Positions 1 through 64,000 of a stretch of 64,000 nt of DNA are shown here, piece by piece. A program made the translations under genes and the position numbers. Source of the DNA: Phycisphaerae bacterium. GTDB lineage: Bacteria > Planctomycetota > Phycisphaerae > JAJVII01. The notes beneath the pieces were generated by a model. It saw only the letters and a list, made by a program, of their open reading frames with translations, was not told the DNA's origin and did no database searches. How positions within the stretch are numbered: the stretch's first letter is position 1; each line of letters begins with the position of its first letter. The stretch lies in NCBI GenBank assembly GCA_022072085.1, contig JAJVII010000014.1, positions 1 to 64,000 on the forward strand, given 5' to 3'.

Positions 1-1
1 G

Positions 2-1516
2 GTCGGCCTCCTCTGCCGCGCGTCCGACCGCGACCGGGTCGTCGCTCTGCTGGCCGGCCTGGGCGGGCCGCGGCTGCACGTCTACGCCGTGCCCGACGAC
101 GCCGACCTCTTCGGCGCGATGGACGCCGGCCGAACGCGGCTGGCCCGGCTGTGGGCCGCCAGCGGCTGGCGCGGCGGGGTCGGCGGCGCCTGCTGGTTCG
201 ACGAACTGCTGGCCCCGACAGCCATGGCCTCCGTCGCCGCCGCCTTCAAAGCCGACGCCGTCGCGTTGCTCTCGCCCTTCGCCGCGCTGCTGGACGCCGA
301 ACTGGTCGATGCGACCGTTGCGCTGTTCGACCGTTGCCGGGCCCGTTTCCGCCTCGCCTTCAGCCAGGCCCCGCCGGGCCTGGGGATCTGCTGCGTCGGG
401 CCCGAGGTGCTGTCGAACATCGCCGCGACCGGCCGAACGCTCGGCCGCATCCTCGCCTACGACCCGGCCGCCCCGCTGCCGGACTTCGTCGCCCTGGAGT
501 TGGTCCACAAGCTGCCCATCGACGTGGTCGCCTGCCCGCACCGCCTGCTGGCTGACACCGCCCGCAGCGGGGCCCTGGCCGAGCGGCTGATCGCCGACCT
601 CGGCGACGCGCCGACCGCTGAACAGTCCGCCCGCGCCGCGACCGCCTTGTTCGACGCCGCCCCCGAGCCCTGGCCGCGCGAAATCGAGATCGAGCTGACC
701 ACGCAGCGGGCCGTCGCGGATTCGCTTCGGCCGACGGCCCCGGCCCGCGGGCCGCTCGATGACGCCGCCGGCGCACGACTGGCCGACTGGATTGCCGCCA
801 GCAACGCCGACGACCTGCTCGTCTGGCTGGGCGGCTGCGGCGATCCGCTGCTGCACCCGGGCGTGTTCGAGATGGCTGCGAAGTTCAAGGCCGCCGGTGC
901 GATGGGCGTCGGCCTGCGGACCGCGGGCGTCACGCTGGACGACGCAGCCGTCGGCCGACTGCTCGACGCCCCGATCGACCTGGTCGAGATCGAACTGGAC
1001 GCCCACTCGGCTGAGACCTACGCCCGGCTCAAGGGCGCGGACGCCTACGGCCGCGTGACGACGGCCATGGCCGACCTGATGCGCCGCCGCGACAAGCGCG
1101 GGCAGGCCGGCCCGCTGATTGTCGCCCAGATGATCAAGTGCCCCGCGACGCTGGACGAGATGGAGGCCTTCTTCGACCACTGGCGCAGCGTCGGCGCCGA
1201 CGCGAACCTCGCGGGCCTCAGCGACTACGGCGGCCGGTTCGTCAGCGCCGCCGGCGGCCCCGGCTGGCCGACCGCGCCCCCGGCCCGCCGCCCCTGCGTG
1301 CGGCTCGCCCGCCGCATGACCGTGCTGGCCGACGGCACGGTGCCCGCCTGCGATCAGGACTTTGCCGCCGCAGCCCCTGTCGCCCGCGTCAACGGCCGAC
1401 CGTTGGCTGACGCGTGGACCTGCGACGCATTGACGCAACTTCGCATCGCGCATCGGAGTGACGCGTTGGCGGATCATCCGCTCTGCGCCGTCTGCCGAGA
1501 GTGGCATCGACCATGA
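2..1516 (+). CDS. SPASM-domain protein, 5' end missing (spiro-SPASM-like)
   Basis: The frame is open from base 2, so the gene starts before the window; the first in-window ATG at 89 is unlikely to be the true start. The visible 504 residues contain a degenerate radical-SAM-like barrel and a C-terminal Cys-rich SPASM region (RPCVRL, VPACDQD, CAVCREWHRP). No CxxxCxxC cluster motif is visible, so classical radical SAM chemistry is doubtful. The layout resembles spiro-SPASM proteins, which join a nucleotidyltransferase-like front to a SPASM tail; this is recalled family knowledge, not a search result. Its stop overlaps the start of the neuA-like gene by 4 bases, so the two are probably co-translated and it probably acts in the same surface-sugar pathway. 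Confidence 0.6.
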   Translation, partial: VGLLCRASDRDRVVALLAGLGGPRLHVYAVPDDADLFGAMDAGRTRLARLWAASGWRGGVGGACWFDELLAPTAMASVAAAFKADAVALLSPFAALLDAELVDATVALFDRCRARFRLAFSQAPPGLGICCVGPEVLSNIAATGRTLGRILAYDPAAPLPDFVALELVHKLPIDVVACPHRLLADTARSGALAERLIADLGDAPTAEQSARAATALFDAAPEPWPREIEIELTTQRAVADSLRPTAPARGPLDDAAGARLADWIAASNADDLLVWLGGCGDPLLHPGVFEMAAKFKAAGAMGVGLRTAGVTLDDAAVGRLLDAPIDLVEIELDAHSAETYARLKGADAYGRVTTAMADLMRRRDKRGQAGPLIVAQMIKCPATLDEMEAFFDHWRSVGADANLAGLSDYGGRFVSAAGGPGWPTAPPARRPCVRLARRMTVLADGTVPACDQDFAAAAPVARVNGRPLADAWTCDALTQLRIAHRSDALADHPLCAVCREWHRP

Positions 1517-2259
1517 TGAATGACAGACACGTTACCGCGATGGTGATCGCGCGCGGGGGGAGCAAGGGGCTGCCGGGCAAGGCGCTTCGGCCGCTGCTGG
1601 GGCGGCCGGCGGTGGCCTACTCCGTCGATCACGCCTTCGCCGCCGAGTGCGTGGACCTCGTGGCCATCTCGACCGACGATGCGCGGATCGCGGCCGCCGC
1701 CCGACAGGCCGTCCCGCCCCGGCGACGGCTGCACCTGGTCCAGCGCCCGGCTGAACTGGCCGACGACACCGCCCGCGTGGACGACGCCCTCCGCCATGCC
1801 GTACGCACGCTGGAGGCCGAGGGGGCATCGCTCGACATCCTCGTCGTGCTCTATGGCAACGTGCCGGTGCGGGCGCCGGGGCTGATCGGGCAGGCCGTCG
1901 GGATGATGGTCCGCACCGGCTGCGACTCGGTGCAGAGCTTCGCGCCGGTGGGCAAGTTCCATCCCTGGTGGATGTACAAGATGGACGCCGACGGCCGGGT
2001 CCGCTTCCAGGACGACCACAAGGTCTACCGCCGCCAGGAATTGCCCCCGCTGTTCATGCCCGACGCGGCCGCCATCGTGCTGCGGCGCGACGTGCTGATG
2101 GCCAGCGAATCGCAGCCCGACGAGCCGCACGCCCTCTTCGGCGCCGACCGCCGCGGCATCGTCCAGCCGGCCGACGCCAGCGTGGACATCGACACCGAGT
2201 TGGACCTGTTCGTGGCCGAGGCGATGCTGAGGAAGCAGGGGTCAGGGGTCAGGGGCTAG
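1513..2259 (+). CDS. neuA: Acylneuraminate cytidylyltransferase-like (NeuA/PseF type)
   Basis: A 248-residue CTP transferase that would activate a nonulosonic acid (sialic acid type) with CMP in the cytoplasm. The N-terminus carries the nucleotide-binding signature IARGGSKGLPGKALRPL, with SVDHAF and STDDARI following as in the CMP-NeuAc synthetase family. I chose the ATG at 1513, which overlaps the upstream stop; ATG 1516 is equally possible. neuB- and neuC-like genes follow. The last residues (KQGSGVRG) and the stop are encoded by an intergenic GGGGTCAGG repeat, so the native C-terminus may have been shorter. The exact sugar (Neu5Ac, legionaminate or pseudaminate) cannot be told from sequence alone. 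Confidence 0.85.
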   Translation: MMNDRHVTAMVIARGGSKGLPGKALRPLLGRPAVAYSVDHAFAAECVDLVAISTDDARIAAAARQAVPPRRRLHLVQRPAELADDTARVDDALRHAVRTLEAEGASLDILVVLYGNVPVRAPGLIGQAVGMMVRTGCDSVQSFAPVGKFHPWWMYKMDADGRVRFQDDHKVYRRQELPPLFMPDAAAIVLRRDVLMASESQPDEPHALFGADRRGIVQPADASVDIDTELDLFVAEAMLRKQGSGVRG

Positions 2260-2267
2260 GGGTCAGG
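2237..2267 (+). repeat. GGGGTCAGG tandem word, single arm
   Basis: Four near-copies of AGGGGTCAGG lie at the 3' end of the neuA-like gene and supply its final codons and stop. The same word with its complement forms a long hairpin at 33084-33186, and a related TAGAGGCTAGAGG version lies at 60270-60308. Confidence 0.7.
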
Positions 2268-2340
2268 AAGACAGACGAGAGAAGAACTTGCCGTGGAGGC
2301 GCCCCGGCGCCGGGCAGCCCGGTCCGCATGTCCTTCTGAT

Positions 2341-2383
2341 TCCCTTCTCTTCTCAGCGCCTCGGCGTCTCAGCGGCCAGCACA
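2341..2383. repeat. CTCAGCGCCTCGGCGTCTCAGCGG word
   Basis: A pyrimidine-rich arm (TTCTCTTCTCAGCGCC, then CGGCGTCTCAGCGG) lies between the neuA- and neuB-like genes. Its reverse complement recurs at 50132-50190 before the SIS gene. It is one of the window's intergenic word families. Confidence 0.6.
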
Positions 2384-2467
2384 GCCGCCGGCGATCTCTG
2401 GTCAGCGCGGGGGGATTGGATTATCCTTTCTAGCGCCGGCGGGGATGACTGGGAACCGGAGGCGGCG

Positions 2468-3511
2468 ATGGATTGGCCACAGTGCATCGAGATTGGTGAC
2501 CGCGAGGTCGGCGTCGGGCGGCCGGTGTTCGTCATTGCCGAGGCCGGCGTGAACCACAACGGCCAGGTGCGGGCGGCGCTGGACCTGGTCCGGGCGGCCG
2601 CGGCTGCCGGCGCGGACGCGGTGAAGTTCCAGGCCTTCAGCGCCGACCGGTTGGTGACAGCGTCGGCCCCGGCGGCCGGCTATCAGCACGCCGCCGATCA
2701 GCGGTCGATGCTGGCGCAGCTGGAGCTCTCGCCGCTGGAACTGGCCCAGTGCAAGGCCGAGTGTGAGGAAATGGGCGTGACCTTCCTGGCGACGCCCTTC
2801 TCGCCGCGCGACGTGGCCAACCTGCACGGTATGGGCGTCACGGCCATCAAGATCGCCTCGCCCGACGTGGCCAACCCGCCGCTGCTGCGCGTGGCGGCTG
2901 AGACCGGCCTGCCGATCCTCCTCTCCACCGGCGCCAGCACGATGGACGAGGTGCGGGCAGCGGTGGACACGCTGGGCGAGGCCGGCTGCCGCGGGCTCGT
3001 GCTGCTGCACTGTGTCAGCAGCTACCCGACGCCGCAGACTGCATGCAACCTGCGGGCGATCCGCACGCTGGCCGGCGCGTTCGGTTGCCCGATCGGATAC
3101 AGCGACCACACGGCTGAGAGCGACACGTCGGCGCTGGCGGTGGCGGCGGGGGCGTGCGTGCTGGAGAAGCACTTCACACTCAACCGCAAGTTGAACGGCC
3201 CGGACCACTTCTTCTCGCTCGACCCCGCGGGGCTGGTCGACTACGTGGACGCGGCCCGCCGGGCCGAGCAGGTCATGGGCCACGGCCGACGCGAGCCAGA
3301 CGCCGTTGAGATGGACGTGCGCAGCGTCGCGCGATCCAGCGTGGTCAGCGTCCGGCCGATCGGCGCGGGCCAGAAGATCGCCCGCGACATGCTGACGGTG
3401 AAGCGTCCGGGCGGCGGCGTCGAGCCGGCCCGTCTGGACGACCTGATCGGGCGCGTCGCCCGCGCCGACATCCCGCCCGACACGACCATCCGTTGGGATA
3501 TGATCGACTGA
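2468..3511 (+). CDS. neuB: N-acetylneuraminate synthase-like (NeuB, SAF domain)
   Basis: A 347-residue enzyme that would condense phosphoenolpyruvate with N-acetylmannosamine or a related hexose to give a nonulosonic acid. The TIM-barrel NeuB domain opens with IAEAGVNHNGQ and KFQAFSADRLV, and GYSDHT sits near residue 210. The C-terminal ~60 residues form a SAF (antifreeze-like) domain beginning RSSVVSVRPIGAGQ. The frame is open further upstream, but ATG 2468 has a GGAGG site 6 bases before it and gives the normal family length, so I use it. It lies between the neuA- and neuC-like genes. Confidence 0.9.
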   Translation: MDWPQCIEIGDREVGVGRPVFVIAEAGVNHNGQVRAALDLVRAAAAAGADAVKFQAFSADRLVTASAPAAGYQHAADQRSMLAQLELSPLELAQCKAECEEMGVTFLATPFSPRDVANLHGMGVTAIKIASPDVANPPLLRVAAETGLPILLSTGASTMDEVRAAVDTLGEAGCRGLVLLHCVSSYPTPQTACNLRAIRTLAGAFGCPIGYSDHTAESDTSALAVAAGACVLEKHFTLNRKLNGPDHFFSLDPAGLVDYVDAARRAEQVMGHGRREPDAVEMDVRSVARSSVVSVRPIGAGQKIARDMLTVKRPGGGVEPARLDDLIGRVARADIPPDTTIRWDMID

Positions 3512-3514
3512 CGC

Positions 3515-4684
3515 ATGCCCAACCGCCGCGCCAAGACCCTGACCGTCGCCATCGCCACCGAGACTCGGGCCGAATACGGCCTGTTGCGCCCGGTCTATCG
3601 TGCGATCGACGCAACGCCCGGCCTGCGGGCGGTCTTCATCGCCTCGGGCATGCACCACCTGCGGCGGTTCGGCCACACGATCGACGTTATCCGCGCCGAT
3701 GGCGTGCGGGTGCGCGAGATCCGCACCGCGTCCGACCCGCCCGATGCGGCCCGCGACGTCGGGCGGGCTGTGTCGCGATACGCCGGGGCACTGACCGATT
3801 TGCGGGCCGACTGGCTGATTGTGCTGGGCGACCGACTGGAGATGCTCGCGGCGGCCACCGCGGCGACGGCGCTGGGCGTGGCCATCGGCCACCTCCACGG
3901 CGGCGACGTGGCCCCGGGCGCCCGCGACGACGCGATCCGACACGCGATCACGAAGCTGGCCCACCTGCACTTTCCCGCGACGGCCGACGCTGCCCGGCGG
4001 ATTGCCCGTATGGGCGAGCCGAGTTGGCGGATCGTTTCGGCTGGGACGCCGGCCATTGACGTGATGCGGCAGACGCCCCAGCCGGGCAAGGCCGAGTTGG
4101 ACGCCCGCGTCGGCTTCGACACGGCCGAGCCCTTCGCGCTGGTGGTGCAGCACGCCGCGGGCTTCCCGGCCGCGGCGGAGCGGCGTCACCTGTTGGCGAC
4201 GCTGCATGCGGTCGAGGCGTGCGTCGGTCGGGCGGTGGTCATCGGCCCGGGCCTGGACCCCGGCAGCGTCGCGCTGCACGAGGCGATTGCGAGGTTCGTC
4301 GGCGCCGCGTCACGCCGCGGGCGGTGGGCGTACTTCCGCTCGCTGGAGCAGGGGACGTATTATGGCCTGATGTCGCGGGCCGCGGTGATGGCGGGCAACA
4401 GCTCCAGCGGGATCATCGAGTCCGCGGCGTTCCGGCTGGCGACGGTGGATGTGGGCCCGCGGCAGGCCGGGCGGCTGGCCGGCGGCAATGTGATCCGCTG
4501 CGGCTACGGCCGGGCAGATGTGGCGGCGGCGATTCGGCGGGCGATGGGCGACGCGGCGTTTCGGCGACGGCTGGCGAAGTGTCGCAATGTCTACGGCCGC
4601 GGCGGGGCCGGGGCGGCTGTCGCCCGGGCGCTGGTTCGCACGCCGCTGGATCGCAAGCTGCTCGTCAAGACGGTAAGCTATTGA
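3515..4684 (+). CDS. neuC: UDP-N-acetylglucosamine 2-epimerase, hydrolysing (NeuC type)
   Basis: A 389-residue GT-B-fold epimerase. NeuC enzymes convert UDP-GlcNAc to ManNAc plus UDP, supplying the neuB-like enzyme just upstream. Visible motifs are ATETRAEYGLLRPV at the N-terminus, LGDRLEMLAAATAA, the HGGD motif followed by RDDAIRHAITKLAHLHF, and a C-terminal GNSSSGIIESAAF that binds the nucleotide sugar. It starts 3 bases after the neuB stop. A LegG-type role (UDP-bacillosamine hydrolysis) is possible, but no other legionaminate genes are seen here. Confidence 0.87.
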   Translation: MPNRRAKTLTVAIATETRAEYGLLRPVYRAIDATPGLRAVFIASGMHHLRRFGHTIDVIRADGVRVREIRTASDPPDAARDVGRAVSRYAGALTDLRADWLIVLGDRLEMLAAATAATALGVAIGHLHGGDVAPGARDDAIRHAITKLAHLHFPATADAARRIARMGEPSWRIVSAGTPAIDVMRQTPQPGKAELDARVGFDTAEPFALVVQHAAGFPAAAERRHLLATLHAVEACVGRAVVIGPGLDPGSVALHEAIARFVGAASRRGRWAYFRSLEQGTYYGLMSRAAVMAGNSSSGIIESAAFRLATVDVGPRQAGRLAGGNVIRCGYGRADVAAAIRRAMGDAAFRRRLAKCRNVYGRGGAGAAVARALVRTPLDRKLLVKTVSY

Positions 4685-4706
4685 TCGGCAACAACGGACA
4701 GGGCGT

Positions 4707-5675
4707 ATGCAGAGGCAGTTCGAGGTCATCCTGAATCCGATCGCCGGGGCCGGACGGGCGGTCCTGCTGGTCGACCGGCTGGCGCGACGACTGGAGCGCG
4801 AGGGGCATGGCGTGCGCGTGCTGCGGACCGAGTCGGCGGGGCACGCGCGGGAGTATGCGCGGCAACTCGCAGGCGAAAGCGGCATCGACGCGCTGCTGGT
4901 CGCCGGCGGCGACGGGACGATCAGCGAGGTGGTGGACGGGCTGGCCGGTTCCGTCGCCGGCGGGTCGCGCCTGCCGATGGCGATCCTGCCGGTGGGGACC
5001 GAGAACCTGCTGGCGCGGGTGATCGGTGCGCGGACGAACCTGGCGCTGGCTGAGGCGACGCTGCTGGGCGGGCGCGAGCGGCGGCTGGACGTGGGGCAGA
5101 TCCGCCGCCCGCCCGATGCCGGCGGCGCCTGGGACAGCGGCAGCGGGCCGAGCAAGGGGCTGCGGCATTTCATGATGGTGGCCGGCGCGGGCTTTGACGC
5201 CGAGGTGGTCCACCGGCTGGCGATGAAGCGCGACGGCAACATCACCTACGCCGACTACTTCGCGCCGATCATGCAGACACTGGCACGCTACGACTTCCCC
5301 GCGATGCGCATCGAGGCCGACGGCGAGACGGTCTGCGACGAGCCGGCCCTGGCGTTCGTGGGCAACATCCCGCGCTACGCGTGGGGCCTGCCGATCTGCA
5401 AGAAGGCCCGCTACGACGACGGCCTGCTGGACCTGGTGATCTACAAGTGCGCCCACCGCGGCCAGCTCGTCTTGCACTCGGTGCGGACGGTGTTCTCCGC
5501 CCACATCGGCCGCCGCGACGTGATCTATCGCCAGGTGCGGCACATCGTCCTCCGCTGCGAGCGGGCGATGCCGATCCAGGTCGACGGAGACGACGGCGGG
5601 CAGCTTCCGGTGGAACTCACGATGGCCGGCGAACAGGTCCGCCTGCTCGCCCCGCCGCTCAAGGAACGAACATGA
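4707..5675 (+). CDS. Diacylglycerol/sphingosine kinase-family lipid kinase
   Basis: A 322-residue protein of the DAGK catalytic family, which phosphorylates lipid hydroxyls with ATP at the membrane face. NPIAGAGRA at residues 8-16 and the catalytic GGDGTISEVVDGL near residue 70 are diagnostic, and LPVGTENLLAR follows as expected. The C-terminal half has the usual beta-sandwich with GAGFDAEVVHRL. The natural substrate cannot be assigned. It overlaps kdsA by 4 bases (ATGA), suggesting coupled translation and a role in envelope lipid or glycan synthesis. Confidence 0.85.
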   Translation: MQRQFEVILNPIAGAGRAVLLVDRLARRLEREGHGVRVLRTESAGHAREYARQLAGESGIDALLVAGGDGTISEVVDGLAGSVAGGSRLPMAILPVGTENLLARVIGARTNLALAEATLLGGRERRLDVGQIRRPPDAGGAWDSGSGPSKGLRHFMMVAGAGFDAEVVHRLAMKRDGNITYADYFAPIMQTLARYDFPAMRIEADGETVCDEPALAFVGNIPRYAWGLPICKKARYDDGLLDLVIYKCAHRGQLVLHSVRTVFSAHIGRRDVIYRQVRHIVLRCERAMPIQVDGDDGGQLPVELTMAGEQVRLLAPPLKERT

Positions 5676-6493
5676 GCCAACGCTACACGATCGGACCGTT
5701 CGCCGTCGGCGGCGACGCCCCGCTGCTGCTGATCGCCGGGCCCTGCGTCATCGAGTCGGCCCAGATGTGCATCGACGCAGCCGGGCGGCTGAAGGAAGTC
5801 GCCGCAGCCGCCGGTGTGACGTTCATCTTCAAGGCCAGCTACGACAAGGCCAACCGCACCAGCGTGACCAGCTTCCGCGGGCCGGGCCTGGAGGCGGGCC
5901 TGGCGACGCTGGCGGCGGTCCGCGAGCAGGTCGGCGTGCCGGTGACCAGCGACATCCACGAGCCGGCCCAGGCGGCGGCCGCCGGGGAGGTGCTGGACAT
6001 GCTCCAGGTTCCCGCGTTCCTCTGCCGCCAGACCGACCTGTTAGTCGCAGCCGGGCAGACCGGCAAGCCGGTGAACGTGAAGAAGGGCCAGTTCGTCGCG
6101 CCGTGGGACATGAAGCCCGCGGTGGAGAAGGTCCGCTCGACCGGCAACTCGGCGGTGCTGCTGACCGACCGCGGCGTCTGCTTCGGCTACAATCGGTTGG
6201 TGACCGATTTCCGGGCGATCCCGCAGATGCAGTCGCTGGGCTGCCCGGTGATCTTCGACGCCACGCACAGCGCCCAGGAGCCCGGCGCGGGCGGCACGGT
6301 GACCGGCGGCGACCGCAGCGCCGGCCCGCTGCTCGCGAAATGCGCCATGGCCGCCGGCGCCGACGGCCTGTTCATCGAGACCCACCCCGACCCCGAGCGC
6401 GCGAAGTCCGACGCCGCGGTGCAGTTGCCCCTGGACCAGATCGCCGCCCTGCTGGACACCTGCCTGGCGATCCGCGCGGCCGCGCGCGGTTGA
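5672..6493 (+). CDS. kdsA: 3-deoxy-8-phosphooctulonate synthase
   Basis: A 273-residue class I aldolase-fold enzyme that joins arabinose 5-phosphate and PEP into KDO 8-phosphate, a precursor of lipopolysaccharide core. Family motifs are LIAGPCVIES near the start, FKASYDKANRTS, the NVKKGQF strand and FDATHSAQEPG. Length and order match KdsA closely. The ATG overlaps the previous stop. No other KDO gene lies in the window. It is the last gene of the surface-sugar run and is followed by a REP/RAYT unit. Confidence 0.93.
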   Translation: MSQRYTIGPFAVGGDAPLLLIAGPCVIESAQMCIDAAGRLKEVAAAAGVTFIFKASYDKANRTSVTSFRGPGLEAGLATLAAVREQVGVPVTSDIHEPAQAAAAGEVLDMLQVPAFLCRQTDLLVAAGQTGKPVNVKKGQFVAPWDMKPAVEKVRSTGNSAVLLTDRGVCFGYNRLVTDFRAIPQMQSLGCPVIFDATHSAQEPGAGGTVTGGDRSAGPLLAKCAMAAGADGLFIETHPDPERAKSDAAVQLPLDQIAALLDTCLAIRAAARG

Positions 6494-6515
6494 ACGCAGA
6501 GGGGCAGAGGGCCAT

Positions 6516-6548
6516 CGCGCGTTTAGCCGCGAGCGTCAGCGAGCGCGT
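6516..6548 (+). repeat. REP element, upstream copy
   Basis: The core TTTAGCCGCGAGCGTCAGCG, flanked by GCGCG on both sides, folds into a short hairpin. Its reverse complement closely matches the element at 7215-7252 and the one at 53461-53494. It lies about 45 bases before the RAYT start, in inverse orientation to the downstream copy. Confidence 0.8.
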
Positions 6549-6590
6549 CTTTAGGCTCGCGTTCGGTTACGCCGGCATGGGGAATCTTGA

Positions 6591-7193
6591 ATGGTCCGCG
6601 CCTCGCATGTCATCTTCGGAACCTACGGGTTCTGGCTGCCCAACGATCCGCGGGGCTCCTGGTCGGACTTCGTCGGCGCCTGGGAACTCGCCCGATTCGG
6701 CAAAGCGACGCGCGTGACGACTCGCGCGTCGCTGGCTTGGCGTTCTCACGACATGGCCGCCCGACTGGCTGCCAAGAAGGTGCTGAAGTACCCATTCGTG
6801 CGGCTGACGGGTCGGCAGGCGCGGGCCGTCGGCCGAGGATTCGGCGTCGCGGCCGAGAAGGGCCGGATCGCCATCTTGGCCTGCTCGATCCTTCCCGAGC
6901 ACGTGCATCTGGTGCTCGCCAGGCATCGGTCCAAGGCGGAGCAGGTCGTCAACTACCTGAAAGGGGAGGCCACCCGGCAACTCCTGAAGGAGGGCATCCA
7001 TCCGCTGGCGGACCTGGCGGGGTCGCAAGAAGAGCCGCCGCAGATGTGGGCGCGCGGAGCCTGGAAGGTCTTCTTGAACAGCCAAAGAGACATTCGCCGG
7101 GCGATCGACTATGTCCGGCGGAATCCGATCGAGGAAGGCATGCCGCATCAGCGATGGGGGTTCGTGGTGGAGGGAAATGAGAGGGTGGGATAG
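6591..7193 (+). CDS. REP-associated tyrosine transposase (RAYT, IS200-like fold)
   Basis: A 200-residue single-domain HUH nuclease of the TnpA-REP group, which nicks and joins single-stranded DNA at REP hairpins. The N-terminal TYGFWLPNDPRGSWS is typical. The HUH pair is in PEHVHLVLA near residue 104, and the likely catalytic tyrosine is in IDYVRRNP near residue 178. An unrelated-looking REP hairpin copy sits on each side in opposite orientation, the layout expected of a REP-RAYT unit. Such genes are normally single-copy and domesticated. The ATG has GGGGA upstream. Confidence 0.88.
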   Translation: MVRASHVIFGTYGFWLPNDPRGSWSDFVGAWELARFGKATRVTTRASLAWRSHDMAARLAAKKVLKYPFVRLTGRQARAVGRGFGVAAEKGRIAILACSILPEHVHLVLARHRSKAEQVVNYLKGEATRQLLKEGIHPLADLAGSQEEPPQMWARGAWKVFLNSQRDIRRAIDYVRRNPIEEGMPHQRWGFVVEGNERVG

Positions 7194-7214
7194 CCTGTCG
7201 TGGGTTGGACGGAA

Positions 7215-7252
7215 GAGCGCGCTCCCTCACGGTCGCGGCTAAACTCGCGCGC
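7215..7252 (-). repeat. REP element, downstream copy
   Basis: GCGCTCCCTCACGGTCGCGG followed by CTAAACTCGCGC. Read on the minus strand it matches the 6516-6548 copy, so the RAYT gene lies between two inverted REP copies. Confidence 0.8.
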
Positions 7253-7265
7253 TGGCGACGGGAAG

Positions 7266-7306
7266 ACAAAGACGCCCGGGCGGATTCCCGTCCGGGCGTC
7301 TTTGTT
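7266..7306. terminator. Bidirectional intrinsic terminator
   Basis: A perfect 14-base inverted repeat, ACAAAGACGCCCGG and CCGGGCGTCTTTGT, encloses a 12-base loop, with T-rich sequence on each outer side. It sits between the converging RAYT and metK genes and can serve both strands. Confidence 0.8.
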
Positions 7307-7356
7307 CATACCTTACTCTGCGGACCTCTGTCTTTCTCTGCGCCTCTGCGTTCTCT

Positions 7357-8592
7357 TTAGAGCCCGCAGGCCTTGCGCAGGGCGGCGGCCTTGTCGGTCC
7401 GCTCCCAGGTGAAGCCCGGGCCCTTCTGGCCGAAGTGGCCGTGACGGGCGGTGGCCAGGTAGATCGGACGCAGCAGGTTCAATTCGTCCACGATCTCGCC
7501 GGGCGTGAGCGGGAAGACGTCGCGGACGGCCTTGGCCAGCTTCCGCTCGTCCACCACGCCGGTGCCCTCGGTGTCGATCAGCACGCTGAGCGGTTCAGCC
7601 ACGCCGATGGCGTAGGAGAGCTGCACCTCGCAGGCGGTCGCGAGCTTGGCCGCGACGATGTTCTTGGCGACGTAGCGGGCCATGTAGCTGGCGGAGCGGT
7701 CCACCTTGGAGGGGTCCTTGCCGGAGAAGGCCCCGCCGCCGTGGCAGCCGCGGCCGCCGTAGGTGTCCACGATGATCTTGCGTCCGGTCAGCCCGGTGTC
7801 GCCGTGGGGCCCGCCGATGACGAACCGCCCGGTCGGGTTGACGTGGAAGCGGATGCGGTTGTGCCAGAGCCCTGCCCGCTCAGCCGTGACGACCGGCTTG
7901 ATGATCCTGTTGATGAGCAGTTTGCGGGCCTTCTCGGACATGTTGCCGGTCCGCGGGTCGATGACTTCCTCGGTGTGCTGCGTCGAGAGCACGACGGTGT
8001 GCAGGCGATAGGGCTTGCCGTTCTGGTACTCGATGGTCACCTGGCTCTTGCCGTCCGGGCGGAGCCACTTGATCTGGCCGGACTCGCGGGCCTCCGCCAG
8101 CCGCTCGACCAGGCGGTGGGCGAGCTGGATCGGCAGGGGCATCAGGGCGCGGGTCTCGTTGCAGGCGAAGCCGAACATGATGCCCTGGTCGCCGGCGCCC
8201 TGTGCCTTTCGCTTGGCCTTGTTGGCGGTGACGCCCTGGCTGATGTCGGCCGACTGGCTGTGCAGCGTGCGGACGACGGCGCAACTGCGATAGTCGAAGC
8301 CCGTGGCCGGGTCGTCGTAGCCGATGGACTTGATGGTTTCGCGGGCGGTCTGGTCGGCCTGGGCCAGAGCCTGCTCGGCCTTGATGTTGTGCACGGTGAT
8401 CTCGCCGGAGAGCACCACCAGGCCGGTGGTGACCAGAGTCTCGCAGGCGCAGCGGGCGTACTTGTCGTGGCGGAGGAGGCTGTCGAGGATGGCGTCGGAG
8501 ATCTGGTCGGCCACCTTGTCGGGATGGCCCATCGAGACGGATTCGCTGGTGAACAGGTGACTGCCGTTGCGGCTGCTGTGGCTCTTGGGCAC
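7357..8592 (-). CDS. metK: S-adenosylmethionine synthetase
   Basis: A 411-residue enzyme that makes S-adenosylmethionine from methionine and ATP. Motifs are [16 protein letters not shown] near the N-terminus, the ATP-binding [12 protein letters not shown], and the P-loop-like [17 protein letters not shown] in the last third. The frame extends upstream, but GTG 8592 has GGAGG nine bases before it, so I prefer it over an ATG at 8634. No SAM riboswitch is evident in the leader. It is transcribed divergently from hicBA. Confidence 0.95.
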
Positions 8593-8652
8593 GGTAAGGA
8601 ACCTCCAGAATTTCCAACGAACAGCGGGTCTCAACGCGAACTTGAATCCATC

Positions 8653-8680
8653 ATCCTATGCATTTTGGGCCTGTTGGCAA
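8653..8680 (-). promoter_or_regulatory. metK promoter
   Basis: On the minus strand, TTGCCA (8680-8675), a 16-base spacer and TAGGAT (8658-8653) make a plausible housekeeping promoter about 60 bases upstream of the metK GTG. It abuts the hicBA operator candidate. Confidence 0.5.
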
Positions 8681-8726
8681 GGGCAAAGCGAATGCCCTTG
8701 ACAGTCCGGTCCCGGAGACGTACCAA
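8679..8726 (+). promoter_or_regulatory. hicBA promoter with inverted-repeat operator
   Basis: AAGGGCA (8679-8685) and TGCCCTT (8693-8699) are a perfect 7-base inverted repeat. It overlaps a perfect TTGACA (8698-8703), with a weak -10 TACCAA 17 bases on. HicB antitoxins commonly autorepress, so this is a plausible operator. Confidence 0.5.
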
Positions 8727-8741
8727 GGTATTGGAGGAGAA

Positions 8742-8960
8742 ATGGCCAAGCGCTACACAGTCAGCGACGGCAAGATCGTACTGAGCCTCGAGGAGGCCGA
8801 CGAGGGGGGCTTCGTCGTCACATCGCCCCTGGACCCCGAACTGGTCACCGAGGCCGAGACCGTGGGCGAAGCATTCGACAACGCACGCGACGCCCTCAAG
8901 GCCCTGACGCGCTCCCGGGCCAGGCTGCTGCGAAAGACCGCGTCCGTGGAATCCAAATGA
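8742..8960 (+). CDS. hicB: HicB-family antitoxin
   Basis: A 72-residue protein starting at ATG 8742, six bases after GGAGGAG. Its sequence (MAKRYTVSDGKIVLSLEEAD, then GGFVVTSPLDPEL and AFDNARDALKAL) fits the partial RNase H-like fold of HicB/UPF0150 antitoxins, which bind and silence HicA. No separate C-terminal DNA-binding domain is obvious at this length. Its stop overlaps the hicA start by 4 bases. The antitoxin-first order is the less common hicBA arrangement. Confidence 0.75.
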   Translation: MAKRYTVSDGKIVLSLEEADEGGFVVTSPLDPELVTEAETVGEAFDNARDALKALTRSRARLLRKTASVESK

Positions 8961-9151
8961 ACAGACGCGCCCTCGAAAAGCATCTTCGCAGGCACGGTTG
9001 CTTTCTGAACCATCACGGGAGCCGTCACGACATCTGGGTCAACGCACGCACGCTGGCCCAGTCGCCCGTCCCCCGGCACAGTCAACTCAAACGCGGTACC
9101 GCCAAAGCCATCTGCCGTGTCCTCGGCGTGCCTTTGCCAACCGGATTGTGA
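8957..9151 (+). CDS. hicA: HicA-family mRNA interferase toxin
   Basis: A 64-residue double-stranded-RNA-binding-fold protein. HicA toxins cleave mRNA. The key histidine lies in HHGSRHDIWVN, and the closing SPVPRHSQLKRGTAKAICRV is the standard HicA tail. It is translationally coupled to the upstream hicB. It ends 8 bases before the gatB stop on the other strand. Confidence 0.82.
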   Translation: MNRRALEKHLRRHGCFLNHHGSRHDIWVNARTLAQSPVPRHSQLKRGTAKAICRVLGVPLPTGL

Positions 9152-9158
9152 CTGCTTC

Positions 9159-10649
9159 TTACAGCCCCAGCTTCTGCTTGAGCAGTTCCTGGACCACCTT
9201 GGGGTTGGCTGAGCCGCCGGACTTTTTGATGACCTGGCCGATCAGCGGGCCCAGGGCCTTGGCGCCCTTGGGACCGGCGGCGTCGGCGACGGCTTTGGGG
9301 TTGTCGGCCAGCACCGCCTCGATCAGCGGCGCCAGGTCCGCGGCGTCGGAGGTCTGGATCAGCCCCTTGGCCCGGGCGATCGCCTCGGGGGCGTCGTCGC
9401 GCGTCAGCAACTCGTCGATCACGGTCCCGGCGGCCGTCGCGGAAATCTTCGACCCCTCCAGCAGCGCGACCACCTCGGCCCATCGGCCCGCGGCGATGGG
9501 CAAGTCGGCCAGCAGGCCGCCGCGCTCGTTCGCACGCTTGTTGCCCTCGCTCAGCAGCAGCTTGGCCAGCCGCCGGGCGCCCTTGCCGCCGGGCAGGGCG
9601 GTGGCAGCGGCCTCGAACAGATCGGCGTTGGCCCGCTCCTCGACGATCTGGTCGGCGTCGGCGGCGTCCAGGCCCAGTTCGGCGACGTAGCGGGCCCGCC
9701 GGGCGATCGGCCGCTCGCAGACGGTCGCGCGGATGTCGGCCAGCCAGGCGTCGTCCATCACCACCGGGGCCAGGTCGGGGTCGGGGAAGTATCGGTAGTC
9801 GTGGGCCTCCTCCTTCTCGCGCTGGAGGAAGGTCACGCCGCGGTCGGGGTCCCAGCCGCGGGTGGACTTGCTGCCGGTTTCGATGGTCACGCCCGTCTTC
9901 TGCCATTCGGCCAGTTGCCGCTTGGCTTCGTATTCGACGGCGGCCTCGACGTGCCGGAAGCTGTTGAGGTTCTTGCACTCGACGATGGGCGTGCGGTATT
10001 CGGCGCCGTCCTTGCGGATGACCAGGTTGATGTTCGGCTCCAGCCGCATCTGGCCCATCTGCATATTGGCTTCGCTGACGCCGAGGTGGCGGACGAGGCG
10101 GCGCAGCTCGCGGCCGAAGTCGCCGACCTCCTGCGGGCTGGACAGGTCCGGCTCGGTGACGATCTCCAGCAGCGGCGTGCCGGTGCGGTTGAGGTCCACC
10201 TGCGAGGTCGCCCCCGCGCCCTCGTGCAGCAGCTTGCCGGCATCCTCCTCCAGGTGGGCCCGGCGGACGCGAATGTCCTTCGTGCCGTCAGCCGACGGGA
10301 TCGTCAGGCGGCCGGCCGACCCGAGCGGCAGGTCGTACTGCGAAATCTGGTAGTTCTTGGGCAGGTCGGGGTAGTAGTAGCTCTTGCGGTCCCACTTGGT
10401 GAACCGGGCGACGGTGCAGTCCAGGGCCATCGCGGTGCGGACCGCCAGCTCGAACGCCCGGCGGTTCATCACCGGCAGCGAGCCGGGCATGCCCAGGCAG
10501 ACCGGGCAGACGCGCGTGTTCGGCGGGGCGCCGAACTCCAGCTTGCAGCGGCAGAACATCTTGGTGGCCGTCGCGAGCTGGACGTGAATCTCCAGCCCGA
10601 CCACGAGGCGGACGTCCAGGGCGGCCGATTGCGTTGCGGCGTCAGTCAT
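9159..10649 (-). CDS. gatB: Asp-tRNA(Asn)/Glu-tRNA(Gln) amidotransferase subunit B
   Basis: A 496-residue kinase-like subunit that activates Glu on tRNA-Gln (or Asp on tRNA-Asn) for amidation with ammonia from GatA. GLEIHVQLATATKMFC at the N-terminus, the Cys pair in RVCPVCLGMPGSLP and DLPKNYQISQYDLPL are standard GatB motifs. The C-terminal YqeY-like tail is present. gatA and gatC lie upstream on the same strand but are split from it by a GNAT gene. A tRNA-Gln gene is at 46251, consistent with indirect Gln-tRNA formation. Confidence 0.95.
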   Translation of the reverse strand: MTDAATQSAALDVRLVVGLEIHVQLATATKMFCRCKLEFGAPPNTRVCPVCLGMPGSLPVMNRRAFELAVRTAMALDCTVARFTKWDRKSYYYPDLPKNYQISQYDLPLGSAGRLTIPSADGTKDIRVRRAHLEEDAGKLLHEGAGATSQVDLNRTGTPLLEIVTEPDLSSPQEVGDFGRELRRLVRHLGVSEANMQMGQMRLEPNINLVIRKDGAEYRTPIVECKNLNSFRHVEAAVEYEAKRQLAEWQKTGVTIETGSKSTRGWDPDRGVTFLQREKEEAHDYRYFPDPDLAPVVMDDAWLADIRATVCERPIARRARYVAELGLDAADADQIVEERANADLFEAAATALPGGKGARRLAKLLLSEGNKRANERGGLLADLPIAAGRWAEVVALLEGSKISATAAGTVIDELLTRDDAPEAIARAKGLIQTSDAADLAPLIEAVLADNPKAVADAAGPKGAKALGPLIGQVIKKSGGSANPKVVQELLKQKLGL

Positions 10650-10667
10650 CGCTTGCGGTCCAGTCTA

Positions 10668-10760
10668 ATGCGGAACACGGAGTTCGGAATGCGGAATGAA
10701 GAGGAACGCGTCACGGATGCTTTCCGATTCCGCACTCCGCATTCCTCATTCCGCACTTTC
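10668..10760. repeat. TGCGGAATG inverted word repeat
   Basis: Left-arm words GCGGAACACGG and GTTCGGAATGCGGAATGAAG face the right-arm words CCGCACTCCGCATTCC and TCATTCCGCAC, giving an imperfect hairpin between gatB and the GNAT gene. A related family is at 61576-61665. Confidence 0.75.
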
Positions 10761-10761
10761 G

Positions 10762-11556
10762 TCAGGTCTTCTCGTGATACACCAGTTCGCCGACCGGCTC
10801 GAAGCCGCAGCGGCGGTAGAGCGATTGGCCGACGGCGTCGCTCTCCTCCAGCAGGCAGCAGAAGGTCGCGAACTGGTAGCGGTAGCCCAGCTCAATGATC
10901 TTGCCGATCAGCGTCAGGGCGATCGGGTCGGCCCGGTCGGCGAACGCGCGGGCCACGTAGAGCCCGCGAACTCGGCCAACGTCGCCCAGGCTGAGCACGC
11001 CGCAGCAGGCGGCCGCCTGTTCGTCGATCCGCGCGACCAGCATGGTCAGCCGCGTGTCGTTGACGCGGGCCCGGGCGACGGCGGCCCGGGCATCGCCGTG
11101 CGGATCGTCGGCGAACCGCTCAGCCGACAGCTCGGCGTAGCCGCGCGGGGCGGCCCGCGCCGGCAGCACCTGCATCTCGACCGGCTGCCAGTCCGGCGTC
11201 AGCACGCCCGACGGGCGGACCATCGCGACCTGCGTCCGCCGCTCGTAGCCGTGCCCGGCCAGGAATTCGCCCAGCCCGCGGCCCGTCAGCCGCACCGACG
11301 CGCTCCAGCGCAGCGGCGTCAGCTTACGCTCGGCGTAGAAGGCCGTCACCTCGTCCCACGCCTGCTGCGGTGGGATGGAGACCTTGCCCTCCAGGGCGAC
11401 TTCGCGGACCTGGTTGATCTCTGGCAGCCGCGGCCAGGCCTCGTTGTAGAGAGCGACGCCGCAGTCGAGGATTCGGCTGGCGGCGACGGCCTCGGCGGCC
11501 ACCAGTTCGCTCCGCGCCACCTGGGCCAGCACATCCTGTCGCGACCGGTCTTCCAT
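10762..11556 (-). CDS. GNAT-family acetyltransferase
   Basis: A 264-residue protein. The C-terminal half resembles a GNAT domain (acetyl-CoA binding), with VRGLYVARAFADRADPIAL and the closing YRRCGFEPVGELVYHEKT. The N-terminal half looks like a second, degenerate GNAT-like unit. I start it at ATG 11556, because codons further upstream are encoded by a repeat. It sits between gatA and gatB in the same direction. The substrate is unknown. Confidence 0.65.
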   Translation of the reverse strand: MEDRSRQDVLAQVARSELVAAEAVAASRILDCGVALYNEAWPRLPEINQVREVALEGKVSIPPQQAWDEVTAFYAERKLTPLRWSASVRLTGRGLGEFLAGHGYERRTQVAMVRPSGVLTPDWQPVEMQVLPARAAPRGYAELSAERFADDPHGDARAAVARARVNDTRLTMLVARIDEQAAACCGVLSLGDVGRVRGLYVARAFADRADPIALTLIGKIIELGYRYQFATFCCLLEESDAVGQSLYRRCGFEPVGELVYHEKT

Positions 11557-11566
11557 CTGTTCACCG

Positions 11567-11756
11567 GGGGAACCGCCAAGTCGCCAAGGGGGGACGCCAA
11601 GATCGCCAAGGGGAAGACGAGAGTTCGAAATCAGTTTCTCTTTCTTTATCTTTCCGATTCGTCTTTCCCGTCTTCCGTGTCTTCCTGTTCTTCTTGGCGC
11701 CCTTGGCGTCTTCGACTTGGCGCTCTTGGCGGTATTCTTCTCTTCTCTTCTCTTGC
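11567..11756. repeat. CGCCAAGG / CTTGGCG inverted word repeat
   Basis: Left-arm words (CGCCAAGTCGCCAAGG, GACGCCAAGATCGCCAAGG) and right-arm words (CTTGGCGCCCTTGGCGTC, GACTTGGCGCTCTTGGCGG) enclose an AT-richer middle of alternating purine- and pyrimidine-rich tracts. It fills the gap between gatA and the GNAT gene and ends one base before the gatA stop codon. Confidence 0.8.
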
Positions 11757-13223
11757 TCACAGTGCCGGGGCACGGGCGGACCAGTCGGCGGTCTGCTCGT
11801 ACATCCGGGCGGCGCGGAGGAGCTTTTCCTCCTCGAACGCCTGGGCCATCATCTGCAGGCCGATCGGCTTGCCCGCGTCGTCGAAGCCGCAGGGGACGTT
11901 GATCCCCGGCAGGCCAGCCAGGTTGCATGCGGTCGTGTAGACGTCGCAGAGGTACATCGCCAGCGGGTCGTCGCTGCGGGCGCCCAGGGCGAAGGCCGTC
12001 GTCGGCGACGTGGGCCCAGCCACCACGTCGACCTGCTTGAACGCGGCGTCGAAATCGTTGCGGATCAGGCGGCGGACCTTCAGCGCCCGCAGGTAGTAGG
12101 CGTCGTAGTAACCCGACGACAGGGCGTAGGTCCCCAGCATGATGCGGCGCTTGACCTCCTCGCCCAGGGCCTCGGCCCGGCTGGAGAGGTAGACGTCCAG
12201 GCAGTCGGCCGGCGAGGCGGCGCGGTGGCCGTAGTGAACGCCGTCGTAGCGGGCCAGGTTGCTCGACGCCTCCGCGGTCGCGACGATGTAGTAGGCGGCG
12301 ATCGCGTAACGCGTCGCGTGCGGCAGGGAGACCTCGACGAGCTTGGCGCCGCGGCCTTGCAGCGCCGACAGTGCGACATCGACGGCGGATTTCACCTGGC
12401 TGTCCAGCCCCTCGCCGAAGAACTCGCGGACGATGCCGACGCGCAGCCCCTCGATCGGCTGATCGAGCGTCGCCAGGTAGTCGGGCACGGGGGCGTCGAC
12501 GCTGGTCGAGTCGCGCGGGTCGCGCCCGGCGACCGCCCGCAGCAGCCAGGCGGCGTCGGCGACGGTTCGGCCGAACGGGCCGATCTGGTCCAGGCTGCTG
12601 GCGAACGCTACTAACCCGTATCGCGACACGCGGCCGTAGGTCGGCTTGAGCGCGACCACGCCGCAGAAGCTGCCCGGCTGGCGGATCGACCCGCCGGTGT
12701 CGCTGCCCAGCGCGACCGGCGCCAGGCGGGCCGCGACCGCGACGGCCGACCCGCCGCTGCTGCCGCCCGGCACGCAGTGAGTGGCCCAGGGGTTGACCGT
12801 TCGGCCGACCGCCGAGTGCTCGGTCGAGCTGCCCATCGCGAACTCGTCCATGTTGGTCTTGCCCAGGATCACGCCGTCAGCCGCGGCGATCCGCTCGACC
12901 ACATGGGCGTCGTAGGGGGCGTGGAAGTCCGCGAGCATCTTCGAGCCGCAGGTCGTCGCCCCGTGGCGGGTGCAGAGGTTGTCCTTGAGGGCGACCGGCA
13001 CGCCGCCCAGCGGGCCGATCGGCCGGCCGGCGGCCCGTCTGGCGTCGATCGCCCGGGCCTGGGCGATCGCCGGGGCCTCCCACACGTCCAGGAACGCGCC
13101 GAGCGTCGGGTTCAGGCGGCCGATGCGGTCGAGGTGAGCGCAGGCCGCCTGCTCGGCGGACGCCTCGCCCGCGGCGATGGCGTCGCGGAGCTGGAGAGCG
13201 GTCAGGTAAGTAAGGTCACTCAT
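11757..13223 (-). CDS. gatA: Asp-tRNA(Asn)/Glu-tRNA(Gln) amidotransferase subunit A
   Basis: A 488-residue amidase-signature enzyme that releases ammonia from glutamine for the GatB site. The Ser-cisSer-Lys triad is visible: Lys in [11 protein letters not shown], and the serines in [15 protein letters not shown] and [14 protein letters not shown]. Full length for the family. It is normally next to gatC, but here a Cys-rich orphan gene (13264-13635) lies between them. Confidence 0.96.
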
Positions 13224-13263
13224 AGATGAGTCCCAGTTTCAAGGGTCGAATGTCGAATGAAAC

Positions 13264-13635
13264 TTACCTGAGGCCTAACACATTGTGTTCCGCATTGTTA
13301 TCCCCTTCGTAGCATGTCTTATGCCAAACAGCCTTGCACTGGCGTTTCTCGGGTTCGGTCGTGGAGGTCTCAGTGCCTACATCGAGATATATGATTTCTG
13401 TCGCGGCCTGGATGAGTTCTTGGCATTTCTTACAACGGTAAGGGGGATATCTTGTAGGGATCGCGGAGGAAAAACATTCAGAGCAGTAACACGCAGTTAC
13501 ATTTGGAAACGACGGGGTAATATGGAATCCCGATGGCGTATCCGGGTACCATGTTCCTGGGCCCACACGGGCAATCGAATCGCCTCTGCGAATCTCAGCA
13601 CCACAGTTCCGACAGGTTCTTGATCGTTGTCGCAT
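13264..13635 (-). CDS. Cys-rich putative zinc-ribbon protein, unknown function
   Basis: A 123-residue protein I do not recognise. It has a run of zinc-type cysteine pairs (CRNCG at residues 8-12, CYCSEC near 50, CKKCQE near 70) and a final CKAVWHKTC, suggesting two zinc-binding folds. It contains WYPDTPSGFHITPSFPN and ends EHNVLGLR. AGGAGG precedes the ATG, so it is probably translated. Its base composition is clearly less GC-rich than the neighbours, and it interrupts the gatC-gatA pair, both hinting at acquisition by transfer. Confidence 0.6.
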   Translation of the reverse strand: MRQRSRTCRNCGAEIRRGDSIARVGPGTWYPDTPSGFHITPSFPNVTACYCSECFSSAIPTRYPPYRCKKCQELIQAATEIIYLDVGTETSTTEPEKRQCKAVWHKTCYEGDNNAEHNVLGLR

Positions 13636-13715
13636 CGACGTCCCCTCCTGATGTTCCGGATGTTAGGCTCTAGACTTTAGCAGTCAACAGTCAGCACATA
13701 GCGGTCGGCACTTCT

Positions 13716-14024
13716 TCACGCCCCCGAGTCCTCGCCGAGGACGCGCGGGACGAGGAAGAAGCCCTCGGCCTTGGCCGGGGCCTCGCGCAACGCCAGTTCG
13801 TTGGACAGGGAGTCGGCCGGCACGTCGTCGGCCAGCACGTTGTGCACGTCCAGGGCGTGGGCCAGCGGCTGGACGCCGTCGAGGTTCAGCTCGCCGAGCT
13901 GATCGACGTAGGTGAGGATGTCGGTGAGTTGTCGGCTGAAGGCGGCGACTTCGTCGTCGCTCAGCCTGATCCGGGCCAGCTTGCCGACGTGGCGGACCTG
14001 CTCGTCGCTGAGGGTTTCGGACAT
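13716..14024 (-). CDS. gatC: Asp-tRNA(Asn)/Glu-tRNA(Gln) amidotransferase subunit C
   Basis: A 102-residue clamp subunit that wraps the GatA-GatB interface. EQVRHVGKLARIRLSDDEVAAF at the N-terminus and the closing FFLVPRVLG are typical. ATG 14024 is preceded by GAGGGG. The ribosome-binding site lies directly after an intrinsic terminator for rpmB, leaving no room for a promoter between them. Confidence 0.93.
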   Translation of the reverse strand: MSETLSDEQVRHVGKLARIRLSDDEVAAFSRQLTDILTYVDQLGELNLDGVQPLAHALDVHNVLADDVPADSLSNELALREAPAKAEGFFLVPRVLGEDSGA

Positions 14025-14044
14025 GCGCGTCCCCTCGACACAAG

Positions 14045-14073
14045 AAAAAACGAGGCGGTCGGCCGCCTCGTTG
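14045..14073 (-). terminator. Intrinsic terminator after rpmB
   Basis: On the minus strand, ACGAGGCGG-CCGA-CCGCCTCGT is followed by TTTTTT. It lies 28 bases past the rpmB stop and ends about 20 bases before the gatC ATG, so it could act as an attenuator for gatC. Confidence 0.85.
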
Positions 14074-14101
14074 TGCGTTCGCTTCGTGATGGCGACCGAG
14101 G

Positions 14102-14386
14102 CTATTCCTGCGTCGCGGTCTCGGTGACCTCTTCCTGCGGGGGCTGCCAGTCGCGTTTGACCGGCTTGACGATCAGGCCGTTGCGGATGGCCTTCGCCGA
14201 CACCTTCACCCGGACGACGCGCCCGTCGATGACGGCCCGGACCTTCTGCAGGTTGGGCTTGAACTTCCGCTTGGTGATGCCGGTCGTCTTGACGCCGACG
14301 CCGCCGAGATACTTGGGCTTGCCGCGACGGGTGATCTTGCGTCCGCTGCGGGTCTTCTTGCCGGTGAAGTAACAGACACGTGGCAT
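14102..14386 (-). CDS. rpmB: 50S ribosomal protein L28
   Basis: A 94-residue ribosomal protein. MPRVCYFTGKKTRSGRKITR matches the L28 N-terminus, and the basic middle (TKRKFKPNLQKVRA, GRVVRVKVSAKAIR) is typical. A Gln/Glu-rich tail (QPPQEEVTETATQE) extends beyond the usual core. GAGGAA precedes the ATG. A promoter at 14446-14474 and a terminator after the gene make it a likely monocistronic unit with possible read-through into gatC. Confidence 0.95.
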   Translation of the reverse strand: MPRVCYFTGKKTRSGRKITRRGKPKYLGGVGVKTTGITKRKFKPNLQKVRAVIDGRVVRVKVSAKAIRNGLIVKPVKRDWQPPQEEVTETATQE

Positions 14387-14445
14387 CGCTGATTCCTCGA
14401 ATGATCGTGACATCCAGGCAACTGCACTGGATTGCAAAGCTCCAC

Positions 14446-14474
14446 AGTGTAGTCAATAATGGGCCACGTGACAA
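14446..14474 (-). promoter_or_regulatory. rpmB promoter
   Basis: On the minus strand, TTGTCA (14474-14469), 17 bases and TACACT (14451-14446) lie about 60 bases upstream of the rpmB ATG. Spacing and -35 are close to consensus. Confidence 0.55.
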
Positions 14475-14493
14475 GGCAGAAATGCCGGGGGCG

Positions 14494-14575
14494 GGAAATG
14501 CAGAGTGCAAAATGGTCAATCGGATCGAGCCCCTGCTCATTGAGCATTTATCATTCTGCACTTTGCATTTCTCTT
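14494..14575. repeat. AAATGCAGAGTGCAAAATG inverted word repeat
   Basis: Left arm GGAAATGCAGAGTGCAAAAT and right arm ATTCTGCACTTTGCATTTCT form an imperfect hairpin between the divergent rpmB and ridA genes. A related family is at 35096-35195. Confidence 0.75.
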
Positions 14576-14642
14576 TTCCCCCTGGGAACGACCCCGAATG
14601 TCGCGGGGTCTTGAACTATAACATATTTATGGAGAATGACTT

Positions 14643-15026
14643 ATGGATCGTCAGGTGATCTCCACGTCGGCCGCCCCCGCCCCCATCGGGGCCTACTCGC
14701 AGGCCATCGCGGCCGGGGGCCTGGTCTTCACCGCCGGGCAGATTCCCCTGGACCCGGCCACCGGCAGGATGGTCGAGGGCGACATCCGCGTGCAGGCGAC
14801 GCGGGCGCTGGAGAACCTCAAGGCCGTTCTGGCCGGCGCCGGGCTGGGACTGGAGCAGGTGGTCAAGACGACGGTCTTCCTGGCCGACCTGGCCGACGGC
14901 AAGACGGTCAACGAGGTCTATGCGAAGTATTTCGGATCGGCGCCGCCGGCGCGCAGCACGGTGGGCGTCGCCCTGCCGCTGGGCGCCCGGATCGAGATCG
15001 AGGCGATCGCGGTCAGGAACCTTTGA
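14643..15026 (+). CDS. ridA: RidA/YjgF-family enamine/imine deaminase
   Basis: A 127-residue trimeric RidA protein, which hydrolyses reactive 2-aminoacrylate-type enamines made by PLP enzymes. GAYSQAIAAGGLVFTAGQIP and the C-terminal PLGARIEIEAIAV (with the substrate-binding Arg) are diagnostic. A GGAG site lies 8 bases upstream of the ATG. Its last 14 bases overlap the end of the converging pseudopilin gene at 15013. Confidence 0.93.
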   Translation: MDRQVISTSAAPAPIGAYSQAIAAGGLVFTAGQIPLDPATGRMVEGDIRVQATRALENLKAVLAGAGLGLEQVVKTTVFLADLADGKTVNEVYAKYFGSAPPARSTVGVALPLGARIEIEAIAVRNL

Positions 15027-15759
15027 AAGTGTGGAAGACGCCGATGCAGGCGTTGGCTTCGGAGGCGCCCGGGTACTTGACGATCCAGACGCTGGAGAAG
15101 GACCTCTCGACCTTGCTGGCGAGGAAGATGTCGTTGCCGTTTCGGCCGGCGATCCGCAGCACCTCGCCGGTGTCGGTCACCACGCCCGAGCCGGTCTCGA
15201 GGAACGCGGCGTTGGAGCCGGCGTTGATGCTGGTCGCCCCAGCCGACGCGCTGACGGAAATCGACACCGGTTCCTGCACGCCGATCATCGCGTCGTCCTT
15301 GCTGGCTTCGTCGCGCTTGCAGACCATGATCCACAGCTCGGCCAGCGAGCGGTTGGCGTTGGGGAAGCGATAGAGCATGCACCAGTAATAGCGGCTGCGG
15401 GCCGAGTCGCCGTAGATGCGGATCGTCGCGTCGTTGCCGAGTTGCTTGCCGTTGCTGCCGAAGGCGTAGGTGTGGATCGCGGTGGTGATGTTGGCGTCGG
15501 TAAAGTTCGGGTCGTTGGGCGAGCCGCCCACCTTGGCCGTGTCCAGCATCGCGTCGCACAGGGCGCTGGCGTTCTGGCCCACGTGCATGACCATCGAGGT
15601 GTCCAGTGTGCGGCGGCTCTGCGACAGGCCGATCATGAACGCCGGCAGCAGCATCATGAATCCGACGGTCAGGATCATCGTCGCCAGCAGGATCTCGATC
15701 ATCGAGAAGCCCGCCGATCGGCGCGTCGCGGACCGTCGGGGAGGCTGGATGCCGTTCAT
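15013..15759 (-). CDS. Prepilin-like protein (GspI/PilV-like position)
   Basis: A 248-residue protein with a class III prepilin signal: basic N-terminus then GFSMIEILLATMILTVGFMM, with cleavage expected after G and Glu at mature position 5. The middle is Ala/Ser-rich and the end reads ANACIGVFHTFKGS. It probably incorporates into the pseudopilus driven by the adjacent motor genes. It overlaps the next upstream gene by 4 bases and the converging ridA by 14 bases. Confidence 0.75.
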   Translation of the reverse strand: MNGIQPPRRSATRRSAGFSMIEILLATMILTVGFMMLLPAFMIGLSQSRRTLDTSMVMHVGQNASALCDAMLDTAKVGGSPNDPNFTDANITTAIHTYAFGSNGKQLGNDATIRIYGDSARSRYYWCMLYRFPNANRSLAELWIMVCKRDEASKDDAMIGVQEPVSISVSASAGATSINAGSNAAFLETGSGVVTDTGEVLRIAGRNGNDIFLASKVERSFSSVWIVKYPGASEANACIGVFHTFKGS

Positions 15760-16667
15760 GGGGCGTCTCCTTGATCGTCAGCCGACGGCCGGCTCGCCGG
15801 GGCCGATTCGGGTTCCGGGCGCCCTTCCGCCTGGCCCCGGGCCTGCCGGCAATCGTCGGCCGTGTCAAACAGTCCATCCGCACCGGCCGAGTCGACGAGC
15901 GGCCAATGCTTCTGTTCCTTCCATCGCCTCTGGAGGAAGGCGATCCGCTGGCGTCGGGGCGGGGGCATCCGGTCCAACTCCCGTCCGATCTGCCTCAGCC
16001 GCTCCTGCTCCGCGAGGGGCATGGCCGCGAACCGCGACCGCTGCTCCTGTATCTTCTCCTGCTGCTCACGGGCCTTTTCCCGCTGCCGGGGGTCCATCTT
16101 TTCCAGGTCCGGCGGAGGAGCCGGTTCGCCCAGCACGACCTCCAGGTCCATGCCCGGCGGGCGACCGTATCCCTGATAGTAGAGCAGGGGGCGGCCCCAC
16201 CCGTCAAGCAGTTCGTAGAGCGGCCGGCCGTCCGGCTCGTTCACGTCGGCGTCCAGATTGCCCCGGGCCCGACGGTATTCCTCCTCGTTCACGAACTCCA
16301 GCCGCCCCATTGCCAGGACCATGCACTCGATGCCTTCGGTCCGCGGCTCGTGGGTCGCCGACGGCTTGACCCCGCAGTCGGCGAACCGGTCGGGGGGCCA
16401 GACGCCGCAGGTCGCGTGATACTGCTGAAGCGCCGTATCCACGCGGGCCAGCACCGACTCGGTGAACATCCGGCAGCCCTGCGTGCGGATGTAGTCAGCC
16501 GATTCGGTCAGCAGGGCGACCACCATGGCCAGAACCGCCGCCAGGATCAGCAGTTCGATCAGTGTGAAGGCCCGGGCGGCGGCCCGTCTGGCACCCCCAT
16601 TATTGGCGGTTGTCCACGCAGGCTGCGAGGCAGGCGGACGCCGGAATGTGCGGGCCGGTCGGCTCAT
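15756..16667 (-). CDS. Prepilin-like protein with charged coiled-coil insertion
   Basis: A 303-residue protein. After a long 32-residue leader comes the prepilin motif AFTLIELLILAAVLAMVVAL. Residues ~190-240 form a highly charged Gln/Arg/Glu-rich stretch (KMDPRQREKAREQQEKIQEQ) expected to be helical or coiled coil, which is unusual for a pseudopilin. The tail SAGADGLFDTADD resembles the calcium-binding end of GspG-type pseudopilins. It is co-transcribed with the flanking prepilin genes. Confidence 0.75.
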   Translation of the reverse strand: MSRPARTFRRPPASQPAWTTANNGGARRAAARAFTLIELLILAAVLAMVVALLTESADYIRTQGCRMFTESVLARVDTALQQYHATCGVWPPDRFADCGVKPSATHEPRTEGIECMVLAMGRLEFVNEEEYRRARGNLDADVNEPDGRPLYELLDGWGRPLLYYQGYGRPPGMDLEVVLGEPAPPPDLEKMDPRQREKAREQQEKIQEQRSRFAAMPLAEQERLRQIGRELDRMPPPRRQRIAFLQRRWKEQKHWPLVDSAGADGLFDTADDCRQARGQAEGRPEPESAPASRPSADDQGDAP

Positions 16668-16684
16668 GGCGGGTCTTTCGCAGG

Positions 16685-17137
16685 TTACTTCGGATCGAAC
16701 AGGTCGTCGTCGGTTCCGAACTTGCGGTCCGGGCCGGCCGACACGAGCATCGGGACCTGCTCAGCCAGGCTCTCGTAGTGCTTCTTCAGGTTGGGATGGG
16801 CGAGCGAGCCGCCGGTGTAATAGCCGATCTCCATGTCCCAGCCGTCAACGATCTGGCCGGCGTCGTTGACCAGATCGGCCTTGAGTTGCGGGGTCAGCAG
16901 CCCGGTGGCCTTGAGCTGGTCGGCTACCTCGTAGCTGGTCGGCCCGTCGGGCCACTTGCCGTATCGCGCGTGGTAGGTGTCCAGCAGGGAGCGGACCTTG
17001 GCGAAGCGGTCGAGGGTGAGGTCGACCCGCGGGCCGGTGGCATCGGGGGGCTTCTTGTCCGACCCGCATCCGGCGACCAGGGCCGCCAGGGCAGCCGACG
17101 CGAGCAGGGCCGCAGCCAACAGAATAGGCAGTTTCAT
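16685..17137 (-). CDS. Lipoprotein with pseudopilin-like C-terminus
   Basis: A 150-residue protein starting at ATG 17137 (GGAAGG upstream). It has a lipoprotein signal (LLASAALAALVAGC; lipidated Cys at residue 24) and no FTLIE motif. The C-terminus SAGPDRKFGTDDDLFD copies the end of the neighbouring pseudopilins, and RSLLDTYHARYGKWPDG matches the pilin helix-to-sheet segment. It therefore looks like a pseudopilin globular domain re-anchored by lipid. Function is unknown. Confidence 0.7.
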   Translation of the reverse strand: MKLPILLAAALLASAALAALVAGCGSDKKPPDATGPRVDLTLDRFAKVRSLLDTYHARYGKWPDGPTSYEVADQLKATGLLTPQLKADLVNDAGQIVDGWDMEIGYYTGGSLAHPNLKKHYESLAEQVPMLVSAGPDRKFGTDDDLFDPK

Positions 17138-17267
17138 GGGCAGACCTTCCAATGCCGCCGGATCGGGCCGGCGGGCTTGCTGGGCCAGTAGAACATGAGG
17201 ATGAGGCGGGCGTCAACCCCGACGTTGCGGCTGCGGATGCGGCGGATTGCGCCGGCGGCGGGCCGGG

Positions 17268-17744
17268 TCAGGGGACGATGATGTCGTCGCCGCCGCCCCA
17301 GGCGCCGTCAGGCCCCGGGGAGGCCAGCAGGGGGGTCTGGCCCTGCTCGTTGTAGTGGGTCTGGAGTTCGCTGGGCCCGCTGTTGTAGTAGTAGGTGACG
17401 GTGTGGCCCCAGGCGTCGACGATGGCGCTGCCGTTCCATGAGTTGGTGGCTGACAGGACCGAGTCGATGCTGGGCCCCTGGTCGACCGAGCGGAGCAGGC
17501 TGACCAGGCCGCCGGTGTCGGAGGCCTGCGGCCAGGCGTTCCAGACGCTCTTGTATTCGACCATGGAGTTGCGCACGGAGTTGAGCATGGTCTTGGTGCG
17601 CTTCTCGTTGGCCATCTTTATGATTTCCTTGGACGCGCCGACGGTCAGGGCGACCAGCAGGGCCATGATGGCGATGACCACCAGCAGCTCCAGGAGCGTG
17701 AAGGCGCGGGCAGGCCGGGGTCGGGATTGAGCGGTGCGCATCAT
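17268..17744 (-). CDS. GspG-like major pseudopilin
   Basis: A 158-residue protein with the prepilin motif AFTLLELLVVIAIMALLVALT near residue 14 and a single globular domain ending SPGPDGAWGGGDDIIVP, which resembles the calcium-binding loop of type II secretion major pseudopilins. Its small size and canonical signal make it the best candidate for the main shaft subunit in this set. Confidence 0.8.
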   Translation of the reverse strand: MMRTAQSRPRPARAFTLLELLVVIAIMALLVALTVGASKEIIKMANEKRTKTMLNSVRNSMVEYKSVWNAWPQASDTGGLVSLLRSVDQGPSIDSVLSATNSWNGSAIVDAWGHTVTYYYNSGPSELQTHYNEQGQTPLLASPGPDGAWGGGDDIIVP

Positions 17745-17751
17745 CAGGTTC

Positions 17752-18621
17752 TCACCAGTTGCCGACGTCGTCGTTGCCGCCGAAGTTGCCGTCCGGTCCG
17801 CGGGAGACGATCAGGAACGTGCTGGCGTTGACCGGCGTGGAGTGGGCGGCCCAGGAGTTGCCCGTGTCGTAGTTCTCCGCGGCGCTGAGGTCGGAGGTGT
17901 TCTTGATCTTGCCGTTGCTGCTCCACCAGTCGTCCCAGCGCATGACCGGGATGCGGATGCCGTAGCCGCCGACGACCCCGCCGTTCTCGCCGGTGAAGTC
18001 ATAGCTGGACGAGCTGCCGACGCCCGGCAGGCCCGAGGGCAGGGCGCTGTCGCAGGCCCGGGGGAAGATGTCGCAGGTGCGGTTGCCGCGGTTGCGGAAG
18101 GCCAGGAAGTATTCGAATGCGTTGCCCCATGTGTCCACGAAAACGCCGCTGGTGCCGGCCCAGCCGCGGTTGTTCACCTTCTGGAGGCTGGCGCCGTTGA
18201 GCGGGATGCCCTTGACGAACGGGCCCCAGCCTTTGTTGTTCTGCCAGCCGCTGCCGTTCCACTGCCCGCGGTCGCTGACGATGCGGTAGCTGTCGCCTTC
18301 GACGTGGCCGATCATGTAGATGCGAAGGGCCGAGGAGCCGTAGAAGCCGGCGGCCACGGTGTTGCCGCTGCGGGAATCGACGGCGTCCGGCTCGCTGGGC
18401 GGATAGGACTGGAACGTGCTGCGATACGCCTCCACGCCGCCCTTGAGGGTCTCGATCGACCGCCGCGCCTGCTGGACCGACGCCTGCTGGCGATAGCGGG
18501 CCAGGGCCGGTATCAGCAGGCCGGCCAGGATCGCGATGATGAACATGACGGTCAGCAGTTCGATCAGCGTGAACCCGCCGAACGGTCGCCGCACGCGAAT
18601 GGGTCCGGGATAGCCGTTCAT
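17752..18621 (-). CDS. Prepilin-like protein
   Basis: A 289-residue protein. GGFTLIELLTVMFIIAILAGLL begins near residue 15, followed by the usual RYRQQASVQQARRSIETLKGG helix and a large Gly/Asn/Ser-rich globular part. The tail SRGPDGNFGGNDDVGNW again matches the pseudopilin calcium-loop pattern. I start at ATG 18621. Same operon direction as its neighbours, 8 bases upstream of the next gene. Confidence 0.8.
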   Translation of the reverse strand: MNGYPGPIRVRRPFGGFTLIELLTVMFIIAILAGLLIPALARYRQQASVQQARRSIETLKGGVEAYRSTFQSYPPSEPDAVDSRSGNTVAAGFYGSSALRIYMIGHVEGDSYRIVSDRGQWNGSGWQNNKGWGPFVKGIPLNGASLQKVNNRGWAGTSGVFVDTWGNAFEYFLAFRNRGNRTCDIFPRACDSALPSGLPGVGSSSSYDFTGENGGVVGGYGIRIPVMRWDDWWSSNGKIKNTSDLSAAENYDTGNSWAAHSTPVNASTFLIVSRGPDGNFGGNDDVGNW

Positions 18622-18670
18622 GTTCCTGACTCCTGTCGTCGCGGACGCTCCCCGCCCGGGCCGGTCACGC

Positions 18671-19378
18671 TCACTTGCCCAGGTTGGTGATGTCGTCCGA
18701 CGTAAAGTAAACCCGGTCCGGTCCGGCCGAAACCAGGATGTAACCCAGCGTGGCCTTGACTCGCGCGGTCGTCCAGTAGCTCGTGAAGTGGGAATCGTCC
18801 TCATTGTGCGACGCGTCGTAGTAGACCGCGTTGTCGTCTGACTCGTAGAGCGCGGTGGTCTCATAGGTGTGCAGGGCGCGGAAGTAGAGGATGGGTCTGG
18901 GCGGGGCCATACGCCAGTCCTCGTAGACCTCGATGTTGTCGCTGTAGCCGTTCCCGCCGTGCGTATACTTCAGCAGTTCCTTCTTGTCCCCCGTGTAGAC
19001 GTCGTACTTCCGCACGCTGGAGGAACTGTAGCTGTCCATGTTCTCGGCCGGGCCCTGGTACTCGCGCGTCAGGGTCGTGCCGCTCCTGGAGCAGCCAGCC
19101 AGACTGAGCCGCAGGCTCTGCGTGCCGCTGAGCTTGCTGGGGCTGGTGTTCGGTGTGGCGTCCGGCGGGTCGTGGACGACGCCGGGGTAGAACTCGAAGA
19201 TCGTGTGATACTGCTCACAGGCGTCCGAAAGCTTCTTGATCTGTCCCTGGGTCAGCAGGGCCAGGACCGTCTCGCGGGCCTTGAGGATCGCGGGCATCAG
19301 CAGCGAGAGCAGCAGCACCAGGATGCTGATGACCACCAGCAACTCGATAAGCGTGAACCCGCTCTTGCGTGACTTCAT
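18671..19378 (-). CDS. Prepilin-like protein, first of the cluster
   Basis: A 235-residue protein with a short 7-residue leader and GFTLIELLVVISILVLLLSLL. It has a Tyr/Ser-rich globular region and ends LVSAGPDRVYFTSDDITN, the pseudopilin calcium-loop pattern. GTAGGAGAG precedes the ATG, and a TATAAT (19403-19398 on the minus strand) lies about 20 bases further up, so this gene probably leads the prepilin transcript. Confidence 0.8.
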   Translation of the reverse strand: MKSRKSGFTLIELLVVISILVLLLSLLMPAILKARETVLALLTQGQIKKLSDACEQYHTIFEFYPGVVHDPPDATPNTSPSKLSGTQSLRLSLAGCSRSGTTLTREYQGPAENMDSYSSSSVRKYDVYTGDKKELLKYTHGGNGYSDNIEVYEDWRMAPPRPILYFRALHTYETTALYESDDNAVYYDASHNEDDSHFTSYWTTARVKATLGYILVSAGPDRVYFTSDDITNLGK

Positions 19379-19460
19379 GGCACACTCTCCTACTACAATT
19401 ATACCGCAAGGTCGGGGCAGCGGCTGGCCGGTTTGCGGTCGCGGTTATTGAAGCCCGCAG

Positions 19461-19590
19461 AAGAAATCATTCACCACAGAGACGCCGAGGCACAGAGAAA
19501 TCAGGAAGAGAAAGGATGTCGTTCTGATTCTTCATGCTCTCAGTTTCGTCCTCTCGGTGTCTCTGTGCCTCTGTGGTGAATCCTTCTTAC
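19461..19590. repeat. ATTCACCACAGAG inverted word repeat
   Basis: Left-arm words ATTCACCACAGAGACGCCG and AGGCACAGAGA face the right arm CTCGGTGTCTCTGTGCC and TCTGTGGTGAAT. It lies between gspF and the prepilin cluster. A relative (CTGTGCCTCGGTGGTGAGA) occurs before nuoG at about 63920. Confidence 0.8.
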
Positions 19591-19639
19591 GCGTGATTCA
19601 ATAGACGCTTGGCCATTACACCGGCCGGGCGGGGCCGGA

Positions 19640-20899
19640 TCACCCGGCGCCGCCGGTCACGCTCTTGATAAGGGCCACCAGCGGGGTGAACAGGGCCACG
19701 ACGATGAAGCCCACCGCGCCGCCGAGCACCACGACCAGCAGCGGTTCGAGCAGGCTGACCAGCGAGCTGATCATCGTCTCGACCTCGTCCTCGTAGCTGT
19801 CGGCCACCTTGCCCAGCATCTTGTCCAGGTCGCCGGTCTCCTCGCCCACGTCGATCATGTTGACCACCAGCGAGTCGACGACCTTGGTGGCCTTGAGCGG
19901 GCCGGCGAAGCTCTCGCCCTCGCGGATGCCGTCATGCACCTTGGCCAGCGCCCGGCTGAACACTTCGTTGCCGGTGGTCTCGCGGGTGATGTTGATGGCC
20001 TCCAGGATCGGTACGCCGGCGTGGATGAGCGTGCCCAGCGTGCGCGTGAAGCGTGCGATGACCGTCTTGTTCACGATCACCCCGAACAGTGGGACCTTCA
20101 GCTTGAGCGTGTCCACCCAGAAGCGGCCCTCGTCGGACTGCTTGGCGGCCCATAGCGCCAGCCAGATGACCACCGGCGATGCCAGCACCACCGCCCAGCC
20201 GTAGTTGGCGAACCATTTGCTCATGCCCAGCAGCATCAGCGTCACGCCGGGGAGCTGGGTGTTGAACTCGGTGAAGATCTTCTCGAACTTGGGAATGACG
20301 AAGACCATGATGCCGGTGATGATCAGGATGGCGAAGAGGATGACCACCACGGGGTAGATCATGGCGCCGATGACCTTGCGCTTCAGGGCCTGCGACCGCT
20401 CCATGAAGTCGGCCAGGCGGTTGAGGATCAGGTCCAGCACGCCGCCGGCCTCGCCGGCCTGCACCATGTTGCAGTACAGCCGGTTGAAGGCCTTGGGATG
20501 CTTGCTCATCGCCTCGCTCAGCGTCGCGCCGCCTTCGACGTCGTCGGCCACCAGGCGGATGCCGATGCGCAGCGGGCCCGGCTTCTGCTGGGTTTCCAGG
20601 ATGCGCAGCGAGCGGAGGATGGGCAGGCCTGCGTCCTGGAGCGTCGCGAGCTGGCGGGTGAACTGCGTGAGCTGCTTGCTCTTGACCTTTCCGACGCTGC
20701 GGGCGGTGCGGCTGCGGGCCGCCGGGGCGTCGCCCTTGACGGTCTTGCCGCCCTTTCGGCCGCCCTTCTCAGTCACCTTGGTGGGGTAGAGCCCCATGCC
20801 GCGGATCTTGGTGATGGCTTCTTCGCCGGTGGAGGCCTCGACTTCGCTCTTGACGGCCTTGCCGCCGGCGTCCATGGCTTCGAATCGGAAAACGGGCAT
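19640..20899 (-). CDS. Type II secretion/type IV pilus inner-membrane platform protein (GspF/PilC)
   Basis: A 419-residue polytopic protein with two T2SSF domains. The first contains QFTRQLATLQDAGLPILRSL and the second FTRTLGTLIHAGVPILEAI. Hydrophobic segments near residues 175-200, 225-250 and 385-410 are membrane helices. It couples the PilB-type ATPase to pseudopilin assembly. A basic linker (GGRKGGKTVKG) lies near residue 50. It is between pilB and the prepilin genes, all on the minus strand. Confidence 0.92.
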   Translation of the reverse strand: MPVFRFEAMDAGGKAVKSEVEASTGEEAITKIRGMGLYPTKVTEKGGRKGGKTVKGDAPAARSRTARSVGKVKSKQLTQFTRQLATLQDAGLPILRSLRILETQQKPGPLRIGIRLVADDVEGGATLSEAMSKHPKAFNRLYCNMVQAGEAGGVLDLILNRLADFMERSQALKRKVIGAMIYPVVVILFAILIITGIMVFVIPKFEKIFTEFNTQLPGVTLMLLGMSKWFANYGWAVVLASPVVIWLALWAAKQSDEGRFWVDTLKLKVPLFGVIVNKTVIARFTRTLGTLIHAGVPILEAINITRETTGNEVFSRALAKVHDGIREGESFAGPLKATKVVDSLVVNMIDVGEETGDLDKMLGKVADSYEDEVETMISSLVSLLEPLLVVVLGGAVGFIVVALFTPLVALIKSVTGGAG

Positions 20900-20919
20900 G
20901 TGTCACCTCGTTGGCGAAA

Positions 20920-21072
20920 GCGGTTTCAACACGAAGCCTCACGAAGGCGGTTCAACACAAAGGACCACGAAGAAGACTTTGATTCTCGAAGTCCGGGGCT
21001 CAGAGTCCCCAACTCAAACGACCCTTCGTGTCCCTTCTCTTCCCTTCGTGGTCCTTCGTGTTGATTCTTCTC
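20920..21072. repeat. CAACACGAAGG / CCTTCGTGTTG inverted word repeat
   Basis: Words CAACACGAAGCCTCACGAAGG and AACACAAAGGACCACGAAG oppose CCCTTCGTGTCCCTT and CTTCGTGGTCCTTCGTGTTG. It fills the gap between pilB and gspF. The same family recurs at 62193-62325 and 63634-63945. Confidence 0.8.
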
Positions 21073-22830
21073 CTAGTCTTCTTCCACAATCGTCTCGCGG
21101 ACGATTTCCTCGATCGTCGTGATGCCATCGTAGAGGGCCAACAGGCCGCTCTGACGCAGCGTCCGCATGCCGCGTTTGCGGGCCTCGGCCCGCAGCACGT
21201 TGGTCGAGGCATTCTTCATGATCAGGTCGCGCAGGTGGTCGTCCAGGACCATGATCTCGAAGATTGCCTGGCGGCCGCGGTACCCGGTGTTATTGCAGGC
21301 GTCGCAGCCCTCGCCGTAGTACAGCGTGCGCTCGGCGACGTCTTGGGGCGTCAGGGCCAGTTCCATCAGCATGTCTTCGGTGGGCACGAACTCCTTCTTG
21401 CATCGCTCGCAGATCTTGCGGACCAGCCGCTGGGCGACGATGGCTTCCAGCGTGGCCGTGATCAGGAAGGGCTCCAGCCCCAGGTCGGTCAGCCGGGCGA
21501 TCGCGGTCGGGGCGTCGTTGGTGTGCAGCGTGGTGAAGACCAGGTGTCCGGTCAGCGACGCCTGCACCGCGATCTGCGCGGTCTCCAGGTCGCGGATCTC
21601 GCCGACCAGGATGATGTCGGGGTCCTGCCGCAGGATCGAGCGGAGGCAGGCGGCGAAGGTCAGCCCGATCTCGGTGTTGATCTGCACCTGGATCAGCCCG
21701 TCGATGTCGTATTCGACGGGGTCCTCGGTGGTGATGATCTTGACCTCCGGGCTGTTCTGTTCGCGCAGCGCGGAATAGAGCGTGGTCGTCTTGCCCGAGC
21801 CGGTGGGCCCGGTGACGATGATGATGCCGTTGGGCTTGTCGATGAGCTGGTGGATCTGCGTCAGGTCGTCGGACCGCAGGCCCAGCTTGTCCAGGTCCAG
21901 GGCCACTTGCGAGCGATCCAGGACGCGCATCACGACGCTCTCGCCGAACAGGGTAGGCAGCACGCTGACGCGGAGGTCGACGGGGTGGCCGTTCACCATC
22001 AGCTCGATGCGTCCGTCCTGGGGCATGCGCCGCTCGGCGATGTCGAGCTGGGCCATGACCTTGATTCGGCTGGCGATGGCCACCGCGATGTGCCGCGGCG
22101 GGGGGACCATCTCGTAGAGCACGCCGTCGATGCGGTAGCGCATCTTGAATTCGTTCTCGAACGGCTCGAAGTGGATATCCGATGCCTTGTCGCGGATCGC
22201 CTGGAGCAGCACGAGGTTGAGCAGCTTCTTGACCGGCGAGCTTTCGACCAGGTCGCGCAGCGTCGCCAGGTCGATCGATTCGCCGCGGTCGGCGATCTCG
22301 GTGAGCATCTCGTCGCCGCTCATCTCGTCCAGCACGTCCTGGATCGACTCGCCGCCCTCGCTGTAGTAGGCCGCCAGGGCCTTGTCGATCACCTCCGGGC
22401 GGACGACGACGGCCTTGACGTTGTAGCCCATCAGCGTCTTGAGGTCGTCGGTGGCGCGGAAATTGTCCGGGCTGGCGATGGCCACCGTCAGCAGGTTGCC
22501 CTCGGCCTGGTAGTCCATCGGGACCACCTTGTAGGTGTTGGCCATCTGGGCGGGAATCTTCTCGATCACTTCGGGGGTCGGTTCGATGCGATCGGTCTGA
22601 CTGATCTCCATGCCGGCCTGGGCGGCCATCGCCAGCACCAGGTCCTGGTCGGTCAGGTAGCCCAGGTCGATGAGGATCTGCCCCAGCGGGCCGCGCTTCT
22701 GCTTCTGGATCGCCATCGCCTCTTCGAGCTGCTCCTTGGAGAGCTTGCCCATCTTGAAGAGCACGCGCCCGATCGGGCGCCCGCGATAGCGGTCCGACTT
22801 CTCGCCTGCGTTGGATGCCGCTCGTGTCAT
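21073..22830 (-). CDS. pilB: PilB/GspE-type assembly ATPase 1
   Basis: A 585-residue secretion motor that hydrolyses ATP to extend the (pseudo)pilus. Two N-terminal MshEN-type segments are followed by the ATPase with Walker A GPTGSGKTTT near residue 340, Walker B ILVGEIRDLETAQI and the His box TTLHTNDAPTA. The Zn-binding CERCKK and CDACNNTGYRGR come near residue 480. ATG 22830 has an AGGA site. A second, divergent copy lies at 24178-25926 with pilT between them. Confidence 0.92.
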   Translation of the reverse strand: MTRAASNAGEKSDRYRGRPIGRVLFKMGKLSKEQLEEAMAIQKQKRGPLGQILIDLGYLTDQDLVLAMAAQAGMEISQTDRIEPTPEVIEKIPAQMANTYKVVPMDYQAEGNLLTVAIASPDNFRATDDLKTLMGYNVKAVVVRPEVIDKALAAYYSEGGESIQDVLDEMSGDEMLTEIADRGESIDLATLRDLVESSPVKKLLNLVLLQAIRDKASDIHFEPFENEFKMRYRIDGVLYEMVPPPRHIAVAIASRIKVMAQLDIAERRMPQDGRIELMVNGHPVDLRVSVLPTLFGESVVMRVLDRSQVALDLDKLGLRSDDLTQIHQLIDKPNGIIIVTGPTGSGKTTTLYSALREQNSPEVKIITTEDPVEYDIDGLIQVQINTEIGLTFAACLRSILRQDPDIILVGEIRDLETAQIAVQASLTGHLVFTTLHTNDAPTAIARLTDLGLEPFLITATLEAIVAQRLVRKICERCKKEFVPTEDMLMELALTPQDVAERTLYYGEGCDACNNTGYRGRQAIFEIMVLDDHLRDLIMKNASTNVLRAEARKRGMRTLRQSGLLALYDGITTIEEIVRETIVEED

Positions 22831-22931
22831 GTCCTGCCCGCCTGGGACCGCACGCCGCGCCGGTCCCGAGAAATAGTACGACTTTGTCCTGCCCGCGACA
22901 AAAGGCAACCATCAGCGATCGGCGCCACGGC

Positions 22932-24071
22932 TCAGTTGTTGCCTTCGCCGTCGCCGCCCTCGGCGTCGGCCATCGGCAGCGTCGGACCCTGCTGCTGGCC
23001 GGGGAACGCCTCGTCCAGCTTCTGCTGAAGCTCAGCCGGTCGGCGGGCCTTGTCCATCAGTTCGTCGCGCCCGATGCGGTTGGCGACGAAAAGGTTCCAC
23101 AGGTGTTCGTCCAGCAGTTGCATGCCGTATTTCTTGCCGACCTGGATCGCGCTGTCGATGCGGAACGTCTTGTTCTCGCGGACCAGGTTGGCGATGGCGG
23201 CCGTGACGGCCATGAACTCGTAGGCCGCCACCATGCCCGGCTTGTCGATCCGCCGGCAGAGCTGCTGGCTGAGCACGGCGATCAGCGAGACCGAAAGCTG
23301 CGTGCGGATCTGCTCCTGCTGGTCGACGGGGAACACGTCGATGATGCGGTTTACCGTGCCCTGGCAGCCGGTGGTGTGCAGCGTGCCGAAGACCAGGTGG
23401 CCGGTCTCGGCGGCCGTCAGGGCGGCCTCGATGGTCTCCAGGTCGCGCAACTCGCCGACCATGATCACGTCGGGGTCCATGCGGAGCACGCGACGGAGGG
23501 CCTCGGAGAAGCTGGGCACGTCCTGGCCAACCTCGCGCTGGGTCACCATCGACTTCTTGTGGGAGTGATAGAACTCGATCGGGTCCTCAATGGTGATGAT
23601 ATGCCGGTCGAAGTTCGTGTTGACGTAGTCCACCATCGTCGCCAGCGTGGTCGTCTTGCCCGAGCCGGTCGGACCGGTCACCAGGAACAGCCCGCGCGGA
23701 CGCCGCAGCAGGACCGGCACGATGCCCGGCAGGCCGATCTCGTCGATCGAGAACAGCTTGCTGGGAATCAGGCGCAGGGCCATCGAGATGTGGCCCTTCT
23801 GCCGGAACACCGAAACGCGGAACCGTCCGGCGTCGCCGAAGGAGAAGCCGAAGTCCGTGCCGCCTTCCTCCTGGACCTCCTGCTGGTTGCGGTCGGGGGT
23901 GATCGCCTTCATCAGCGCGACCGTGTCGTCGGGCTCCAGGACCTTGGTCTCCAGTTGCCGCAGGCGTCCGTGCAGCCGCAGGCAGGGCGGCAGCCCCACG
24001 TGAAGGTGCAGGTCCGACGCTCCGCGCTTGATGCAGGTCTCCAGCAGTCGATCGATATGAAGCTCGGCCAT
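22932..24071 (-). CDS. pilT: Pilus retraction ATPase PilT
   Basis: A 379-residue motor that depolymerises type IV pili. ASDLHLHVGLPP near the start, Walker A GPTGSGKTTTLA near residue 130, Walker B IMVGELRDLETIEAAL, LHTTGCQGTVNRIID and the retraction motif AIANLVRENK identify PilT rather than PilB. The presence of PilT means the system is likely a true retractable type IV pilus or a hybrid, not only a type II secretion pseudopilus. The tail is Gln/Gly/Glu-rich. Confidence 0.93.
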   Translation of the reverse strand: MAELHIDRLLETCIKRGASDLHLHVGLPPCLRLHGRLRQLETKVLEPDDTVALMKAITPDRNQQEVQEEGGTDFGFSFGDAGRFRVSVFRQKGHISMALRLIPSKLFSIDEIGLPGIVPVLLRRPRGLFLVTGPTGSGKTTTLATMVDYVNTNFDRHIITIEDPIEFYHSHKKSMVTQREVGQDVPSFSEALRRVLRMDPDVIMVGELRDLETIEAALTAAETGHLVFGTLHTTGCQGTVNRIIDVFPVDQQEQIRTQLSVSLIAVLSQQLCRRIDKPGMVAAYEFMAVTAAIANLVRENKTFRIDSAIQVGKKYGMQLLDEHLWNLFVANRIGRDELMDKARRPAELQQKLDEAFPGQQQGPTLPMADAEGGDGEGNN

Positions 24072-24104
24072 GGATCGGGCCCTTTGTTCTATGTCAAGTG
24101 ACGC

Positions 24105-24172
24105 GTGTCGAATGTCGAATGCGAAGGGCGTCCCGGAATGCCTTTGCGTTCGACATTCGGCCTTCGGCATCT
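24105..24172. repeat. GTCGAATGTCGAATG inverted word repeat
   Basis: GTGTCGAATGTCGAATGCG and GCGTTCGACATTCGG flank a short loop between pilB2 and pilT. Same family as 43727-43845; a single arm also lies at 13240-13258. Confidence 0.75.
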
Positions 24173-24177
24173 CGTCG

Positions 24178-25926
24178 TTACACCGCAGTCTCCGGCTCGG
24201 TCGCCGCTTCCGGCTCAGCCGCCGCGACCAGGCCCTCGGCCTGGGTCATGCGCGACACCTCGTCCAGGGTCGTGGTGCCGTTGAGGATCTTCAGCCGCCC
24301 GTCGGCCAGCAGGTTGCGCATGCCGCTGGCGATGGCGGCGGCGCGCACCTCGTTGGTCGGGGCCCGGCGGAAGGCCAGTTCGCGGATCTGGTTGTTCATC
24401 ACCATCATCTCGAAGATGCCCAGCCGCCCGCGGTATCCGGTGTTGTTGCACTTGGGGCACCCGACGGCCTTGTAGAACGTCTTGCCCTGGACCTGCTTGG
24501 GGTCGAAACCCAGCACCCGCAGCTTGAAGCGGTCGGGCGTTGTGTCGGGCGCCTTGCACTCGGGGCAGAGCACGCGGATCAACCGCTGGGCCATGATCGC
24601 CTGGATCGAGCTGGCGACCAGGAACGGCTTGACGCCCATGTCGATCAGACGGGTGATCGCCGACGGCGCGTCGTTGGTGTGCAGCGTCGAGAAGACCAGG
24701 TGCCCCGTCAGGGCCGCCTGGATGGCCACCTCGGCCACCTCCAGGTCGCGGATCTCGCCGACGAGGATGATGTTGGGCGCCTGCCGCAGCATGGCCCGCA
24801 GGATGCGGGCGAAGCTCAGCCCGATGCCCTCGCGCACCTGGCACTGGTTGATCCCGGCGAAGTTGTATTCCACCGGGTCCTCAGCCGTGATGATCTTGCG
24901 GTCGGGACGGTTCAGCTCCTGGAGTGCGCCGTAGAGCGTCGTCGTCTTGCCCGAGCCGGTCGGACCGGTCACCAGGAAAATGCCGTTGGGACGCTTGATG
25001 ATCTGGCTGAACCGCTGGTAGTCGTCGTCCTCGAAGCCCAGGTTCTTGATGCCGATCTTCACCGAGTCGGGGCGCAGAATTCGCAGCACGATGCTCTCGC
25101 CGTGGTAGCCCGGCAGCGCCGAGACGCGGAAGTCGATCGCCTCGCCGGCGACGTTCAGCTTGATGCGGCCGTCCTGCGGGACGCGCTTCTCCTCGATCTT
25201 CATCCCGCTCATGATCTTCAGTCGCGCGGTCACCGGGCCCTGCATCCGCTTGGGAATCTGGTCGCGCTCCACGCAGACGCCGTCGATGCGGTAGCGCACG
25301 CGCACGCGGTCGGCCATCGGCTCGATGTGCACGTCCGATGCCCGCGTGCGGACGGCCTCGCTGATGATCAGGTTGAGCAGGCGGATGATCGGGGCTGAGT
25401 CGGAATCGACGTCCTCGTCCTCGGCATCCAGTCCGGTCTCGACGCCCGGCTCGTTGCGCATCTCCTGGACGGTCTTGTCGATGCTCAGCCCGCCGGGAGC
25501 GAGGTACTGGTCGATGAACTTGCGGATCTTCTCGCGCGACGCGATCAGCGTCTCGACTTCCAGGTTCGTGCGGAACCGCAGCACGTCCAGCGTCTCGAGG
25601 TCCAGCGGGTCGGAGATGATGACCTTCAGACGCCCGTCGGCCTGCGTCAGCGGCAGCACGTTGTGGCGTCGAACCAGTTCCTCGGGCAGCAGTTCCATCG
25701 CCCCGGGCGTGATCAGGCCGGCCTCCAGGTCCACATACTCCATATCGAACTGGGCCGCCAGCGCCTTGGCGACATGGTCCTCGGTCGCGTGTCCGAGTTC
25801 GACCAGGGCCTGTCCGATGCGTTTCGAGTTGGCCTTGGCGTAATCCAGGGCGTCGCTCAGATCGTTGGGGCGGACGACCCCCCACTCCACCAGCAATTCT
25901 CCGAGCTTCTTTCTCTGCTTGGGCAT
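24178..25926 (-). CDS. PilB/GspE-type assembly ATPase 2
   Basis: A 582-residue secretion ATPase and first gene of the motor cluster. It has an N-terminal MshEN domain (LGELLVEWGVVRPNDL onward), an acidic linker (DAEDEDVDSDS) near residue 185, Walker A GPTGSGKTTT near residue 320, Walker B ILVGEIRDLEVAEVAI and Zn motifs CPECKA and CPKCNNTGYRGR. It differs clearly from the 21073 copy, so the two probably power different steps or systems. A TAGAAT box lies about 95 bases upstream. Confidence 0.92.
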   Translation of the reverse strand: MPKQRKKLGELLVEWGVVRPNDLSDALDYAKANSKRIGQALVELGHATEDHVAKALAAQFDMEYVDLEAGLITPGAMELLPEELVRRHNVLPLTQADGRLKVIISDPLDLETLDVLRFRTNLEVETLIASREKIRKFIDQYLAPGGLSIDKTVQEMRNEPGVETGLDAEDEDVDSDSAPIIRLLNLIISEAVRTRASDVHIEPMADRVRVRYRIDGVCVERDQIPKRMQGPVTARLKIMSGMKIEEKRVPQDGRIKLNVAGEAIDFRVSALPGYHGESIVLRILRPDSVKIGIKNLGFEDDDYQRFSQIIKRPNGIFLVTGPTGSGKTTTLYGALQELNRPDRKIITAEDPVEYNFAGINQCQVREGIGLSFARILRAMLRQAPNIILVGEIRDLEVAEVAIQAALTGHLVFSTLHTNDAPSAITRLIDMGVKPFLVASSIQAIMAQRLIRVLCPECKAPDTTPDRFKLRVLGFDPKQVQGKTFYKAVGCPKCNNTGYRGRLGIFEMMVMNNQIRELAFRRAPTNEVRAAAIASGMRNLLADGRLKILNGTTTLDEVSRMTQAEGLVAAAEPEAATEPETAV

Positions 25927-26326
25927 CCGAACCTCGCTGCCATCGGCCGAGTGAATGGTTCCGGGTCGCGTCGGCGGCGCTTCCAGCGGGGCGCCAAGGG
26001 GGGCCGGGCGCGAAGCCGCATTCTATCAAATTGACCCGCCGGGGAACAGCCGACAAAATATCCGCCGCTCGGCCCGTCCGGGCCGTCGTCCGGCATCCTG
26101 CCTGTCAGCCGGTTCCTTCCCGGGTCGCGCGGTAGGAAGGGATGAATGAGGTCAATGCAATCGCGAGCCCGGGTCCCAGCGCGTCCAGCCGACTCGTGCC
26201 GGCCGGTTTACTTCAGCGTTCAGCTTCAGTCTACCCTCGCGCGGCGAACCCGGTCAAGGCAGTTGCCCTGTCGTGGGCTCGACCCGGCGGCGGCGGATCG
26301 CTATGCTGACGCAAGAGGAGGCTACC
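25927..26326. other. Intergenic region with divergent promoters
   Basis: A 400-base gap with no convincing gene. For the pil cluster on the minus strand, a -10-like TAGAAT is at 26025-26020. For the lipoprotein gene on the plus strand, TATGCT at 26302-26307 lies 19 bases before the start. No riboswitch fold or word-type inverted repeat was recognised here. Confidence 0.5.
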
Positions 26327-27130
26327 ATGGGACGCAAGCGGCTGGCTGGGGCGTGCGCGGCGGGGCTGGTCGGGGCTCTGATGCTCCTGCCGGGGTGCAA
26401 GAACAAGGCGCCGACCGTCGACGCGGAGTTCGCTGCGTTCGACCGGGCCTACATCCCGGCGCTGGCGGCCACGGCGTCCAACCCTTCGCCGGCGTACACA
26501 CCGGCCCAGCGGCAGGCCGACGCCAACCGGGCCATGGCCAGGCTGAACGACCGCTGGCACCTGTTCGGCAACGCCTTCGCGGGATTGAAGCCGGACGACC
26601 CACAGTGGGCCGCCGACTTCGACCGCGTCGGCAAACAGATCGTCGCCGCGAGCAAGCTGCTGTCCGACGGCAAGTCGGCTGACGCCCATGCCGCCCTGGA
26701 ATCCGTCCGCCAGACTTTCATGGCCCTGCGCGGGCGCAACGGCATCGGTTACTACCTCGACCCGATGACCGCCTTTCACGAGCCGATGGAGTCGATCGTC
26801 AAGGCCGCCACGCTTCGGCCCGGACGCACCAAGCTGAGCCCCGCCGACCTGGTGACCATCCGCAGCGCCCTGGCCAAGGCGCGGCTGGCCTGGACCGACG
26901 TCACGGAGACGACCTTCGACCCCGAGCCGTTCGGCTTCGACGCCCAGCGCGCGATTCGGCTGAAACTGCTGGTCGACGCCGAGACTGCGTCGCTGGATCA
27001 CCTTCGCGACGTGCTGACCGGCAGCGACCAGGAGGCCATCCGCCAGGCGGCGCTGGGCATCAAGACGCCCTTCGCCCAGGCCTACATGCTGTTCGGCGAT
27101 TTCAACGGCCTCAAGACCGTTGGGCACTGA
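26327..27130 (+). CDS. Helical lipoprotein, unknown function
   Basis: A 267-residue predicted lipoprotein starting at ATG 26327 with GAGGAGG upstream. The signal is MGRKRLAGACAAGLVGAL with lipobox LLPGC (Cys 22). The rest is Ala/Leu-rich and probably all-helical, with LNDRWHLFGNAF and AHAALESVRQTFMALRGRNG; it could be a four-helix-bundle protein of the kind seen in periplasmic metal or heme binders, but no ligand residues are clear. It is convergent with the following hydrolase gene. Confidence 0.6.
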   Translation: MGRKRLAGACAAGLVGALMLLPGCKNKAPTVDAEFAAFDRAYIPALAATASNPSPAYTPAQRQADANRAMARLNDRWHLFGNAFAGLKPDDPQWAADFDRVGKQIVAASKLLSDGKSADAHAALESVRQTFMALRGRNGIGYYLDPMTAFHEPMESIVKAATLRPGRTKLSPADLVTIRSALAKARLAWTDVTETTFDPEPFGFDAQRAIRLKLLVDAETASLDHLRDVLTGSDQEAIRQAALGIKTPFAQAYMLFGDFNGLKTVGH

Positions 27131-27139
27131 GCCTGGCCG

Positions 27140-28585
27140 TCAGTGATTGGATTCTTCCGCCGCCTGCGGCTGTGGCTGCCCGGCGATCGCCGGCGACCCG
27201 GCCGGCGTCTGCACCGCCGCCGCGCCGACCGTCGGGTCGAAGAAGTTGACCACCAGGCTGTAGAACCACCGCGCTTCGTAGACCGTGAAGCCGACGTGCC
27301 CCCCGCCGTCCACCATGACCGCCGCGACGTTCGGATTGCTCACCCCATCCAGCAGCGTGCGGATCGTCGCCGGGTCGCAGAGCGGATCGTTGCTGGCGTG
27401 CACGATCAGCAGCGGCACGCGGACCTCGGCCAGCTTGTCGCAGGCCGGCTGACCGTCGTAGGGGATCAGCCGCAGGAACCGCAGCCCCGCGGGAAAATAC
27501 CCCGGGAACTCGAAGCCGATGTTCACGATCAGCCGACGGAGCTGGCCGTCAGGATGCTCGAAGTGGTGCAGTTCCTGCTGTTCCTTGACCTGCGATTGCA
27601 GGACGTGGAGCGTCGGGTAGAGCAGCAGCGGCCGCGGCTGGTCCAACTCGTTCAGAAACTTCTCGAACTCCAGCACCGGGCTGATGGCCATGATGCCGGC
27701 GGTGAATCGCCGCCGCTGCGGCAGCCGGGGCAGACAGGCCTCCAGCTCCGGAGTCACGCCCGCGTGCGGGCGGTTGCCGCGGGCATCCGACCACGCCGCC
27801 AGCAGCGCGTGGTTGGCGCCGTAGCAGTATCCGATCAGGCCCGTCGCGGTGATGTGTGGCCGGCTCGTCAGCCAGTCGTCGACCGCCATCAGGTCGTAGC
27901 TGTCCATCACGCCCCAGCCGTAGTCGATGTCCGGGTACTGCCTCCACGTCCGCCCGTAGCCGCGGAATTCGAGCGCCATGACGTGATGGCCCAGTGCCCG
28001 CAGCCCCGCGGCGATGTCCCGCGTGCGGATCGTCGCGTTGGAGCCCCACAGCCCGGGCAGGATGATCAGGCAGTCCGTGTCGCGCACCGTCCCGTCGGCG
28101 TTGCGGCAGAGCCCCAGGCGGCCCGACAGCGACAGCCGGTCGTTGATCGGGATCCAGATGTCCTCGAAGCCCGGCCAGGCGGCGTCGCGGGTCTGCTCGG
28201 TCAACTCGCCGGCCGACGCCCGCGAGGTCGCCTGGATGCCGTTGAAGTTGACGATGATCGACGATTGGAACGCCGGGTTGCGCCCGAAGAAGCGATAGGG
28301 GTCCACGGGTTTGGCCCCGACGCCGCTGAGTTGCTCGGTCAGCAGCGCCTTGCGGTCGCCGGCCGGCAGCAGCGGCATCAGCTCGGCGCTGGCGTGGTCC
28401 AGCCAGTGGCGGGTGTTCATCGCGGCCGTGCCCGGCCGGGTGATGCGGGCGACCGTCGCGGTGTCCATCGGGTAGGAGCGTTCGGTCAGCAGTCCGCAGC
28501 CGCCCCCAAGCGCTGCCAGCGCGAGCAGGGCCGAGCACAGTACTGCCGCCGAGGCTGTCGAACGTCGCTGAACCACGAACTTCAC
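27140..28585 (-). CDS. Secreted or lipid-anchored alpha/beta hydrolase with Cys nucleophile
   Basis: About 481 residues from GTG 28585; the frame runs to TTG 28609, and a TAATAT box at 28616-28611 favours the GTG. A hydrophobic signal (CSALLALAALGGGC) suggests export and perhaps lipidation. The nucleophile elbow reads GYCYGANHA, with Cys where most hydrolases have Ser. The acid is probably in HASNDPLCDP and the base in GGGHVGF. The arrangement resembles the YheT/EMB8 branch or dienelactone hydrolases. The substrate is unknown. Confidence 0.7.
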   Translation of the reverse strand: MKFVVQRRSTASAAVLCSALLALAALGGGCGLLTERSYPMDTATVARITRPGTAAMNTRHWLDHASAELMPLLPAGDRKALLTEQLSGVGAKPVDPYRFFGRNPAFQSSIIVNFNGIQATSRASAGELTEQTRDAAWPGFEDIWIPINDRLSLSGRLGLCRNADGTVRDTDCLIILPGLWGSNATIRTRDIAAGLRALGHHVMALEFRGYGRTWRQYPDIDYGWGVMDSYDLMAVDDWLTSRPHITATGLIGYCYGANHALLAAWSDARGNRPHAGVTPELEACLPRLPQRRRFTAGIMAISPVLEFEKFLNELDQPRPLLLYPTLHVLQSQVKEQQELHHFEHPDGQLRRLIVNIGFEFPGYFPAGLRFLRLIPYDGQPACDKLAEVRVPLLIVHASNDPLCDPATIRTLLDGVSNPNVAAVMVDGGGHVGFTVYEARWFYSLVVNFFDPTVGAAAVQTPAGSPAIAGQPQPQAAEESNH

Positions 28586-28668
28586 TCCACGGGTCAAATA
28601 GCGCGTCAATATTAGAAAGGCTGTCCCCGAAGGGCGAGAGGAAATTCTCCTCGTCCGCGGCTGCGCCG

Positions 28669-29889
28669 TCAGTAGATGAACACGAACCCGCCGCCCGGCC
28701 GGGCCACAACCGCCACCAGGCTCCAGGCTGGCACGTCCTTCACCCGACCCGCGCCGTCGGTCACCGGCTTGCCCTCGGCGTCATACACCTGCCACGCGCC
28801 CGTCCCGCCGCGGGCCCAGCTCATTCCCTCGGTCCACGCGAAGATCATCCGGCCGGCCGAATCCGCCGCCAACGCCGGGTACTTGCACTTGCCCAGTGTC
28901 GGCGCGGGCGTTGGCTCGCCCAACTTGCCGGTCCCGGGGTCCACCCGCGCAAACAGCACGCGCCCGCGCGTTTCCCAGGCGGCCAGCACGCGATTGCCGT
29001 CGCGGACCAGCGATTCGCTGCTCATCGGGCAACTCATCAATTCCCATCGGTCGGCCACCGCGTCGGCGAAGCTCCTGCCCCCGTCGTTCGACCAAAGCAG
29101 GTGGATGTCGCGATGCACTTTCTCGGTTGCCGCGCGGAAGAGAATGAACACGCCCTTGTCGTCGGCCAGCCCGGCCAGCCCGCAGCATGGGCACGCCCCT
29201 GTTTGCTCGGCGATGGCCGGCGTCTCGCGGGCCCAGGTTGCCCCATCGTCGTCGGAGCGGGCGACGTAGACCCGTCGCCCGGCCTCGGTCTCCGGGCCCT
29301 TGGGGTCGTGCGCGTGCCACAGGGCGAAAACTCGCCCCTTTCCGTCGGCCGCCACCGTGCCACCGCCGTCGATGTCGTAGCTGAAGCGGTTGAGGCAGCG
29401 CTGCGGTTCGAAGCCGTCGCCCTTGTCGTTGCCGCGTGCGTAAAGGATCGGCGTGCCGTTGCCTGGAGCGTCGGCGGCGCGGGCGGGGTTGGCGGGTCCG
29501 CGCGGCTGGGCCCGACCCGAGCCGTTCCACAGGACGTGGACGCGGGCGTCCTTGCCCAGGGCGATCTGCGGGCCGCGGATGTTGCCGACGGCGACAGCCG
29601 CCCCGGCCTGGCTGTTGACGCGCACCGGCTTTGTGAACTCCCGCCCGCCCGGCTCGGTGTGGACGTAGAAGATGTCGCCGGCCGCCGGGTCGCCCTTGAA
29701 ATAGATCAGGTGCAGCACGCCGCGTTCGTCCATCGCCGCCCGCGGCTGGATCCCCCCGTCGGGCGTTCGCAGCGTCTGAACAAGCTCGTCCGGCTGGGAG
29801 GTCGGCGCCCGATCCTCGGCCCGGGCGAGCGAAGTCGCGAGAATACCGACGGTGATTGTCGCCGCAAGGGTCGAACCAAGACGCGGCAT
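28669..29889 (-). CDS. Exported sialidase-like beta-propeller protein
   Basis: A 406-residue protein from ATG 29889 (AGGAG upstream). A signal peptide ends near residue 23 (SLARA-ED). The body has BNR/Asp-box-like repeats, for example RSDDDGATWARE and WSNDGGRSFADA, typical of six-bladed sialidase-fold propellers. A CPCCG motif near residue 230 is unusual and could bind metal. Catalytic sialidase residues cannot be confirmed, so it may be a non-enzymatic propeller. A TATAAT (29927-29922, minus) lies 33 bases upstream. Confidence 0.65.
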   Translation of the reverse strand: MPRLGSTLAATITVGILATSLARAEDRAPTSQPDELVQTLRTPDGGIQPRAAMDERGVLHLIYFKGDPAAGDIFYVHTEPGGREFTKPVRVNSQAGAAVAVGNIRGPQIALGKDARVHVLWNGSGRAQPRGPANPARAADAPGNGTPILYARGNDKGDGFEPQRCLNRFSYDIDGGGTVAADGKGRVFALWHAHDPKGPETEAGRRVYVARSDDDGATWARETPAIAEQTGACPCCGLAGLADDKGVFILFRAATEKVHRDIHLLWSNDGGRSFADAVADRWELMSCPMSSESLVRDGNRVLAAWETRGRVLFARVDPGTGKLGEPTPAPTLGKCKYPALAADSAGRMIFAWTEGMSWARGGTGAWQVYDAEGKPVTDGAGRVKDVPAWSLVAVVARPGGGFVFIY

Positions 29890-29922
29890 GGCCAGGCTCC
29901 TGAATATAGGGTTCGGGACCAA

Positions 29923-30765
29923 TTATAGGCGCGGCTGGCTGGACTTGAGCCGGTGCAGGGCGTGCATGACGATGTTGGCCCCCTGGCTGTGGGCGATGAC
30001 CCCGACGCCGCGCCCGCCGGCGTCGAGGAACGCCGCGGCGATCGTCTCGGCCACGTCCACGGGCGGGTGGCTGAGCAGCTTGCCGTGGCGCGGCGGCCGC
30101 AATTGGGCTCCCGAGCAGACCCCCAACCCGTGGCTGAACGGCCGATCGTTGAAGCTTACGTCGTAGTAGGCCCCCGGCAGCGGCCCGCGCCCCGCCAGCT
30201 CGCGCCACCACCCCTGGCCGAACAGCCCGTTGCCCGGCGCCAGCAGCGACTGGTTGACCACCAGGTCCTGCCAGTCGTTGAAGATGATCAGCCGGACCCG
30301 CGCCCCCGGCAGATCACGAGGCGGTGGGAGCTGCGTCTTGGGCGCGACCAGGGCGATCACCAGCGTCGCAGGCCCGCCGCCGTTGTGGGGCAGGGCCCCC
30401 GCTAGCGCCTCGGCGACGGCCGCGCTGTGCACGGCTGCGTCGCGGTCGAGCAAGCCCGGCACGTCGCGTAAAGCGTTGCTGATCGCCTGGCCCGCGGTGA
30501 CGTTGCTGCCGAACGCTCCGACGTTCTCCAGCCGCCAGCGATCCCCGACCCGGCCGCCCAGCCACTGCACCTGGTTGCCCAGCGGCCGCCCGCTGCGGTG
30601 GCCGTCGCGCTCCCGGCGCTCCAGGCCGACCGTCGCGATGCGGGCCAACGACTCGGCTGCGTCGGCCAGATAGAGATGGTTGGTCTCAGCCCCTGGCTGC
30701 GTCGTGAGGAAGCGGTACTCAATGCCGCTGACGGTGAGAAATGGAAACGATGTCGCGTCGGCCAT
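29923..30765 (-). CDS. Putative alpha/beta-hydrolase-like protein
   Basis: A 280-residue protein without signal peptide that I do not recognise. Near the C-terminus VGVIAHSQGANIVMHALHRL looks like the nucleophile elbow of lipase-like hydrolases (H-S-Q-G). DVAETIAAAFLDAGGR precedes it, and NDWQDLVVNQSLL is near the middle. A catalytic His after the elbow is not obvious, because the protein ends about 10 residues later, so activity is uncertain. Confidence 0.5.
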   Translation of the reverse strand: MADATSFPFLTVSGIEYRFLTTQPGAETNHLYLADAAESLARIATVGLERRERDGHRSGRPLGNQVQWLGGRVGDRWRLENVGAFGSNVTAGQAISNALRDVPGLLDRDAAVHSAAVAEALAGALPHNGGGPATLVIALVAPKTQLPPPRDLPGARVRLIIFNDWQDLVVNQSLLAPGNGLFGQGWWRELAGRGPLPGAYYDVSFNDRPFSHGLGVCSGAQLRPPRHGKLLSHPPVDVAETIAAAFLDAGGRGVGVIAHSQGANIVMHALHRLKSSQPRL

Positions 30766-30861
30766 GATGGACCCCTGGCCGGGCGGCTGTTGCCGCCGGC
30801 TGCTTTGCGGTAGAGTCTATCGCAACCGGCCCGTCCTGTCGCGGGTCGCGCGGAGGCGTGG

Positions 30862-31926
30862 ATGGCGATCGTCCCCCTGGCGTTGCGCCGGTTCAGGCGG
30901 CGGCTGCTGAGCATCGACCGCTCGCTCGCGCTGTCGCCGCGTCCGCCGGTGGTCGGCTACACGCCGCAGCAGCGCCCGGTGCGCGACTGGCCGGCGGTGC
31001 TGCGGGTGCGCGGGCGGTTCGACGCCGACTCCGCACTTCGGCTGACGACCTGGCGCGGCGGGGGAGGCGACGGGCTCATCGACGCGGCCGTCACCGTGCG
31101 GTCGGCCCGCGGCAGCCGAGAGTTTCCACTGCCCTGTGGCCTGCGGTGGCGGCACGTCGCGCTGCCGCTGGGCGGGCTGATCGAGCCGGGCCGCCCGGGC
31201 GAGGTCGAGCTGCTGCTTTCCGGCCGTGACGCCGGGGCCCTGCAACTGGCCCGCGTCGGCCTCGGCCGCGGGTGGGGCCGGTGCGGCGCGGACCTGACTC
31301 CCGGCGTTCAGGGCGTCTCCTTCCCGCGCAGCGGACACCACGTGCTGGTCGACACGCTGCGCGACTACTTCGGCGACGCGCTGGGCTACTGCGAGTTCGC
31401 CGGCGGCTGCGGCTGCCGTCCCTGCCCGGACCCGCGAACGAATCTCCAGAAGGACCACGACTTCGACCTGGGCGTTCCCGACGACGGTCGGCCGTTCCTG
31501 GTGCAGTTCCGTCACCCGCTGCCGGCGCTGGTTTCCTGGTACGGCTTCGAGCTGCGGGCTGCGGGTGTGCGCGAGGGGAACGAGCCGGTCGGCCAATGGC
31601 GCGACTTCGCCCGCGCCAAGCTCGACTTCTGGCGCCGCTGGATGATGCGTTGGGTGCTCTGCGCGCCGCGGCCGCGGTCGGCGACGATCGCCTACGAGCG
31701 GCTCTGCGACGACTCGGCCGCCAGCCTGTCGGCTGCGATCGGGCTGTTCATCGACCCCGCGCGCATCGACGCGGCCCGGGTGCAGGCCGTCGCCCGCCGG
31801 GCCCGCCTGCGGCCGTTGCACCGCCTGTCGGACTTCCGCCACTACGACCCGGCATTCTTCCGCGAGCTGCAATCCAAGGTGGCCGACGAAATCCGCGCCG
31901 CGGGTCTTGAGTTGATGGATTTGTAG
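30862..31926 (+). CDS. Sulfotransferase-like protein
   Basis: A 354-residue protein from ATG 30862 (GGAGG upstream). The second half has the PAPS-binding pattern: GVSFPRSGHHVLVDTL near residue 155 corresponds to the 5'-phosphosulfate loop, and FLVQFRHPLPALVSWY near 215 to the 3'-phosphate region. The first 130 residues form a separate beta-rich part. It would transfer sulfate to a carbohydrate or lipid hydroxyl. A GCGCRPCPDP cysteine cluster is an oddity. No PAPS synthesis gene is nearby. Confidence 0.65.
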   Translation: MAIVPLALRRFRRRLLSIDRSLALSPRPPVVGYTPQQRPVRDWPAVLRVRGRFDADSALRLTTWRGGGGDGLIDAAVTVRSARGSREFPLPCGLRWRHVALPLGGLIEPGRPGEVELLLSGRDAGALQLARVGLGRGWGRCGADLTPGVQGVSFPRSGHHVLVDTLRDYFGDALGYCEFAGGCGCRPCPDPRTNLQKDHDFDLGVPDDGRPFLVQFRHPLPALVSWYGFELRAAGVREGNEPVGQWRDFARAKLDFWRRWMMRWVLCAPRPRSATIAYERLCDDSAASLSAAIGLFIDPARIDAARVQAVARRARLRPLHRLSDFRHYDPAFFRELQSKVADEIRAAGLELMDL

Positions 31927-31935
31927 AGATGCACT

Positions 31936-33063
31936 TCACTTCGCCGCCGGTGCGGCCTCGGCGCGGGCGGCGATGCCGGTTTCCTCGATCAGCTCGTAGC
32001 GCTGGTTGCGCTGGTGGGGGGTCCAGCCGGCGTCGCGGATCAGGCGGCGGATTTCCTTCTCGTCCAGGTGATGGACCGTGCCGGCGGCGCTGACCACGTT
32101 CTCCTCCATCATTACGCTGCCCATGTCGTTGGCGCCGTAGAAGAGCGAGAGCTGCCCGATCTTGGCCCCCTGCGTCACCCAGCTCGACTGGAGGTTGGCG
32201 AAGTTGTCCAGGAACGCCCGCGCCGTCGCGAGCATCCGCAGGTAGTCGTAGCTGTCGGCCAGCCGCAGCTTCCTGCCGTCGTGCGGGCCGTGCTTCTCGG
32301 GGTCGTACGGCGTGACGTGGCCCAGCGGCGTGCCCTCGTGCTGGAAGGTCCAGCAGATGAACGCGACGAACCCGCCGGTTTCGTCCTGGAGTTCGCGCAG
32401 CCGGGCGAGGTGCTCGATTCGCTCGGCGTCGGTCTCGATGCTGCCGAACATCATCGTCGCGCTGGTCTGCATGCCCAGCCCGTGGGCCTGGCGCATCACG
32501 TCCAGCCACTGGTCGGTCGAGTTCTTGCCCACGCCGATGCGGTTGCGGACGCGGTCGACGAGGATCTCCGCCCCGCCGCCGGGTACGCTGTCCAGGCCCG
32601 CGTCGGCCAGCCGCGCCAGCACGTCGCGATGGGTCATGCCGAACAGCCCCGCGAAGGCCGTGATCTCCGGCGGGCTGAACCCGTGGATGTGTATGTGCGG
32701 GAAGTGCGACTTGATCGTCCGCAGCATCTGCTCGTACCACGCCAGCGGCAGCTCCGGATGCAGCCCGCCCTGGAGCAGCACCTGCGTGCCGCCGATGTCG
32801 GCTAACTCCTGGAGTTTGGCCAGGATCGTGTCGGCCTCGAGCACGTAGCCGCCGGCCTCGCCGGGCTTGCGGTAGAAGTTGCAGAACGCGCAGTTGGCCG
32901 AGCAGACGTTGGAGTAGTTCACGTTGCGGTCGATGACGTAGGTCCGCCACGGCTCGGGGTGGCGGTCCATCGTCACGGCGTGGGCCATCGCCCCCAGCTC
33001 GTGGATGGAGGCGTGCTGGTAGAGTTCCAGCGCCTGTTCGGCAGTGATGCGGGCGTGACTCAT
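31936..33063 (-). CDS. mqnC: Cyclic dehypoxanthine futalosine synthase (MqnC)
   Basis: A 375-residue radical SAM enzyme of the futalosine route to menaquinone; it cyclises dehypoxanthine futalosine. The cluster motif is CSANCAFC, preceded by DRNVNYSNV. GGTQVLLQGGLHPELP and HIHGFSPPEI are typical of MqnC rather than MqnE. I start at ATG 33063. mqnA follows upstream on the same strand. No mqnB, mqnD or mqnE is present in the window. Confidence 0.9.
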   Translation of the reverse strand: MSHARITAEQALELYQHASIHELGAMAHAVTMDRHPEPWRTYVIDRNVNYSNVCSANCAFCNFYRKPGEAGGYVLEADTILAKLQELADIGGTQVLLQGGLHPELPLAWYEQMLRTIKSHFPHIHIHGFSPPEITAFAGLFGMTHRDVLARLADAGLDSVPGGGAEILVDRVRNRIGVGKNSTDQWLDVMRQAHGLGMQTSATMMFGSIETDAERIEHLARLRELQDETGGFVAFICWTFQHEGTPLGHVTPYDPEKHGPHDGRKLRLADSYDYLRMLATARAFLDNFANLQSSWVTQGAKIGQLSLFYGANDMGSVMMEENVVSAAGTVHHLDEKEIRRLIRDAGWTPHQRNQRYELIEETGIAARAEAAPAAK

Positions 33064-33083
33064 CGGCAGAAACCTCGATAACA

Positions 33084-33186
33084 CAGGGGCCGGGGGTCGG
33101 GGGGCAGGGGTCAGGGATCGGGGGGCGGGGGTCAGAGGAGAGGGCGTTGCCCCTCTTCCCGATCCCCGACCCCTGACCCCCGCTCC
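33084..33186. repeat. GGGGTCAGGG long inverted word repeat
   Basis: A left arm of repeated GGGGTCGG/GGGGTCAGGG words and a right arm CGATCCCCGACCCCTGACCC make a long G-rich/C-rich hairpin between mqnA and mqnC. The first base of the mqnA stop codon is at its edge. Confidence 0.8.
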
Positions 33187-34058
33187 TACCCGCAGAACCG
33201 CCAGGGGTGCAACTCGACGGGGACAGGCCGTTCGATCAGGCCGTCAGCCGCCGCCAGTTCGTAGAACCGCTCCAGGCCCGCGCGGTAGCGCGGCGTCAGC
33301 TCGAACTGGAGATGCCGCGTCAGGTATTCGCGGGCCAGGTCGATCGGCCAGCCCAGCGCCGGGCCGTCGGTCGCGGCGATTTGGTCGCAATGGGCCAGCC
33401 CCTGCTGCCGGGCGTCGGCCAGCAGTTGCGGCAGGTCGCCCAGATTGCTGCCGCGCCGGGCCGCCCAGACCGCGAAAACGAACGGCAGCCCGGTCCATGT
33501 CCGCCACGCGGCCCCGAGGTCGAGCTGGTAAGGCCACGGCGAATCCGCGCGGTTGGGGCCGGCCTGGATCACCTTGTCGCCGATCAGCAGCAGGCTGTCG
33601 GGCCGGTCGTCGATGGGGCGGGCCAGCACGTCGCGCATCTGCACCGCTTCCAGCCGCGGCGACAGGTCGTAGCGATGCCGCAGGATCAGCCTGGCCAGCG
33701 CGACCGACGTGTGGCTGTCGGCGTCCAGGGCGAGGGTCTCGATCCGCTCGATGGGCACGCGGCTGAAGATGCGGACGGTCAGCGTCTCGCCGTCGCTGGC
33801 GATGCAGCCGTCGGGCACGATGACCCACGCCCCGCCGGCCCGCGGGTAGTCGATCGCCGGGACCAGTGTCACGTCCAGCGACCCGTCCGCGAGCCCCGCC
33901 CCCAGCGCCGAGGGCACGTCCAGCGACAGCCGCACGCGCGGATGCCCCGTCAGTCCGTAAATGAGCGGCCGCGTATTAAAGAAGCGCACCGCGCCCACCT
34001 CGAACACCCGCCGATCGGCGGCGGTGGCGTCAACGCGTGCTGTCTGGGTCGGGCCCAT
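33186..34058 (-). CDS. mqnA: Chorismate dehydratase (MqnA)
   Basis: A 290-residue periplasmic-binding-fold enzyme that dehydrates chorismate to 3-enolpyruvylbenzoate, the first step of futalosine-type menaquinone synthesis. VGAVRFFNTRPLIYGL, GLADGSLDVTLVPAIDY and LLIGDKVIQAG are family motifs. ATG 34058 follows a TATAAT by only 7 bases, so the mRNA may be leaderless; no Shine-Dalgarno sequence is seen. It is upstream of mqnC in the same direction. Confidence 0.88.
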   Translation of the reverse strand: MGPTQTARVDATAADRRVFEVGAVRFFNTRPLIYGLTGHPRVRLSLDVPSALGAGLADGSLDVTLVPAIDYPRAGGAWVIVPDGCIASDGETLTVRIFSRVPIERIETLALDADSHTSVALARLILRHRYDLSPRLEAVQMRDVLARPIDDRPDSLLLIGDKVIQAGPNRADSPWPYQLDLGAAWRTWTGLPFVFAVWAARRGSNLGDLPQLLADARQQGLAHCDQIAATDGPALGWPIDLAREYLTRHLQFELTPRYRAGLERFYELAAADGLIERPVPVELHPWRFCG

Positions 34059-34071
34059 TCGGCCAATTATA
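34058..34071 (-). promoter_or_regulatory. mqnA -10 box, leaderless start
   Basis: TATAAT at 34071-34066 (minus strand) is 7 bases from the A of the mqnA ATG, with TGGTCA 18 bases further up. Transcription would begin at the start codon. Confidence 0.5.
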
Positions 34072-34081
34072 GACAAAGATG

Positions 34082-35017
34082 CTACTGCCTGACCAGTTTG
34101 CTGATCCGGCCGCCGATGATCCACTCGACGACGTAGATGTTGCCGTCGGCGTCGGCGACCGCGTCGTGCGGGCTGTTGAACCGGCCCGGCTGGATCAGTT
34201 TGGCTTCGTGGTTGGGCCAGCCCCTGATGTCGCAGACGGCCTCGTTGGTCCCCAGGCGGCAGACGACCTTCTCGTCCGGGTCGATGATCGTCAGTCTGGC
34301 CCGCAGTTCGGGCACGATCAGCAGCCCGTCGTGGCTGGCGAACGCGCAGGGGCTGGTCAGGGCGTCGGCGCCGAAGACCCGCTTGTAGCGCCCCTCGGGG
34401 TCGTAGACCTGCACGCGGCGGTTACCGCGGTCGGCCACGAACAGCTCGGCCTCTCCGTTGCGGTCGTCGAACCAGATCGCGTGCGGGCACTTGAACGGGC
34501 CGGCCCGGCCTTCGCCGCCGTTGATCGTGCCCAGGTAGCCGCCCGCGCGGTCGTAGCGGTGGACATGGCTGGAGCCGTAGCCGTCGGTTACCCAGACGTC
34601 GCCGTTGCCGCCGCGGCGCTGCTCGTGGACCGCGACCCAGGTGGGCGAATACTTGGCCCCGCTCGCGTAGACGGCGTGGTCCGGCCGCCGGATGTTCAGC
34701 ACGGTCTTGCCGTCCAGCGTGGTCTTGACGACCTCGCCGGTCCCCTGGTCGGTCAGCCAGAGGTAGTCGGTTCCCCCCTCGTTGACCAGCGTCAGCCCGT
34801 GGGCCCCGGCGAAGCGGTCGCCCCAGCTCGAGAGCAGCTTGCCGTCGGGCGAGAAGATGAGCACCGCCGGGTCGGCCTGGTTGAAGACGACGACACGCCC
34901 GTCGCCGGCGACCTCGACGCCGTGCGTTCGGCCGTTCTCCCGCCCGCTGGGCGTCGCGGGGATACGGGCCCAGTTGTCGATCCACTCGTACTTGAAGGAA
35001 CCTTCGCCGATCTGCAT
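34082..35017 (-). CDS. NHL/SMP-30-type beta-propeller protein
   Basis: A 311-residue propeller with no signal peptide. Repeats such as AELFVADRGNRRVQVYDPEG, GDVWVTDGYGSSHVHRYDR and the final PHDAVADADGNIYVVEWI are NHL blades. NHL proteins mostly bind ligands or partners; some relatives are lactonases. A cytoplasmic binding role is the cautious reading. It ends 24 bases before the mqnA start on the same strand. Confidence 0.75.
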   Translation of the reverse strand: MQIGEGSFKYEWIDNWARIPATPSGRENGRTHGVEVAGDGRVVVFNQADPAVLIFSPDGKLLSSWGDRFAGAHGLTLVNEGGTDYLWLTDQGTGEVVKTTLDGKTVLNIRRPDHAVYASGAKYSPTWVAVHEQRRGGNGDVWVTDGYGSSHVHRYDRAGGYLGTINGGEGRAGPFKCPHAIWFDDRNGEAELFVADRGNRRVQVYDPEGRYKRVFGADALTSPCAFASHDGLLIVPELRARLTIIDPDEKVVCRLGTNEAVCDIRGWPNHEAKLIQPGRFNSPHDAVADADGNIYVVEWIIGGRISKLVRQ

Positions 35018-35095
35018 GGGTTGACCCCAGTCGGTAATGGCTGTCGATTTCAGATGCCGCGCAACACGCGGGGATTGTAGGCGCGCCGGGGAGGG

Positions 35096-35195
35096 GGAAA
35101 TGCGAAATGCTCAATTGAATGCGCCGCGACGATTCCACTCGTCATTGATCATCTTGCATTTCCCATTTTGCATTTTGAATTCCCCCCGCGTCTCT
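35096..35195. repeat. GAAATGCGAAATG inverted word repeat
   Basis: GGAAATGCGAAATGCTCAAT faces CATCTTGCATTTCCC and ATTTTGCATTTTGAATTCC. It is in the divergent gap between the propeller gene and the toroid gene. Related to 14494-14575. Confidence 0.75.
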
Positions 35196-35221
35196 GCCGT
35201 CATTCTCCCTTGCCGGGCTTC

Positions 35222-35250
35222 TTGACGCCGGTTCCGCCTGCCCGCACAAT
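35222..35250 (+). promoter_or_regulatory. Promoter of the 35282 gene
   Basis: TTGACG (35222-35227), a 17-base spacer and CACAAT (35245-35250) lie about 30 bases upstream of the GTG start. Confidence 0.5.
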
Positions 35251-35281
35251 GGCCCGGTTCCTCTAACGAAAGGAGTCCCAA

Positions 35282-36499
35282 GTGGCCCGCAACACATCAC
35301 TCTCCCGGACCGAGTGCCGCCGCCGCGCCCTGCTGGCGGCCGACTGGTTCTGCAACTCGCAGGTCGTCTCGCGCGAGCCGGCGCACGACGCCAATCACGG
35401 CCGCGCCGTCTACAACCACCACCTGACCAGCGGGCTGCTCTGCCGCGGGCTGAGCTGGAGCCAGGGCCGGGCCATCATGTGCCTGCTGGGCGCGTTCCAG
35501 GTCAGTGGCCGCCAGTGCTACGCCGACGCCGCGATCCGCGCCGGCGATTACCTGCGCTACGGCCTCCAGGTGACCGATCCGCGCGACCCGCGCATCCACG
35601 GCAGCTTCCGCGAGGAGATCCCCGCATCCCGCTTCTGCTATCCCCGCGACGGCATCGAGGGGGCCCTGGGCCTGCTCCTGCTGCACCTGGCGACCGGGCA
35701 GCGCGACTACCTCCAGCGGGCCGAGCTGTTTGCCAACTGGTATCTGCGGGTCGTGATGAACCGCCGGACCAACTGGCCTCGCAACGCGATCTACTTCGAC
35801 GAACCCCGGCGGATCATGGGCAAGGAGGCCTCTTTCCAGGCCGGCGGGGCGCCCTTCTTCTGGCACCTCTTCCAGGCGACGGGGAAGAAGAAGTACATCG
35901 CCCGCGGGCTCAAGCCGCTGGCCGACGGGTTGCTGGCCCGCTGGTTCGACCCGGCCAGCGGGATGATCGGCAGCAAGGCCGCGCCCGGCCATCACACCGG
36001 TGCCGGCGGGGCAGCCATCAACGACGACGGGGCGTCGATCGCCCTGACGTGCATGCACGCCGCGACCGGCCAGCGGAAGAGCGTCTACCTCGACGCCGCC
36101 GTCGCCAACGCCGGCTGGATCGTCGACCGCTGCCCGCGGCCGCTGCCCTCGTTCGCCGGCGTCGGCATGCAGGCGATCACGCTGACGGAGGTGTCGGCGA
36201 TGACCGGTGACCGGAAGTACGCCCGCTTCGCCGCCGGTCTGATGGCCGACCAGGTGAAACTCCAGGTGAACGCCCCGCGGCAGCCCGATCGCCACGGCGC
36301 CTTCCGCGGCGAGGACGAGCCGACGAAGTGGTACGTCCCCGGGTCGGACGGGCGGGAGTTCATCACCACCCGTTGCACCGCATACTCCGCGCTGGCGCTG
36401 CTGCGGCTGCACGGCGTGGCGATCGGCCCGGGCTACTCGGCCCGCGGGTTCGCCCGCTTCGCCAAGCCGATCGCGCTGACGGGGCCCTCGCCCAGGTGA
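35282..36499 (+). CDS. Alpha/alpha-toroid (six-hairpin) glycosidase-like protein
   Basis: A 405-residue protein from GTG 35282 with AAAGGAG seven bases upstream. The sequence alternates helical pairs of the type seen in six-hairpin glycosidases: GRAIMCLLGAFQVSGRQCY, EGALGLLLLHLATGQRDYL, ISLTEV-type turns and a closing TTRCTAYSALALLRLHG. I cannot assign catalytic acids, so the sugar substrate and even enzymatic activity are open. No signal peptide is seen. A GNAT gene follows 26 bases later. Confidence 0.6.
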   Translation: MARNTSLSRTECRRRALLAADWFCNSQVVSREPAHDANHGRAVYNHHLTSGLLCRGLSWSQGRAIMCLLGAFQVSGRQCYADAAIRAGDYLRYGLQVTDPRDPRIHGSFREEIPASRFCYPRDGIEGALGLLLLHLATGQRDYLQRAELFANWYLRVVMNRRTNWPRNAIYFDEPRRIMGKEASFQAGGAPFFWHLFQATGKKKYIARGLKPLADGLLARWFDPASGMIGSKAAPGHHTGAGGAAINDDGASIALTCMHAATGQRKSVYLDAAVANAGWIVDRCPRPLPSFAGVGMQAITLTEVSAMTGDRKYARFAAGLMADQVKLQVNAPRQPDRHGAFRGEDEPTKWYVPGSDGREFITTRCTAYSALALLRLHGVAIGPGYSARGFARFAKPIALTGPSPR

Positions 36500-36525
36500 A
36501 CCCGACCGACGAACCGGAGGCCGCC

Positions 36526-37629
36526 ATGTCCGACACGATCCGCCGCGCGACGCCCGAGGATCTGCCGGCCATCATCGCCCTGGCCAACCGTGTCTTCCGC
36601 GCCAGGCGGCAGGGCGACATGGGGGCCGAGTTCCCCGTGTTGTTCTCGGCAGCCAACGCGGGCAACCTCCACATGGTCGTCCGTGACGGCCGCGTCGTCA
36701 GCCACGTCGGCGTGCTGCGGTTCACGCAGTCCATCGACGACGTGGATGTGCCGGTCGCCTGCATCGGCGCGGTCTGCACGGACCCGGACTGCCGCGGGCA
36801 GGGGCTGGCCGGCGGGGCGCTGGAGTCGGCCATCGCCGACGCCCGCGCCCGCGGCGACGTGCTCATGCCCATCTCCGGGGCCCGCACGCTCTATACGCGG
36901 GTCAACGCCCTGAGCTATGGGCCGGAGTGGAAACTCACCGTGCCGCGGGCGGCGCTGGGGGCGGCGGCCGGTCGGCCTTTCGTCGAGGCCGACACGGATG
37001 CGGTTATTGCCCTGCACGAACGGCAGTCGGTCCGCTACGTCTTCGAGCGGCCGCGCTTCCTCTCGCGGCACGCCGCCCAACTCGGTGCGGGCATGGTATC
37101 GCAGGTGCGCGAATCGGGCGGCCGCGTCGAGGCCTGGGTGCTGGCCATGCCGGGCGCGGGGCCGTCTGCGCCGGTGAAGGGGCAGACCGCGCTGGTCGAT
37201 TTCGCCGGCGAGCCGGAGGCCGTCGCATCGCTGGCGGCCGGCGTGATGGACGCCGCCGGCGACGCGTCGCTGCTGGCCTGGCTGCCGTGGTACGAGCCGT
37301 CGCTGCGGCCGTTTCTGGCGACCCGCGCCCAGGCCTGCGAGGTGGTTCCACGCAACGGCCGCACGCTGCTGCTGCTGAACCCGTTGCGTCTGGTGGAACT
37401 GCTGGCCGATCGGTTGGCGCCGCTGTCGCCGCGGGTGTCCACGGGCGTATTGGAGTTGACGACGGGCGGCGGGACGGTCATCGCCAGGGATCCCGTGACG
37501 CTGCACCACCTGCTGTTCACCCAGCCCGACCACTGGCCCGGGCCGGTGATGATCGACCGCGCCCTCGCCCGCGGCCTGTTCCCCCACCTGCCGATCCCGA
37601 TCCCGGCGTACGGACTCTGCTACGTCTGA
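36526..37629 (+). CDS. GNAT-family N-acetyltransferase (Eis-like two-domain)
   Basis: A 367-residue protein from ATG 36526 (GGAGG upstream). The N-terminal GNAT domain holds the acetyl-CoA loop CTDPDCRGQGLAGGALESAI near residue 90 and starts IRRATPEDLPAIIALANRVF. A further ~200 residues with a second GNAT-like region resemble Eis-type proteins. The substrate is unknown. It probably forms a two-gene unit with the upstream toroid protein and is convergent with the GH13 gene. Confidence 0.78.
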   Translation: MSDTIRRATPEDLPAIIALANRVFRARRQGDMGAEFPVLFSAANAGNLHMVVRDGRVVSHVGVLRFTQSIDDVDVPVACIGAVCTDPDCRGQGLAGGALESAIADARARGDVLMPISGARTLYTRVNALSYGPEWKLTVPRAALGAAAGRPFVEADTDAVIALHERQSVRYVFERPRFLSRHAAQLGAGMVSQVRESGGRVEAWVLAMPGAGPSAPVKGQTALVDFAGEPEAVASLAAGVMDAAGDASLLAWLPWYEPSLRPFLATRAQACEVVPRNGRTLLLLNPLRLVELLADRLAPLSPRVSTGVLELTTGGGTVIARDPVTLHHLLFTQPDHWPGPVMIDRALARGLFPHLPIPIPAYGLCYV

Positions 37630-37637
37630 GCATTCCG

Positions 37638-39338
37638 TCACATCCCTGTTAGCAGCCAGCGCACCTGGTAGGGGGCCAGTTCGAGGTGGGGGCGTTCCAC
37701 CCGTTGATCGGAGAGCAGATCGATTGTCCCCGCCGCAACCGGCGCATCCACGCGTTGCGGGCCAGCCGTCATGTTGTGCAGGGCGAGGATGGATTGGCCG
37801 CTCGCCTCGTCGGTTCGGCGGACGGCGAAGACCGACGGGCCCAGATCGAGCACCTGCTGGGCGGCGTCGGGGTGGAAGGCGGCCTGTCGGCGGCGGACCG
37901 CGAGCATCCGGGCCATCCGTGCGAGCACGCGGGCCCGTAGCGAGCCCGGGTCGGCCAACGCGCGGGCCAGTTCGCCGGCGTGCAGGGTCGCGCGGTTGAT
38001 GCTGCGGGCCCTGCCGGTTCGGCGCACCCCCTCCAGGTCGTTGCGCGACCCGACGAGGCTGTGGATGTAGACCCCCGGCAGGCCCAGCAGGCACATCGGG
38101 ATCGCCTGCGAGCAGCAGAAGCGGTCGATCTGGAGGGCCTCCGGCTCGGCGGCGGCCGGGTCGTTTACCGCGTCGAAGTAGTTGAGGTTGAGTTCGTACG
38201 GGCTGACGCTGCCGTCGGCGTTGCGTTTGCCGGTGACGTCGCCGCCGTGTCGGCGGGCCAGGTCGCAGAGCATCGCCCGCTCGCTCTCGGGCAGGATGCC
38301 CTCGGTCGGCCTCATGCCGATGCCGTCGTGCGTCGCGGTGATGTTCAGGTAGGTCGCGGGCCCGTCGATCCGCTCAATGCCCGCGGCCCACGCGGCCAGC
38401 GTCCGGGCGTCGCCGCGGACCAGGGCGTGCAGGATCAGCGGCGGCAGCGCGAAGTTGTAGATCATCTGGGCCTCGTCGCCGCGGTCGCCGAAGTAGACGA
38501 CGTTCTCGCGGTGGGGCACGTTGGTCTCGGTCAGCAGCAGCACCCAGGGGGCGGCCGCGTCCAGCACGTCGCGGATCAGCCGGATCAGCTCGTGCGTCTG
38601 CGGCAGGTGGGCGCAGCTCGTGCCGAGCTGTTTCCAGAGGTACGGGATCGCGTCCAGCCGAAGCATCGACGCACCGCGGGCGGCGTAGCCCAGCAGCACG
38701 CCGAGGATTTCCAGCAGGACGTCGGGGTTGGCGAAGTTCAGGTCCACCTGGTCGGGCCCGAACGTGGTCCACAGCCACCGCGGGCCGCTGGCTGTCTCGT
38801 AGCAGTGCAGCAGCGGCAGGTTCCGCGTTCGCAGCACCGAGGAGGTGTCCGTGTCCGGCGGCAGGGCGATGAAGAAGTCGCGGGCGGCTGACTCGCCCGC
38901 GCAGTAGCGCTGCATGTAGACCGACGACGCCGACGCGTGGTTGATCACCGCGTCGAAGACCAGCCGATAGTCGCCGGCCAGCCGCTCGATGTCGCTCCAG
39001 TCGCCAACGGCTGGGTCGACCGCGCGGTAGTCGGTCACCGCGAACCCGTCATCGCTGGTGTAGGGGTAGAAGGGCAGCAGGTGAACGAAGGTGAACAGGT
39101 CGCCGACGTGGCCGGCGAGGAATCGGTGCAGGTCGGCCAGCGGCGGGCCGTCGCCGGCGACGGAGTGGGCGTAGGCGATCAGCAGGGCGTCGGCCTGCGA
39201 CCAGCCGCGGGGCCGCGGCGGCAGGGCGCAATAGCGGTCAACCAGCGCCTCGACCCCCGGCAGGGTGTCCCGGGCCGCCGGGCGGCCGTAGACGAACGCC
39301 AGCCGACGGGCGATGCGATCTCGCAGTCGCGGTTCCAT
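37638..39338 (-). CDS. GH13 sugar phosphorylase-like enzyme (sucrose phosphorylase subfamily)
   Basis: A 566-residue (beta/alpha)8 enzyme. LPFYPYTSDDGFAVTDYRAV near residue 88 and FDAVINHASASS near 130 mark the GH13_18 subfamily. The nucleophile is in MLRLDAIPYLWK, the acid/base in LLLTETNVPHREN, and the transition-state pair in ATHDGIGMRP. GH13_18 members phosphorolyse sucrose, glucosylglycerate or sucrose 6-phosphate; which one applies here cannot be decided. A phosphorylase role fits the sugar-kinase genes at 46-53 kb. Confidence 0.88.
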   Translation of the reverse strand: MEPRLRDRIARRLAFVYGRPAARDTLPGVEALVDRYCALPPRPRGWSQADALLIAYAHSVAGDGPPLADLHRFLAGHVGDLFTFVHLLPFYPYTSDDGFAVTDYRAVDPAVGDWSDIERLAGDYRLVFDAVINHASASSVYMQRYCAGESAARDFFIALPPDTDTSSVLRTRNLPLLHCYETASGPRWLWTTFGPDQVDLNFANPDVLLEILGVLLGYAARGASMLRLDAIPYLWKQLGTSCAHLPQTHELIRLIRDVLDAAAPWVLLLTETNVPHRENVVYFGDRGDEAQMIYNFALPPLILHALVRGDARTLAAWAAGIERIDGPATYLNITATHDGIGMRPTEGILPESERAMLCDLARRHGGDVTGKRNADGSVSPYELNLNYFDAVNDPAAAEPEALQIDRFCCSQAIPMCLLGLPGVYIHSLVGSRNDLEGVRRTGRARSINRATLHAGELARALADPGSLRARVLARMARMLAVRRRQAAFHPDAAQQVLDLGPSVFAVRRTDEASGQSILALHNMTAGPQRVDAPVAAGTIDLLSDQRVERPHLELAPYQVRWLLTGM

Positions 39339-39387
39339 GCCGGGAGTATGCGAGTCGTCCGGCGCCGACGCAAGGGGAACTCGAACG

Positions 39388-40047
39388 TCAGCGATCCAGC
39401 CCGGCCCAGACGGCGTCGATCTGGGCGTTGCTCGCGGACGAGCCGCCGGAGAAGCCCGAAGCGGTGAACAGGTCGAGCACGTCGGTTCGGTAGTCCACGC
39501 CGCCGTCGGAGTAGAGGACGTTGACGCCCGTCGCGTGCTGATACTGCACGTGGGTGGGGGAGACGATCAGGTCGGCGGCCATCGCCGTGCCGCCGCTGAC
39601 GGTGCTCAGGTGGGTCAGCCCGTTGCCGCTGACCGGCAGGGCCCGGCGGCTGTAGCAGGTCCGCCCGGGCTCGCCGGGCCAGGGGTTGGCCGGCGTGTCG
39701 TATTGGAAGCTGGCGCTGGTCATCGAGGGGCAGTAGAGCATTCCGGCGCCCGAGAAGTGCTCGTCGGCAGCCACCGCGGACCAGGCCTCGACCGCCGGCA
39801 GCGGCCCGACGAAGTAGTTGCGCGACCGCTGCGTCTGCGTGCTGCCGACCGGCGGCAGGAAGCCGTTGTGCCGGGCCGCGTAGTCGGCCAGGGCGATGCC
39901 GATGAAGTGCAGATTCCGCCCGCAGCCGGAGCGGCGGGCCGCCTCGCGGGCCTGGCCGGCTGTCGGCAGGATAATGCTCAACAGCACCGTGATGATAGCC
40001 ACGACGGTGAGCACTTCGATGAGTGTGAATCCCCGACGCGTGTGCAC
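39388..40047 (-). CDS. DUF1559-type prepilin with H-X9-DG motif
   Basis: A 219-residue protein from GTG 40047 (GAGGGG upstream): [23 protein letters not shown] is a prepilin signal. [13 protein letters not shown] near the C-terminus fits the H-X9-DG pattern of the large prepilin family typical of Planctomycetota and Verrucomicrobia. The frame remains open to about 40353, with a hydrophobic stretch ([19 protein letters not shown]), so a longer form is possible, but a 75-residue leader would be abnormal. It stands apart from the pil cluster. Confidence 0.75.
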
Positions 40048-40436
40048 TGCGCACCCCTCGACGCCCCAAGAACGCCTGCCGGCATCCAGTATCGCCCCAA
40101 GCGTGCGATCGATCAAGGGCGCGTCGGGAAGGAGGCGATCATTGCGGCCGCATCGCGGCGCGGGTCGCATCCAGGCCACCGCCAGCGCGGGCCCCAGCAA
40201 CAGCGCGAACTCGCCCAGCACGAGCAGGCGGTCCGGCGTCATCCGCGGGTCAACCAATCGGGGGGGCCGCGGTTTGCGCGAAGCATGATGCATGCACTCA
40301 CCCTTTCTCTCTGCGGGCCGCACGGCGAGGCTGGCCGGCGTGCATTCCGTCATGACATGGCGATGTCCGGGACAGGTCAGAGCGCCGTGGGATTACGGTC
40401 AGGTCTGAGCCATTGGCTGGCTTGAAGGCGGGGCGC

Positions 40437-40470
40437 AAAAAAAAGATGCCGCGCTGCTCTGCGGCATCGG
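40437..40470 (-). terminator. Strong intrinsic terminator
   Basis: On the minus strand, GATGCCGC-AGAGCAGC-GCGGCATC is followed by eight T residues. The nearest upstream minus-strand gene ends 430 bases away at 40903, so it more likely terminates the structured transcript proposed at 40445-40785. Confidence 0.85.
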
Positions 40471-40785
40471 TGTTAAGTGCCAGCCGACCCAAAGGGGGCC
40501 GACCAGCGGGATGGTCGCGAACGACCGACGGTCCGTTGCTCGGGTCCGCCGGAGGTTCGTCACTGATCGGCGGCGCGGTGTTCTGCCCGCCGGTTGGCCA
40601 GGTCGATGTTCTGACCCGCCTCTACTCGCAGGCCGATGCTCTGGCCCGCGTGCGGTCGGCCGACGTTCTGGCCGATCGCTTGAGCGGACGGTGTTCTGTC
40701 CGCCCGGTAGCCCGGCCCGCGAAATTCTGGGGGCCGGGGTTGTCTTCGCGCTTCCGTCAGTGCAGACACTCCTGACTGTCGGAAG
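40445..40785 (-). ncRNA. Candidate structured RNA: tandem hairpins with shared loop
   Basis: No credible gene. Read on the plus strand, hairpins recur every 27-31 bases with an 8-base loop close to GATGTTCT and stems that change in compensating fashion: GGTC/GACC (40601-40616), GGCC/GGCC (40631-40646), GGCC/GGCC extended by C-G and T-A (40656-40675), GCGGAC/GTCCGC (40684-40703). A partial copy is at 40573-40588, and a stronger CCCGGCCC/GGGCCGGG stem with loop end TTCT at 40711-40738. A CTTCCGTCAG hairpin is at 40751-40785, and a GGTCG-TTCG-CGACC hairpin (minus strand) at 40513-40526. The intrinsic terminator at 40470-40437 sets the strand. A TATGAT box at 40820-40815 could start it. Confidence 0.5.
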
Positions 40786-40902
40786 GTTGGTCTCTTCTCG
40801 TCCCCTCCGCCAATATCATAGGCCGCCCAAGTTAAGCGAGCGCTAACGAATGGTGAAGAGCATAAGAAAACCCCAGCAAAAGCGTCGGTCCCGCCCAGCG
40901 GC

Positions 40903-41697
40903 TCAAACCGCGATGGATTCCCCGCCGTCGAGCCATATCTCCGTGCCCGTGATGTGGTCCGCGGCGTCGCTGACCAGGAACAGCACCAGCCGGGCGACCT
41001 GCTCGCCGGACGCGGCGCCGGCGGGAACCTTCCCGTCGCCCAGCGGCATGCGGCCGCGCGGGAACTCGTGCGGGATGCGGATGCTATCGCGGTTGCGGTT
41101 CCAGGTGTTCCGGTCCAGGTCGGTATTCACGCTGCCCGGACAGACGGCGTTGACGCGGATGCGGCTGCGCCCAAGTTCGACCGCCAGCATCTTGGTCATG
41201 GCGACCTGGCCGGCTTTGGAGGCCGAGTAGGCGGTTGCCCCGGTCATGCCGAAACAGCGCGTGCCGTTGATCGACGAGCAGATGACGATCGCCCCGCCGC
41301 CGGCGGCCTTGAGATGCGGCACGGCGTACTTGATGGTGAGGAACGTGCCCTTGAGGTTGATGTCGAGGGTTTGGTCCCACTCGGCCTCGGCCAGTTCCTC
41401 GATGGGGCAGCGCATGCCGTTGACGCCTGCGTTGGCAAAGACAATGTCCAGCCGCCCGAACGCCTGCACGGTCCGGGCCACCGCCGCCTCGACGTCGGCT
41501 GACACGCTCACGTCGCCGGGGACGGCCAGGGCCTCGCCGCCGGCGGCGCGGATGGCGTCGGCGACGCGCTGGAGCGTGTCGGCCCGGCGGCCCATGACGG
41601 CGACCTTCGCCCCTTCGGCCGCCATCAGCCTGGCCGACGCCTCGCCGATGCCGCTGCCCCCGCCAGTGATCAGCGCGACGCGATTCTTCAATTGCAT
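40903..41697 (-). CDS. Short-chain dehydrogenase/reductase
   Basis: A 264-residue classical SDR. The NAD(P)-binding TGGGSGIGEASA is at residues 11-22, NAG at about 90, the catalytic Ser in CSSINGTR, and the Tyr-Lys pair in AYSASKAGQ. The C-terminus ITGTEIWLDGGESIAV is the usual SDR end. ATG 41697 has GGAGC upstream. The substrate is unknown. Confidence 0.92.
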   Translation of the reverse strand: MQLKNRVALITGGGSGIGEASARLMAAEGAKVAVMGRRADTLQRVADAIRAAGGEALAVPGDVSVSADVEAAVARTVQAFGRLDIVFANAGVNGMRCPIEELAEAEWDQTLDINLKGTFLTIKYAVPHLKAAGGGAIVICSSINGTRCFGMTGATAYSASKAGQVAMTKMLAVELGRSRIRVNAVCPGSVNTDLDRNTWNRNRDSIRIPHEFPRGRMPLGDGKVPAGAASGEQVARLVLFLVSDAADHITGTEIWLDGGESIAV

Positions 41698-41771
41698 GAC
41701 GGGCTCCTTAGGCTGGTGTGCCGCCAGCGTATCGGCCCGCCGCCCGTGCGACAAGCGGGCGGCCCGGCGTC

Positions 41772-41799
41772 TTGCCAGCGGGACCGGGGCGGCTAGAAT
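41772..41799 (+). promoter_or_regulatory. Promoter of the 41818 gene
   Basis: TTGCCA (41772-41777), 16 bases, then TAGAAT (41794-41799). The predicted transcript starts just before the GGAGG ribosome-binding site, giving a leader of about 12 bases. Confidence 0.6.
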
Positions 41800-41817
41800 A
41801 CGCGACGGAGGTTGAGC

Positions 41818-42120
41818 ATGAGCGTGCTGGCCGAGTTCTCCATCGCGCCGCTCGGCTGCGGCGAGAGCGTCAGCGAATACGTCGCCCGGGCGACGAAGAT
41901 CGTGCAGTCCAGCGGGCTGGGGCACGAGTTGCACGCGATGGGGACGATCATCGAGGCCGACACGTTCGAGCAGGCGATGGCGGTCATCGGCCAGTGCTAC
42001 CAGGCGGTGGCCGCCGACTGCAACCGCGTCAGCGTGACGATCAAGATCGACGCCCGGAAAGGGCGCGTCGGCGGACTGGCGGGCAAGGTGGCCCGCGTGA
42101 AGGAACGACTCGGCCGGTGA
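41818..42120 (+). CDS. MTH1187/UPF0045-family thiamine-binding-like protein
   Basis: A 100-residue ferredoxin-like-fold protein. VLAEFSIAPLGCGESVSEYV and the central HELHAMGTIIEAD match the UPF0045 (YqgV/MTH1187) family, some members of which bind thiamine. ATG 41818 follows GGAGG by six bases. It probably begins a unit with the flavin reductase and the siroheme decarboxylase-like gene. Confidence 0.82.
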   Translation: MSVLAEFSIAPLGCGESVSEYVARATKIVQSSGLGHELHAMGTIIEADTFEQAMAVIGQCYQAVAADCNRVSVTIKIDARKGRVGGLAGKVARVKERLGR

Positions 42121-42178
42121 CGGGGAATGCGTTGGCCCCGGCGGACCGGCGTCAAACCAATTCATCAGAGGATACGCA

Positions 42179-42664
42179 ATGGGCGATGGCAAGCGGGATT
42201 CGGTCGGCGAAGCGATCGGCAAGATTGCCTCGGGCGTGGCGGTGCTCACCGCCGCCGACGACCAGAAGCGGACCGGCGTGCTGGTGAGCTGGGTTCAGCA
42301 GGTCAGCTTCGAGCCGCCGATGATCATGGTCGCGGTCAAGAAGGGCCGCCCGGTCGAGTCGCGGATCGCCGCGGGCAAGCGGTTTGCGGTCTGCGTGCTC
42401 TCGGAGGACGACAACGACCTGATGCGCCACTTCAGCCGCGGCTACGAGCTGGACGAGGACGCCTTCCGCGGACTCAAGGTCGCCACCGCCTCCACCGGCG
42501 CGCCGGTCGTCACCGAAGCGATGGCCTACATGGACTGCAAGCTGACGGCCACCTCCACCGCCGGTGACCACAACCTCTACATCGGACAGGTCGTCGACGG
42601 CAAGGTGACGGACCCGGCCCGCCGACCGATGGTCCACATCCGCAAGACCGGGCTGAGCTATTGA
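42179..42664 (+). CDS. Flavin reductase-like FMN-binding protein
   Basis: A 161-residue split-barrel flavoprotein. IASGVAVLTAADDQKRTGVL and VSWVQQVSFEPPMIMVAVKK are the FMN-binding motifs of the flavin reductase-like family, and RFAVCVLSEDDNDLMRHF follows as expected. It is close in type to high-molecular-weight rubredoxin-like or flavoredoxin reductases. AGAGGA precedes the ATG. Its stop is one base from the next gene, suggesting coupling. Confidence 0.85.
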   Translation: MGDGKRDSVGEAIGKIASGVAVLTAADDQKRTGVLVSWVQQVSFEPPMIMVAVKKGRPVESRIAAGKRFAVCVLSEDDNDLMRHFSRGYELDEDAFRGLKVATASTGAPVVTEAMAYMDCKLTATSTAGDHNLYIGQVVDGKVTDPARRPMVHIRKTGLSY

Positions 42665-42665
42665 G

Positions 42666-43736
42666 TTGCCTGTGCAGCCGCCGACCGACCAGTTCGATCC
42701 GCTCGACCAGCGCCTGCTCAACGAACTCCAGGCGGGAGTGCCGCTGACGGCGGACCCCTTCGCCGTGCTGGCCGATCGGCTGGGCGGCGACGCCGACGAC
42801 CTGCTGGCCCGCGTGCGGCGGATGAAGGAGCGGAAGGTCGTCCGGCAGATATCGGGCATCTTCGACACCCGGGCGCTGGGCTACGTCGGCTCGCTGGTCG
42901 CGGCGAAATACGAGCCCAGCCGTCTGGAAGCGGCGGCCGAGGTCGTCAGCGCCCACCCCGGCGTCTCGCACAACTACGAGCGCAACCACCCCTTCAACCT
43001 CTGGTACACCCTGGCCGTGCCGCCCGACAGCCGCCTGGGCCTGGAGCGGACCGTGGACCTCCTGCACGCCCAGAGCGCCGCCCAGGCCACACGGCTGCTG
43101 CCGACGCTGCGGCTGTTCAAGATCGGCGTGAAGTTCGACATGACCGGCAGCCGGCAGGTCGGCGAGCAGGCCGACGACGACACGCCCGCGTACAGCGAAG
43201 CCGACCAGGCGGCTGCGGCACAGCACCCCGTCACCGATCGCGACAAGGCGATGATCCGCGCCCTCCAGCGCGACCTGCCGCTGACTCGCGAGCCGTTCGC
43301 GGAACTGGCCCGCGGCGAAGGCGTGGCGGCGGATGAACTGCTGGCGGCGGCGGCGCGGTTCCTGGATCGCCGGCAGATGCGGCGGTTCGCCGCGGTGATC
43401 CGCCACCGCCAGGCCGGCTTCGGCGCCAACGCGATGGGAGTCTGGGCCGTGCCCGAGGGGCGCATCGACGAGGTCGGCCGACAACTGGCCGCCTTCAAGG
43501 CGGTCAGCCACTGCTACCTGAGGCCGAGCTACCCCGACTGGCCCTACAACATCTTCACGATGGTGCACGCCCGCTCGAAGGAGGAGTGCGAGGCCGAACT
43601 GGCGGCGATGGCCGACGCGACCGGCATCACCCAGCGCGGCGCGCTCTACTCGACGCGCGAGTTCAAGAAGGTCCGCGTGAAGTATTTCGTGGGCGACACC
43701 GAGGCGTGGGAGGCGACGCACGGCAATGTCGAATGA
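42666..43736 (+). CDS. Siroheme decarboxylase-like, fused two-unit (AhbA-AhbB/NirDL type)
   Basis: About 356 residues built from two Lrp/AsnC-like units, each a helix-turn-helix followed by a ferredoxin-like domain. Unit 1 contains RQISGIFDTRALGYV and VSHNYERNHPFNLWYTL; unit 2 contains RRFAAVIRHRQAGFGAN and VSHCYLRPSYPDWPYNIFTM. These match siroheme decarboxylase subunits, which make didecarboxysiroheme. Fusion of the two partners in one chain is the oddity. The start is uncertain (TTG 42666 or GTG 42672). The closing NVE and the stop lie in the GTCGAATG intergenic repeat. Confidence 0.75.
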   Translation: MPVQPPTDQFDPLDQRLLNELQAGVPLTADPFAVLADRLGGDADDLLARVRRMKERKVVRQISGIFDTRALGYVGSLVAAKYEPSRLEAAAEVVSAHPGVSHNYERNHPFNLWYTLAVPPDSRLGLERTVDLLHAQSAAQATRLLPTLRLFKIGVKFDMTGSRQVGEQADDDTPAYSEADQAAAAQHPVTDRDKAMIRALQRDLPLTREPFAELARGEGVAADELLAAAARFLDRRQMRRFAAVIRHRQAGFGANAMGVWAVPEGRIDEVGRQLAAFKAVSHCYLRPSYPDWPYNIFTMVHARSKEECEAELAAMADATGITQRGALYSTREFKKVRVKYFVGDTEAWEATHGNVE

Positions 43737-43845
43737 CGAATGCCCAATGACGAATGAAGACCCGGCCGGCGCCCTCATTCGTGATTGGTGTTTCGTCATT
43801 TGTCATTGATTCGACATTCGACATTCGTCATTCGACATTGCCCAT
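43727..43845. repeat. GTCGAATGACGAATG inverted word repeat
   Basis: AATGTCGAATGACGAATGCC and CATTCGACATTCGTCATTCG bracket a gap between two converging siroheme decarboxylase-like genes. Both genes end inside it: the plus gene gains its final codons and stop, and the minus gene gains the tail MSNDECRMSNQ. Confidence 0.85.
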
Positions 43846-44930
43846 TCTCGGTAAGCGATCGGCGAGACCTCGCTGGGCTTGATTTCGCTGCGGCCGCCCC
43901 AGAAGACGTTCGTGTAGCGCACCTCGACACCGGCCTCGGCCAGGTGGCGGTCGATCGCCGCCTTGTGGGCCAGCAGCCAGTCGCGGTCCAGGCCGTGCGC
44001 CACGCCCATCACGTTGACGTGGTTGAACTCCGCTCCGCCCTCGCGCCAGTAGGCGTGCGTCATGATGTGATGCCGCCCGACCTCACGCCCGGCGGCGATC
44101 TCCCGCCCCGGCGGCACGGCCCAGTGGAACAGGGCGTTGTATCGGGTGACCGCCTGCCCGTCCGACAGCTTCTTCACGTGCTCCAGGAACGTGCTGAATC
44201 GGCCGATGACGCCGCGCTCGCCCAGCGACTCGGCCATGCGGCAGAACTCGTCCGGGCCCAAGCCGGCCTGGGCGGCTCGCGGCGGCCAGAGGTCGAGGCC
44301 GATCTCCTCGGGCGCGAACTCGCGCTTCAGCGCCATCAGCACCCGCCACTCCCGCTCGTCCAGCTCGACGACCTGGACGTCGTGCTCGACGGCCGGCTCG
44401 TCCGTGCGGCTGCCCGGCGCCAGCCCGCGCCGCCGGACATGCCCGACGCCGAGGGTGAACAGCCGCTTGGCGGGCATCGGCTTGAACGCGACGCAGCCGG
44501 TGCGCTCGGCCAGGTAGCGGCAGTGCCGCTCGATGGAGTAGGGGCGCGGGACTTTCAACGTCGTCCAGAGCCGGTACTTCGAGCCCGGCGTGTCGCGGTC
44601 GGTGCTGCGGACGACGACGTGGCCGGTGAACGGATCGTTGGCGTGCATCCAGTCGAACGCGGCGTTCAGCCGATCCTCCGGCACGACCCACGCGACCAGC
44701 GCCCCGGGCGCGAGGTTCGTGCTCAGCAGCGTCTGGCGGACGCGGCGGATGGTCCCGGCGGCCAGCATCGCGCGGATGCGCTCGACGACCGTGTCGGCGT
44801 CCACGCCGCTGTCGCGGGCGATCAGCCCGATCGGGTCGCGCGCAAAGCCCGCGACGCGGTCCTCGCTGACGGCCAGGATGCGCTTGTTGACCGGGTCATC
44901 CACGGAAACGGGGAATGCGTCGATGCTCAT
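43803..44930 (-). CDS. Second siroheme decarboxylase-like double-unit protein
   Basis: A 375-residue protein, again two Lrp/AsnC-like units. Unit 1 has RIRAMLAAGTIRRVRQTLLS and SKYRLWTTLKVPR; unit 2 has ESLGERGVIGRFSTFLEHV and AEFNHVNVMGVAHG. It is clearly related to the 42666 protein but divergent, so it may be the partner subunit, a paralogue with another substrate, or a regulator. ATG 44930 lies 7 bases after TATAAT with no Shine-Dalgarno, so it may be leaderless. The last ~12 residues come from the intergenic repeat. Confidence 0.68.
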   Translation of the reverse strand: MSIDAFPVSVDDPVNKRILAVSEDRVAGFARDPIGLIARDSGVDADTVVERIRAMLAAGTIRRVRQTLLSTNLAPGALVAWVVPEDRLNAAFDWMHANDPFTGHVVVRSTDRDTPGSKYRLWTTLKVPRPYSIERHCRYLAERTGCVAFKPMPAKRLFTLGVGHVRRRGLAPGSRTDEPAVEHDVQVVELDEREWRVLMALKREFAPEEIGLDLWPPRAAQAGLGPDEFCRMAESLGERGVIGRFSTFLEHVKKLSDGQAVTRYNALFHWAVPPGREIAAGREVGRHHIMTHAYWREGGAEFNHVNVMGVAHGLDRDWLLAHKAAIDRHLAEAGVEVRYTNVFWGGRSEIKPSEVSPIAYREWAMSNDECRMSNQ

Positions 44931-44942
44931 GGGGTCATTATA
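44930..44942 (-). promoter_or_regulatory. -10 box with leaderless start
   Basis: TATAAT at 44942-44937 (minus strand) is followed after 6 bases by the ATG of the double-unit gene. No clear -35 is seen. Confidence 0.45.
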
Positions 44943-44993
44943 GGCGGGCGGAAGACTGAGGCTGCGTTCCATGCCCGGCTTCGCGCGGTCCGC

Positions 44994-45142
44994 CCCTCTC
45001 CCTTTCAGGGAGAGGGTTGGGGTGAGGGTTCTTCCTACGCAACGGGGGCGTTGCAGTTCGGAAACGTCGCGGCCGACAGCCACCCTCGCCCGATCCCGAC
45101 TGCGTCGGGACCACCCTCTCCCTCGCGTGCGAGGGAGAGGGG
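44994..45142. repeat. CCCTCTCCCT-AGGGAGAGGG elements, two copies
   Basis: Copy 1 (44994-45030) is CCCCTCTCCCTTTCAGGGAG, then AGGGTTGGGGTGAGGG. Copy 2 (45112-45142) is CCCTCTCCCTCGCGTGCGAG followed by GGAGAGGG. The same hairpin recurs at 48883 and 57690. They lie between the 43803 gene and smpB. Confidence 0.8.
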
Positions 45143-45157
45143 AAGGATCGGCGGGCC

Positions 45158-45640
45158 TTAGCGCCTTCGGCGCATGGCCTGCTGGATGTCGCGCTGCTGT
45201 TCGCGCTTCTTCATGTCCTGGCGCTTGTCGTGGAGTTGCTTGCCGCGGACCAGGGCGATTTCGATCTTTACCTTGCCGCGCTTGAAGTAAATCGCCAGCG
45301 GCACGAGCGTGTTGCCCTTCTGCGTGACGCGTTCAGCCAACTGGCGGATTTCCCGCTTGTGCAGGAGCAGCCGCCGCGGGCGGATCGGATCCTGCTTGGA
45401 GACGTCGCCGAACTCGTACGGCTTGATGTGGCAGCCCAGCAGGTAGAGTTCGCCGGCGCGGATGCGGGCGAACGATTCGTCCAGCGACACCTCGCCCAGC
45501 CGCACGCTCTTGACCTCGTTGCCCTTGAGTTCGACGCCGGCTTCCATCGCCTCCAGCACGTGGAAGCGGTGATGTGCCTTGCGGTTCTTGATCGTCGGGC
45601 TGTAGGTCCGGCGCTTCGAGTTGTCCGGCTTCTTGGCCAT
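45158..45640 (-). CDS. smpB: SsrA-binding protein
   Basis: A 160-residue OB-fold protein that delivers tmRNA to stalled ribosomes. NRKAHHRFHVLEAMEAGVEL, LKGNEVKSVRLGEVSL and the C-terminal KRGKVKIEIALVRGKQLHDK are standard SmpB motifs, and the tail is basic. The tmRNA gene itself is not seen nearby. It lies 9 bases downstream of an unknown gene on the same strand. Confidence 0.96.
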   Translation of the reverse strand: MAKKPDNSKRRTYSPTIKNRKAHHRFHVLEAMEAGVELKGNEVKSVRLGEVSLDESFARIRAGELYLLGCHIKPYEFGDVSKQDPIRPRRLLLHKREIRQLAERVTQKGNTLVPLAIYFKRGKVKIEIALVRGKQLHDKRQDMKKREQQRDIQQAMRRRR

Positions 45641-45649
45641 GGGCGTATC

Positions 45650-46138
45650 CTACCGGCCCCCGGCGGCGCGGTCGAGCGCCGCCCCCAGCGACAGCCGATA
45701 GCCGCGCAGCAGGTCGGCCACCGCTTCCCGCCGCGCGTCGCTGCCCAGCCGATCGACCTGGACCTCCGTCAGCCAGCAGAACCCGCCGCCCGCCGGGTCG
45801 CGGGAATGCTCGACGGCGTATTCCCGGTCCACGCCGGCAGCCAGCAGCCCCCGGGCCAGGAACTCGGCCGGTGTGTCGCGGCTGTCCAGGATCGCCTGGC
45901 CGATCGCTTCGTCGGCGTCACGGTCGGGCGTGACCAGGCCGACCCGCCAGCGCGTGCCCGCCGCCTCGCCGCCTGCCGGCTGCACGACGTAGCGAACGCG
46001 GGCGTCGCCGGGCTCGCCGCCGGCCGGGGTCAGGATCAGCCGCGGCGGATCGTCTGCCAGTTCCACGGCCGCGCAGCTACCCGCGGCCCGGGCCCGCTCG
46101 CCCACGTCTTCCAGGAATCGCTCAATCCGACAGTCCAT
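45650..46138 (-). CDS. Unknown small acidic protein
   Basis: A 162-residue protein I do not recognise, from ATG 46138 with CGGAG upstream. No signal peptide, membrane segment or metal motif is evident. RVGLVTPDRDADEAIGQAIL and FCWLTEVQVDRLG suggest a mixed alpha/beta fold. It is probably co-transcribed with smpB. A TACAAT box (46166-46161, minus) lies about 25 bases upstream of the start. Confidence 0.5.
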   Translation of the reverse strand: MDCRIERFLEDVGERARAAGSCAAVELADDPPRLILTPAGGEPGDARVRYVVQPAGGEAAGTRWRVGLVTPDRDADEAIGQAILDSRDTPAEFLARGLLAAGVDREYAVEHSRDPAGGGFCWLTEVQVDRLGSDARREAVADLLRGYRLSLGAALDRAAGGR

Positions 46139-46209
46139 GTTCGCTCCGATTGGGGCGGCCATTGTAGCCGAAATCGCTCCGCGGGGCAGGGTCCGGCTGG
46201 GTCTCGAAG

Positions 46210-46238
46210 TTGACACCGCCGCCCCGGGCCGGTATAAG
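46210..46238 (+). promoter_or_regulatory. tRNA-Gln promoter
   Basis: A perfect TTGACA (46210-46215), 17-base spacer and TATAAG (46233-46238). The tRNA begins 12 bases later. It is the clearest housekeeping promoter in the window. Confidence 0.85.
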
Positions 46239-46250
46239 AACCCATTCCAC

Positions 46251-46321
46251 TGGCCCGTAGTGTAACGGTAACACAACTGACTCTGGATCAGTTATTCCTG
46301 GTTCGAATCCAGGCGGGCCAG
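46251..46321 (+). tRNA. tRNA-Gln (anticodon CTG)
   Basis: The acceptor arms TGGCCCG (46251-46257) and CGGGCCA (46314-46320) pair fully. The anticodon arm ACTGA-CTCTGGA-TCAGT gives anticodon CTG, and the T arm contains GGTTCGAATCC. The U1-A72 pair fits tRNA-Gln. CCA is not encoded. Its Gln charge would probably be made through GatCAB, whose genes are in this window. Confidence 0.93.
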
Positions 46322-46332
46322 GTGGCGACCCC

Positions 46333-46362
46333 GGCCGGCGGCTCCAGACCGCCGGCCTCTTT
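46333..46362 (+). terminator. Terminator after tRNA-Gln
   Basis: GGCCGGCGG-CTCCAGA-CCGCCGGCC followed by TCTTTC, 12 bases after the tRNA. The stem is strong; the T tract is imperfect. Confidence 0.6.
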
Positions 46363-46416
46363 CATTGGCCTGCCGCTTCCCTTGCTTTTCCTCAGACGCA
46401 AATCAACAATTGATAT

Positions 46417-46899
46417 GTGGATGAAGGTGGAGCTATTCTGCGCGTCGCCATCGGCGCCGACCATGGCGGGCTGGCCCTCAAACAGGCCGTCGTCGATCGG
46501 ATCGAGCTGCTGGGCCATTCCGTGCTCGACTTCGGCGCCGGGCGGCTGGACGTCGAGGACGACTATCCCGATTACGCCGTCCGCGTCAGCCGGGCGGTCA
46601 ACGCCGGCGTCGCCGACCGCGGCGTGCTGCTGTGCGGCAGCGGGGTCGGCATGGTGCTGGCGGCCAACCGCATTCCCGGCGTGCGGGCCTGCCTCTGTCA
46701 CGACATCTACTCGGCGTCTCAGGGCGTCAGCGACGACGGGATGAACGTCCTCTGCCTGGGCGGTCGCGTCATCGGCCCGGCGCTGGCCGCCGAACTGGTC
46801 GAGGTCTTCCTGGCGACCCGATTCCGCGACGAGCCGCGTTTTACCCGCCGCCTGGACAAACTGCGGGCCCTGGAAGATCGCCCAGACGCGGGCGCCTGA
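46417..46899 (+). CDS. rpiB: Ribose-5-phosphate isomerase B
   Basis: About 160 residues. RVAIGADHGGLALKQ at the N-terminus and the catalytic-Cys loop RGVLLCGSGVGMVLAANR are diagnostic of RpiB, which interconverts ribose 5-phosphate and ribulose 5-phosphate. The start is uncertain: GTG 46417 gives the full frame, while a GGTGGAG site suggests initiation a few codons later at a non-ATG codon near 46438. It is downstream of the tRNA terminator and convergent with galK. Confidence 0.88.
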   Translation: MDEGGAILRVAIGADHGGLALKQAVVDRIELLGHSVLDFGAGRLDVEDDYPDYAVRVSRAVNAGVADRGVLLCGSGVGMVLAANRIPGVRACLCHDIYSASQGVSDDGMNVLCLGGRVIGPALAAELVEVFLATRFRDEPRFTRRLDKLRALEDRPDAGA

Positions 46900-46913
46900 T
46901 CCCCGACATCCGA

Positions 46914-48077
46914 TTACAGCCGCTGCACGCGGGCGCCGGGGCTGGGCCGGGCGGCGCTGGCCGAGAGCGATCGGCCGAACCGCTCGTGGTAGCTTGCGCC
47001 GACGCGCTCGGCGAAGAAGCCCGCCGCCTCCACTGCCAGCAGGGCGATGCAGCATCCCCCGAAGCCCCCGCCGGTCATGCGGCAGCCATAGACGCCCAGC
47101 GTGTCGTCGCCGGCGGCGACGATGTGGTCCAGCGCGTCGATGCTCACCTCGTAGTCCCGGGCCAGCGAGAGGTGCGAGGAATACATCACTCGGCCGAACA
47201 GGTCGTAGCGTTCCATCCGCAGGTATTCGGCCCCTTCGCGGACACGGGCGATCTCGGTCACCACGTGCCGGGCCCGACGGGTGAGCAGGTCGCCGAGCTT
47301 GCGCTGGCTGGCTTCGATCATGTCCAGCGTCGCGTCGCGCAGGCTGGTCAGCCCGCGGTTGGCTTTGCGGAGGATCGCCAGCGCCCGGTCGCACTCGCTG
47401 CGGCGTTTGGCGTACTCGCCGCTCGCCAGCTCGCGCGGGGCGCAGCTGTCGATGATGAGCCAGCCGACGGCGGCGTGGTCGGCCGGCACGAGTTCGTGCG
47501 TCGCCGAGCGGCAGTCCAGCAGGACGGCCATCCCCTCGGTCCCGAAGACGATGGAGTACTGATCCATCAGCCCGCAGGGCACGCCGGCGTATTCGTGCTC
47601 GGCCTGCTGGCAGAGCCGGGCCAGTTCCAGCGGGGGAAGCGTTGCACCGGCGGCTTCGAGGAACGCCAGCGCCGCCCCGACTTCCAGCGACGCCGAACTG
47701 CTCAGCCCGCCACCCACCGGCAGGTCGCCGTCGATGGTGATGTCCGCGCCGCGCAGCGACAGGCCTCGCCCCAGCAGCAGCGCCGCGACGCCGCGGACGT
47801 AGTTGGACCAGCGCTCCCGGCCGGGCTGATCGACGCCGCCGAGGTCGAAGCGGTCGCCCGCGCCGAACCGCCGGGCGAACAGGTTCACTGCTCCGTCGTC
47901 TCGGGCGCGGACGGCCAGCGTCGTGCCGCGGTCGATGGCCATCGGCATGACCAGCCCGTCGCTGTAGTCCACGTGCTCGCCGATGAGGTTCACGCGGCCG
48001 GGGGAGTGGACCAGCAGGTCCGGTCGTCCGGTGAATTGCTCAGCGAACAGGTCGATCGCCTGTTGTGGGTCAATCAT
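46914..48077 (-). CDS. galK: Galactokinase
   Basis: A 387-residue GHMP kinase. SPGRVNLIGEHVDYSDG near residue 25 is the galactokinase signature, GGGLSSSASLEVGAAL near 125 is the ATP-binding loop, and CRMTGGGFGGCCIALL near the end completes the set. It phosphorylates galactose to galactose 1-phosphate. Other Leloir genes are not in the window. It overlaps the upstream gene by 8 bases. Confidence 0.92.
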   Translation of the reverse strand: MIDPQQAIDLFAEQFTGRPDLLVHSPGRVNLIGEHVDYSDGLVMPMAIDRGTTLAVRARDDGAVNLFARRFGAGDRFDLGGVDQPGRERWSNYVRGVAALLLGRGLSLRGADITIDGDLPVGGGLSSSASLEVGAALAFLEAAGATLPPLELARLCQQAEHEYAGVPCGLMDQYSIVFGTEGMAVLLDCRSATHELVPADHAAVGWLIIDSCAPRELASGEYAKRRSECDRALAILRKANRGLTSLRDATLDMIEASQRKLGDLLTRRARHVVTEIARVREGAEYLRMERYDLFGRVMYSSHLSLARDYEVSIDALDHIVAAGDDTLGVYGCRMTGGGFGGCCIALLAVEAAGFFAERVGASYHERFGRSLSASAARPSPGARVQRL

Positions 48078-48834
48078 CGCCCATCGTCCACCGGATCAGC
48101 CGGGTGAAGAGTTGTGCGTAGTGGTTGCCGACCTCGATTTCGCCGGCGCCGGGGGCGCAGGCTTTCACGCGGGCGTCGCCCCAGTCGACCAGCCCGCCGA
48201 CCCAGTGCGGGGCGACGTCGCTGGCGAAGGCCGCCACCCGCCCGCGGCCGTGTTGCCCGACCACCAGCAGCGGGTCGCGGCCGGCCGGCGCGAAGGTCAC
48301 CTTGTCGCCCGCGACGGCGACTGTGTAGCGCTCGGCCTCCAGCAGCACGCGGGCGTCGGGCCCGGCGACGACGCGGTTGAACCCGCCGACGCCGGGTGGC
48401 TGCTCCAGCGGCAGGCCCGCGAGGATCGCGTGGTCGGCCGACTTCCGCACCAGGCAGGGGGCGAAGCAGTTGACGCGGTCATCGCGGCCGAGCATGCGGA
48501 CGGGCAGGGCGTCGGCCACAGGCGTGCCGGGATACTCGCCGGCGGCGCCGTGGAAGCTCTCCCATCCGCCGATCATCAGCAGGCCCGCGTCGCCGGCCCG
48601 GACGCGCTCGACCAGCCGGGCCAGCTGGCCGGCTGTGAAGTTGAAGTTCTTGACAGGGTAATCGCTGAGGATATACAAGCGATGGCCCGCCCCGGCGGCC
48701 TCGGCGCCGAACGGCTGGTCGCTGGCGACGTAGTCGAACGCCAGTCCGGCGTGGGTCATTAGGCCGGCCAGGTAGGCGGCTGCCCCGTTCAGCGCCGCAT
48801 CGCCGGCATACAGGATGTCGCGGTTCGCGGTCAT
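48070..48834 (-). CDS. Putative glutamine amidotransferase-fold protein (DUF1355-like)
   Basis: A 254-residue protein. The flavodoxin/class I amidotransferase-like pattern includes ILYAGDAALNGAAAYL, LYILSDYPVKNFNF, LLMIGGWESFHG and GRVAAFASDVAPHW. A nucleophilic Cys in an expected elbow is not clear (NCFAPCLVRKS is the only nearby candidate), so it may be non-catalytic. Its close coupling with galK hints at a role in sugar metabolism. The PF07090 assignment is from memory. Confidence 0.65.
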   Translation of the reverse strand: MTANRDILYAGDAALNGAAAYLAGLMTHAGLAFDYVASDQPFGAEAAGAGHRLYILSDYPVKNFNFTAGQLARLVERVRAGDAGLLMIGGWESFHGAAGEYPGTPVADALPVRMLGRDDRVNCFAPCLVRKSADHAILAGLPLEQPPGVGGFNRVVAGPDARVLLEAERYTVAVAGDKVTFAPAGRDPLLVVGQHGRGRVAAFASDVAPHWVGGLVDWGDARVKACAPGAGEIEVGNHYAQLFTRLIRWTMGDD

Positions 48835-48882
48835 GGGGTTAGACGGTAAGAACGGACGGGCGCGCTGTCAAGGGACCGCGGA

Positions 48883-48920
48883 ACCCTCACCCCGCCCCTC
48901 TCCCTGGAAGGGAGAGGGAG
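48883..48920. repeat. CCCTCTCCCT-AGGGAGAGGG element
   Basis: ACCCTCACCCCGCCCCTCTC, then CCTGGAAGGGAGAGGG. The right arm runs directly into GAGGAG and seems to supply the ribosome-binding region of the phosphofructokinase gene. Confidence 0.75.
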
Positions 48921-48931
48921 GAGATCACGAG

Positions 48932-50131
48932 ATGAGCACCGCATTGATCGGGCAGTCCGGCGGGCCGACCAGCGTCATCAACTCCAGCCTGGCCGGTCTG
49001 ATCGACGGCTGCGAAATCTTCACCGACGTCGACCGCGTGCTGGGGATGCGCTGGGGCGTCGAGGGGCTGATGGCCGGCAACCTGGTGGACCTGTCGGCTG
49101 AGCCGGCTGAGAACATCGCCGCCCTGCGCCGCACGCCCAGCTCGGCGCTGGGCAGTTCGCGGCACAAGGTGACCGACGCGGACCTGCCGCGGATCCTCGA
49201 CCGCCTGCGCGAGTTCGACATCGGCTGCCTGTTCATGATCGGCGGCAACGACACGATGGACACGATCCACCGGGTGACGGCCTACGCCGCGGGGCAGGGC
49301 TACGGGCTGGTCGGCGTGGGCGTGCCCAAGACCGTCGACAACGATCTCTACGGCACCGACCACACGCCGGGCTACCCGTCGGCGGCCCGCTACACGGCGC
49401 TGAGCGTGCAGCAGTCGGCGACGCTGGCCCGCGACATGCAGAAGGTGGACCAGTTCGTCATCTACCAGTCGATCGGCCGCGACGCCGGCTGGCTCGCGGC
49501 GGCGTCGGTGATGGGCAAGCTGGACGAGCACGACGGCCCGCACCTGGTCTACATGCCCGAGCGGGTGTTCGACGCCGACCGCTTCCTGGCCGACGTCGAG
49601 TCGGCCCGCAAGGCCCACGGCTTCGTCTCGATCGTCTGCGGCGAGGGGCTCAAGTACGCCGACGGCACGCCGGTCTCCGCGTCGCGCACCACCGACAAGT
49701 TTGCCAACGTCGAATACGGCGCGATGGGCGGCTCGTCGGTCGCGATGCAGCTTCACCGCATGATCAGCGAGCGGTTCGGCTGGCGCGGCGAGTTCCAGAT
49801 CACCGAGTCGCTGCCGATGTGCGCGATCGACCGGGCGTCCCGGCTGGACCTCCAGGAGGCCTACGACTGCGGCCAGGCGGCGGCCAGGCTGGCCGGCGAA
49901 GGCCGCAGCGGCGTCATGGTCACCCTCCAACGCAAGCCCGGCGACGCCTACGAAAGCACGACCGGAACAGCCGAGTTGGCCGACGTCGCCGTCCGGGCCA
50001 AGCCGATGCCCGACGCGTTTATCAATGACGCCGGCAACTTCCCCAGCCGGGCGTTCGTGGAGTACCTCGAACCGCTGATCGGCCCGCTGGCCGACTACGC
50101 CCGGCTGACCTATGCGCCGGCGAAGAAGTGA
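48932..50131 (+). CDS. 6-phosphofructokinase, probably pyrophosphate-dependent
   Basis: A 399-residue PFK-family enzyme. LIGQSGGPTSVINSSLAGLI is the N-terminal loop. At residue ~103 MIGGNDTMDT replaces the ATP-type GGDGS, and near residue 132 PKTVDNDL has the Lys that marks PPi-dependent enzymes (ATP enzymes have PGT). Both features point to reversible PPi-dependent fructose 6-phosphate phosphorylation. GGGAGGAG provides the ribosome-binding site. It leads a sugar gene run with the SIS and ROK genes. Confidence 0.9.
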   Translation: MSTALIGQSGGPTSVINSSLAGLIDGCEIFTDVDRVLGMRWGVEGLMAGNLVDLSAEPAENIAALRRTPSSALGSSRHKVTDADLPRILDRLREFDIGCLFMIGGNDTMDTIHRVTAYAAGQGYGLVGVGVPKTVDNDLYGTDHTPGYPSAARYTALSVQQSATLARDMQKVDQFVIYQSIGRDAGWLAAASVMGKLDEHDGPHLVYMPERVFDADRFLADVESARKAHGFVSIVCGEGLKYADGTPVSASRTTDKFANVEYGAMGGSSVAMQLHRMISERFGWRGEFQITESLPMCAIDRASRLDLQEAYDCGQAAARLAGEGRSGVMVTLQRKPGDAYESTTGTAELADVAVRAKPMPDAFINDAGNFPSRAFVEYLEPLIGPLADYARLTYAPAKK

Positions 50132-50190
50132 TCTCGCCGCTGAGACGCCGAGACGCGGAGCGGGCGGAAGGACAAGGAAGGAAGAGAAAC
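50132..50190. repeat. CCGCTGAGACGCCGAGACG word
   Basis: CGCCGCTGAGACGCCGAGAC followed by purine-rich GGAAGGACAAGGAAGGAAGA. It is the reverse complement of the 2341-2383 word. The purine run provides the ribosome-binding region of the SIS gene. Confidence 0.7.
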
Positions 50191-50193
50191 GAC

Positions 50194-51210
50194 ATGAACA
50201 GGCAGGACGAGAAATACACGCGGTTCGCGCTCTGTCGCGAGATGCTCGACGCGGCCGGGGTCATCGAGCGGTTCAACCCGGGCTGCACCGACGCGGTGAT
50301 CAACCCGATCAAGGGGACCGGGCGGCTGTTCCTGACCGGCGAGGGGTCCAGCCGAATCTTCCCGGCCAAGAACGCAATGCGCAAGGCGATGGCCTGGGGC
50401 ACGGACCTCCAGATTGCCACCGACGGTTCGCGGCAGGCGGCCACCTACGACCTGGCGCGGTGGGTCGTCTTCGCCGCCTCCAACAGCGGGCGGACCAAGG
50501 AGGTCATCGCCCTGCTCAAGAAACTGCTGGCCCAGGAGCGCGATCGCGTCTACGGGCTGACCGCCAACGAGGGCACGCTGCTGGGCGAACTGACCAGCGA
50601 GACCATCGTGCTCACCTGCGGCTGGGAGAACGCCGTCGCCGCGACCAAGAGCGTCGTCGAGCAGGCCCTGGTCTACCAGGCGATCGTCTCGCGGGTGGCC
50701 GGGCACGACATGGAGGCCGACCTGGCCGGCGCCGCCCGGGCCTTCGACAGCGCCCTGACGATGGAACTGGACGACACCCTCGTCGCCCGGGCGGCCCAGG
50801 CGCCGACGATCTACTTCGCCGGGTTCAACGACGGCGTGGCCGAGGAGTTGACGCTCAAGACCAACGAGATCACCCGCCGGAAGAGCGACTACCTCGAAGG
50901 GACCTACGCGGTCCACGGCATCGAGGAGGTCATGGACCCCGCCGACGTAGTCATCGTCGTCGATCCCGTCGAGGCCGAGATGGCCAAGTTCAAGGAGGTC
51001 CTGGTCGACGGCGTTGGGATGACGGTGATCGCGATCGCCGATCGGGAGACGATCTTCCCGACGCTGCGGGTGGCGCCGGCCGGCGAGATGTCGCCGTTCA
51101 TCCACCTGGCGGCCGGCTGGAACCTGCTCGTCGAGATCGGCCTGGAGCTGGGCATCGACCTGGACAAGCCACAGCGGGCGAGGAAGGTCGGCAACGAGTT
51201 CACGGGCTGA
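50194..51210 (+). CDS. SIS-domain sugar isomerase-like protein
   Basis: A 338-residue double SIS-fold protein, starting at ATG 50194. LTGEGSSRIFPAKNAMRKAM, VVFAASNSGRTKEVIAL (phosphosugar-binding Ser/Thr loop) and the final PAGEMSPFIHLAAGWNLLVE resemble the isomerase half of GlmS and AgaS-type proteins. The glutaminase half of GlmS is absent. It may isomerise or deaminate an amino-sugar phosphate or act as a sensor. The frame is open upstream to 50128, through the repeat, but that extension is unlikely. Confidence 0.78.
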   Translation: MNRQDEKYTRFALCREMLDAAGVIERFNPGCTDAVINPIKGTGRLFLTGEGSSRIFPAKNAMRKAMAWGTDLQIATDGSRQAATYDLARWVVFAASNSGRTKEVIALLKKLLAQERDRVYGLTANEGTLLGELTSETIVLTCGWENAVAATKSVVEQALVYQAIVSRVAGHDMEADLAGAARAFDSALTMELDDTLVARAAQAPTIYFAGFNDGVAEELTLKTNEITRRKSDYLEGTYAVHGIEEVMDPADVVIVVDPVEAEMAKFKEVLVDGVGMTVIAIADRETIFPTLRVAPAGEMSPFIHLAAGWNLLVEIGLELGIDLDKPQRARKVGNEFTG

Positions 51211-51214
51211 CGCG

Positions 51215-51305
51215 ATTTGGGATTTCAGATTTTGGATTTTCGATTTGAAGAGAGGACAGGATACGCCTCCTCAAATCTGAAATCGAAAATCTGCAATCTC
51301 CAATT
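51215..51305. repeat. GATTTCAGATTTTGGATTTTCG inverted word repeat
   Basis: GATTTGGGATTTCAGATTTT and TTTTCGATTTG oppose CAAATCTGAAATCGAAAATC and TGCAATCTCC. It lies between the SIS and glucokinase genes and is notably AT-richer than the genome. Confidence 0.8.
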
Positions 51306-51322
51306 CCGCCCCGTCTGCCGGA

Positions 51323-51351
51323 TTGCTCCACCCCTCGCATTTCGCTAACAT
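51323..51351 (+). promoter_or_regulatory. Glucokinase promoter
   Basis: TTGCTC (51323-51328), 17 bases, TAACAT (51346-51351), about 29 bases before the ATG. Confidence 0.45.
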
Positions 51352-51379
51352 GATGCCCCCTTGACTGCGGAGCGCACCG

Positions 51380-52381
51380 ATGGCTGAACGGCTCTACTGT
51401 GGCGTCGATCTGGGCGGCACGAACATCAAGGCCGGCGTCGTCCGCGCCGCCGACCGCTGCCAACTCAGCGAAGTCACCCTCGAAACCGGGCGCGAGTTGC
51501 AGCCGGAGGTCGTCGTCGGCAAGCTCATCGACGCGGCCCGCCAGGCCGTCGCCAAGGCCGGCGCGACCCTGGAGCAGATCACCGGCATCGGAATCGGCTC
51601 GCCCGGCCCGCTCAGCCACAAGCGCGGCGTCGTCTTCCAGATGGCCAACTTCAAGCACTGGCGCCACCAGCCGCTCGTCCAGGCCGTCAGCGAGGCGACG
51701 GGCCGACCGACCACGCTGGAGAACGACGGCAACGCCGCCGCGTGGGGCGAGTTCTGGGCCGGCGCCGGACGCGACGTTGACAGCCTGGTCATGCTCACCC
51801 TGGGCACCGGCGTGGGCGGGGGCATCGTCCTGGACGGGCGACTCATCCGCGGCGGGCGCGAGAACGGCGCCGAGCTGGGCCACATGATCGTGCAGGCCTG
51901 CGGGCGGCCCTGCTCCTGCGGGCAGAGCGGCTGCCTGGAGACCTACGCGTCGGCCTGGAAGCTGTCGCTGAACTTCGTCGAGCAGTTGGCCAACGGCGCC
52001 GAGTCCTCGCTGCGGGCGTCCTGGCAGGCGGGGGCCCAGATCACCAGCAAGCAGATCGCCGAGGCGGCCTCGGCCGGCGACCCGCTGGCCCAGCGCATCT
52101 GGAACGAGGCCTGCCACTACCTGGCCATCGGCTGCGTGAACATCGCCCGCATCTGCAACCCCGATCGCATCCTGCTGGCCGGCGGGCTGATCAACGCCGG
52201 CGAGAAGCTGCTGCTCGAGCCGGTCCGCAGGCAGTTCGCGATCGAGGACTGGAAGCTCGTCTGCGAGGGGATGGAACTGGCGCCCGAGATCCGCTTCGCC
52301 TCGCTGGGCCCCAACGCCGGCGTGATCGGCGCCGCCGGCGCGGTGGAACTGGCCATCGAAGAGGGCACGATAAAGGTGTAG
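51380..52381 (+). CDS. glk: ROK-family glucokinase
   Basis: A 333-residue ROK kinase. VDLGGTNIKAGVV at the N-terminus binds ATP phosphate, ENDGNAAAWGE carries the catalytic Asp, and the ROK zinc motif is CSCGQSGCLETY near residue 180. It would phosphorylate glucose (or a similar hexose) on entry. GGAG precedes ATG 51380. Its stop TAG is part of the next gene's -10 box. Confidence 0.9.
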   Translation: MAERLYCGVDLGGTNIKAGVVRAADRCQLSEVTLETGRELQPEVVVGKLIDAARQAVAKAGATLEQITGIGIGSPGPLSHKRGVVFQMANFKHWRHQPLVQAVSEATGRPTTLENDGNAAAWGEFWAGAGRDVDSLVMLTLGTGVGGGIVLDGRLIRGGRENGAELGHMIVQACGRPCSCGQSGCLETYASAWKLSLNFVEQLANGAESSLRASWQAGAQITSKQIAEAASAGDPLAQRIWNEACHYLAIGCVNIARICNPDRILLAGGLINAGEKLLLEPVRRQFAIEDWKLVCEGMELAPEIRFASLGPNAGVIGAAGAVELAIEEGTIKV

Positions 52382-52390
52382 AATACGCCG
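52379..52390 (+). promoter_or_regulatory. -10 box with leaderless start
   Basis: TAGAAT (52379-52384) then 6 bases then the ATG of the small membrane-protein gene. It overlaps the glk stop codon. Confidence 0.45.
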
Positions 52391-52621
52391 ATGCTGACCT
52401 TCCTGCTCACCCTGTTTCACGATCCCCTGCCGGTGCAGGACTTCTGGCCGTGGATGCTCGTCCCGCTGGCCGCCTCCATCGCGATCATCTACAAGACGCT
52501 CAAGGTTCCCAACGTCCGACAGGTCCCCCTGGCGGCGCTGACGTTGACGCTGACGATCCTGGGCGGCATGGTCCTGGCCGCCGCGGTCCTCTCAGCCATC
52601 GCCCACTTCTGGGTGTTCTGA
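52391..52621 (+). CDS. Small two-helix membrane protein
   Basis: A 76-residue protein I do not recognise by name. Two hydrophobic helices (WPWMLVPLAASIAIIYK and LTLTILGGMVLAAAVLSAI) are joined by a short basic loop LKVPNVRQVP. Small inner-membrane proteins of this shape are often left unnamed. It lacks a Shine-Dalgarno site and may be leaderless. It lies between glk and pgl. Confidence 0.6.
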   Translation: MLTFLLTLFHDPLPVQDFWPWMLVPLAASIAIIYKTLKVPNVRQVPLAALTLTLTILGGMVLAAAVLSAIAHFWVF

Positions 52622-52701
52622 CCCGCTTCGCGATCGCGACTGCGCGCCCGGCATCGCACTTGCGATTTGCTTTTCGCGCCCCCACGCGTCACAGTATCGC
52701 C

Positions 52702-53439
52702 ATGAGCGACACGCCCGACATCCAGATCCTGCCCGACGCAGCCACGCTCGCTCGCATCGCCGCTGACGCCGTCGTGCGCTACGTCCAGGAGCCGATCGTC
52801 ACCCACGGCGTCGCGACCGTCGCGCTGGCCGGCGGCTCGACCCCTCGCCGCCTCTACGAACTGCTCGCCCGCCCGCCGCACTCGACGCGGCTGGATTTCG
52901 CCTCGGTCCGCTTCTTCTTCGGCGACGAGCGCTGCGTGCCGCCCGACGACCCGCGCAGCAACTACCGCATGGCCCGCGAGACGATGTTCGTCCCCGCCGG
53001 AGTCGCCGACGCGAACGTCTTCCGCATCCGCGGCGAGTTGCCGCCGGCCGACGCGGCCGCCGACTACGAGCGGACGCTTCGCGGCTGCGGGCTGTTCTCG
53101 GGGGATTGGCCGGTTTTCGATCTGCTGCTGCTGGGCCTGGGTGACGACGGCCACACCGCGTCGCTGTTCCCCGGGACGGCGGCGGTGGAGGTGGCCGACC
53201 GCTGGGTCACGGCCAGCCGTGCCCCAGCCGACCCGCGCGACCGCGTCTCGCTCACGCTGGGGGCGCTGTGCGCCGCTCGGCAGGTCATCTTCCTGGTCAG
53301 CGGGCGGTCCAAGGCCGGCGCCGTCGCCCGCGTGCTGGGTGAGCCCGAGGCCGGCCTGCCGGCTGCCCGGGTCAGGCCCGCCGCCGGCCAGGTCCATTGG
53401 CTGCTCGACGCCGACGCCGCCTCGCAACGCCATCGGTGA
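52702..53439 (+). CDS. pgl: 6-phosphogluconolactonase
   Basis: A 245-residue NagB/RpiA-fold enzyme that hydrolyses 6-phosphogluconolactone in the oxidative pentose phosphate pathway. ATVALAGGSTPRRLYELL, VRFFFGDERCVPPDDPRSNY and LLLGLGDDGHTASLFPGT are the DevB/Pgl signature motifs. No zwf or gnd gene is in the window. A REP and a MITE-like element follow. Confidence 0.93.
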   Translation: MSDTPDIQILPDAATLARIAADAVVRYVQEPIVTHGVATVALAGGSTPRRLYELLARPPHSTRLDFASVRFFFGDERCVPPDDPRSNYRMARETMFVPAGVADANVFRIRGELPPADAAADYERTLRGCGLFSGDWPVFDLLLLGLGDDGHTASLFPGTAAVEVADRWVTASRAPADPRDRVSLTLGALCAARQVIFLVSGRSKAGAVARVLGEPEAGLPAARVRPAAGQVHWLLDADAASQRHR

Positions 53440-53460
53440 CCCGCACCCCGTACATGCGAA

Positions 53461-53494
53461 GCCGCGCTCCCCTGCGGGTCGCGGCTAGAGCGCG
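53461..53494 (-). repeat. REP element, third copy
   Basis: GCCGCGCTCCCCTGCGGGTC, then GCGGCTAGAGCGCG. It matches the REP pair around the RAYT gene 46 kb away and overlaps the left end of the element at 53485. Confidence 0.75.
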
Positions 53495-53694
53495 TTATGA
53501 ACTTTCGTGATCGTCGGTTGGCGATGGATCGCGAACATATGCGGTGACGCTTGCCCTTTCGAGCCGCCAGCGGGAGCTGGCGGGTAGATCGCACTGCACC
53601 GCGGCCGTCGCGTCGGTCCCAGCCTATCCGCGAACTCCCGTTCGCGGCTCGCAGAGGCAGGTCCCGGGCGCGCAAAGTTCATGACAGGCTCTAG
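53485..53694. mobile_element. MITE-like 210-base element with kissing-loop hairpins
   Basis: The ends are 21-base inverted repeats with three mismatches: CTAGAGCGCGTTATGAACTT(T) on the left, and AAAGTTCATGACAGGCTCTA(G) on the right. Inside are two perfect 8-bp hairpins with complementary tetraloops: CCGCCAGC-GGGA-GCTGGCGG (53564-53583) and CCGCGAAC-TCCC-GTTCGCGG (53628-53647). No gene is present. It could be a non-autonomous mobile element or a structured RNA. Nothing in the window encodes an obvious transposase for these ends. Confidence 0.55.
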
Positions 53695-53719
53695 ATGTCT
53701 AGCAGCGAGCGCGGGCGGT

Positions 53720-54160
53720 TCAGTGACCCGCGCCGTGCCGGTGCGTGTGGCCGTGCTCATGGCCATGGCCGTGGGTGTGGCCCTGGCCGTGGTTGTGGTT
53801 GCACAGGTGCTCCAGCCCGACGACGACCGACTCGCCGGCCAGGTGGGCGTCGATCACGTCGGCTACGGTTTGCCCGTTGCAGAAGCGCACTTCGATGCCC
53901 GCGCCGGTCAGCGCGTCCAGCGGGCGCTGGCCCAGCCCGCCGACCAGCAGCATGCCGACGCCGGCGGCCCGCAGCGCCTGGACCGACGCCATGCAGCCGC
54001 CGGTGGCGTGGCCGCCGTTGTCCACCACGTCGCGCATCTCCGGCTGGCCTTCCTTCAGCGTGACGACCGTGAAGCAGGGGGCGTGTCCGAAGTGCAACGA
54101 CCGGATCGACTCCAATCCGCCCGGCGACGCCGACGGCACCGCCACAATCTGTTCGCTCAT
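53720..54160 (-). CDS. NifX/NifB-type iron-molybdenum cofactor-binding family protein, His-rich tail
   Basis: A 146-residue protein with a dinitrogenase FeMo-cofactor-family domain (IVAVPSASPGGLESIRSLHF, the GGHATGGCMASVQ loop, LLVGGLGQRPLDAL). The C-terminus is extremely His-rich (HNHGQGHTHGHGHEHGHTH), suggesting binding of nickel, zinc or another metal. No nitrogenase genes are nearby, so a nitrogenase role is unlikely; small NifX-like proteins often act in iron-sulfur or metal handling. It overlaps the DUF134 gene by 4 bases. Confidence 0.82.
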   Translation of the reverse strand: MSEQIVAVPSASPGGLESIRSLHFGHAPCFTVVTLKEGQPEMRDVVDNGGHATGGCMASVQALRAAGVGMLLVGGLGQRPLDALTGAGIEVRFCNGQTVADVIDAHLAGESVVVGLEHLCNHNHGQGHTHGHGHEHGHTHRHGAGH

Positions 54161-54555
54161 CTCTGTTGCTCCTCTTGGGTGTGTCCGCATCCGTGCCGGC
54201 AGCGATTGGCCGACCCGTGACATTGCGGGCAATAGCGGCGCCCGCGGCCGCAGCCCCGCCCGCGCGGGGGGGGCTGTTGTTGTCCTTCCAGTTCCATCGC
54301 CGCCCCGCCCAGCAGGGCCGTCGCGACCTTCCGCCGCGCCCGTTCGATCAGTCGGCTGAACGTCGGACGCGAAATCTCCATGTGGATCGCCGCCTGCTCG
54401 TGGCTGAACCCCTCGGCGTCGGCCAGGCGCAGGGCCTCCAGCTCGTCCAGTTGCAGCAGCACGGTTTCACGGTGGCAGCCCGGGTCGTGCTGCGGCGAGA
54501 TCAGCCCGCCCCGCCAGCAGGCCCGCACCCGTCGCGGCTTACAGGGACGCGGCAT
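54157..54555 (-). CDS. DUF134 (UPF0251) helix-turn-helix DNA-binding protein
   Basis: A 132-residue regulator. MPRPCKPRRV at the start, a sigma-4-like helix-turn-helix (DELEALRLADAEGFSHEQAA, then MEISRPTFSRLIERARRKVA) and a C-terminal Cys/His-rich part (CGRGRRYCPQCHG, CRHGCGH) are typical of DUF134. The Cys/His tail suggests metal sensing. A perfect palindrome overlapping its -10 box implies autorepression. Translationally coupled to the NifX-like gene. Confidence 0.85.
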   Translation of the reverse strand: MPRPCKPRRVRACWRGGLISPQHDPGCHRETVLLQLDELEALRLADAEGFSHEQAAIHMEISRPTFSRLIERARRKVATALLGGAAMELEGQQQPPPRGRGCGRGRRYCPQCHGSANRCRHGCGHTQEEQQR

Positions 54556-54579
54556 GGCCGACCTCCGGGGGCTGGACGG

Positions 54580-54601
54580 TTATGAACATACGTTCATAAT
54601 A
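54580..54601 (-). promoter_or_regulatory. Operator palindrome over the DUF134 promoter
   Basis: TTATGAAC-ATAC-GTTCATAA (54580-54599) is a perfect 8+8 palindrome 25 bases before the DUF134 start. On the minus strand it overlaps the -10-like TATTAT (54601-54596). Confidence 0.7.
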
Positions 54602-54640
54602 GCACGGGACGGAGTTCTGTCAATGTCCGTTGCCCGCTTC

Positions 54641-54720
54641 GAGGGGCAAAGGGGCTGAGGGGCGAAGCGTCTTCTTCTCAAGGAATTCAAAGCTCTGTCG
54701 GACCTCTGCCCCTCATCCGC
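54641..54720. repeat. GAGGGGCAAAGGGGC inverted word repeat
   Basis: GAGGGGCAAAGGGGCTGAGG opposes GACCTCTGCCCCTCATCC in the divergent DUF134-ahbD gap. Same general design as the other word repeats. Confidence 0.65.
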
Positions 54721-54860
54721 TCTGCGTTCGATCCGGGCTGTCGGCCGGCCGGATCGGCGGATTTTTGACCCAACGCACTCCATTTGGTCCCGGCACGTCG
54801 CTATAGTTAAGGTGGTGTGTTGAGTTCCGACGATCTGTAATCTGTGCGACAGGATACGCG

Positions 54861-56000
54861 ATGAACCATGAGCATCCCCATGCAACGCGCCCCGGAGGGC
54901 ATCCGGGCGGACATCCGGGCGGCGGGGAGAAGGGGCAGGCCCACCAGTTGAGGCTGGTCTTCTGGGAGGCGACGGCCGGGTGCAACCTGGAATGCCGCCA
55001 CTGCCGGCGGCTGGACGTCTCCAGCCAGCTCAGCCACGACGACCTGACCACCGAGCAGGCCCGGGCGATGATCTCGGCGATCCGCCAGGCCGGCACGCCG
55101 ATCCTGGTCTTCTCCGGCGGCGAGCCGCTGATGCGTCCGGACATCTTCGAGCTGGCGGAATACGCCCGCGACATCGGCCTGCCGACGGCGCTGGCGTCCA
55201 ACGGCACGCTGATCGACGAGGCGATGGCGGCCCGGATCGCGGCATCCGGCATCCGGCGGGTCAGCGTGAGCCTCGACGGCGCCGACGAAGCCACCCACGA
55301 CTACCTGCGGATGCAGGAGGGCAGCTTCGCCAAGGCCGTCCAGGGCCTGCGCCACCTCAAGTCGGCTGGGCTCCAGACGCAGATCAACTGCACGGTCGCC
55401 CGGCACAACGTCGATCAGCTCGACCGGATGTACGAGCTGGCGCTGGAGCTGGAGGCCGACGCGATGCACCTGTTCATGCTCGTGCCGGTCGGCTGCGGCG
55501 CGAAACTGCCGGAAGAGGACATGCTCAGCGCCGCGAAGTACGAAGAGGTGCTCAACTGGCTCTACGATCGCAGCCGCGAGGGCAAGCTGTTCGTGAAGGC
55601 GACCTGCGCGCCGCATTATTACCGGATCATCCGCCAGCGGGCGGCGGCTGAGGGCGTGAAGCTGGAGATGGCCAGCCACGGCATGAGCGCGATGACCCGC
55701 GGCTGCCTGGCTGGCGAGGCCATCTGCTTCGTCTCGCACAAGGGCGAGGTGTTCCCCTGCGGCTACCTGCCGGTCGAGGCCGGGGATGTGACGGCTGAGC
55801 CGTTCGCCGACATCTGGAACGACAGCGACGTATTCAACCGGCTGCGCGACCTGGGCGAGTTGGGCGGCAAGTGCGGCCCGTGCGAGTTCAAGAAGGTCTG
55901 CATGGGCTGCCGGGCCCGGGCGTACTACGCGACCGGCGACTACATGCAGGAAGAGCCCTATTGCGAGTTCGTCCCGACGCGGCTGAGACCAGAGAAATAG
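54861..56000 (+). CDS. ahbD: Heme synthase of the siroheme route (AhbD-like radical SAM)
   Basis: A 379-residue radical SAM/SPASM enzyme. AhbD oxidatively decarboxylates iron-coproporphyrin III to heme. LRLVFWEATAGCNLECRHCR contains the cluster motif CNLECRHC, LVFSGGEPLMRPDIFELAEY follows, and the C-terminal Cys-rich region (CGPCEFKKVCMGCRARAYY) holds auxiliary clusters. The first 25 residues are a His/Gly/Pro repeat (HPGGHPGG). AGGATACGCG precedes ATG 54861. ahbC lies 132 bases downstream on the same strand. Confidence 0.88.
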   Translation: MNHEHPHATRPGGHPGGHPGGGEKGQAHQLRLVFWEATAGCNLECRHCRRLDVSSQLSHDDLTTEQARAMISAIRQAGTPILVFSGGEPLMRPDIFELAEYARDIGLPTALASNGTLIDEAMAARIAASGIRRVSVSLDGADEATHDYLRMQEGSFAKAVQGLRHLKSAGLQTQINCTVARHNVDQLDRMYELALELEADAMHLFMLVPVGCGAKLPEEDMLSAAKYEEVLNWLYDRSREGKLFVKATCAPHYYRIIRQRAAAEGVKLEMASHGMSAMTRGCLAGEAICFVSHKGEVFPCGYLPVEAGDVTAEPFADIWNDSDVFNRLRDLGELGGKCGPCEFKKVCMGCRARAYYATGDYMQEEPYCEFVPTRLRPEK

Positions 56001-56112
56001 CCACGGTTTACACGGATTACACGGACAGGAAGGATCGGGAGGAAATGCGGAAGACGGGGGACGATGAACAAGGATCCCCTCCGTGAAATCCGTGGCCGAT
56101 CTGCTCCCTGTG
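55998..56112. repeat. GCCACGGTTTACACGGATTACACGG inverted word repeat
   Basis: TAGCCACGGTTTACACGGAT and TACACGGACAGG oppose CCCTCCGTGAAATCCGTGGC. It lies between ahbD and ahbC, with the ahbD stop codon at its left edge. Confidence 0.75.
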
Positions 56113-56132
56113 GTGAAAGAACAAGGTGACCG

Positions 56133-57395
56133 ATGATTCATGTGAGCAAACTGTATTGCGAGCACCAGAGCCCGGGCGACTCGATCAGGTACGGGCAGGA
56201 TTCCAAGTCGCCCATCGCCGCACGCAGCCAGGGGCAGGTTCCCAAGACCGCCTCGCAGCGTCGGCCGATCGTCGTCTGGAACATCACCCGCAAGTGCAAC
56301 CTCCGCTGCCTGCACTGCTACACCGACAGCGAAGCCAAGGACTACGGCGGCGAACTGACGACCGATCAGTGCAAGGTCGTGCTGGACGACCTGGCCGCCT
56401 TCGGCGTGCCGGCGGTGCTGTTCAGCGGCGGCGAGCCGACCACGCGGCCGGACCTGCTCGAACTGGTCGCCTACGCCAGGAGCAAGGGCCTGCGCCCGAC
56501 GCTCTCGACCAACGGCACGCTCATCCACGGCGACAAGGCCAAGGCCGTCGCAGCCGCCGGGTTCACCTACGTCGGCATCAGCCTGGACGGCATCGGCGAG
56601 GTGAACGACCACTTCCGCGGCCTGCCCGGCGCGTTCGACCGGGCGATGACGGCGTTCCGATCCCTGCGCGAACTGGGCCAGCGGGTCGGCCTGCGGATGA
56701 CGCTCACGCGCCACAACTTCAAGCACCTGGAAGAAATCTTCGACCTGCTCGAAGCCGAGCGCATCCCGCGGGCCTGCTTCTACCACCTGGCCTACAGCGG
56801 GCGGGGCCAGTCGCTGGCCGGCGAGCGGATGGACCTCACCCACGCCGAGACGCGGCGGGCGATGGACCTGATCCTTCGCCGGACCAAAGACTTCCACGAC
56901 CGCGGCGTGGACATCGAAATCCTGACCGTCGACAACCACGTCGACGGGGTCTACCTCTATCGCAAGCTCCAGGCCGAGGACCCCGAGCGGGCCGAGCGCG
57001 TCCGCGAGCTGCTGGAGTGGAACGGCGGCGGCCGATGGTCGTCGGGCGTGGGCATCGGCAACATCGACTTCAACGGCAACGTGCACGCCGACCAGTTCTG
57101 GATGCACTACAGCTTCGGGAACGTGAAGGATCGGCCGTTCAGCGAAATCTGGATGGACACCAGCGACCCGGTGATGGCCGGCCTGAAGGACAAGGCCGCT
57201 AAACTGCACGGCCGTTGCGCCGCCGACGCCTGCCGCTACTGGAAGATGTGCGGCGGGTCGCTCCGCGTGCGGGCCGAGCGGGCGACCGCCCCCGCCGACG
57301 GCGGCCCCGGCGACCCCTGGTCCCCCGACCCGGCCTGCTACCTGACCGACGAGGAGATCGGCCTGACGACCGACGCCGCCTCGCACGCGACCTGA
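56133..57395 (+). CDS. ahbC: 12,18-didecarboxysiroheme deacetylase (AhbC-like radical SAM)
   Basis: A 420-residue radical SAM/SPASM enzyme. AhbC removes the acetate side chains of didecarboxysiroheme to give iron-coproporphyrin III. It begins MIHVSKLYCEHQSPGDSIRY, then VVWNITRKCNLRCLHCYTDS with the cluster motif CNLRCLHC, and LFSGGEPTTRPDLLEL. The C-terminal RCAADACRYWKMCGG gives auxiliary-cluster Cys. AAGGTG precedes the ATG. With ahbD and the siroheme decarboxylase-like genes it completes the post-siroheme pathway. Confidence 0.88.
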   Translation: MIHVSKLYCEHQSPGDSIRYGQDSKSPIAARSQGQVPKTASQRRPIVVWNITRKCNLRCLHCYTDSEAKDYGGELTTDQCKVVLDDLAAFGVPAVLFSGGEPTTRPDLLELVAYARSKGLRPTLSTNGTLIHGDKAKAVAAAGFTYVGISLDGIGEVNDHFRGLPGAFDRAMTAFRSLRELGQRVGLRMTLTRHNFKHLEEIFDLLEAERIPRACFYHLAYSGRGQSLAGERMDLTHAETRRAMDLILRRTKDFHDRGVDIEILTVDNHVDGVYLYRKLQAEDPERAERVRELLEWNGGGRWSSGVGIGNIDFNGNVHADQFWMHYSFGNVKDRPFSEIWMDTSDPVMAGLKDKAAKLHGRCAADACRYWKMCGGSLRVRAERATAPADGGPGDPWSPDPACYLTDEEIGLTTDAASHAT

Positions 57396-57607
57396 GGCCG
57401 GTCCACGCGGATCACAGAATGCGTTTGGCCGGGGGCCAAGGGGTCTGGCCCGCGATCGGACGGTCTGCCCCTACCCGGGATACCCCCTGAGTCGGCCGCG
57501 TGCGGCCAATCGCGTTGGCCGACCTCGGCCGGCGCGGATGCAGGGAGCTACAGGCCAATGCAGACAGGTGCAGAGCCCGGGCTGGTTTCGGTGGGGACCG
57601 CCGGAGA

Positions 57608-57656
57608 GGGGGGCCGGTCCGTTTTTCGCGAAGACGCGAAAAACGGACCAGCCCCC
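57608..57656. repeat. GGGGGCCGGTCC hairpin element, copy 1
   Basis: GGGGGGCCGGTCCGTTTTTC, then GCG-loop-CGC and GAAAAACGGACCAGCCCCC: a long near-perfect hairpin. It lies in the 470-base gap between ahbC and the next lipoprotein gene, a gap with no gene. Confidence 0.8.
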
Positions 57657-57689
57657 TAAGACGCGGTCGCGGTCCCGTCCGCGATCTTC

Positions 57690-57733
57690 TCCCTCTCCCT
57701 CGCTTGCGAGGGAGAGGGTTGGGGTGAGGGTGT
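57690..57733. repeat. CCCTCTCCCT-AGGGAGAGGG element
   Basis: TCTCCCTCTCCCTCGCTTGC, then GAGGGAGAGGGTTGGGG and TGAGGGT. Same element as 44994 and 48883. Confidence 0.8.
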
Positions 57734-57737
57734 CTTG

Positions 57738-57795
57738 GTTCCCCACTTGGAACTTGAAACTCGAAACTTGAAACTCGACGCTCGACACTCGGGGC
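57738..57795. repeat. CTTGAAACTCGAAACTTG word tract
   Basis: Tandem near-repeats of GAAACTTGAAACTCGA and GACGCTCGACACTCGG between the two GGGGAC hairpins; only one arm is seen. Confidence 0.55.
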
Positions 57796-57803
57796 GGGGG
57801 AGA

Positions 57804-57853
57804 GGGGGACAGGTTCCCTTTTCGCTAAGAAGCGAAAAGCGGACCAGTCCCCT
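57804..57853. repeat. GGGGGACAGGTTCC hairpin element, copy 2
   Basis: GGGGGACAGGTTCCCTTTTC, loop, then GCGAAAAGCGGACCAGTCCC. It shares its outer arms and the TTTTCGC/GCGAAAA core with the copy at 57608. Confidence 0.8.
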
Positions 57854-57862
57854 AACGCCACT

Positions 57863-58324
57863 TCACTCGGCCGGGGCGGAATAGCCTCGGGCGTCGAAGA
57901 AGGCGACCAGCTTGCCCTCGTGGCGCACTTCCACCCGCTCCATCCGCACCCGCTGGGCCGACGGGAAGGCGACATTCCCCTTGGTCGCCAGCCAGGTCTC
58001 GGGGATGCGCAGGGTCTGGCCCCGCTCGATCAGCGGGACGGTGTAGAGGTAGTCGTTGTTGACGGTGAGCTTCATGCCGTAGAGCGCCCCGTCGGAGGCG
58101 TTGACCAGGATGATGTGGTCGTTGGATTCGTTGTGCTCGTCGACCAGCAGGCGGACCTGGGCGTTGGTGGCCCGGGTGAGCACGGGCAGCGGCTGATCGG
58201 GCGCGGGCTCGGGGGGCAGGGGATATTTCATCGCCCCCATCTGCGGGGTGGCCGGGTTGACCTCGTCACAGCCGGCGGCGGCGAGCAGGGCGATCAGCAG
58301 GGCGGCGGTCGTGCAGCGGCGCAT
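57863..58324 (-). CDS. Small lipoprotein, unknown function
   Basis: A 153-residue predicted lipoprotein: LLIALLAAAGC gives the lipobox (Cys 19). The following Pro-rich stretch (YPLPPEPAPDQPLPV) is a linker, and the rest is beta-rich with LYGMKLTVNNDYLYTVPL. I do not recognise the family. GAGGAGG precedes ATG 58324, and a TATAAT box (58368-58363, minus) lies 40 bases upstream. Confidence 0.65.
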   Translation of the reverse strand: MRRCTTAALLIALLAAAGCDEVNPATPQMGAMKYPLPPEPAPDQPLPVLTRATNAQVRLLVDEHNESNDHIILVNASDGALYGMKLTVNNDYLYTVPLIERGQTLRIPETWLATKGNVAFPSAQRVRMERVEVRHEGKLVAFFDARGYSAPAE

Positions 58325-58434
58325 GGCGTGGCCTCCTCGTGTCGGGTGGGTGTCAACGTGCGATTATAGCATAGCGTGACCTGCACGCGGCAGCCAAGAC
58401 CGCCCGGACGACAGGGGCCATCCCATCTTCTCCG

Positions 58435-58465
58435 GCCAAGCCCCGTCGCAAGCGACGGGCTTGGC
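58435..58465. repeat. GCCAAGCCC hairpin
   Basis: GCCAAGCCCCGTCG-CAAG-CGACGGGCTTGGC: a 13-bp stem with one bulged C and no T tract. It lies in the 370-base divergent gap before nuoA, which also holds a TTGACT (58543-58548) as a possible -35 for nuo. No gene is seen there. Confidence 0.7.
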
Positions 58466-58693
58466 TGGAGTCGAAGATTCCGGGTTCCGGCCGCCTGCGA
58501 CCGGACCGGCGGACCGTTCTCTACGCTTGTGAAAAATTTCTCTTGACTGGGTCCGGCGGGGGGGCAATAGTACGTCACCTCGGGGTCAGGGAGTTTGTTG
58601 CGCTGGCTCCGAGTTTCTTTCACGCCGCGTTGAGCCCGCGGCGGACCTCCGCGGACGCCCGCGGGCGAGCCAGCAATCCATCGTCGGGAGCGT

Positions 58694-59113
58694 GTGGTGG
58701 ACGGTGCATCCATGGTCGCGAACGTATCGGCCTCGGCGGGGCCGGTGTCGGCGTGGGGGCCGGTTGTCATCCTGCTGGCGCTGGCGGTGGTGTTCGGAGT
58801 CGGGATGGTTGCGCTCAGTTCGCTGGTCGGGCGGCGGGTGCGCGGCCCGGTCAAGGACGCGCCCTACGAAAGCGGTGTGGAGCCGGTCGGCGACGCCCGG
58901 CGGCGGTTCAACATCCGATACTACCTCCTGGGCATCACCTTCCTGCTGTTCGACGTGGAGGTCGTGCTGCTGTTTCCCTGGGCGGTGATCTTCGGCCGAC
59001 AGCCCTGGCGTCCCGACGCCGGGGCGATGCTGATCACCGCGGGCGTGTTCGTGCTGCTGATCCTGGTCGGTTACCTCTACGAGTGGCGACGCGGGGCGTT
59101 GCGGTTTGACTGA
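58694..59113 (+). CDS. nuoA: NADH-quinone oxidoreductase subunit A
   Basis: A 139-residue membrane subunit of complex I with three helices. The conserved loop [22 protein letters not shown] and [17 protein letters not shown] are diagnostic. The start is GTG 58694 or 58697, the latter being better spaced from GGGAG. It opens the nuo operon. Confidence 0.93.
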
Positions 59114-59118
59114 GTGCC

Positions 59119-59700
59119 ATGGCCTTCGATATCGCCAGCCTGGGTGAGAACGTCCTGACCACGTCGCTGAAGCGCGTCGTGAACTGGTGCCGCAAGTACT
59201 CGCTGTGGCCGATGCCCTTCGCGACCGCCTGCTGCGGCATCGAGCTGATGGCCACCGCGGCGGCCCGCTACGACATGGCCCGCTTCGGCGCCGAGGTGCT
59301 CCGTTTCAGCCCGCGACAGAGCGACCTGATGATCGTCGCCGGCCGAGTCTCCATCAAGATGATGCCCGTCCTCCAGCGCATCTATCTCCAGATGACCGAG
59401 CCCAAGTGGGTCATCAGCATGGGCGCCTGCGCCAGCACCGGCGGCGTCTTCGACAACTACGCCGTCTGCCAGGGCATCGACCAGTTCATGCCCGTCGACG
59501 TCTACGTCCCCGGCTGCCCGCCGCGGCCGGAGACGCTGCTCGACGGCATCATGGCCATCCAGCAGGTCGTCGAGCGCGACGGCCTGCCGCCGCGCGGACG
59601 CGGGCCCCTCGGCCTGCACATCCCCGCCCCGGGCGGCGGGCGCGACCAGCTTGTCCAGCTACGCGTTGACGCGCAGAAACGGATCGACGCCCAGCCATGA
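59119..59700 (+). CDS. nuoB: NADH-quinone oxidoreductase subunit B
   Basis: A 193-residue peripheral-arm subunit that carries cluster N2 next to the quinone site. Cluster cysteines lie in [25 protein letters not shown] and [14 protein letters not shown]. Length and motifs are standard. It overlaps nuoC by 4 bases. Confidence 0.96.
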
Positions 59701-60269
59701 GCGAGCCCGCCGCCGACATCCCTGTCGCCCCCGGCCCCCTCGACGCGCATCCCGGCGTCAAGGTGCTGCGCGAACGGTTCGGCGACGCCGGCCTGGACCC
59801 GCGCGACACGATCGTGCGCGGCCGGGCGATCGGCATGCCCACGGTCACGCTGGCCCGCGACGTGCTGGAGGAGGCGATGGGGCTGCTCAAGAGCGACCCG
59901 CGCGCGGCGTTCGACCAGCTCACCGAGCTGACCTGCGTGGACTACCTGAAGTTCCCCCAGGTGCAGCCCGGGCGGTTCGGCGTGACCTACGGCCTGCTCT
60001 CGACGACGCTGAACCATCGGCTGTGGGCCAAGGTGTTCGTCAACGAGTCAGACCTGTCGGTCCCGTCGGTGACCAGCCTGTGGAAAGGGGCCAACTGGCT
60101 GGAGCGCGAGGTGTTCGATCTGTTCGGGGTCGTCTTTGAGGGCCACCCGGACCTGCGTCGCATCCTGACGCCGGCCGGCTTCAAGGACTTCCCGCTGCGA
60201 AAGGATTTTCCGCTGACGGGCAAGGGATGGCGCGAGTCGTTCCGGCCGGTGACGCGGGACGAGGCGTGA
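59697..60269 (+). CDS. nuoC: NADH-quinone oxidoreductase subunit C
   Basis: A 190-residue 30-kDa-type subunit. [20 protein letters not shown] and the closing [16 protein letters not shown] are the signature motifs. It is separate from nuoD, unlike the fused NuoCD of enterobacteria. A word repeat lies between it and nuoD. Confidence 0.95.
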
Positions 60270-60308
60270 GGAGTTAGAGGCTAGAGGTCAGAGGCTAGAG
60301 GCTGGTTC
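60270..60308 (+). repeat. TAGAGGCTAGAGGTCAGAGG word
   Basis: Tandem TAGAGGCTAGAGG words directly after the nuoC stop; one arm only. Related to the GGGGTCAGG family. Confidence 0.6.
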
Positions 60309-60336
60309 CTGCTGGCCCTTGGTTCCCGGGATCCGC

Positions 60337-61575
60337 ATGGCGTTCAAGCTGCAACCCGCTTCCGACACGCTGCTGGGCTCGACCCTTGGGGACGAGTCGC
60401 TGGGCGACCGCTGGGTGCTCAATTTCGGGCCGCAGCACCCGGCCACGCACACCACGCTTCAGCTCGTGCTCGAGCTGGACGGCGAGGTGGTCGTCGGCTG
60501 CACGCCGCACATCGGCTACCTGCACAGCGGGTTCGAGAAGCAGGGCGAGCACCTGAACTACAACCAGTATGTCGTCATCACCGACCGGATGAACTACCTC
60601 TCGCCGATGGCCAACAACCTGGCTTGGCATTACGCGGTCGAGAAGCTCTTCGGCGTCGTGCCGCCGCGGCGCTGCCAGTACATCCGCGTGCTGATGGCGG
60701 AACTGGCCCGCATCGCCGACCACCTGGTGAGCATCGGCACCGCGGCGCTGGACCTGGGGGCGATGACCGGGTTCGTCTACGGCTTCGAGGAGCGCGAGAC
60801 GATCTACGATCTGATGGAGATCGCCTCGGGCTCGCGCTACAACACCAGCTACTCGCGGCTGGGCGGGCTGATGTACGATCTGCCCGACGCGTTCTGGCCC
60901 AGGCTGGACGAGTTGTTCGATCGCCTGCCGCCGATCGTGGACGACATCGAGAAGCTGCTCAACCGCAACCGCATCTTCATCGAGCGGACCCGCGGCGTCG
61001 GCGTGATCGGCAGGGAGGAGGCGATCAACTGGTCGCTCACCGGCCCGATCGCCCGGGCCTCCGGCGTCCGCCGCGACCTGCGCAAGGACGAGCCGTACTT
61101 CGTCTACGACGAGCTGGAGTTCAAGGTCCCGCTGGCCGATGGCGGCGACTGCTTCGCCCGCTATCTCGTTCGGCTGGAGGAGATCCGCCAGTCGATGGGC
61201 ATCGTCCGCCAGTGCCGCGAGGGGATGCCCCCCGGCCCGGTCAACGCCGAGCCGGAGGTGAAGGTCACCCTGCCCGGCAAGGACGAGGTCTACGGGTCGA
61301 TCGAAGGGCTGATCCACCACTTCGAGATCGTGATGACCAATCGCGGTTTCGTCGCCCCGATCGGCGAAGCCTACGGCGCCAACGAGACGGCCAACGGCGA
61401 GCTGGGATACTACGTGGTGGCTGACGGGAGCCCGCGGCCGTACCGGTCGCGCTGCCGCCCGCCGAGCTTCATCAACTATTCGGTGTTCCCCGAGCTGATC
61501 GTGGGGCACCAGATTTCCGACGTGCCCGCGGTGCTGGGCAGCCTGAACATCATCGCGGCGGAACTGGACCGGTAG
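60337..61575 (+). CDS. nuoD: NADH-quinone oxidoreductase subunit D
   Basis: A 412-residue 49-kDa-type subunit forming the quinone pocket. NFGPQHPATHTTLQLVLELD, HIGYLHSGFEKQGEH and the C-terminal RCRPPSFINYSVFPE are diagnostic. ATG 60337 is chosen; the frame extends to TTG 60319, but that would start inside the repeat-flanked leader. Confidence 0.96.
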   Translation: MAFKLQPASDTLLGSTLGDESLGDRWVLNFGPQHPATHTTLQLVLELDGEVVVGCTPHIGYLHSGFEKQGEHLNYNQYVVITDRMNYLSPMANNLAWHYAVEKLFGVVPPRRCQYIRVLMAELARIADHLVSIGTAALDLGAMTGFVYGFEERETIYDLMEIASGSRYNTSYSRLGGLMYDLPDAFWPRLDELFDRLPPIVDDIEKLLNRNRIFIERTRGVGVIGREEAINWSLTGPIARASGVRRDLRKDEPYFVYDELEFKVPLADGGDCFARYLVRLEEIRQSMGIVRQCREGMPPGPVNAEPEVKVTLPGKDEVYGSIEGLIHHFEIVMTNRGFVAPIGEAYGANETANGELGYYVVADGSPRPYRSRCRPPSFINYSVFPELIVGHQISDVPAVLGSLNIIAAELDR

Positions 61576-61665
61576 GGAGTGTCGAGTGCGGAGTGCTGAG
61601 TGCGGAGTGAGGAGGGGCGGCTGAATGGCGCCGTGATTCCGAATTCAGCACTCCTCATTCATGAG
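61576..61665. repeat. GTGCGGAGTGCTGAGTGCGGAG inverted word repeat
   Basis: GAGTGTCGAGTGCGGAGTGC and TGAGTGCGGAGTGAGG oppose GATTCCGAATTCAGCACTCC and TCATTCATGAGG. It lies between nuoD and nuoE. Confidence 0.7.
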
Positions 61666-61673
61666 GTTGATCC

Positions 61674-62192
61674 GTGGCCTGGAAGGCGACTGACATTCGC
61701 GGGGTGGACGTCGAGGCGCAGGAGACGCCGGCGCTGTCGGAGCAGACGGTGTCGGAGATCCGGGCGCTGTTCGATCGCTACCCGACGCGGCAGGCGGTGC
61801 TGCTGCCGGCGCTGCACCTGGCCCAGGCGCAGATCGGCTACCTGCCGCCCAAGGCGCTGCTGGAGATCGCCGGGCTGCTGGAACTGGCCCCGGCCCAGGT
61901 GCTGGACGTGGTCACGTTCTACGAGATGTACTGGCGGCAGCCGAAGGGCAGGAAGCTCATCCAGGTCTGCCGCTCGATGAGTTGCGAGTTGTGCGGCCAG
62001 GTCGGCCTGCTGGATGCGATCAAGGCCAAGCTCGGCATCGAGGAGGGCCAGACGACCCCCGACGGCCAGTTCACCCTGATCGCCGTCGAGTGCCTGGCGG
62101 CCTGCGACAAGGCCCCGGTCGTGCTGGTCAACGAAACGCTGCACGAAAAGGTGGCGGTCAAGGACCTTGATGAGATTCTCAAGCCGGAGTGA
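61674..62192 (+). CDS. nuoE: NADH-quinone oxidoreductase subunit E
   Basis: A 172-residue 24-kDa-type subunit with a [2Fe-2S] cluster. Ligands are CRSMSC near residue 100 and CLAAC near residue 143, as in the thioredoxin-like family. GTG 61674 has GAGG upstream. It pairs with NuoF, encoded next, for NADH oxidation. Confidence 0.94.
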   Translation: MAWKATDIRGVDVEAQETPALSEQTVSEIRALFDRYPTRQAVLLPALHLAQAQIGYLPPKALLEIAGLLELAPAQVLDVVTFYEMYWRQPKGRKLIQVCRSMSCELCGQVGLLDAIKAKLGIEEGQTTPDGQFTLIAVECLAACDKAPVVLVNETLHEKVAVKDLDEILKPE

Positions 62193-62325
62193 AAGATCAA
62201 CACGAAGGGCCGCGAACAGGAACACGAAGGACCACGAAGCTGGAATTGACAGTCAAGAAAGAAGAAGCAGAAGCATCCTTCGTGGCCCTCAGTGAGCGTC
62301 TTCGTGAGCCTTCGTGTTAGACGGT
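62193..62325. repeat. CAACACGAAGG / CCTTCGTGTT inverted word repeat
   Basis: ATCAACACGAAGGGCCGCGA and AACACGAAGGACCACGAAG oppose CCTTCGTGGCCCTCAG, CTTCGTGAGCC and TTCGTGTTAG. Between nuoE and nuoF; same family as 20920-21072. Confidence 0.8.
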
Positions 62326-62328
62326 GCC

Positions 62329-63633
62329 ATGCCTGACTACGAACCCATCCTGACCGCCGGCGTCGCCCGCACGGACATCGACGTGCGGACGCTGGAGGGG
62401 TATCGCGCCGTGGGCGGCTGGGCGACCTTCGCCCGGGCGATCCGCGAGACCCAGCCGGGGCAGATCATCCAGACGGTGATCGACTCAGGGCTCCGCGGGC
62501 GCGGCGGGGCGGGGTTCCCGGCCGGCCAGAAGTGGAAGTTCCTGCCCGCTGACCACCCCGGCCCGTTCTACCTGGTCGTCAACGGCGACGAGAGCGAGCC
62601 CGGCACATTCAAAGACCGCCTGCTGATGGAGCGCAACCCGCATCTGGTGCTGGAGGGCATCGCGATCGCTGCCTACGCGACGCGGGCCCGCTACGCCTAC
62701 GTTTACCTCCGCGGCGAGTTCCACAGGCCCTACGCCGTGATGGCCAAGGCCGTCGCCGAGTGCTACGCCGCCGGGCTGTTCGGCCAGCACATCAGCGGCG
62801 GCGACTACTCGCTGGACGTCCAGCTCCACCGCGGCGCGGGGGCCTACGTCTGCGGCGAGGAGACGGGCCTGCTGGAGAGCCTGGAAGGCAAACGCGGCTG
62901 GCCCCGCATCAAGCCGCCGTTCCCCGCGGTCAAGGGGGCGTTCGGCAAGCCGACGGTCATCAACAACATCGAAACGCTCTCCTGCGTGCGCGGCATCGTC
63001 GAGCGCGGCGCGGAGTGGTTCAAGAGCATCGGCCCGGCCCACTCGACCGGCCCCAAGCTGATCGGCCTGAGCGGCCACGTCAACACGCCCGGCGTGTGGG
63101 AGATGCCGATGGGCATTTCCCTCCGCGAGCTGATCGAGAAGTACGGCGGCGGTATGCGCGGCGGCAAGGCGTTCAAGAGCTGCATCCCCGGCGGCGCGTC
63201 GGTCGGTTTCCTCACCCCCGACCAGATCGACATGACGATGGACTTCGAGGGGCCGCGGAAGTGCGGCCTGCTCGGCCTGGGCACCGCGTGCGCCGCGGTC
63301 ATGGACGAGACGGTCGAGATTCCGCGGATCCTCTACAACATCGCGCGGTTCTTCAGCCACGAGAGTTGCGGCCAGTGCACACACTGCCGCGAGGGGACCG
63401 GCTGGATGGAAAAGACGCTGCTGCGGCTGCTCGCCGGCGGCGGCGACCGCGGCGACCTGGACCTGGTCCGCAAGCTGGCCGACAGCATGGGCATGATGCC
63501 CGGCATGAGCATCTGCGGCCTGGCCGACGGCGCCGCCTGGCCGATCAAGACGGCGATCGACAAGTTCCGCGGCGAGTTCGAGGCGCTCTGCGCCCCGCGC
63601 CGCAAGGCGATCCCGGCCCCGGCGGGGCACTGA
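62329..63633 (+). CDS. nuoF: NADH-quinone oxidoreductase subunit F
   Basis: A 434-residue 51-kDa-type subunit that binds FMN and NADH. GLRGRGGAGFPAGQKW, NGDESEPGTFKDR and CGEETGLLESLEGKRG form the nucleotide and flavin sites. ESCGQCTHCREGTGWM gives three ligands of the [4Fe-4S] cluster N3. ATG 62329 directly follows the repeat. Confidence 0.96.
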   Translation: MPDYEPILTAGVARTDIDVRTLEGYRAVGGWATFARAIRETQPGQIIQTVIDSGLRGRGGAGFPAGQKWKFLPADHPGPFYLVVNGDESEPGTFKDRLLMERNPHLVLEGIAIAAYATRARYAYVYLRGEFHRPYAVMAKAVAECYAAGLFGQHISGGDYSLDVQLHRGAGAYVCGEETGLLESLEGKRGWPRIKPPFPAVKGAFGKPTVINNIETLSCVRGIVERGAEWFKSIGPAHSTGPKLIGLSGHVNTPGVWEMPMGISLRELIEKYGGGMRGGKAFKSCIPGGASVGFLTPDQIDMTMDFEGPRKCGLLGLGTACAAVMDETVEIPRILYNIARFFSHESCGQCTHCREGTGWMEKTLLRLLAGGGDRGDLDLVRKLADSMGMMPGMSICGLADGAAWPIKTAIDKFRGEFEALCAPRRKAIPAPAGH

Positions 63634-63945
63634 AGAGAAGAGGGCAAAGAACAACACGAAGGGCCACGAACGGGAGCACGAAGAGCACGGAGAAGAAAAG
63701 AAGGGATTGCTCGCAGATTACGCAGATTACGCTGATTGTGGGAAGACGGGAGAGAACCGCGAATGAACACGAATGGACGCCAATCGGAAAGAGAGCATGC
63801 GAATACTCTCATTCGTGTTCATTCGCGTCCGTTCGCGGTTGTCGTCTCTTCTCTTCCAGCAAATCTGCGTAATCAGCGGATGCCCTCTCTTCTCTCGTCT
63901 TCTCTTCTCCGTGTTCTCTGTGCCTCGGTGGTGAGACCGATACGA
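63634..63945. repeat. Compound word-repeat block between nuoF and nuoG
   Basis: A 310-base gene-free block. It nests several families: AACACGAAGGGCCACGAACG, CAGATTACGCAGATTACGC with AATCTGCGTAATCAGCGG, GCGAATGAACACGAATGGAC with TCATTCGTGTTCATTCGCG, and GTGTTCTCTGTGCCTCGG. The arms nest outward to inward, so the whole block can fold as one long irregular hairpin. Confidence 0.8.
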
Positions 63946-63947
63946 TG

Positions 63948-64000
63948 AGCGTGAAGCTGAAATTTAAGATCGACGGCGTCGAGCATGAGGCCCCCGAGGG
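63948..64000 (+). CDS. nuoG: NADH-quinone oxidoreductase subunit G, start only
   Basis: Only the first 17 codons are in the window (MSVKLKFKIDGVEHEAP). They match the N-terminal [2Fe-2S] ferredoxin-like domain of NuoG, and the position after nuoF supports this. Cluster cysteines would lie beyond the window edge. Confidence 0.75.

Follow-up and report, generated by a model that had tools for sequence, protein, structure and literature searches.

To our knowledge, few bacterial RNAs work through a single hairpin that is displayed repeatedly, and we know of little on RNA regulation in the host lineage considered here. The best-known multi-hairpin RNAs serve CsrA/RsmA or carry anti-SD loops. Specifically, CsrB-type decoys present GGA to CsrA, and GGA in hairpin loops is a requirement for membership of the family (PMC7652899). 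The alphaproteobacterial anti-SD sRNAs, such as SmelA075/SmelA099 and RS0680a, consist of two to four hairpins with the loop CCUCCUCCC on divergent stems, and they are present in several copies per genome (PMC3927594). Tandem hairpins are also found in ANTAR-responsive elements, the dual hairpins of which have hexaloops with A1 and G4 (PMC3369931). Finally, the GNRNA pentaloop adopts a GNRA-tetraloop-like fold from which one base is extruded, and lambda N is among the proteins that recognize it (PMC12027372). Here, we analyze a locus in which one loop is repeated on stems that differ from unit to unit.

A hairpin array between two genes

The array and its terminator occupied the gap between a gene for an SDR-family oxidoreductase (41697-40906) and a gene for a DUF1559 prepilin-type protein, both on the minus strand of the 64-kb window, that is, the whole stretch of DNA that was analyzed. 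The preliminary description had noted no credible gene in this gap, and none of the overlapping ORFs tested matched a Pfam family. The features, in the direction of the minus strand, were:

40906-41697, minus strand: gene for an SDR-family oxidoreductase, FabG-like (PF00106, 8e-56; NF004203, 1e-107)
40815-40820, minus strand: TATGAT, possible -10 box (read directly; promoter scan negative)
40437-40810, minus strand: proposed RNA, a hairpin array with an intrinsic terminator at its end (fold z = -5.5; terminator scan)
40751-40785, minus strand: separate 5' hairpin with 11-bp arms and an unrelated loop containing CAGGAG (MFE fold)
40714-40735, minus strand: u0 hairpin, loop AGAATTTC at 40721-40728, closed by C-G and followed by one C.C mismatch and a GC-rich stem
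40683-40704, minus strand: u1 hairpin GCGGAC-AGAACACC-GTCCGC, loop at 40690-40697
40655-40676, minus strand: u2 hairpin TCGGCC-AGAACGTC-GGCCGA, loop at 40662-40669
40628-40649, minus strand: u3 hairpin CGCGGGCC-AGAGCATC-GGCCTGCG, loop at 40635-40642
40598-40619, minus strand: u4 hairpin CGGGTC-AGAACATC-GACCTG, loop at 40605-40612
40570-40591, minus strand: u5 hairpin GGCGGGC-AGAACACC-GCGCCGCC, stem with a one-base bulge, loop at 40577-40584
40528-40549, minus strand: u6 hairpin CGGACC-CGAGCAAC-GGACCG, divergent, with an A.A mismatch, loop at 40535-40542
40445-40468, minus strand: u9, the terminator hairpin GATGCCGC-AGAGCAGC-GCGGCATC, loop at 40453-40460
40437-40444, minus strand: T8 tract of the intrinsic terminator (read directly; terminator scan)
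39388-40353, minus strand: gene for a prepilin-type DUF1559 protein, 3' of the terminator (PF07596, PF07963, TIGR02532)

The true start of the prepilin-type gene may be a GTG near 40047 rather than 40353. Judging by this DUF1559/prepilin gene, the host probably belongs to the Planctomycetota. Directly 3' of it was a gene for a GH13 protein (39338-37641, minus strand) that resembles sucrose phosphorylase (TIGR03852, 183 bits, below the cut-off of 334). Elsewhere in the window, a convergent gene pair (42666-43736, plus strand, and 45083-43803, minus strand) encoded proteins in each of which AhbA-like and AhbB-like siroheme decarboxylase halves were fused. The fusion at 42666-43736 was clear, with NF040708 and NF040707 above cut-off, while that at 45083-43803 was far more divergent and below cut-off.

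Eight hairpins with an 8-nt loop were present on the minus strand at 40437-40810, with the loop consensus AGARCANC. As RNA, from u0 to u6 and then the terminator, the loops read AGAAUUUC, AGAACACC, AGAACGUC, AGAGCAUC, AGAACAUC, AGAACACC, CGAGCAAC, and AGAGCAGC. By position, the eight loops had A (7/8), G (8/8), A (8/8), a purine (8/8), C (7/8), A (6/8), any base, and C (8/8), and the loop was closed by a C-G pair in all eight units. Loop starts were 31, 28, 27, 30, 28, 42, and 82 bases apart; these spacings are not frame-keeping and, together with the lack of a protein family match, therefore rule out a repetitive protein. About six such hairpins had been described initially, and while the shared loop stands, the number is eight once the terminator hairpin (u9) and u6 are included. 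The latter is a member as well, with a mismatch in its stem. The divergent units are u0 and u6, which may be chance or decaying members; u6, with a closing-pair probability of 0.25, also faces competition from another fold. The separate hairpin that had been reported at 40751-40785 exists, but its loop differs from the array motif. In the gap between u6 and the terminator (40470-40525, minus strand), a UUCG-capped hairpin (GGUCG-UUCG-CGACC) and a GC hairpin of ~12 bp (CUGGUCGGCCC/GGGUCGGCUGG) were found, both without the loop motif; these are possibly spacers or decayed units.

Departure from chance and stem covariation

The repeated hairpin array is real. Using a count that required a stem of at least 4 bp, an 8-nt loop, and loops alike within two mismatches, six hairpins shared a loop in the real interval, while no more than four did so in any of 5000 dinucleotide shuffles. 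The minus-strand fold of 40430-40830 had an energy of -195.5 kcal/mol, where shuffled sequences averaged -165.0 (z = -5.5; 0/100 shuffles as good), in line with the structured minus-strand RNA that had been proposed, and the plus-strand fold gave z = -3.5. A search over loop lengths of 4-11 turned up nothing else in the window that compares with this array. Where the loop motif occurred outside the array, a contiguous stem of at least 4 bp flanked it in 27 of 271 cases (10%) and one of at least 6 bp in 8 of 271 (3%), the 271 occurrences being drawn from loci of the same genome, its class, and its phylum, some of which had been picked with the covariance model itself, so that this background is, if anything, raised. 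Stems of at least 6 bp were present in five of the eight units (u1, u2, u3, u4, and u9).

When the eight 22-mers were aligned on the minus strand, standard pairs filled 87.5% of cells. Reshuffling the partners between units lowered this to 59.6% (0/500 shuffles as high as 87.5%), and sliding the partners gave 32-44%, although the slid control is somewhat flattering to the observed value in that units were picked partly for hairpin formation. Stem pairs changed on both sides in six of seven cases, the seventh being the invariant C-G, and 17 cells had a change on both sides; this compensation, which upholds the covarying stems of the preliminary description, is among paralogous units of one array and not among species. 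On the plus strand, pairing fell to 82.1% of cells because G-U pairs of the minus-strand RNA become C.A. These G-U pairs and the orientation of the terminator suggest that it is the minus strand that functions.

Terminator, possible promoter, and predicted transcript

As had been proposed, the array runs on the minus strand into an intrinsic terminator, which was recovered by the terminator scan (chance alone is expected to give ~0.9 such sites over this length of DNA). It comprised the u9 hairpin followed by T8, and the loop of this hairpin belongs to the shared motif, a point missed before. At the opposite end, the TATGAT box named previously is present, but it had no recognizable -35 and the promoter scan found nothing, such that the box suggests a promoter only weakly.

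The proposed array RNA, ~370 bases in length, may be an independent sRNA or the 3' end (3' UTR) of the SDR mRNA, the latter being possible because the terminator scan found no other terminator between the SDR and prepilin genes. For a transcript from ~40808 to 40437, the loops were predicted to be mostly unpaired (0.81-0.99; u6, 0.72), and with a start near 40808, the stems of u1-u4 and u9 were predicted to form at about 0.9-1.0. When the transcript instead began at the SDR stop codon, u4 was predicted to misfold (0.10), which would be a mild hint in favor of a discrete RNA.

Searches for relatives and known families

No Rfam family matched the array, and in the window only a tRNA attained the gathering score, which agrees with the initial impression that the array fits no known RNA class. 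The AGARCANC loop likewise matched none of the motifs tested. DNA similarity and covariance-model searches found no second array in the same genome, where the sole other match to the array DNA at E <= 0.001 was a 55-base stretch that reads as coding. With a single-unit model, all eight units outscored every other hit in the window, which is a consistency check only, as the units were the training set; the two best outside hits of this model in the genome, and its best in the window, were coding-like stretches and were rejected.

Across 60 relatives, whole-array DNA similarity returned just short matches (20-60 bases) with chance-like scores, and among plasmids and phages there was no DNA match to the array. 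A two-hairpin covariance model was applied under stricter filters to 298 and 397 genomes of the class, in samples that overlap, and to 392 genomes of the phylum, and the homologous arrays in relatives that the preliminary description had looked to were found in none of these samples. The best outside hit of this model (locus L209, G275:C1 near 857450, 36.8 bits), from a class relative, was rejected as a 12-bp tandem simple repeat, GATGGTCTGGCC. Of the remaining hits, none of those retrieved as loci forms an array. A three-loop pattern run on genome and viral contigs gave many matches, and among the matches listed, none had three distinct stems within 300 bases; those inspected were repetitive coding sequences or repeats with near-identical copies.

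The pattern scans brought up REP-like intergenic repeats, GGGACGAGGGGACAGAGCACCGTCCCA, in the Lachnospiraceae MAG RGIG3774 (L088, L097, and L115), the hairpin of which, GGGAC-AGAGCACC-GTCCC, shares its loop with the array. These are probably unrelated to the array in the window because their copies are near-identical. An Anaerolinea contig (L037, reverse strand, 2825-2940) contained about four tandem 28-bp repeats, GGCTCGGTCGGAGACCGGCCAGAGCGTC, in nearly identical copies. In the one same-family genome (87% complete, 720 contigs), the prepilin orthologue was 48% identical over the part present; it was cut by a contig end, and the syntenic interval was absent from the assembly. Multi-hairpin RNAs with free stems are hard for covariance models to detect (PMC3927594), and the absence of the array elsewhere is for this reason provisional. 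As sampled in class and phylum genomes, we read the array as lineage-restricted.

Interpretation and alternatives

The design, with a constant loop, changeable but paired stems, many copies, and a terminator that bears the loop, is most likely, by analogy, that of an RNA presenting one site repeatedly. We give roughly even odds (probability about 0.5) to the array being a structured, multivalent, noncoding minus-strand RNA that would most likely sequester a protein reading AGARCANC. In this reading, which presumes that the array is transcribed, the RNA, whether an sRNA of ~370 nt or the end of the SDR mRNA, would carry one recognition element six to eight times, namely a GC-rich stem with the C-G-closed loop AGARCANC at its tip, and the last copy would be the terminator's own hairpin. 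The loop would be under selection for binding, and the stems only for their role as scaffold. With many sites per molecule, an RNA-binding protein could be sequestered (scaffolding seems less likely), following the logic of CsrB with another motif. A possible shape for recognition is suggested by GARCA, which fits GNRNA, the lambda boxB pentaloop, in six of the eight loops, u0 and u2 being the exceptions; at A3 and C5, conservation exceeds what the GNRNA fold by itself would demand. The earlier interpretation is partly supported: an RNA on the minus strand with repeated loops that are predicted to be accessible, stems with compensating changes, and a terminator is upheld, and the discrete transcript of ~380 bases and its titration of a protein or another RNA are putative. 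We also propose, more tentatively, that the locus represents a class of eight-site protein-sequestering or scaffold RNA in this lineage, in which AGARCANC is read by an RNA-binding protein not known to be decoy-regulated and the terminator hairpin doubles as a site. If true, the different, tightly conserved loop and the compensated stems would imply another RNA-binding regulator, for which the array RNA would be a ready-made bait.

Several alternatives were weighed against a protein-sequestering RNA. The AGARCANC loops might be seeds of an antisense sRNA that pair with GNUGYUCU in several mRNAs, a reading that draws on the sRNAs of Rhizobiales, which have the same architecture in that three to four hairpins carry a single loop motif on stems that vary (PMC3927594), and on the purine at position 4, which would pair with U either way. 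However, the array loop is not anti-SD, and a seed that spans no more than 8 nt and varies freely at one of them is short. Because the positions under strict conservation (the C-G closing pair, G, A, purine, C) resemble a structured loop, we prefer a protein partner to antisense pairing and regard multiple antisense seeds as unlikely.

Distinctly unlikely, in our view, is a cis element, in the SDR 3' UTR or the prepilin leader, at which a loop-bound protein would control stability or terminator read-through in the manner of ANTAR- or boxB-like attenuation. All three genes are on the minus strand, the SDR and prepilin genes are without a second detected terminator between them, and the terminator hairpin carries the shared loop. 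Yet the fold predictions gave no evident alternative antiterminator, eight sites exceed the number in known attenuators, and further prepilin genes of the same kind are encoded in the genome, whereas the array occurs once. An ANTAR protein search of the genome had no hit, although control genomes likewise gave none.

At the level of DNA, the units could form an array of palindromic repeats, whether REP/RAYT-type or not, that acts as ssDNA hairpins or protein-binding dyads, and the hairpin of the RGIG3774 repeats does match. We consider this highly improbable, as the stems vary between units instead of being near-identical, the genome has a single array at one locus in place of the dispersed, near-identical copies of REP/RAYT repeats, and the G-U-tolerant pairing and terminator orientation favor RNA. 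Least probable of all is an array without function, the product of chance and of local tandem duplication within intergenic DNA that is GC-rich, for while homologues were not found in the sampled class and phylum genomes and GC-rich DNA readily forms stems (the 10% background above), duplication explains the shared loops but not six of seven pairs that changed on both sides and still pair, and pairing would erode under neutral drift.

Comparison with known systems

A type III toxin-antitoxin RNA, which would consist of near-identical tandem repeats ahead of a toxin gene, was rejected, given that the stems differ between units and that the next gene encodes a prepilin-type protein. The array resembles ANTAR dual hairpins in having small hairpins in tandem, conserved at certain loop positions, ahead of a terminator, but it has eight hairpins with 8-nt loops, lacks the conserved A1/G4 hexaloop, and had no visible mutually exclusive terminator fold, and was not assigned to these elements. 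In contrast to lambda boxB, a pentaloop in the array would be closed by A.N7, with C8 left over, instead of by a Watson-Crick pair, and there are many copies without an N protein or phage context. The multi-hairpin anti-SD sRNAs are alike in that several hairpins share a loop motif while their stems vary; membership was rejected as no array loop equals the anti-SD sequence, and the array differs further in its eight hairpins and single locus. For the CsrB/RsmZ family, membership was likewise rejected, although the genome itself encodes one CsrA (PF02599 at G000:C47, 91.8 bits): GGA was present in 0/8 array loops, the motif being AGARCANC in an 8-nt loop, and there was neither a match to an Rfam covariance model nor sequence homology. 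What the array has in common with the decoy sRNAs CsrB/CsrC and RsmY/RsmZ is its architecture, namely many shared-loop hairpins on variable stems, an intrinsic terminator, and multivalent presentation.
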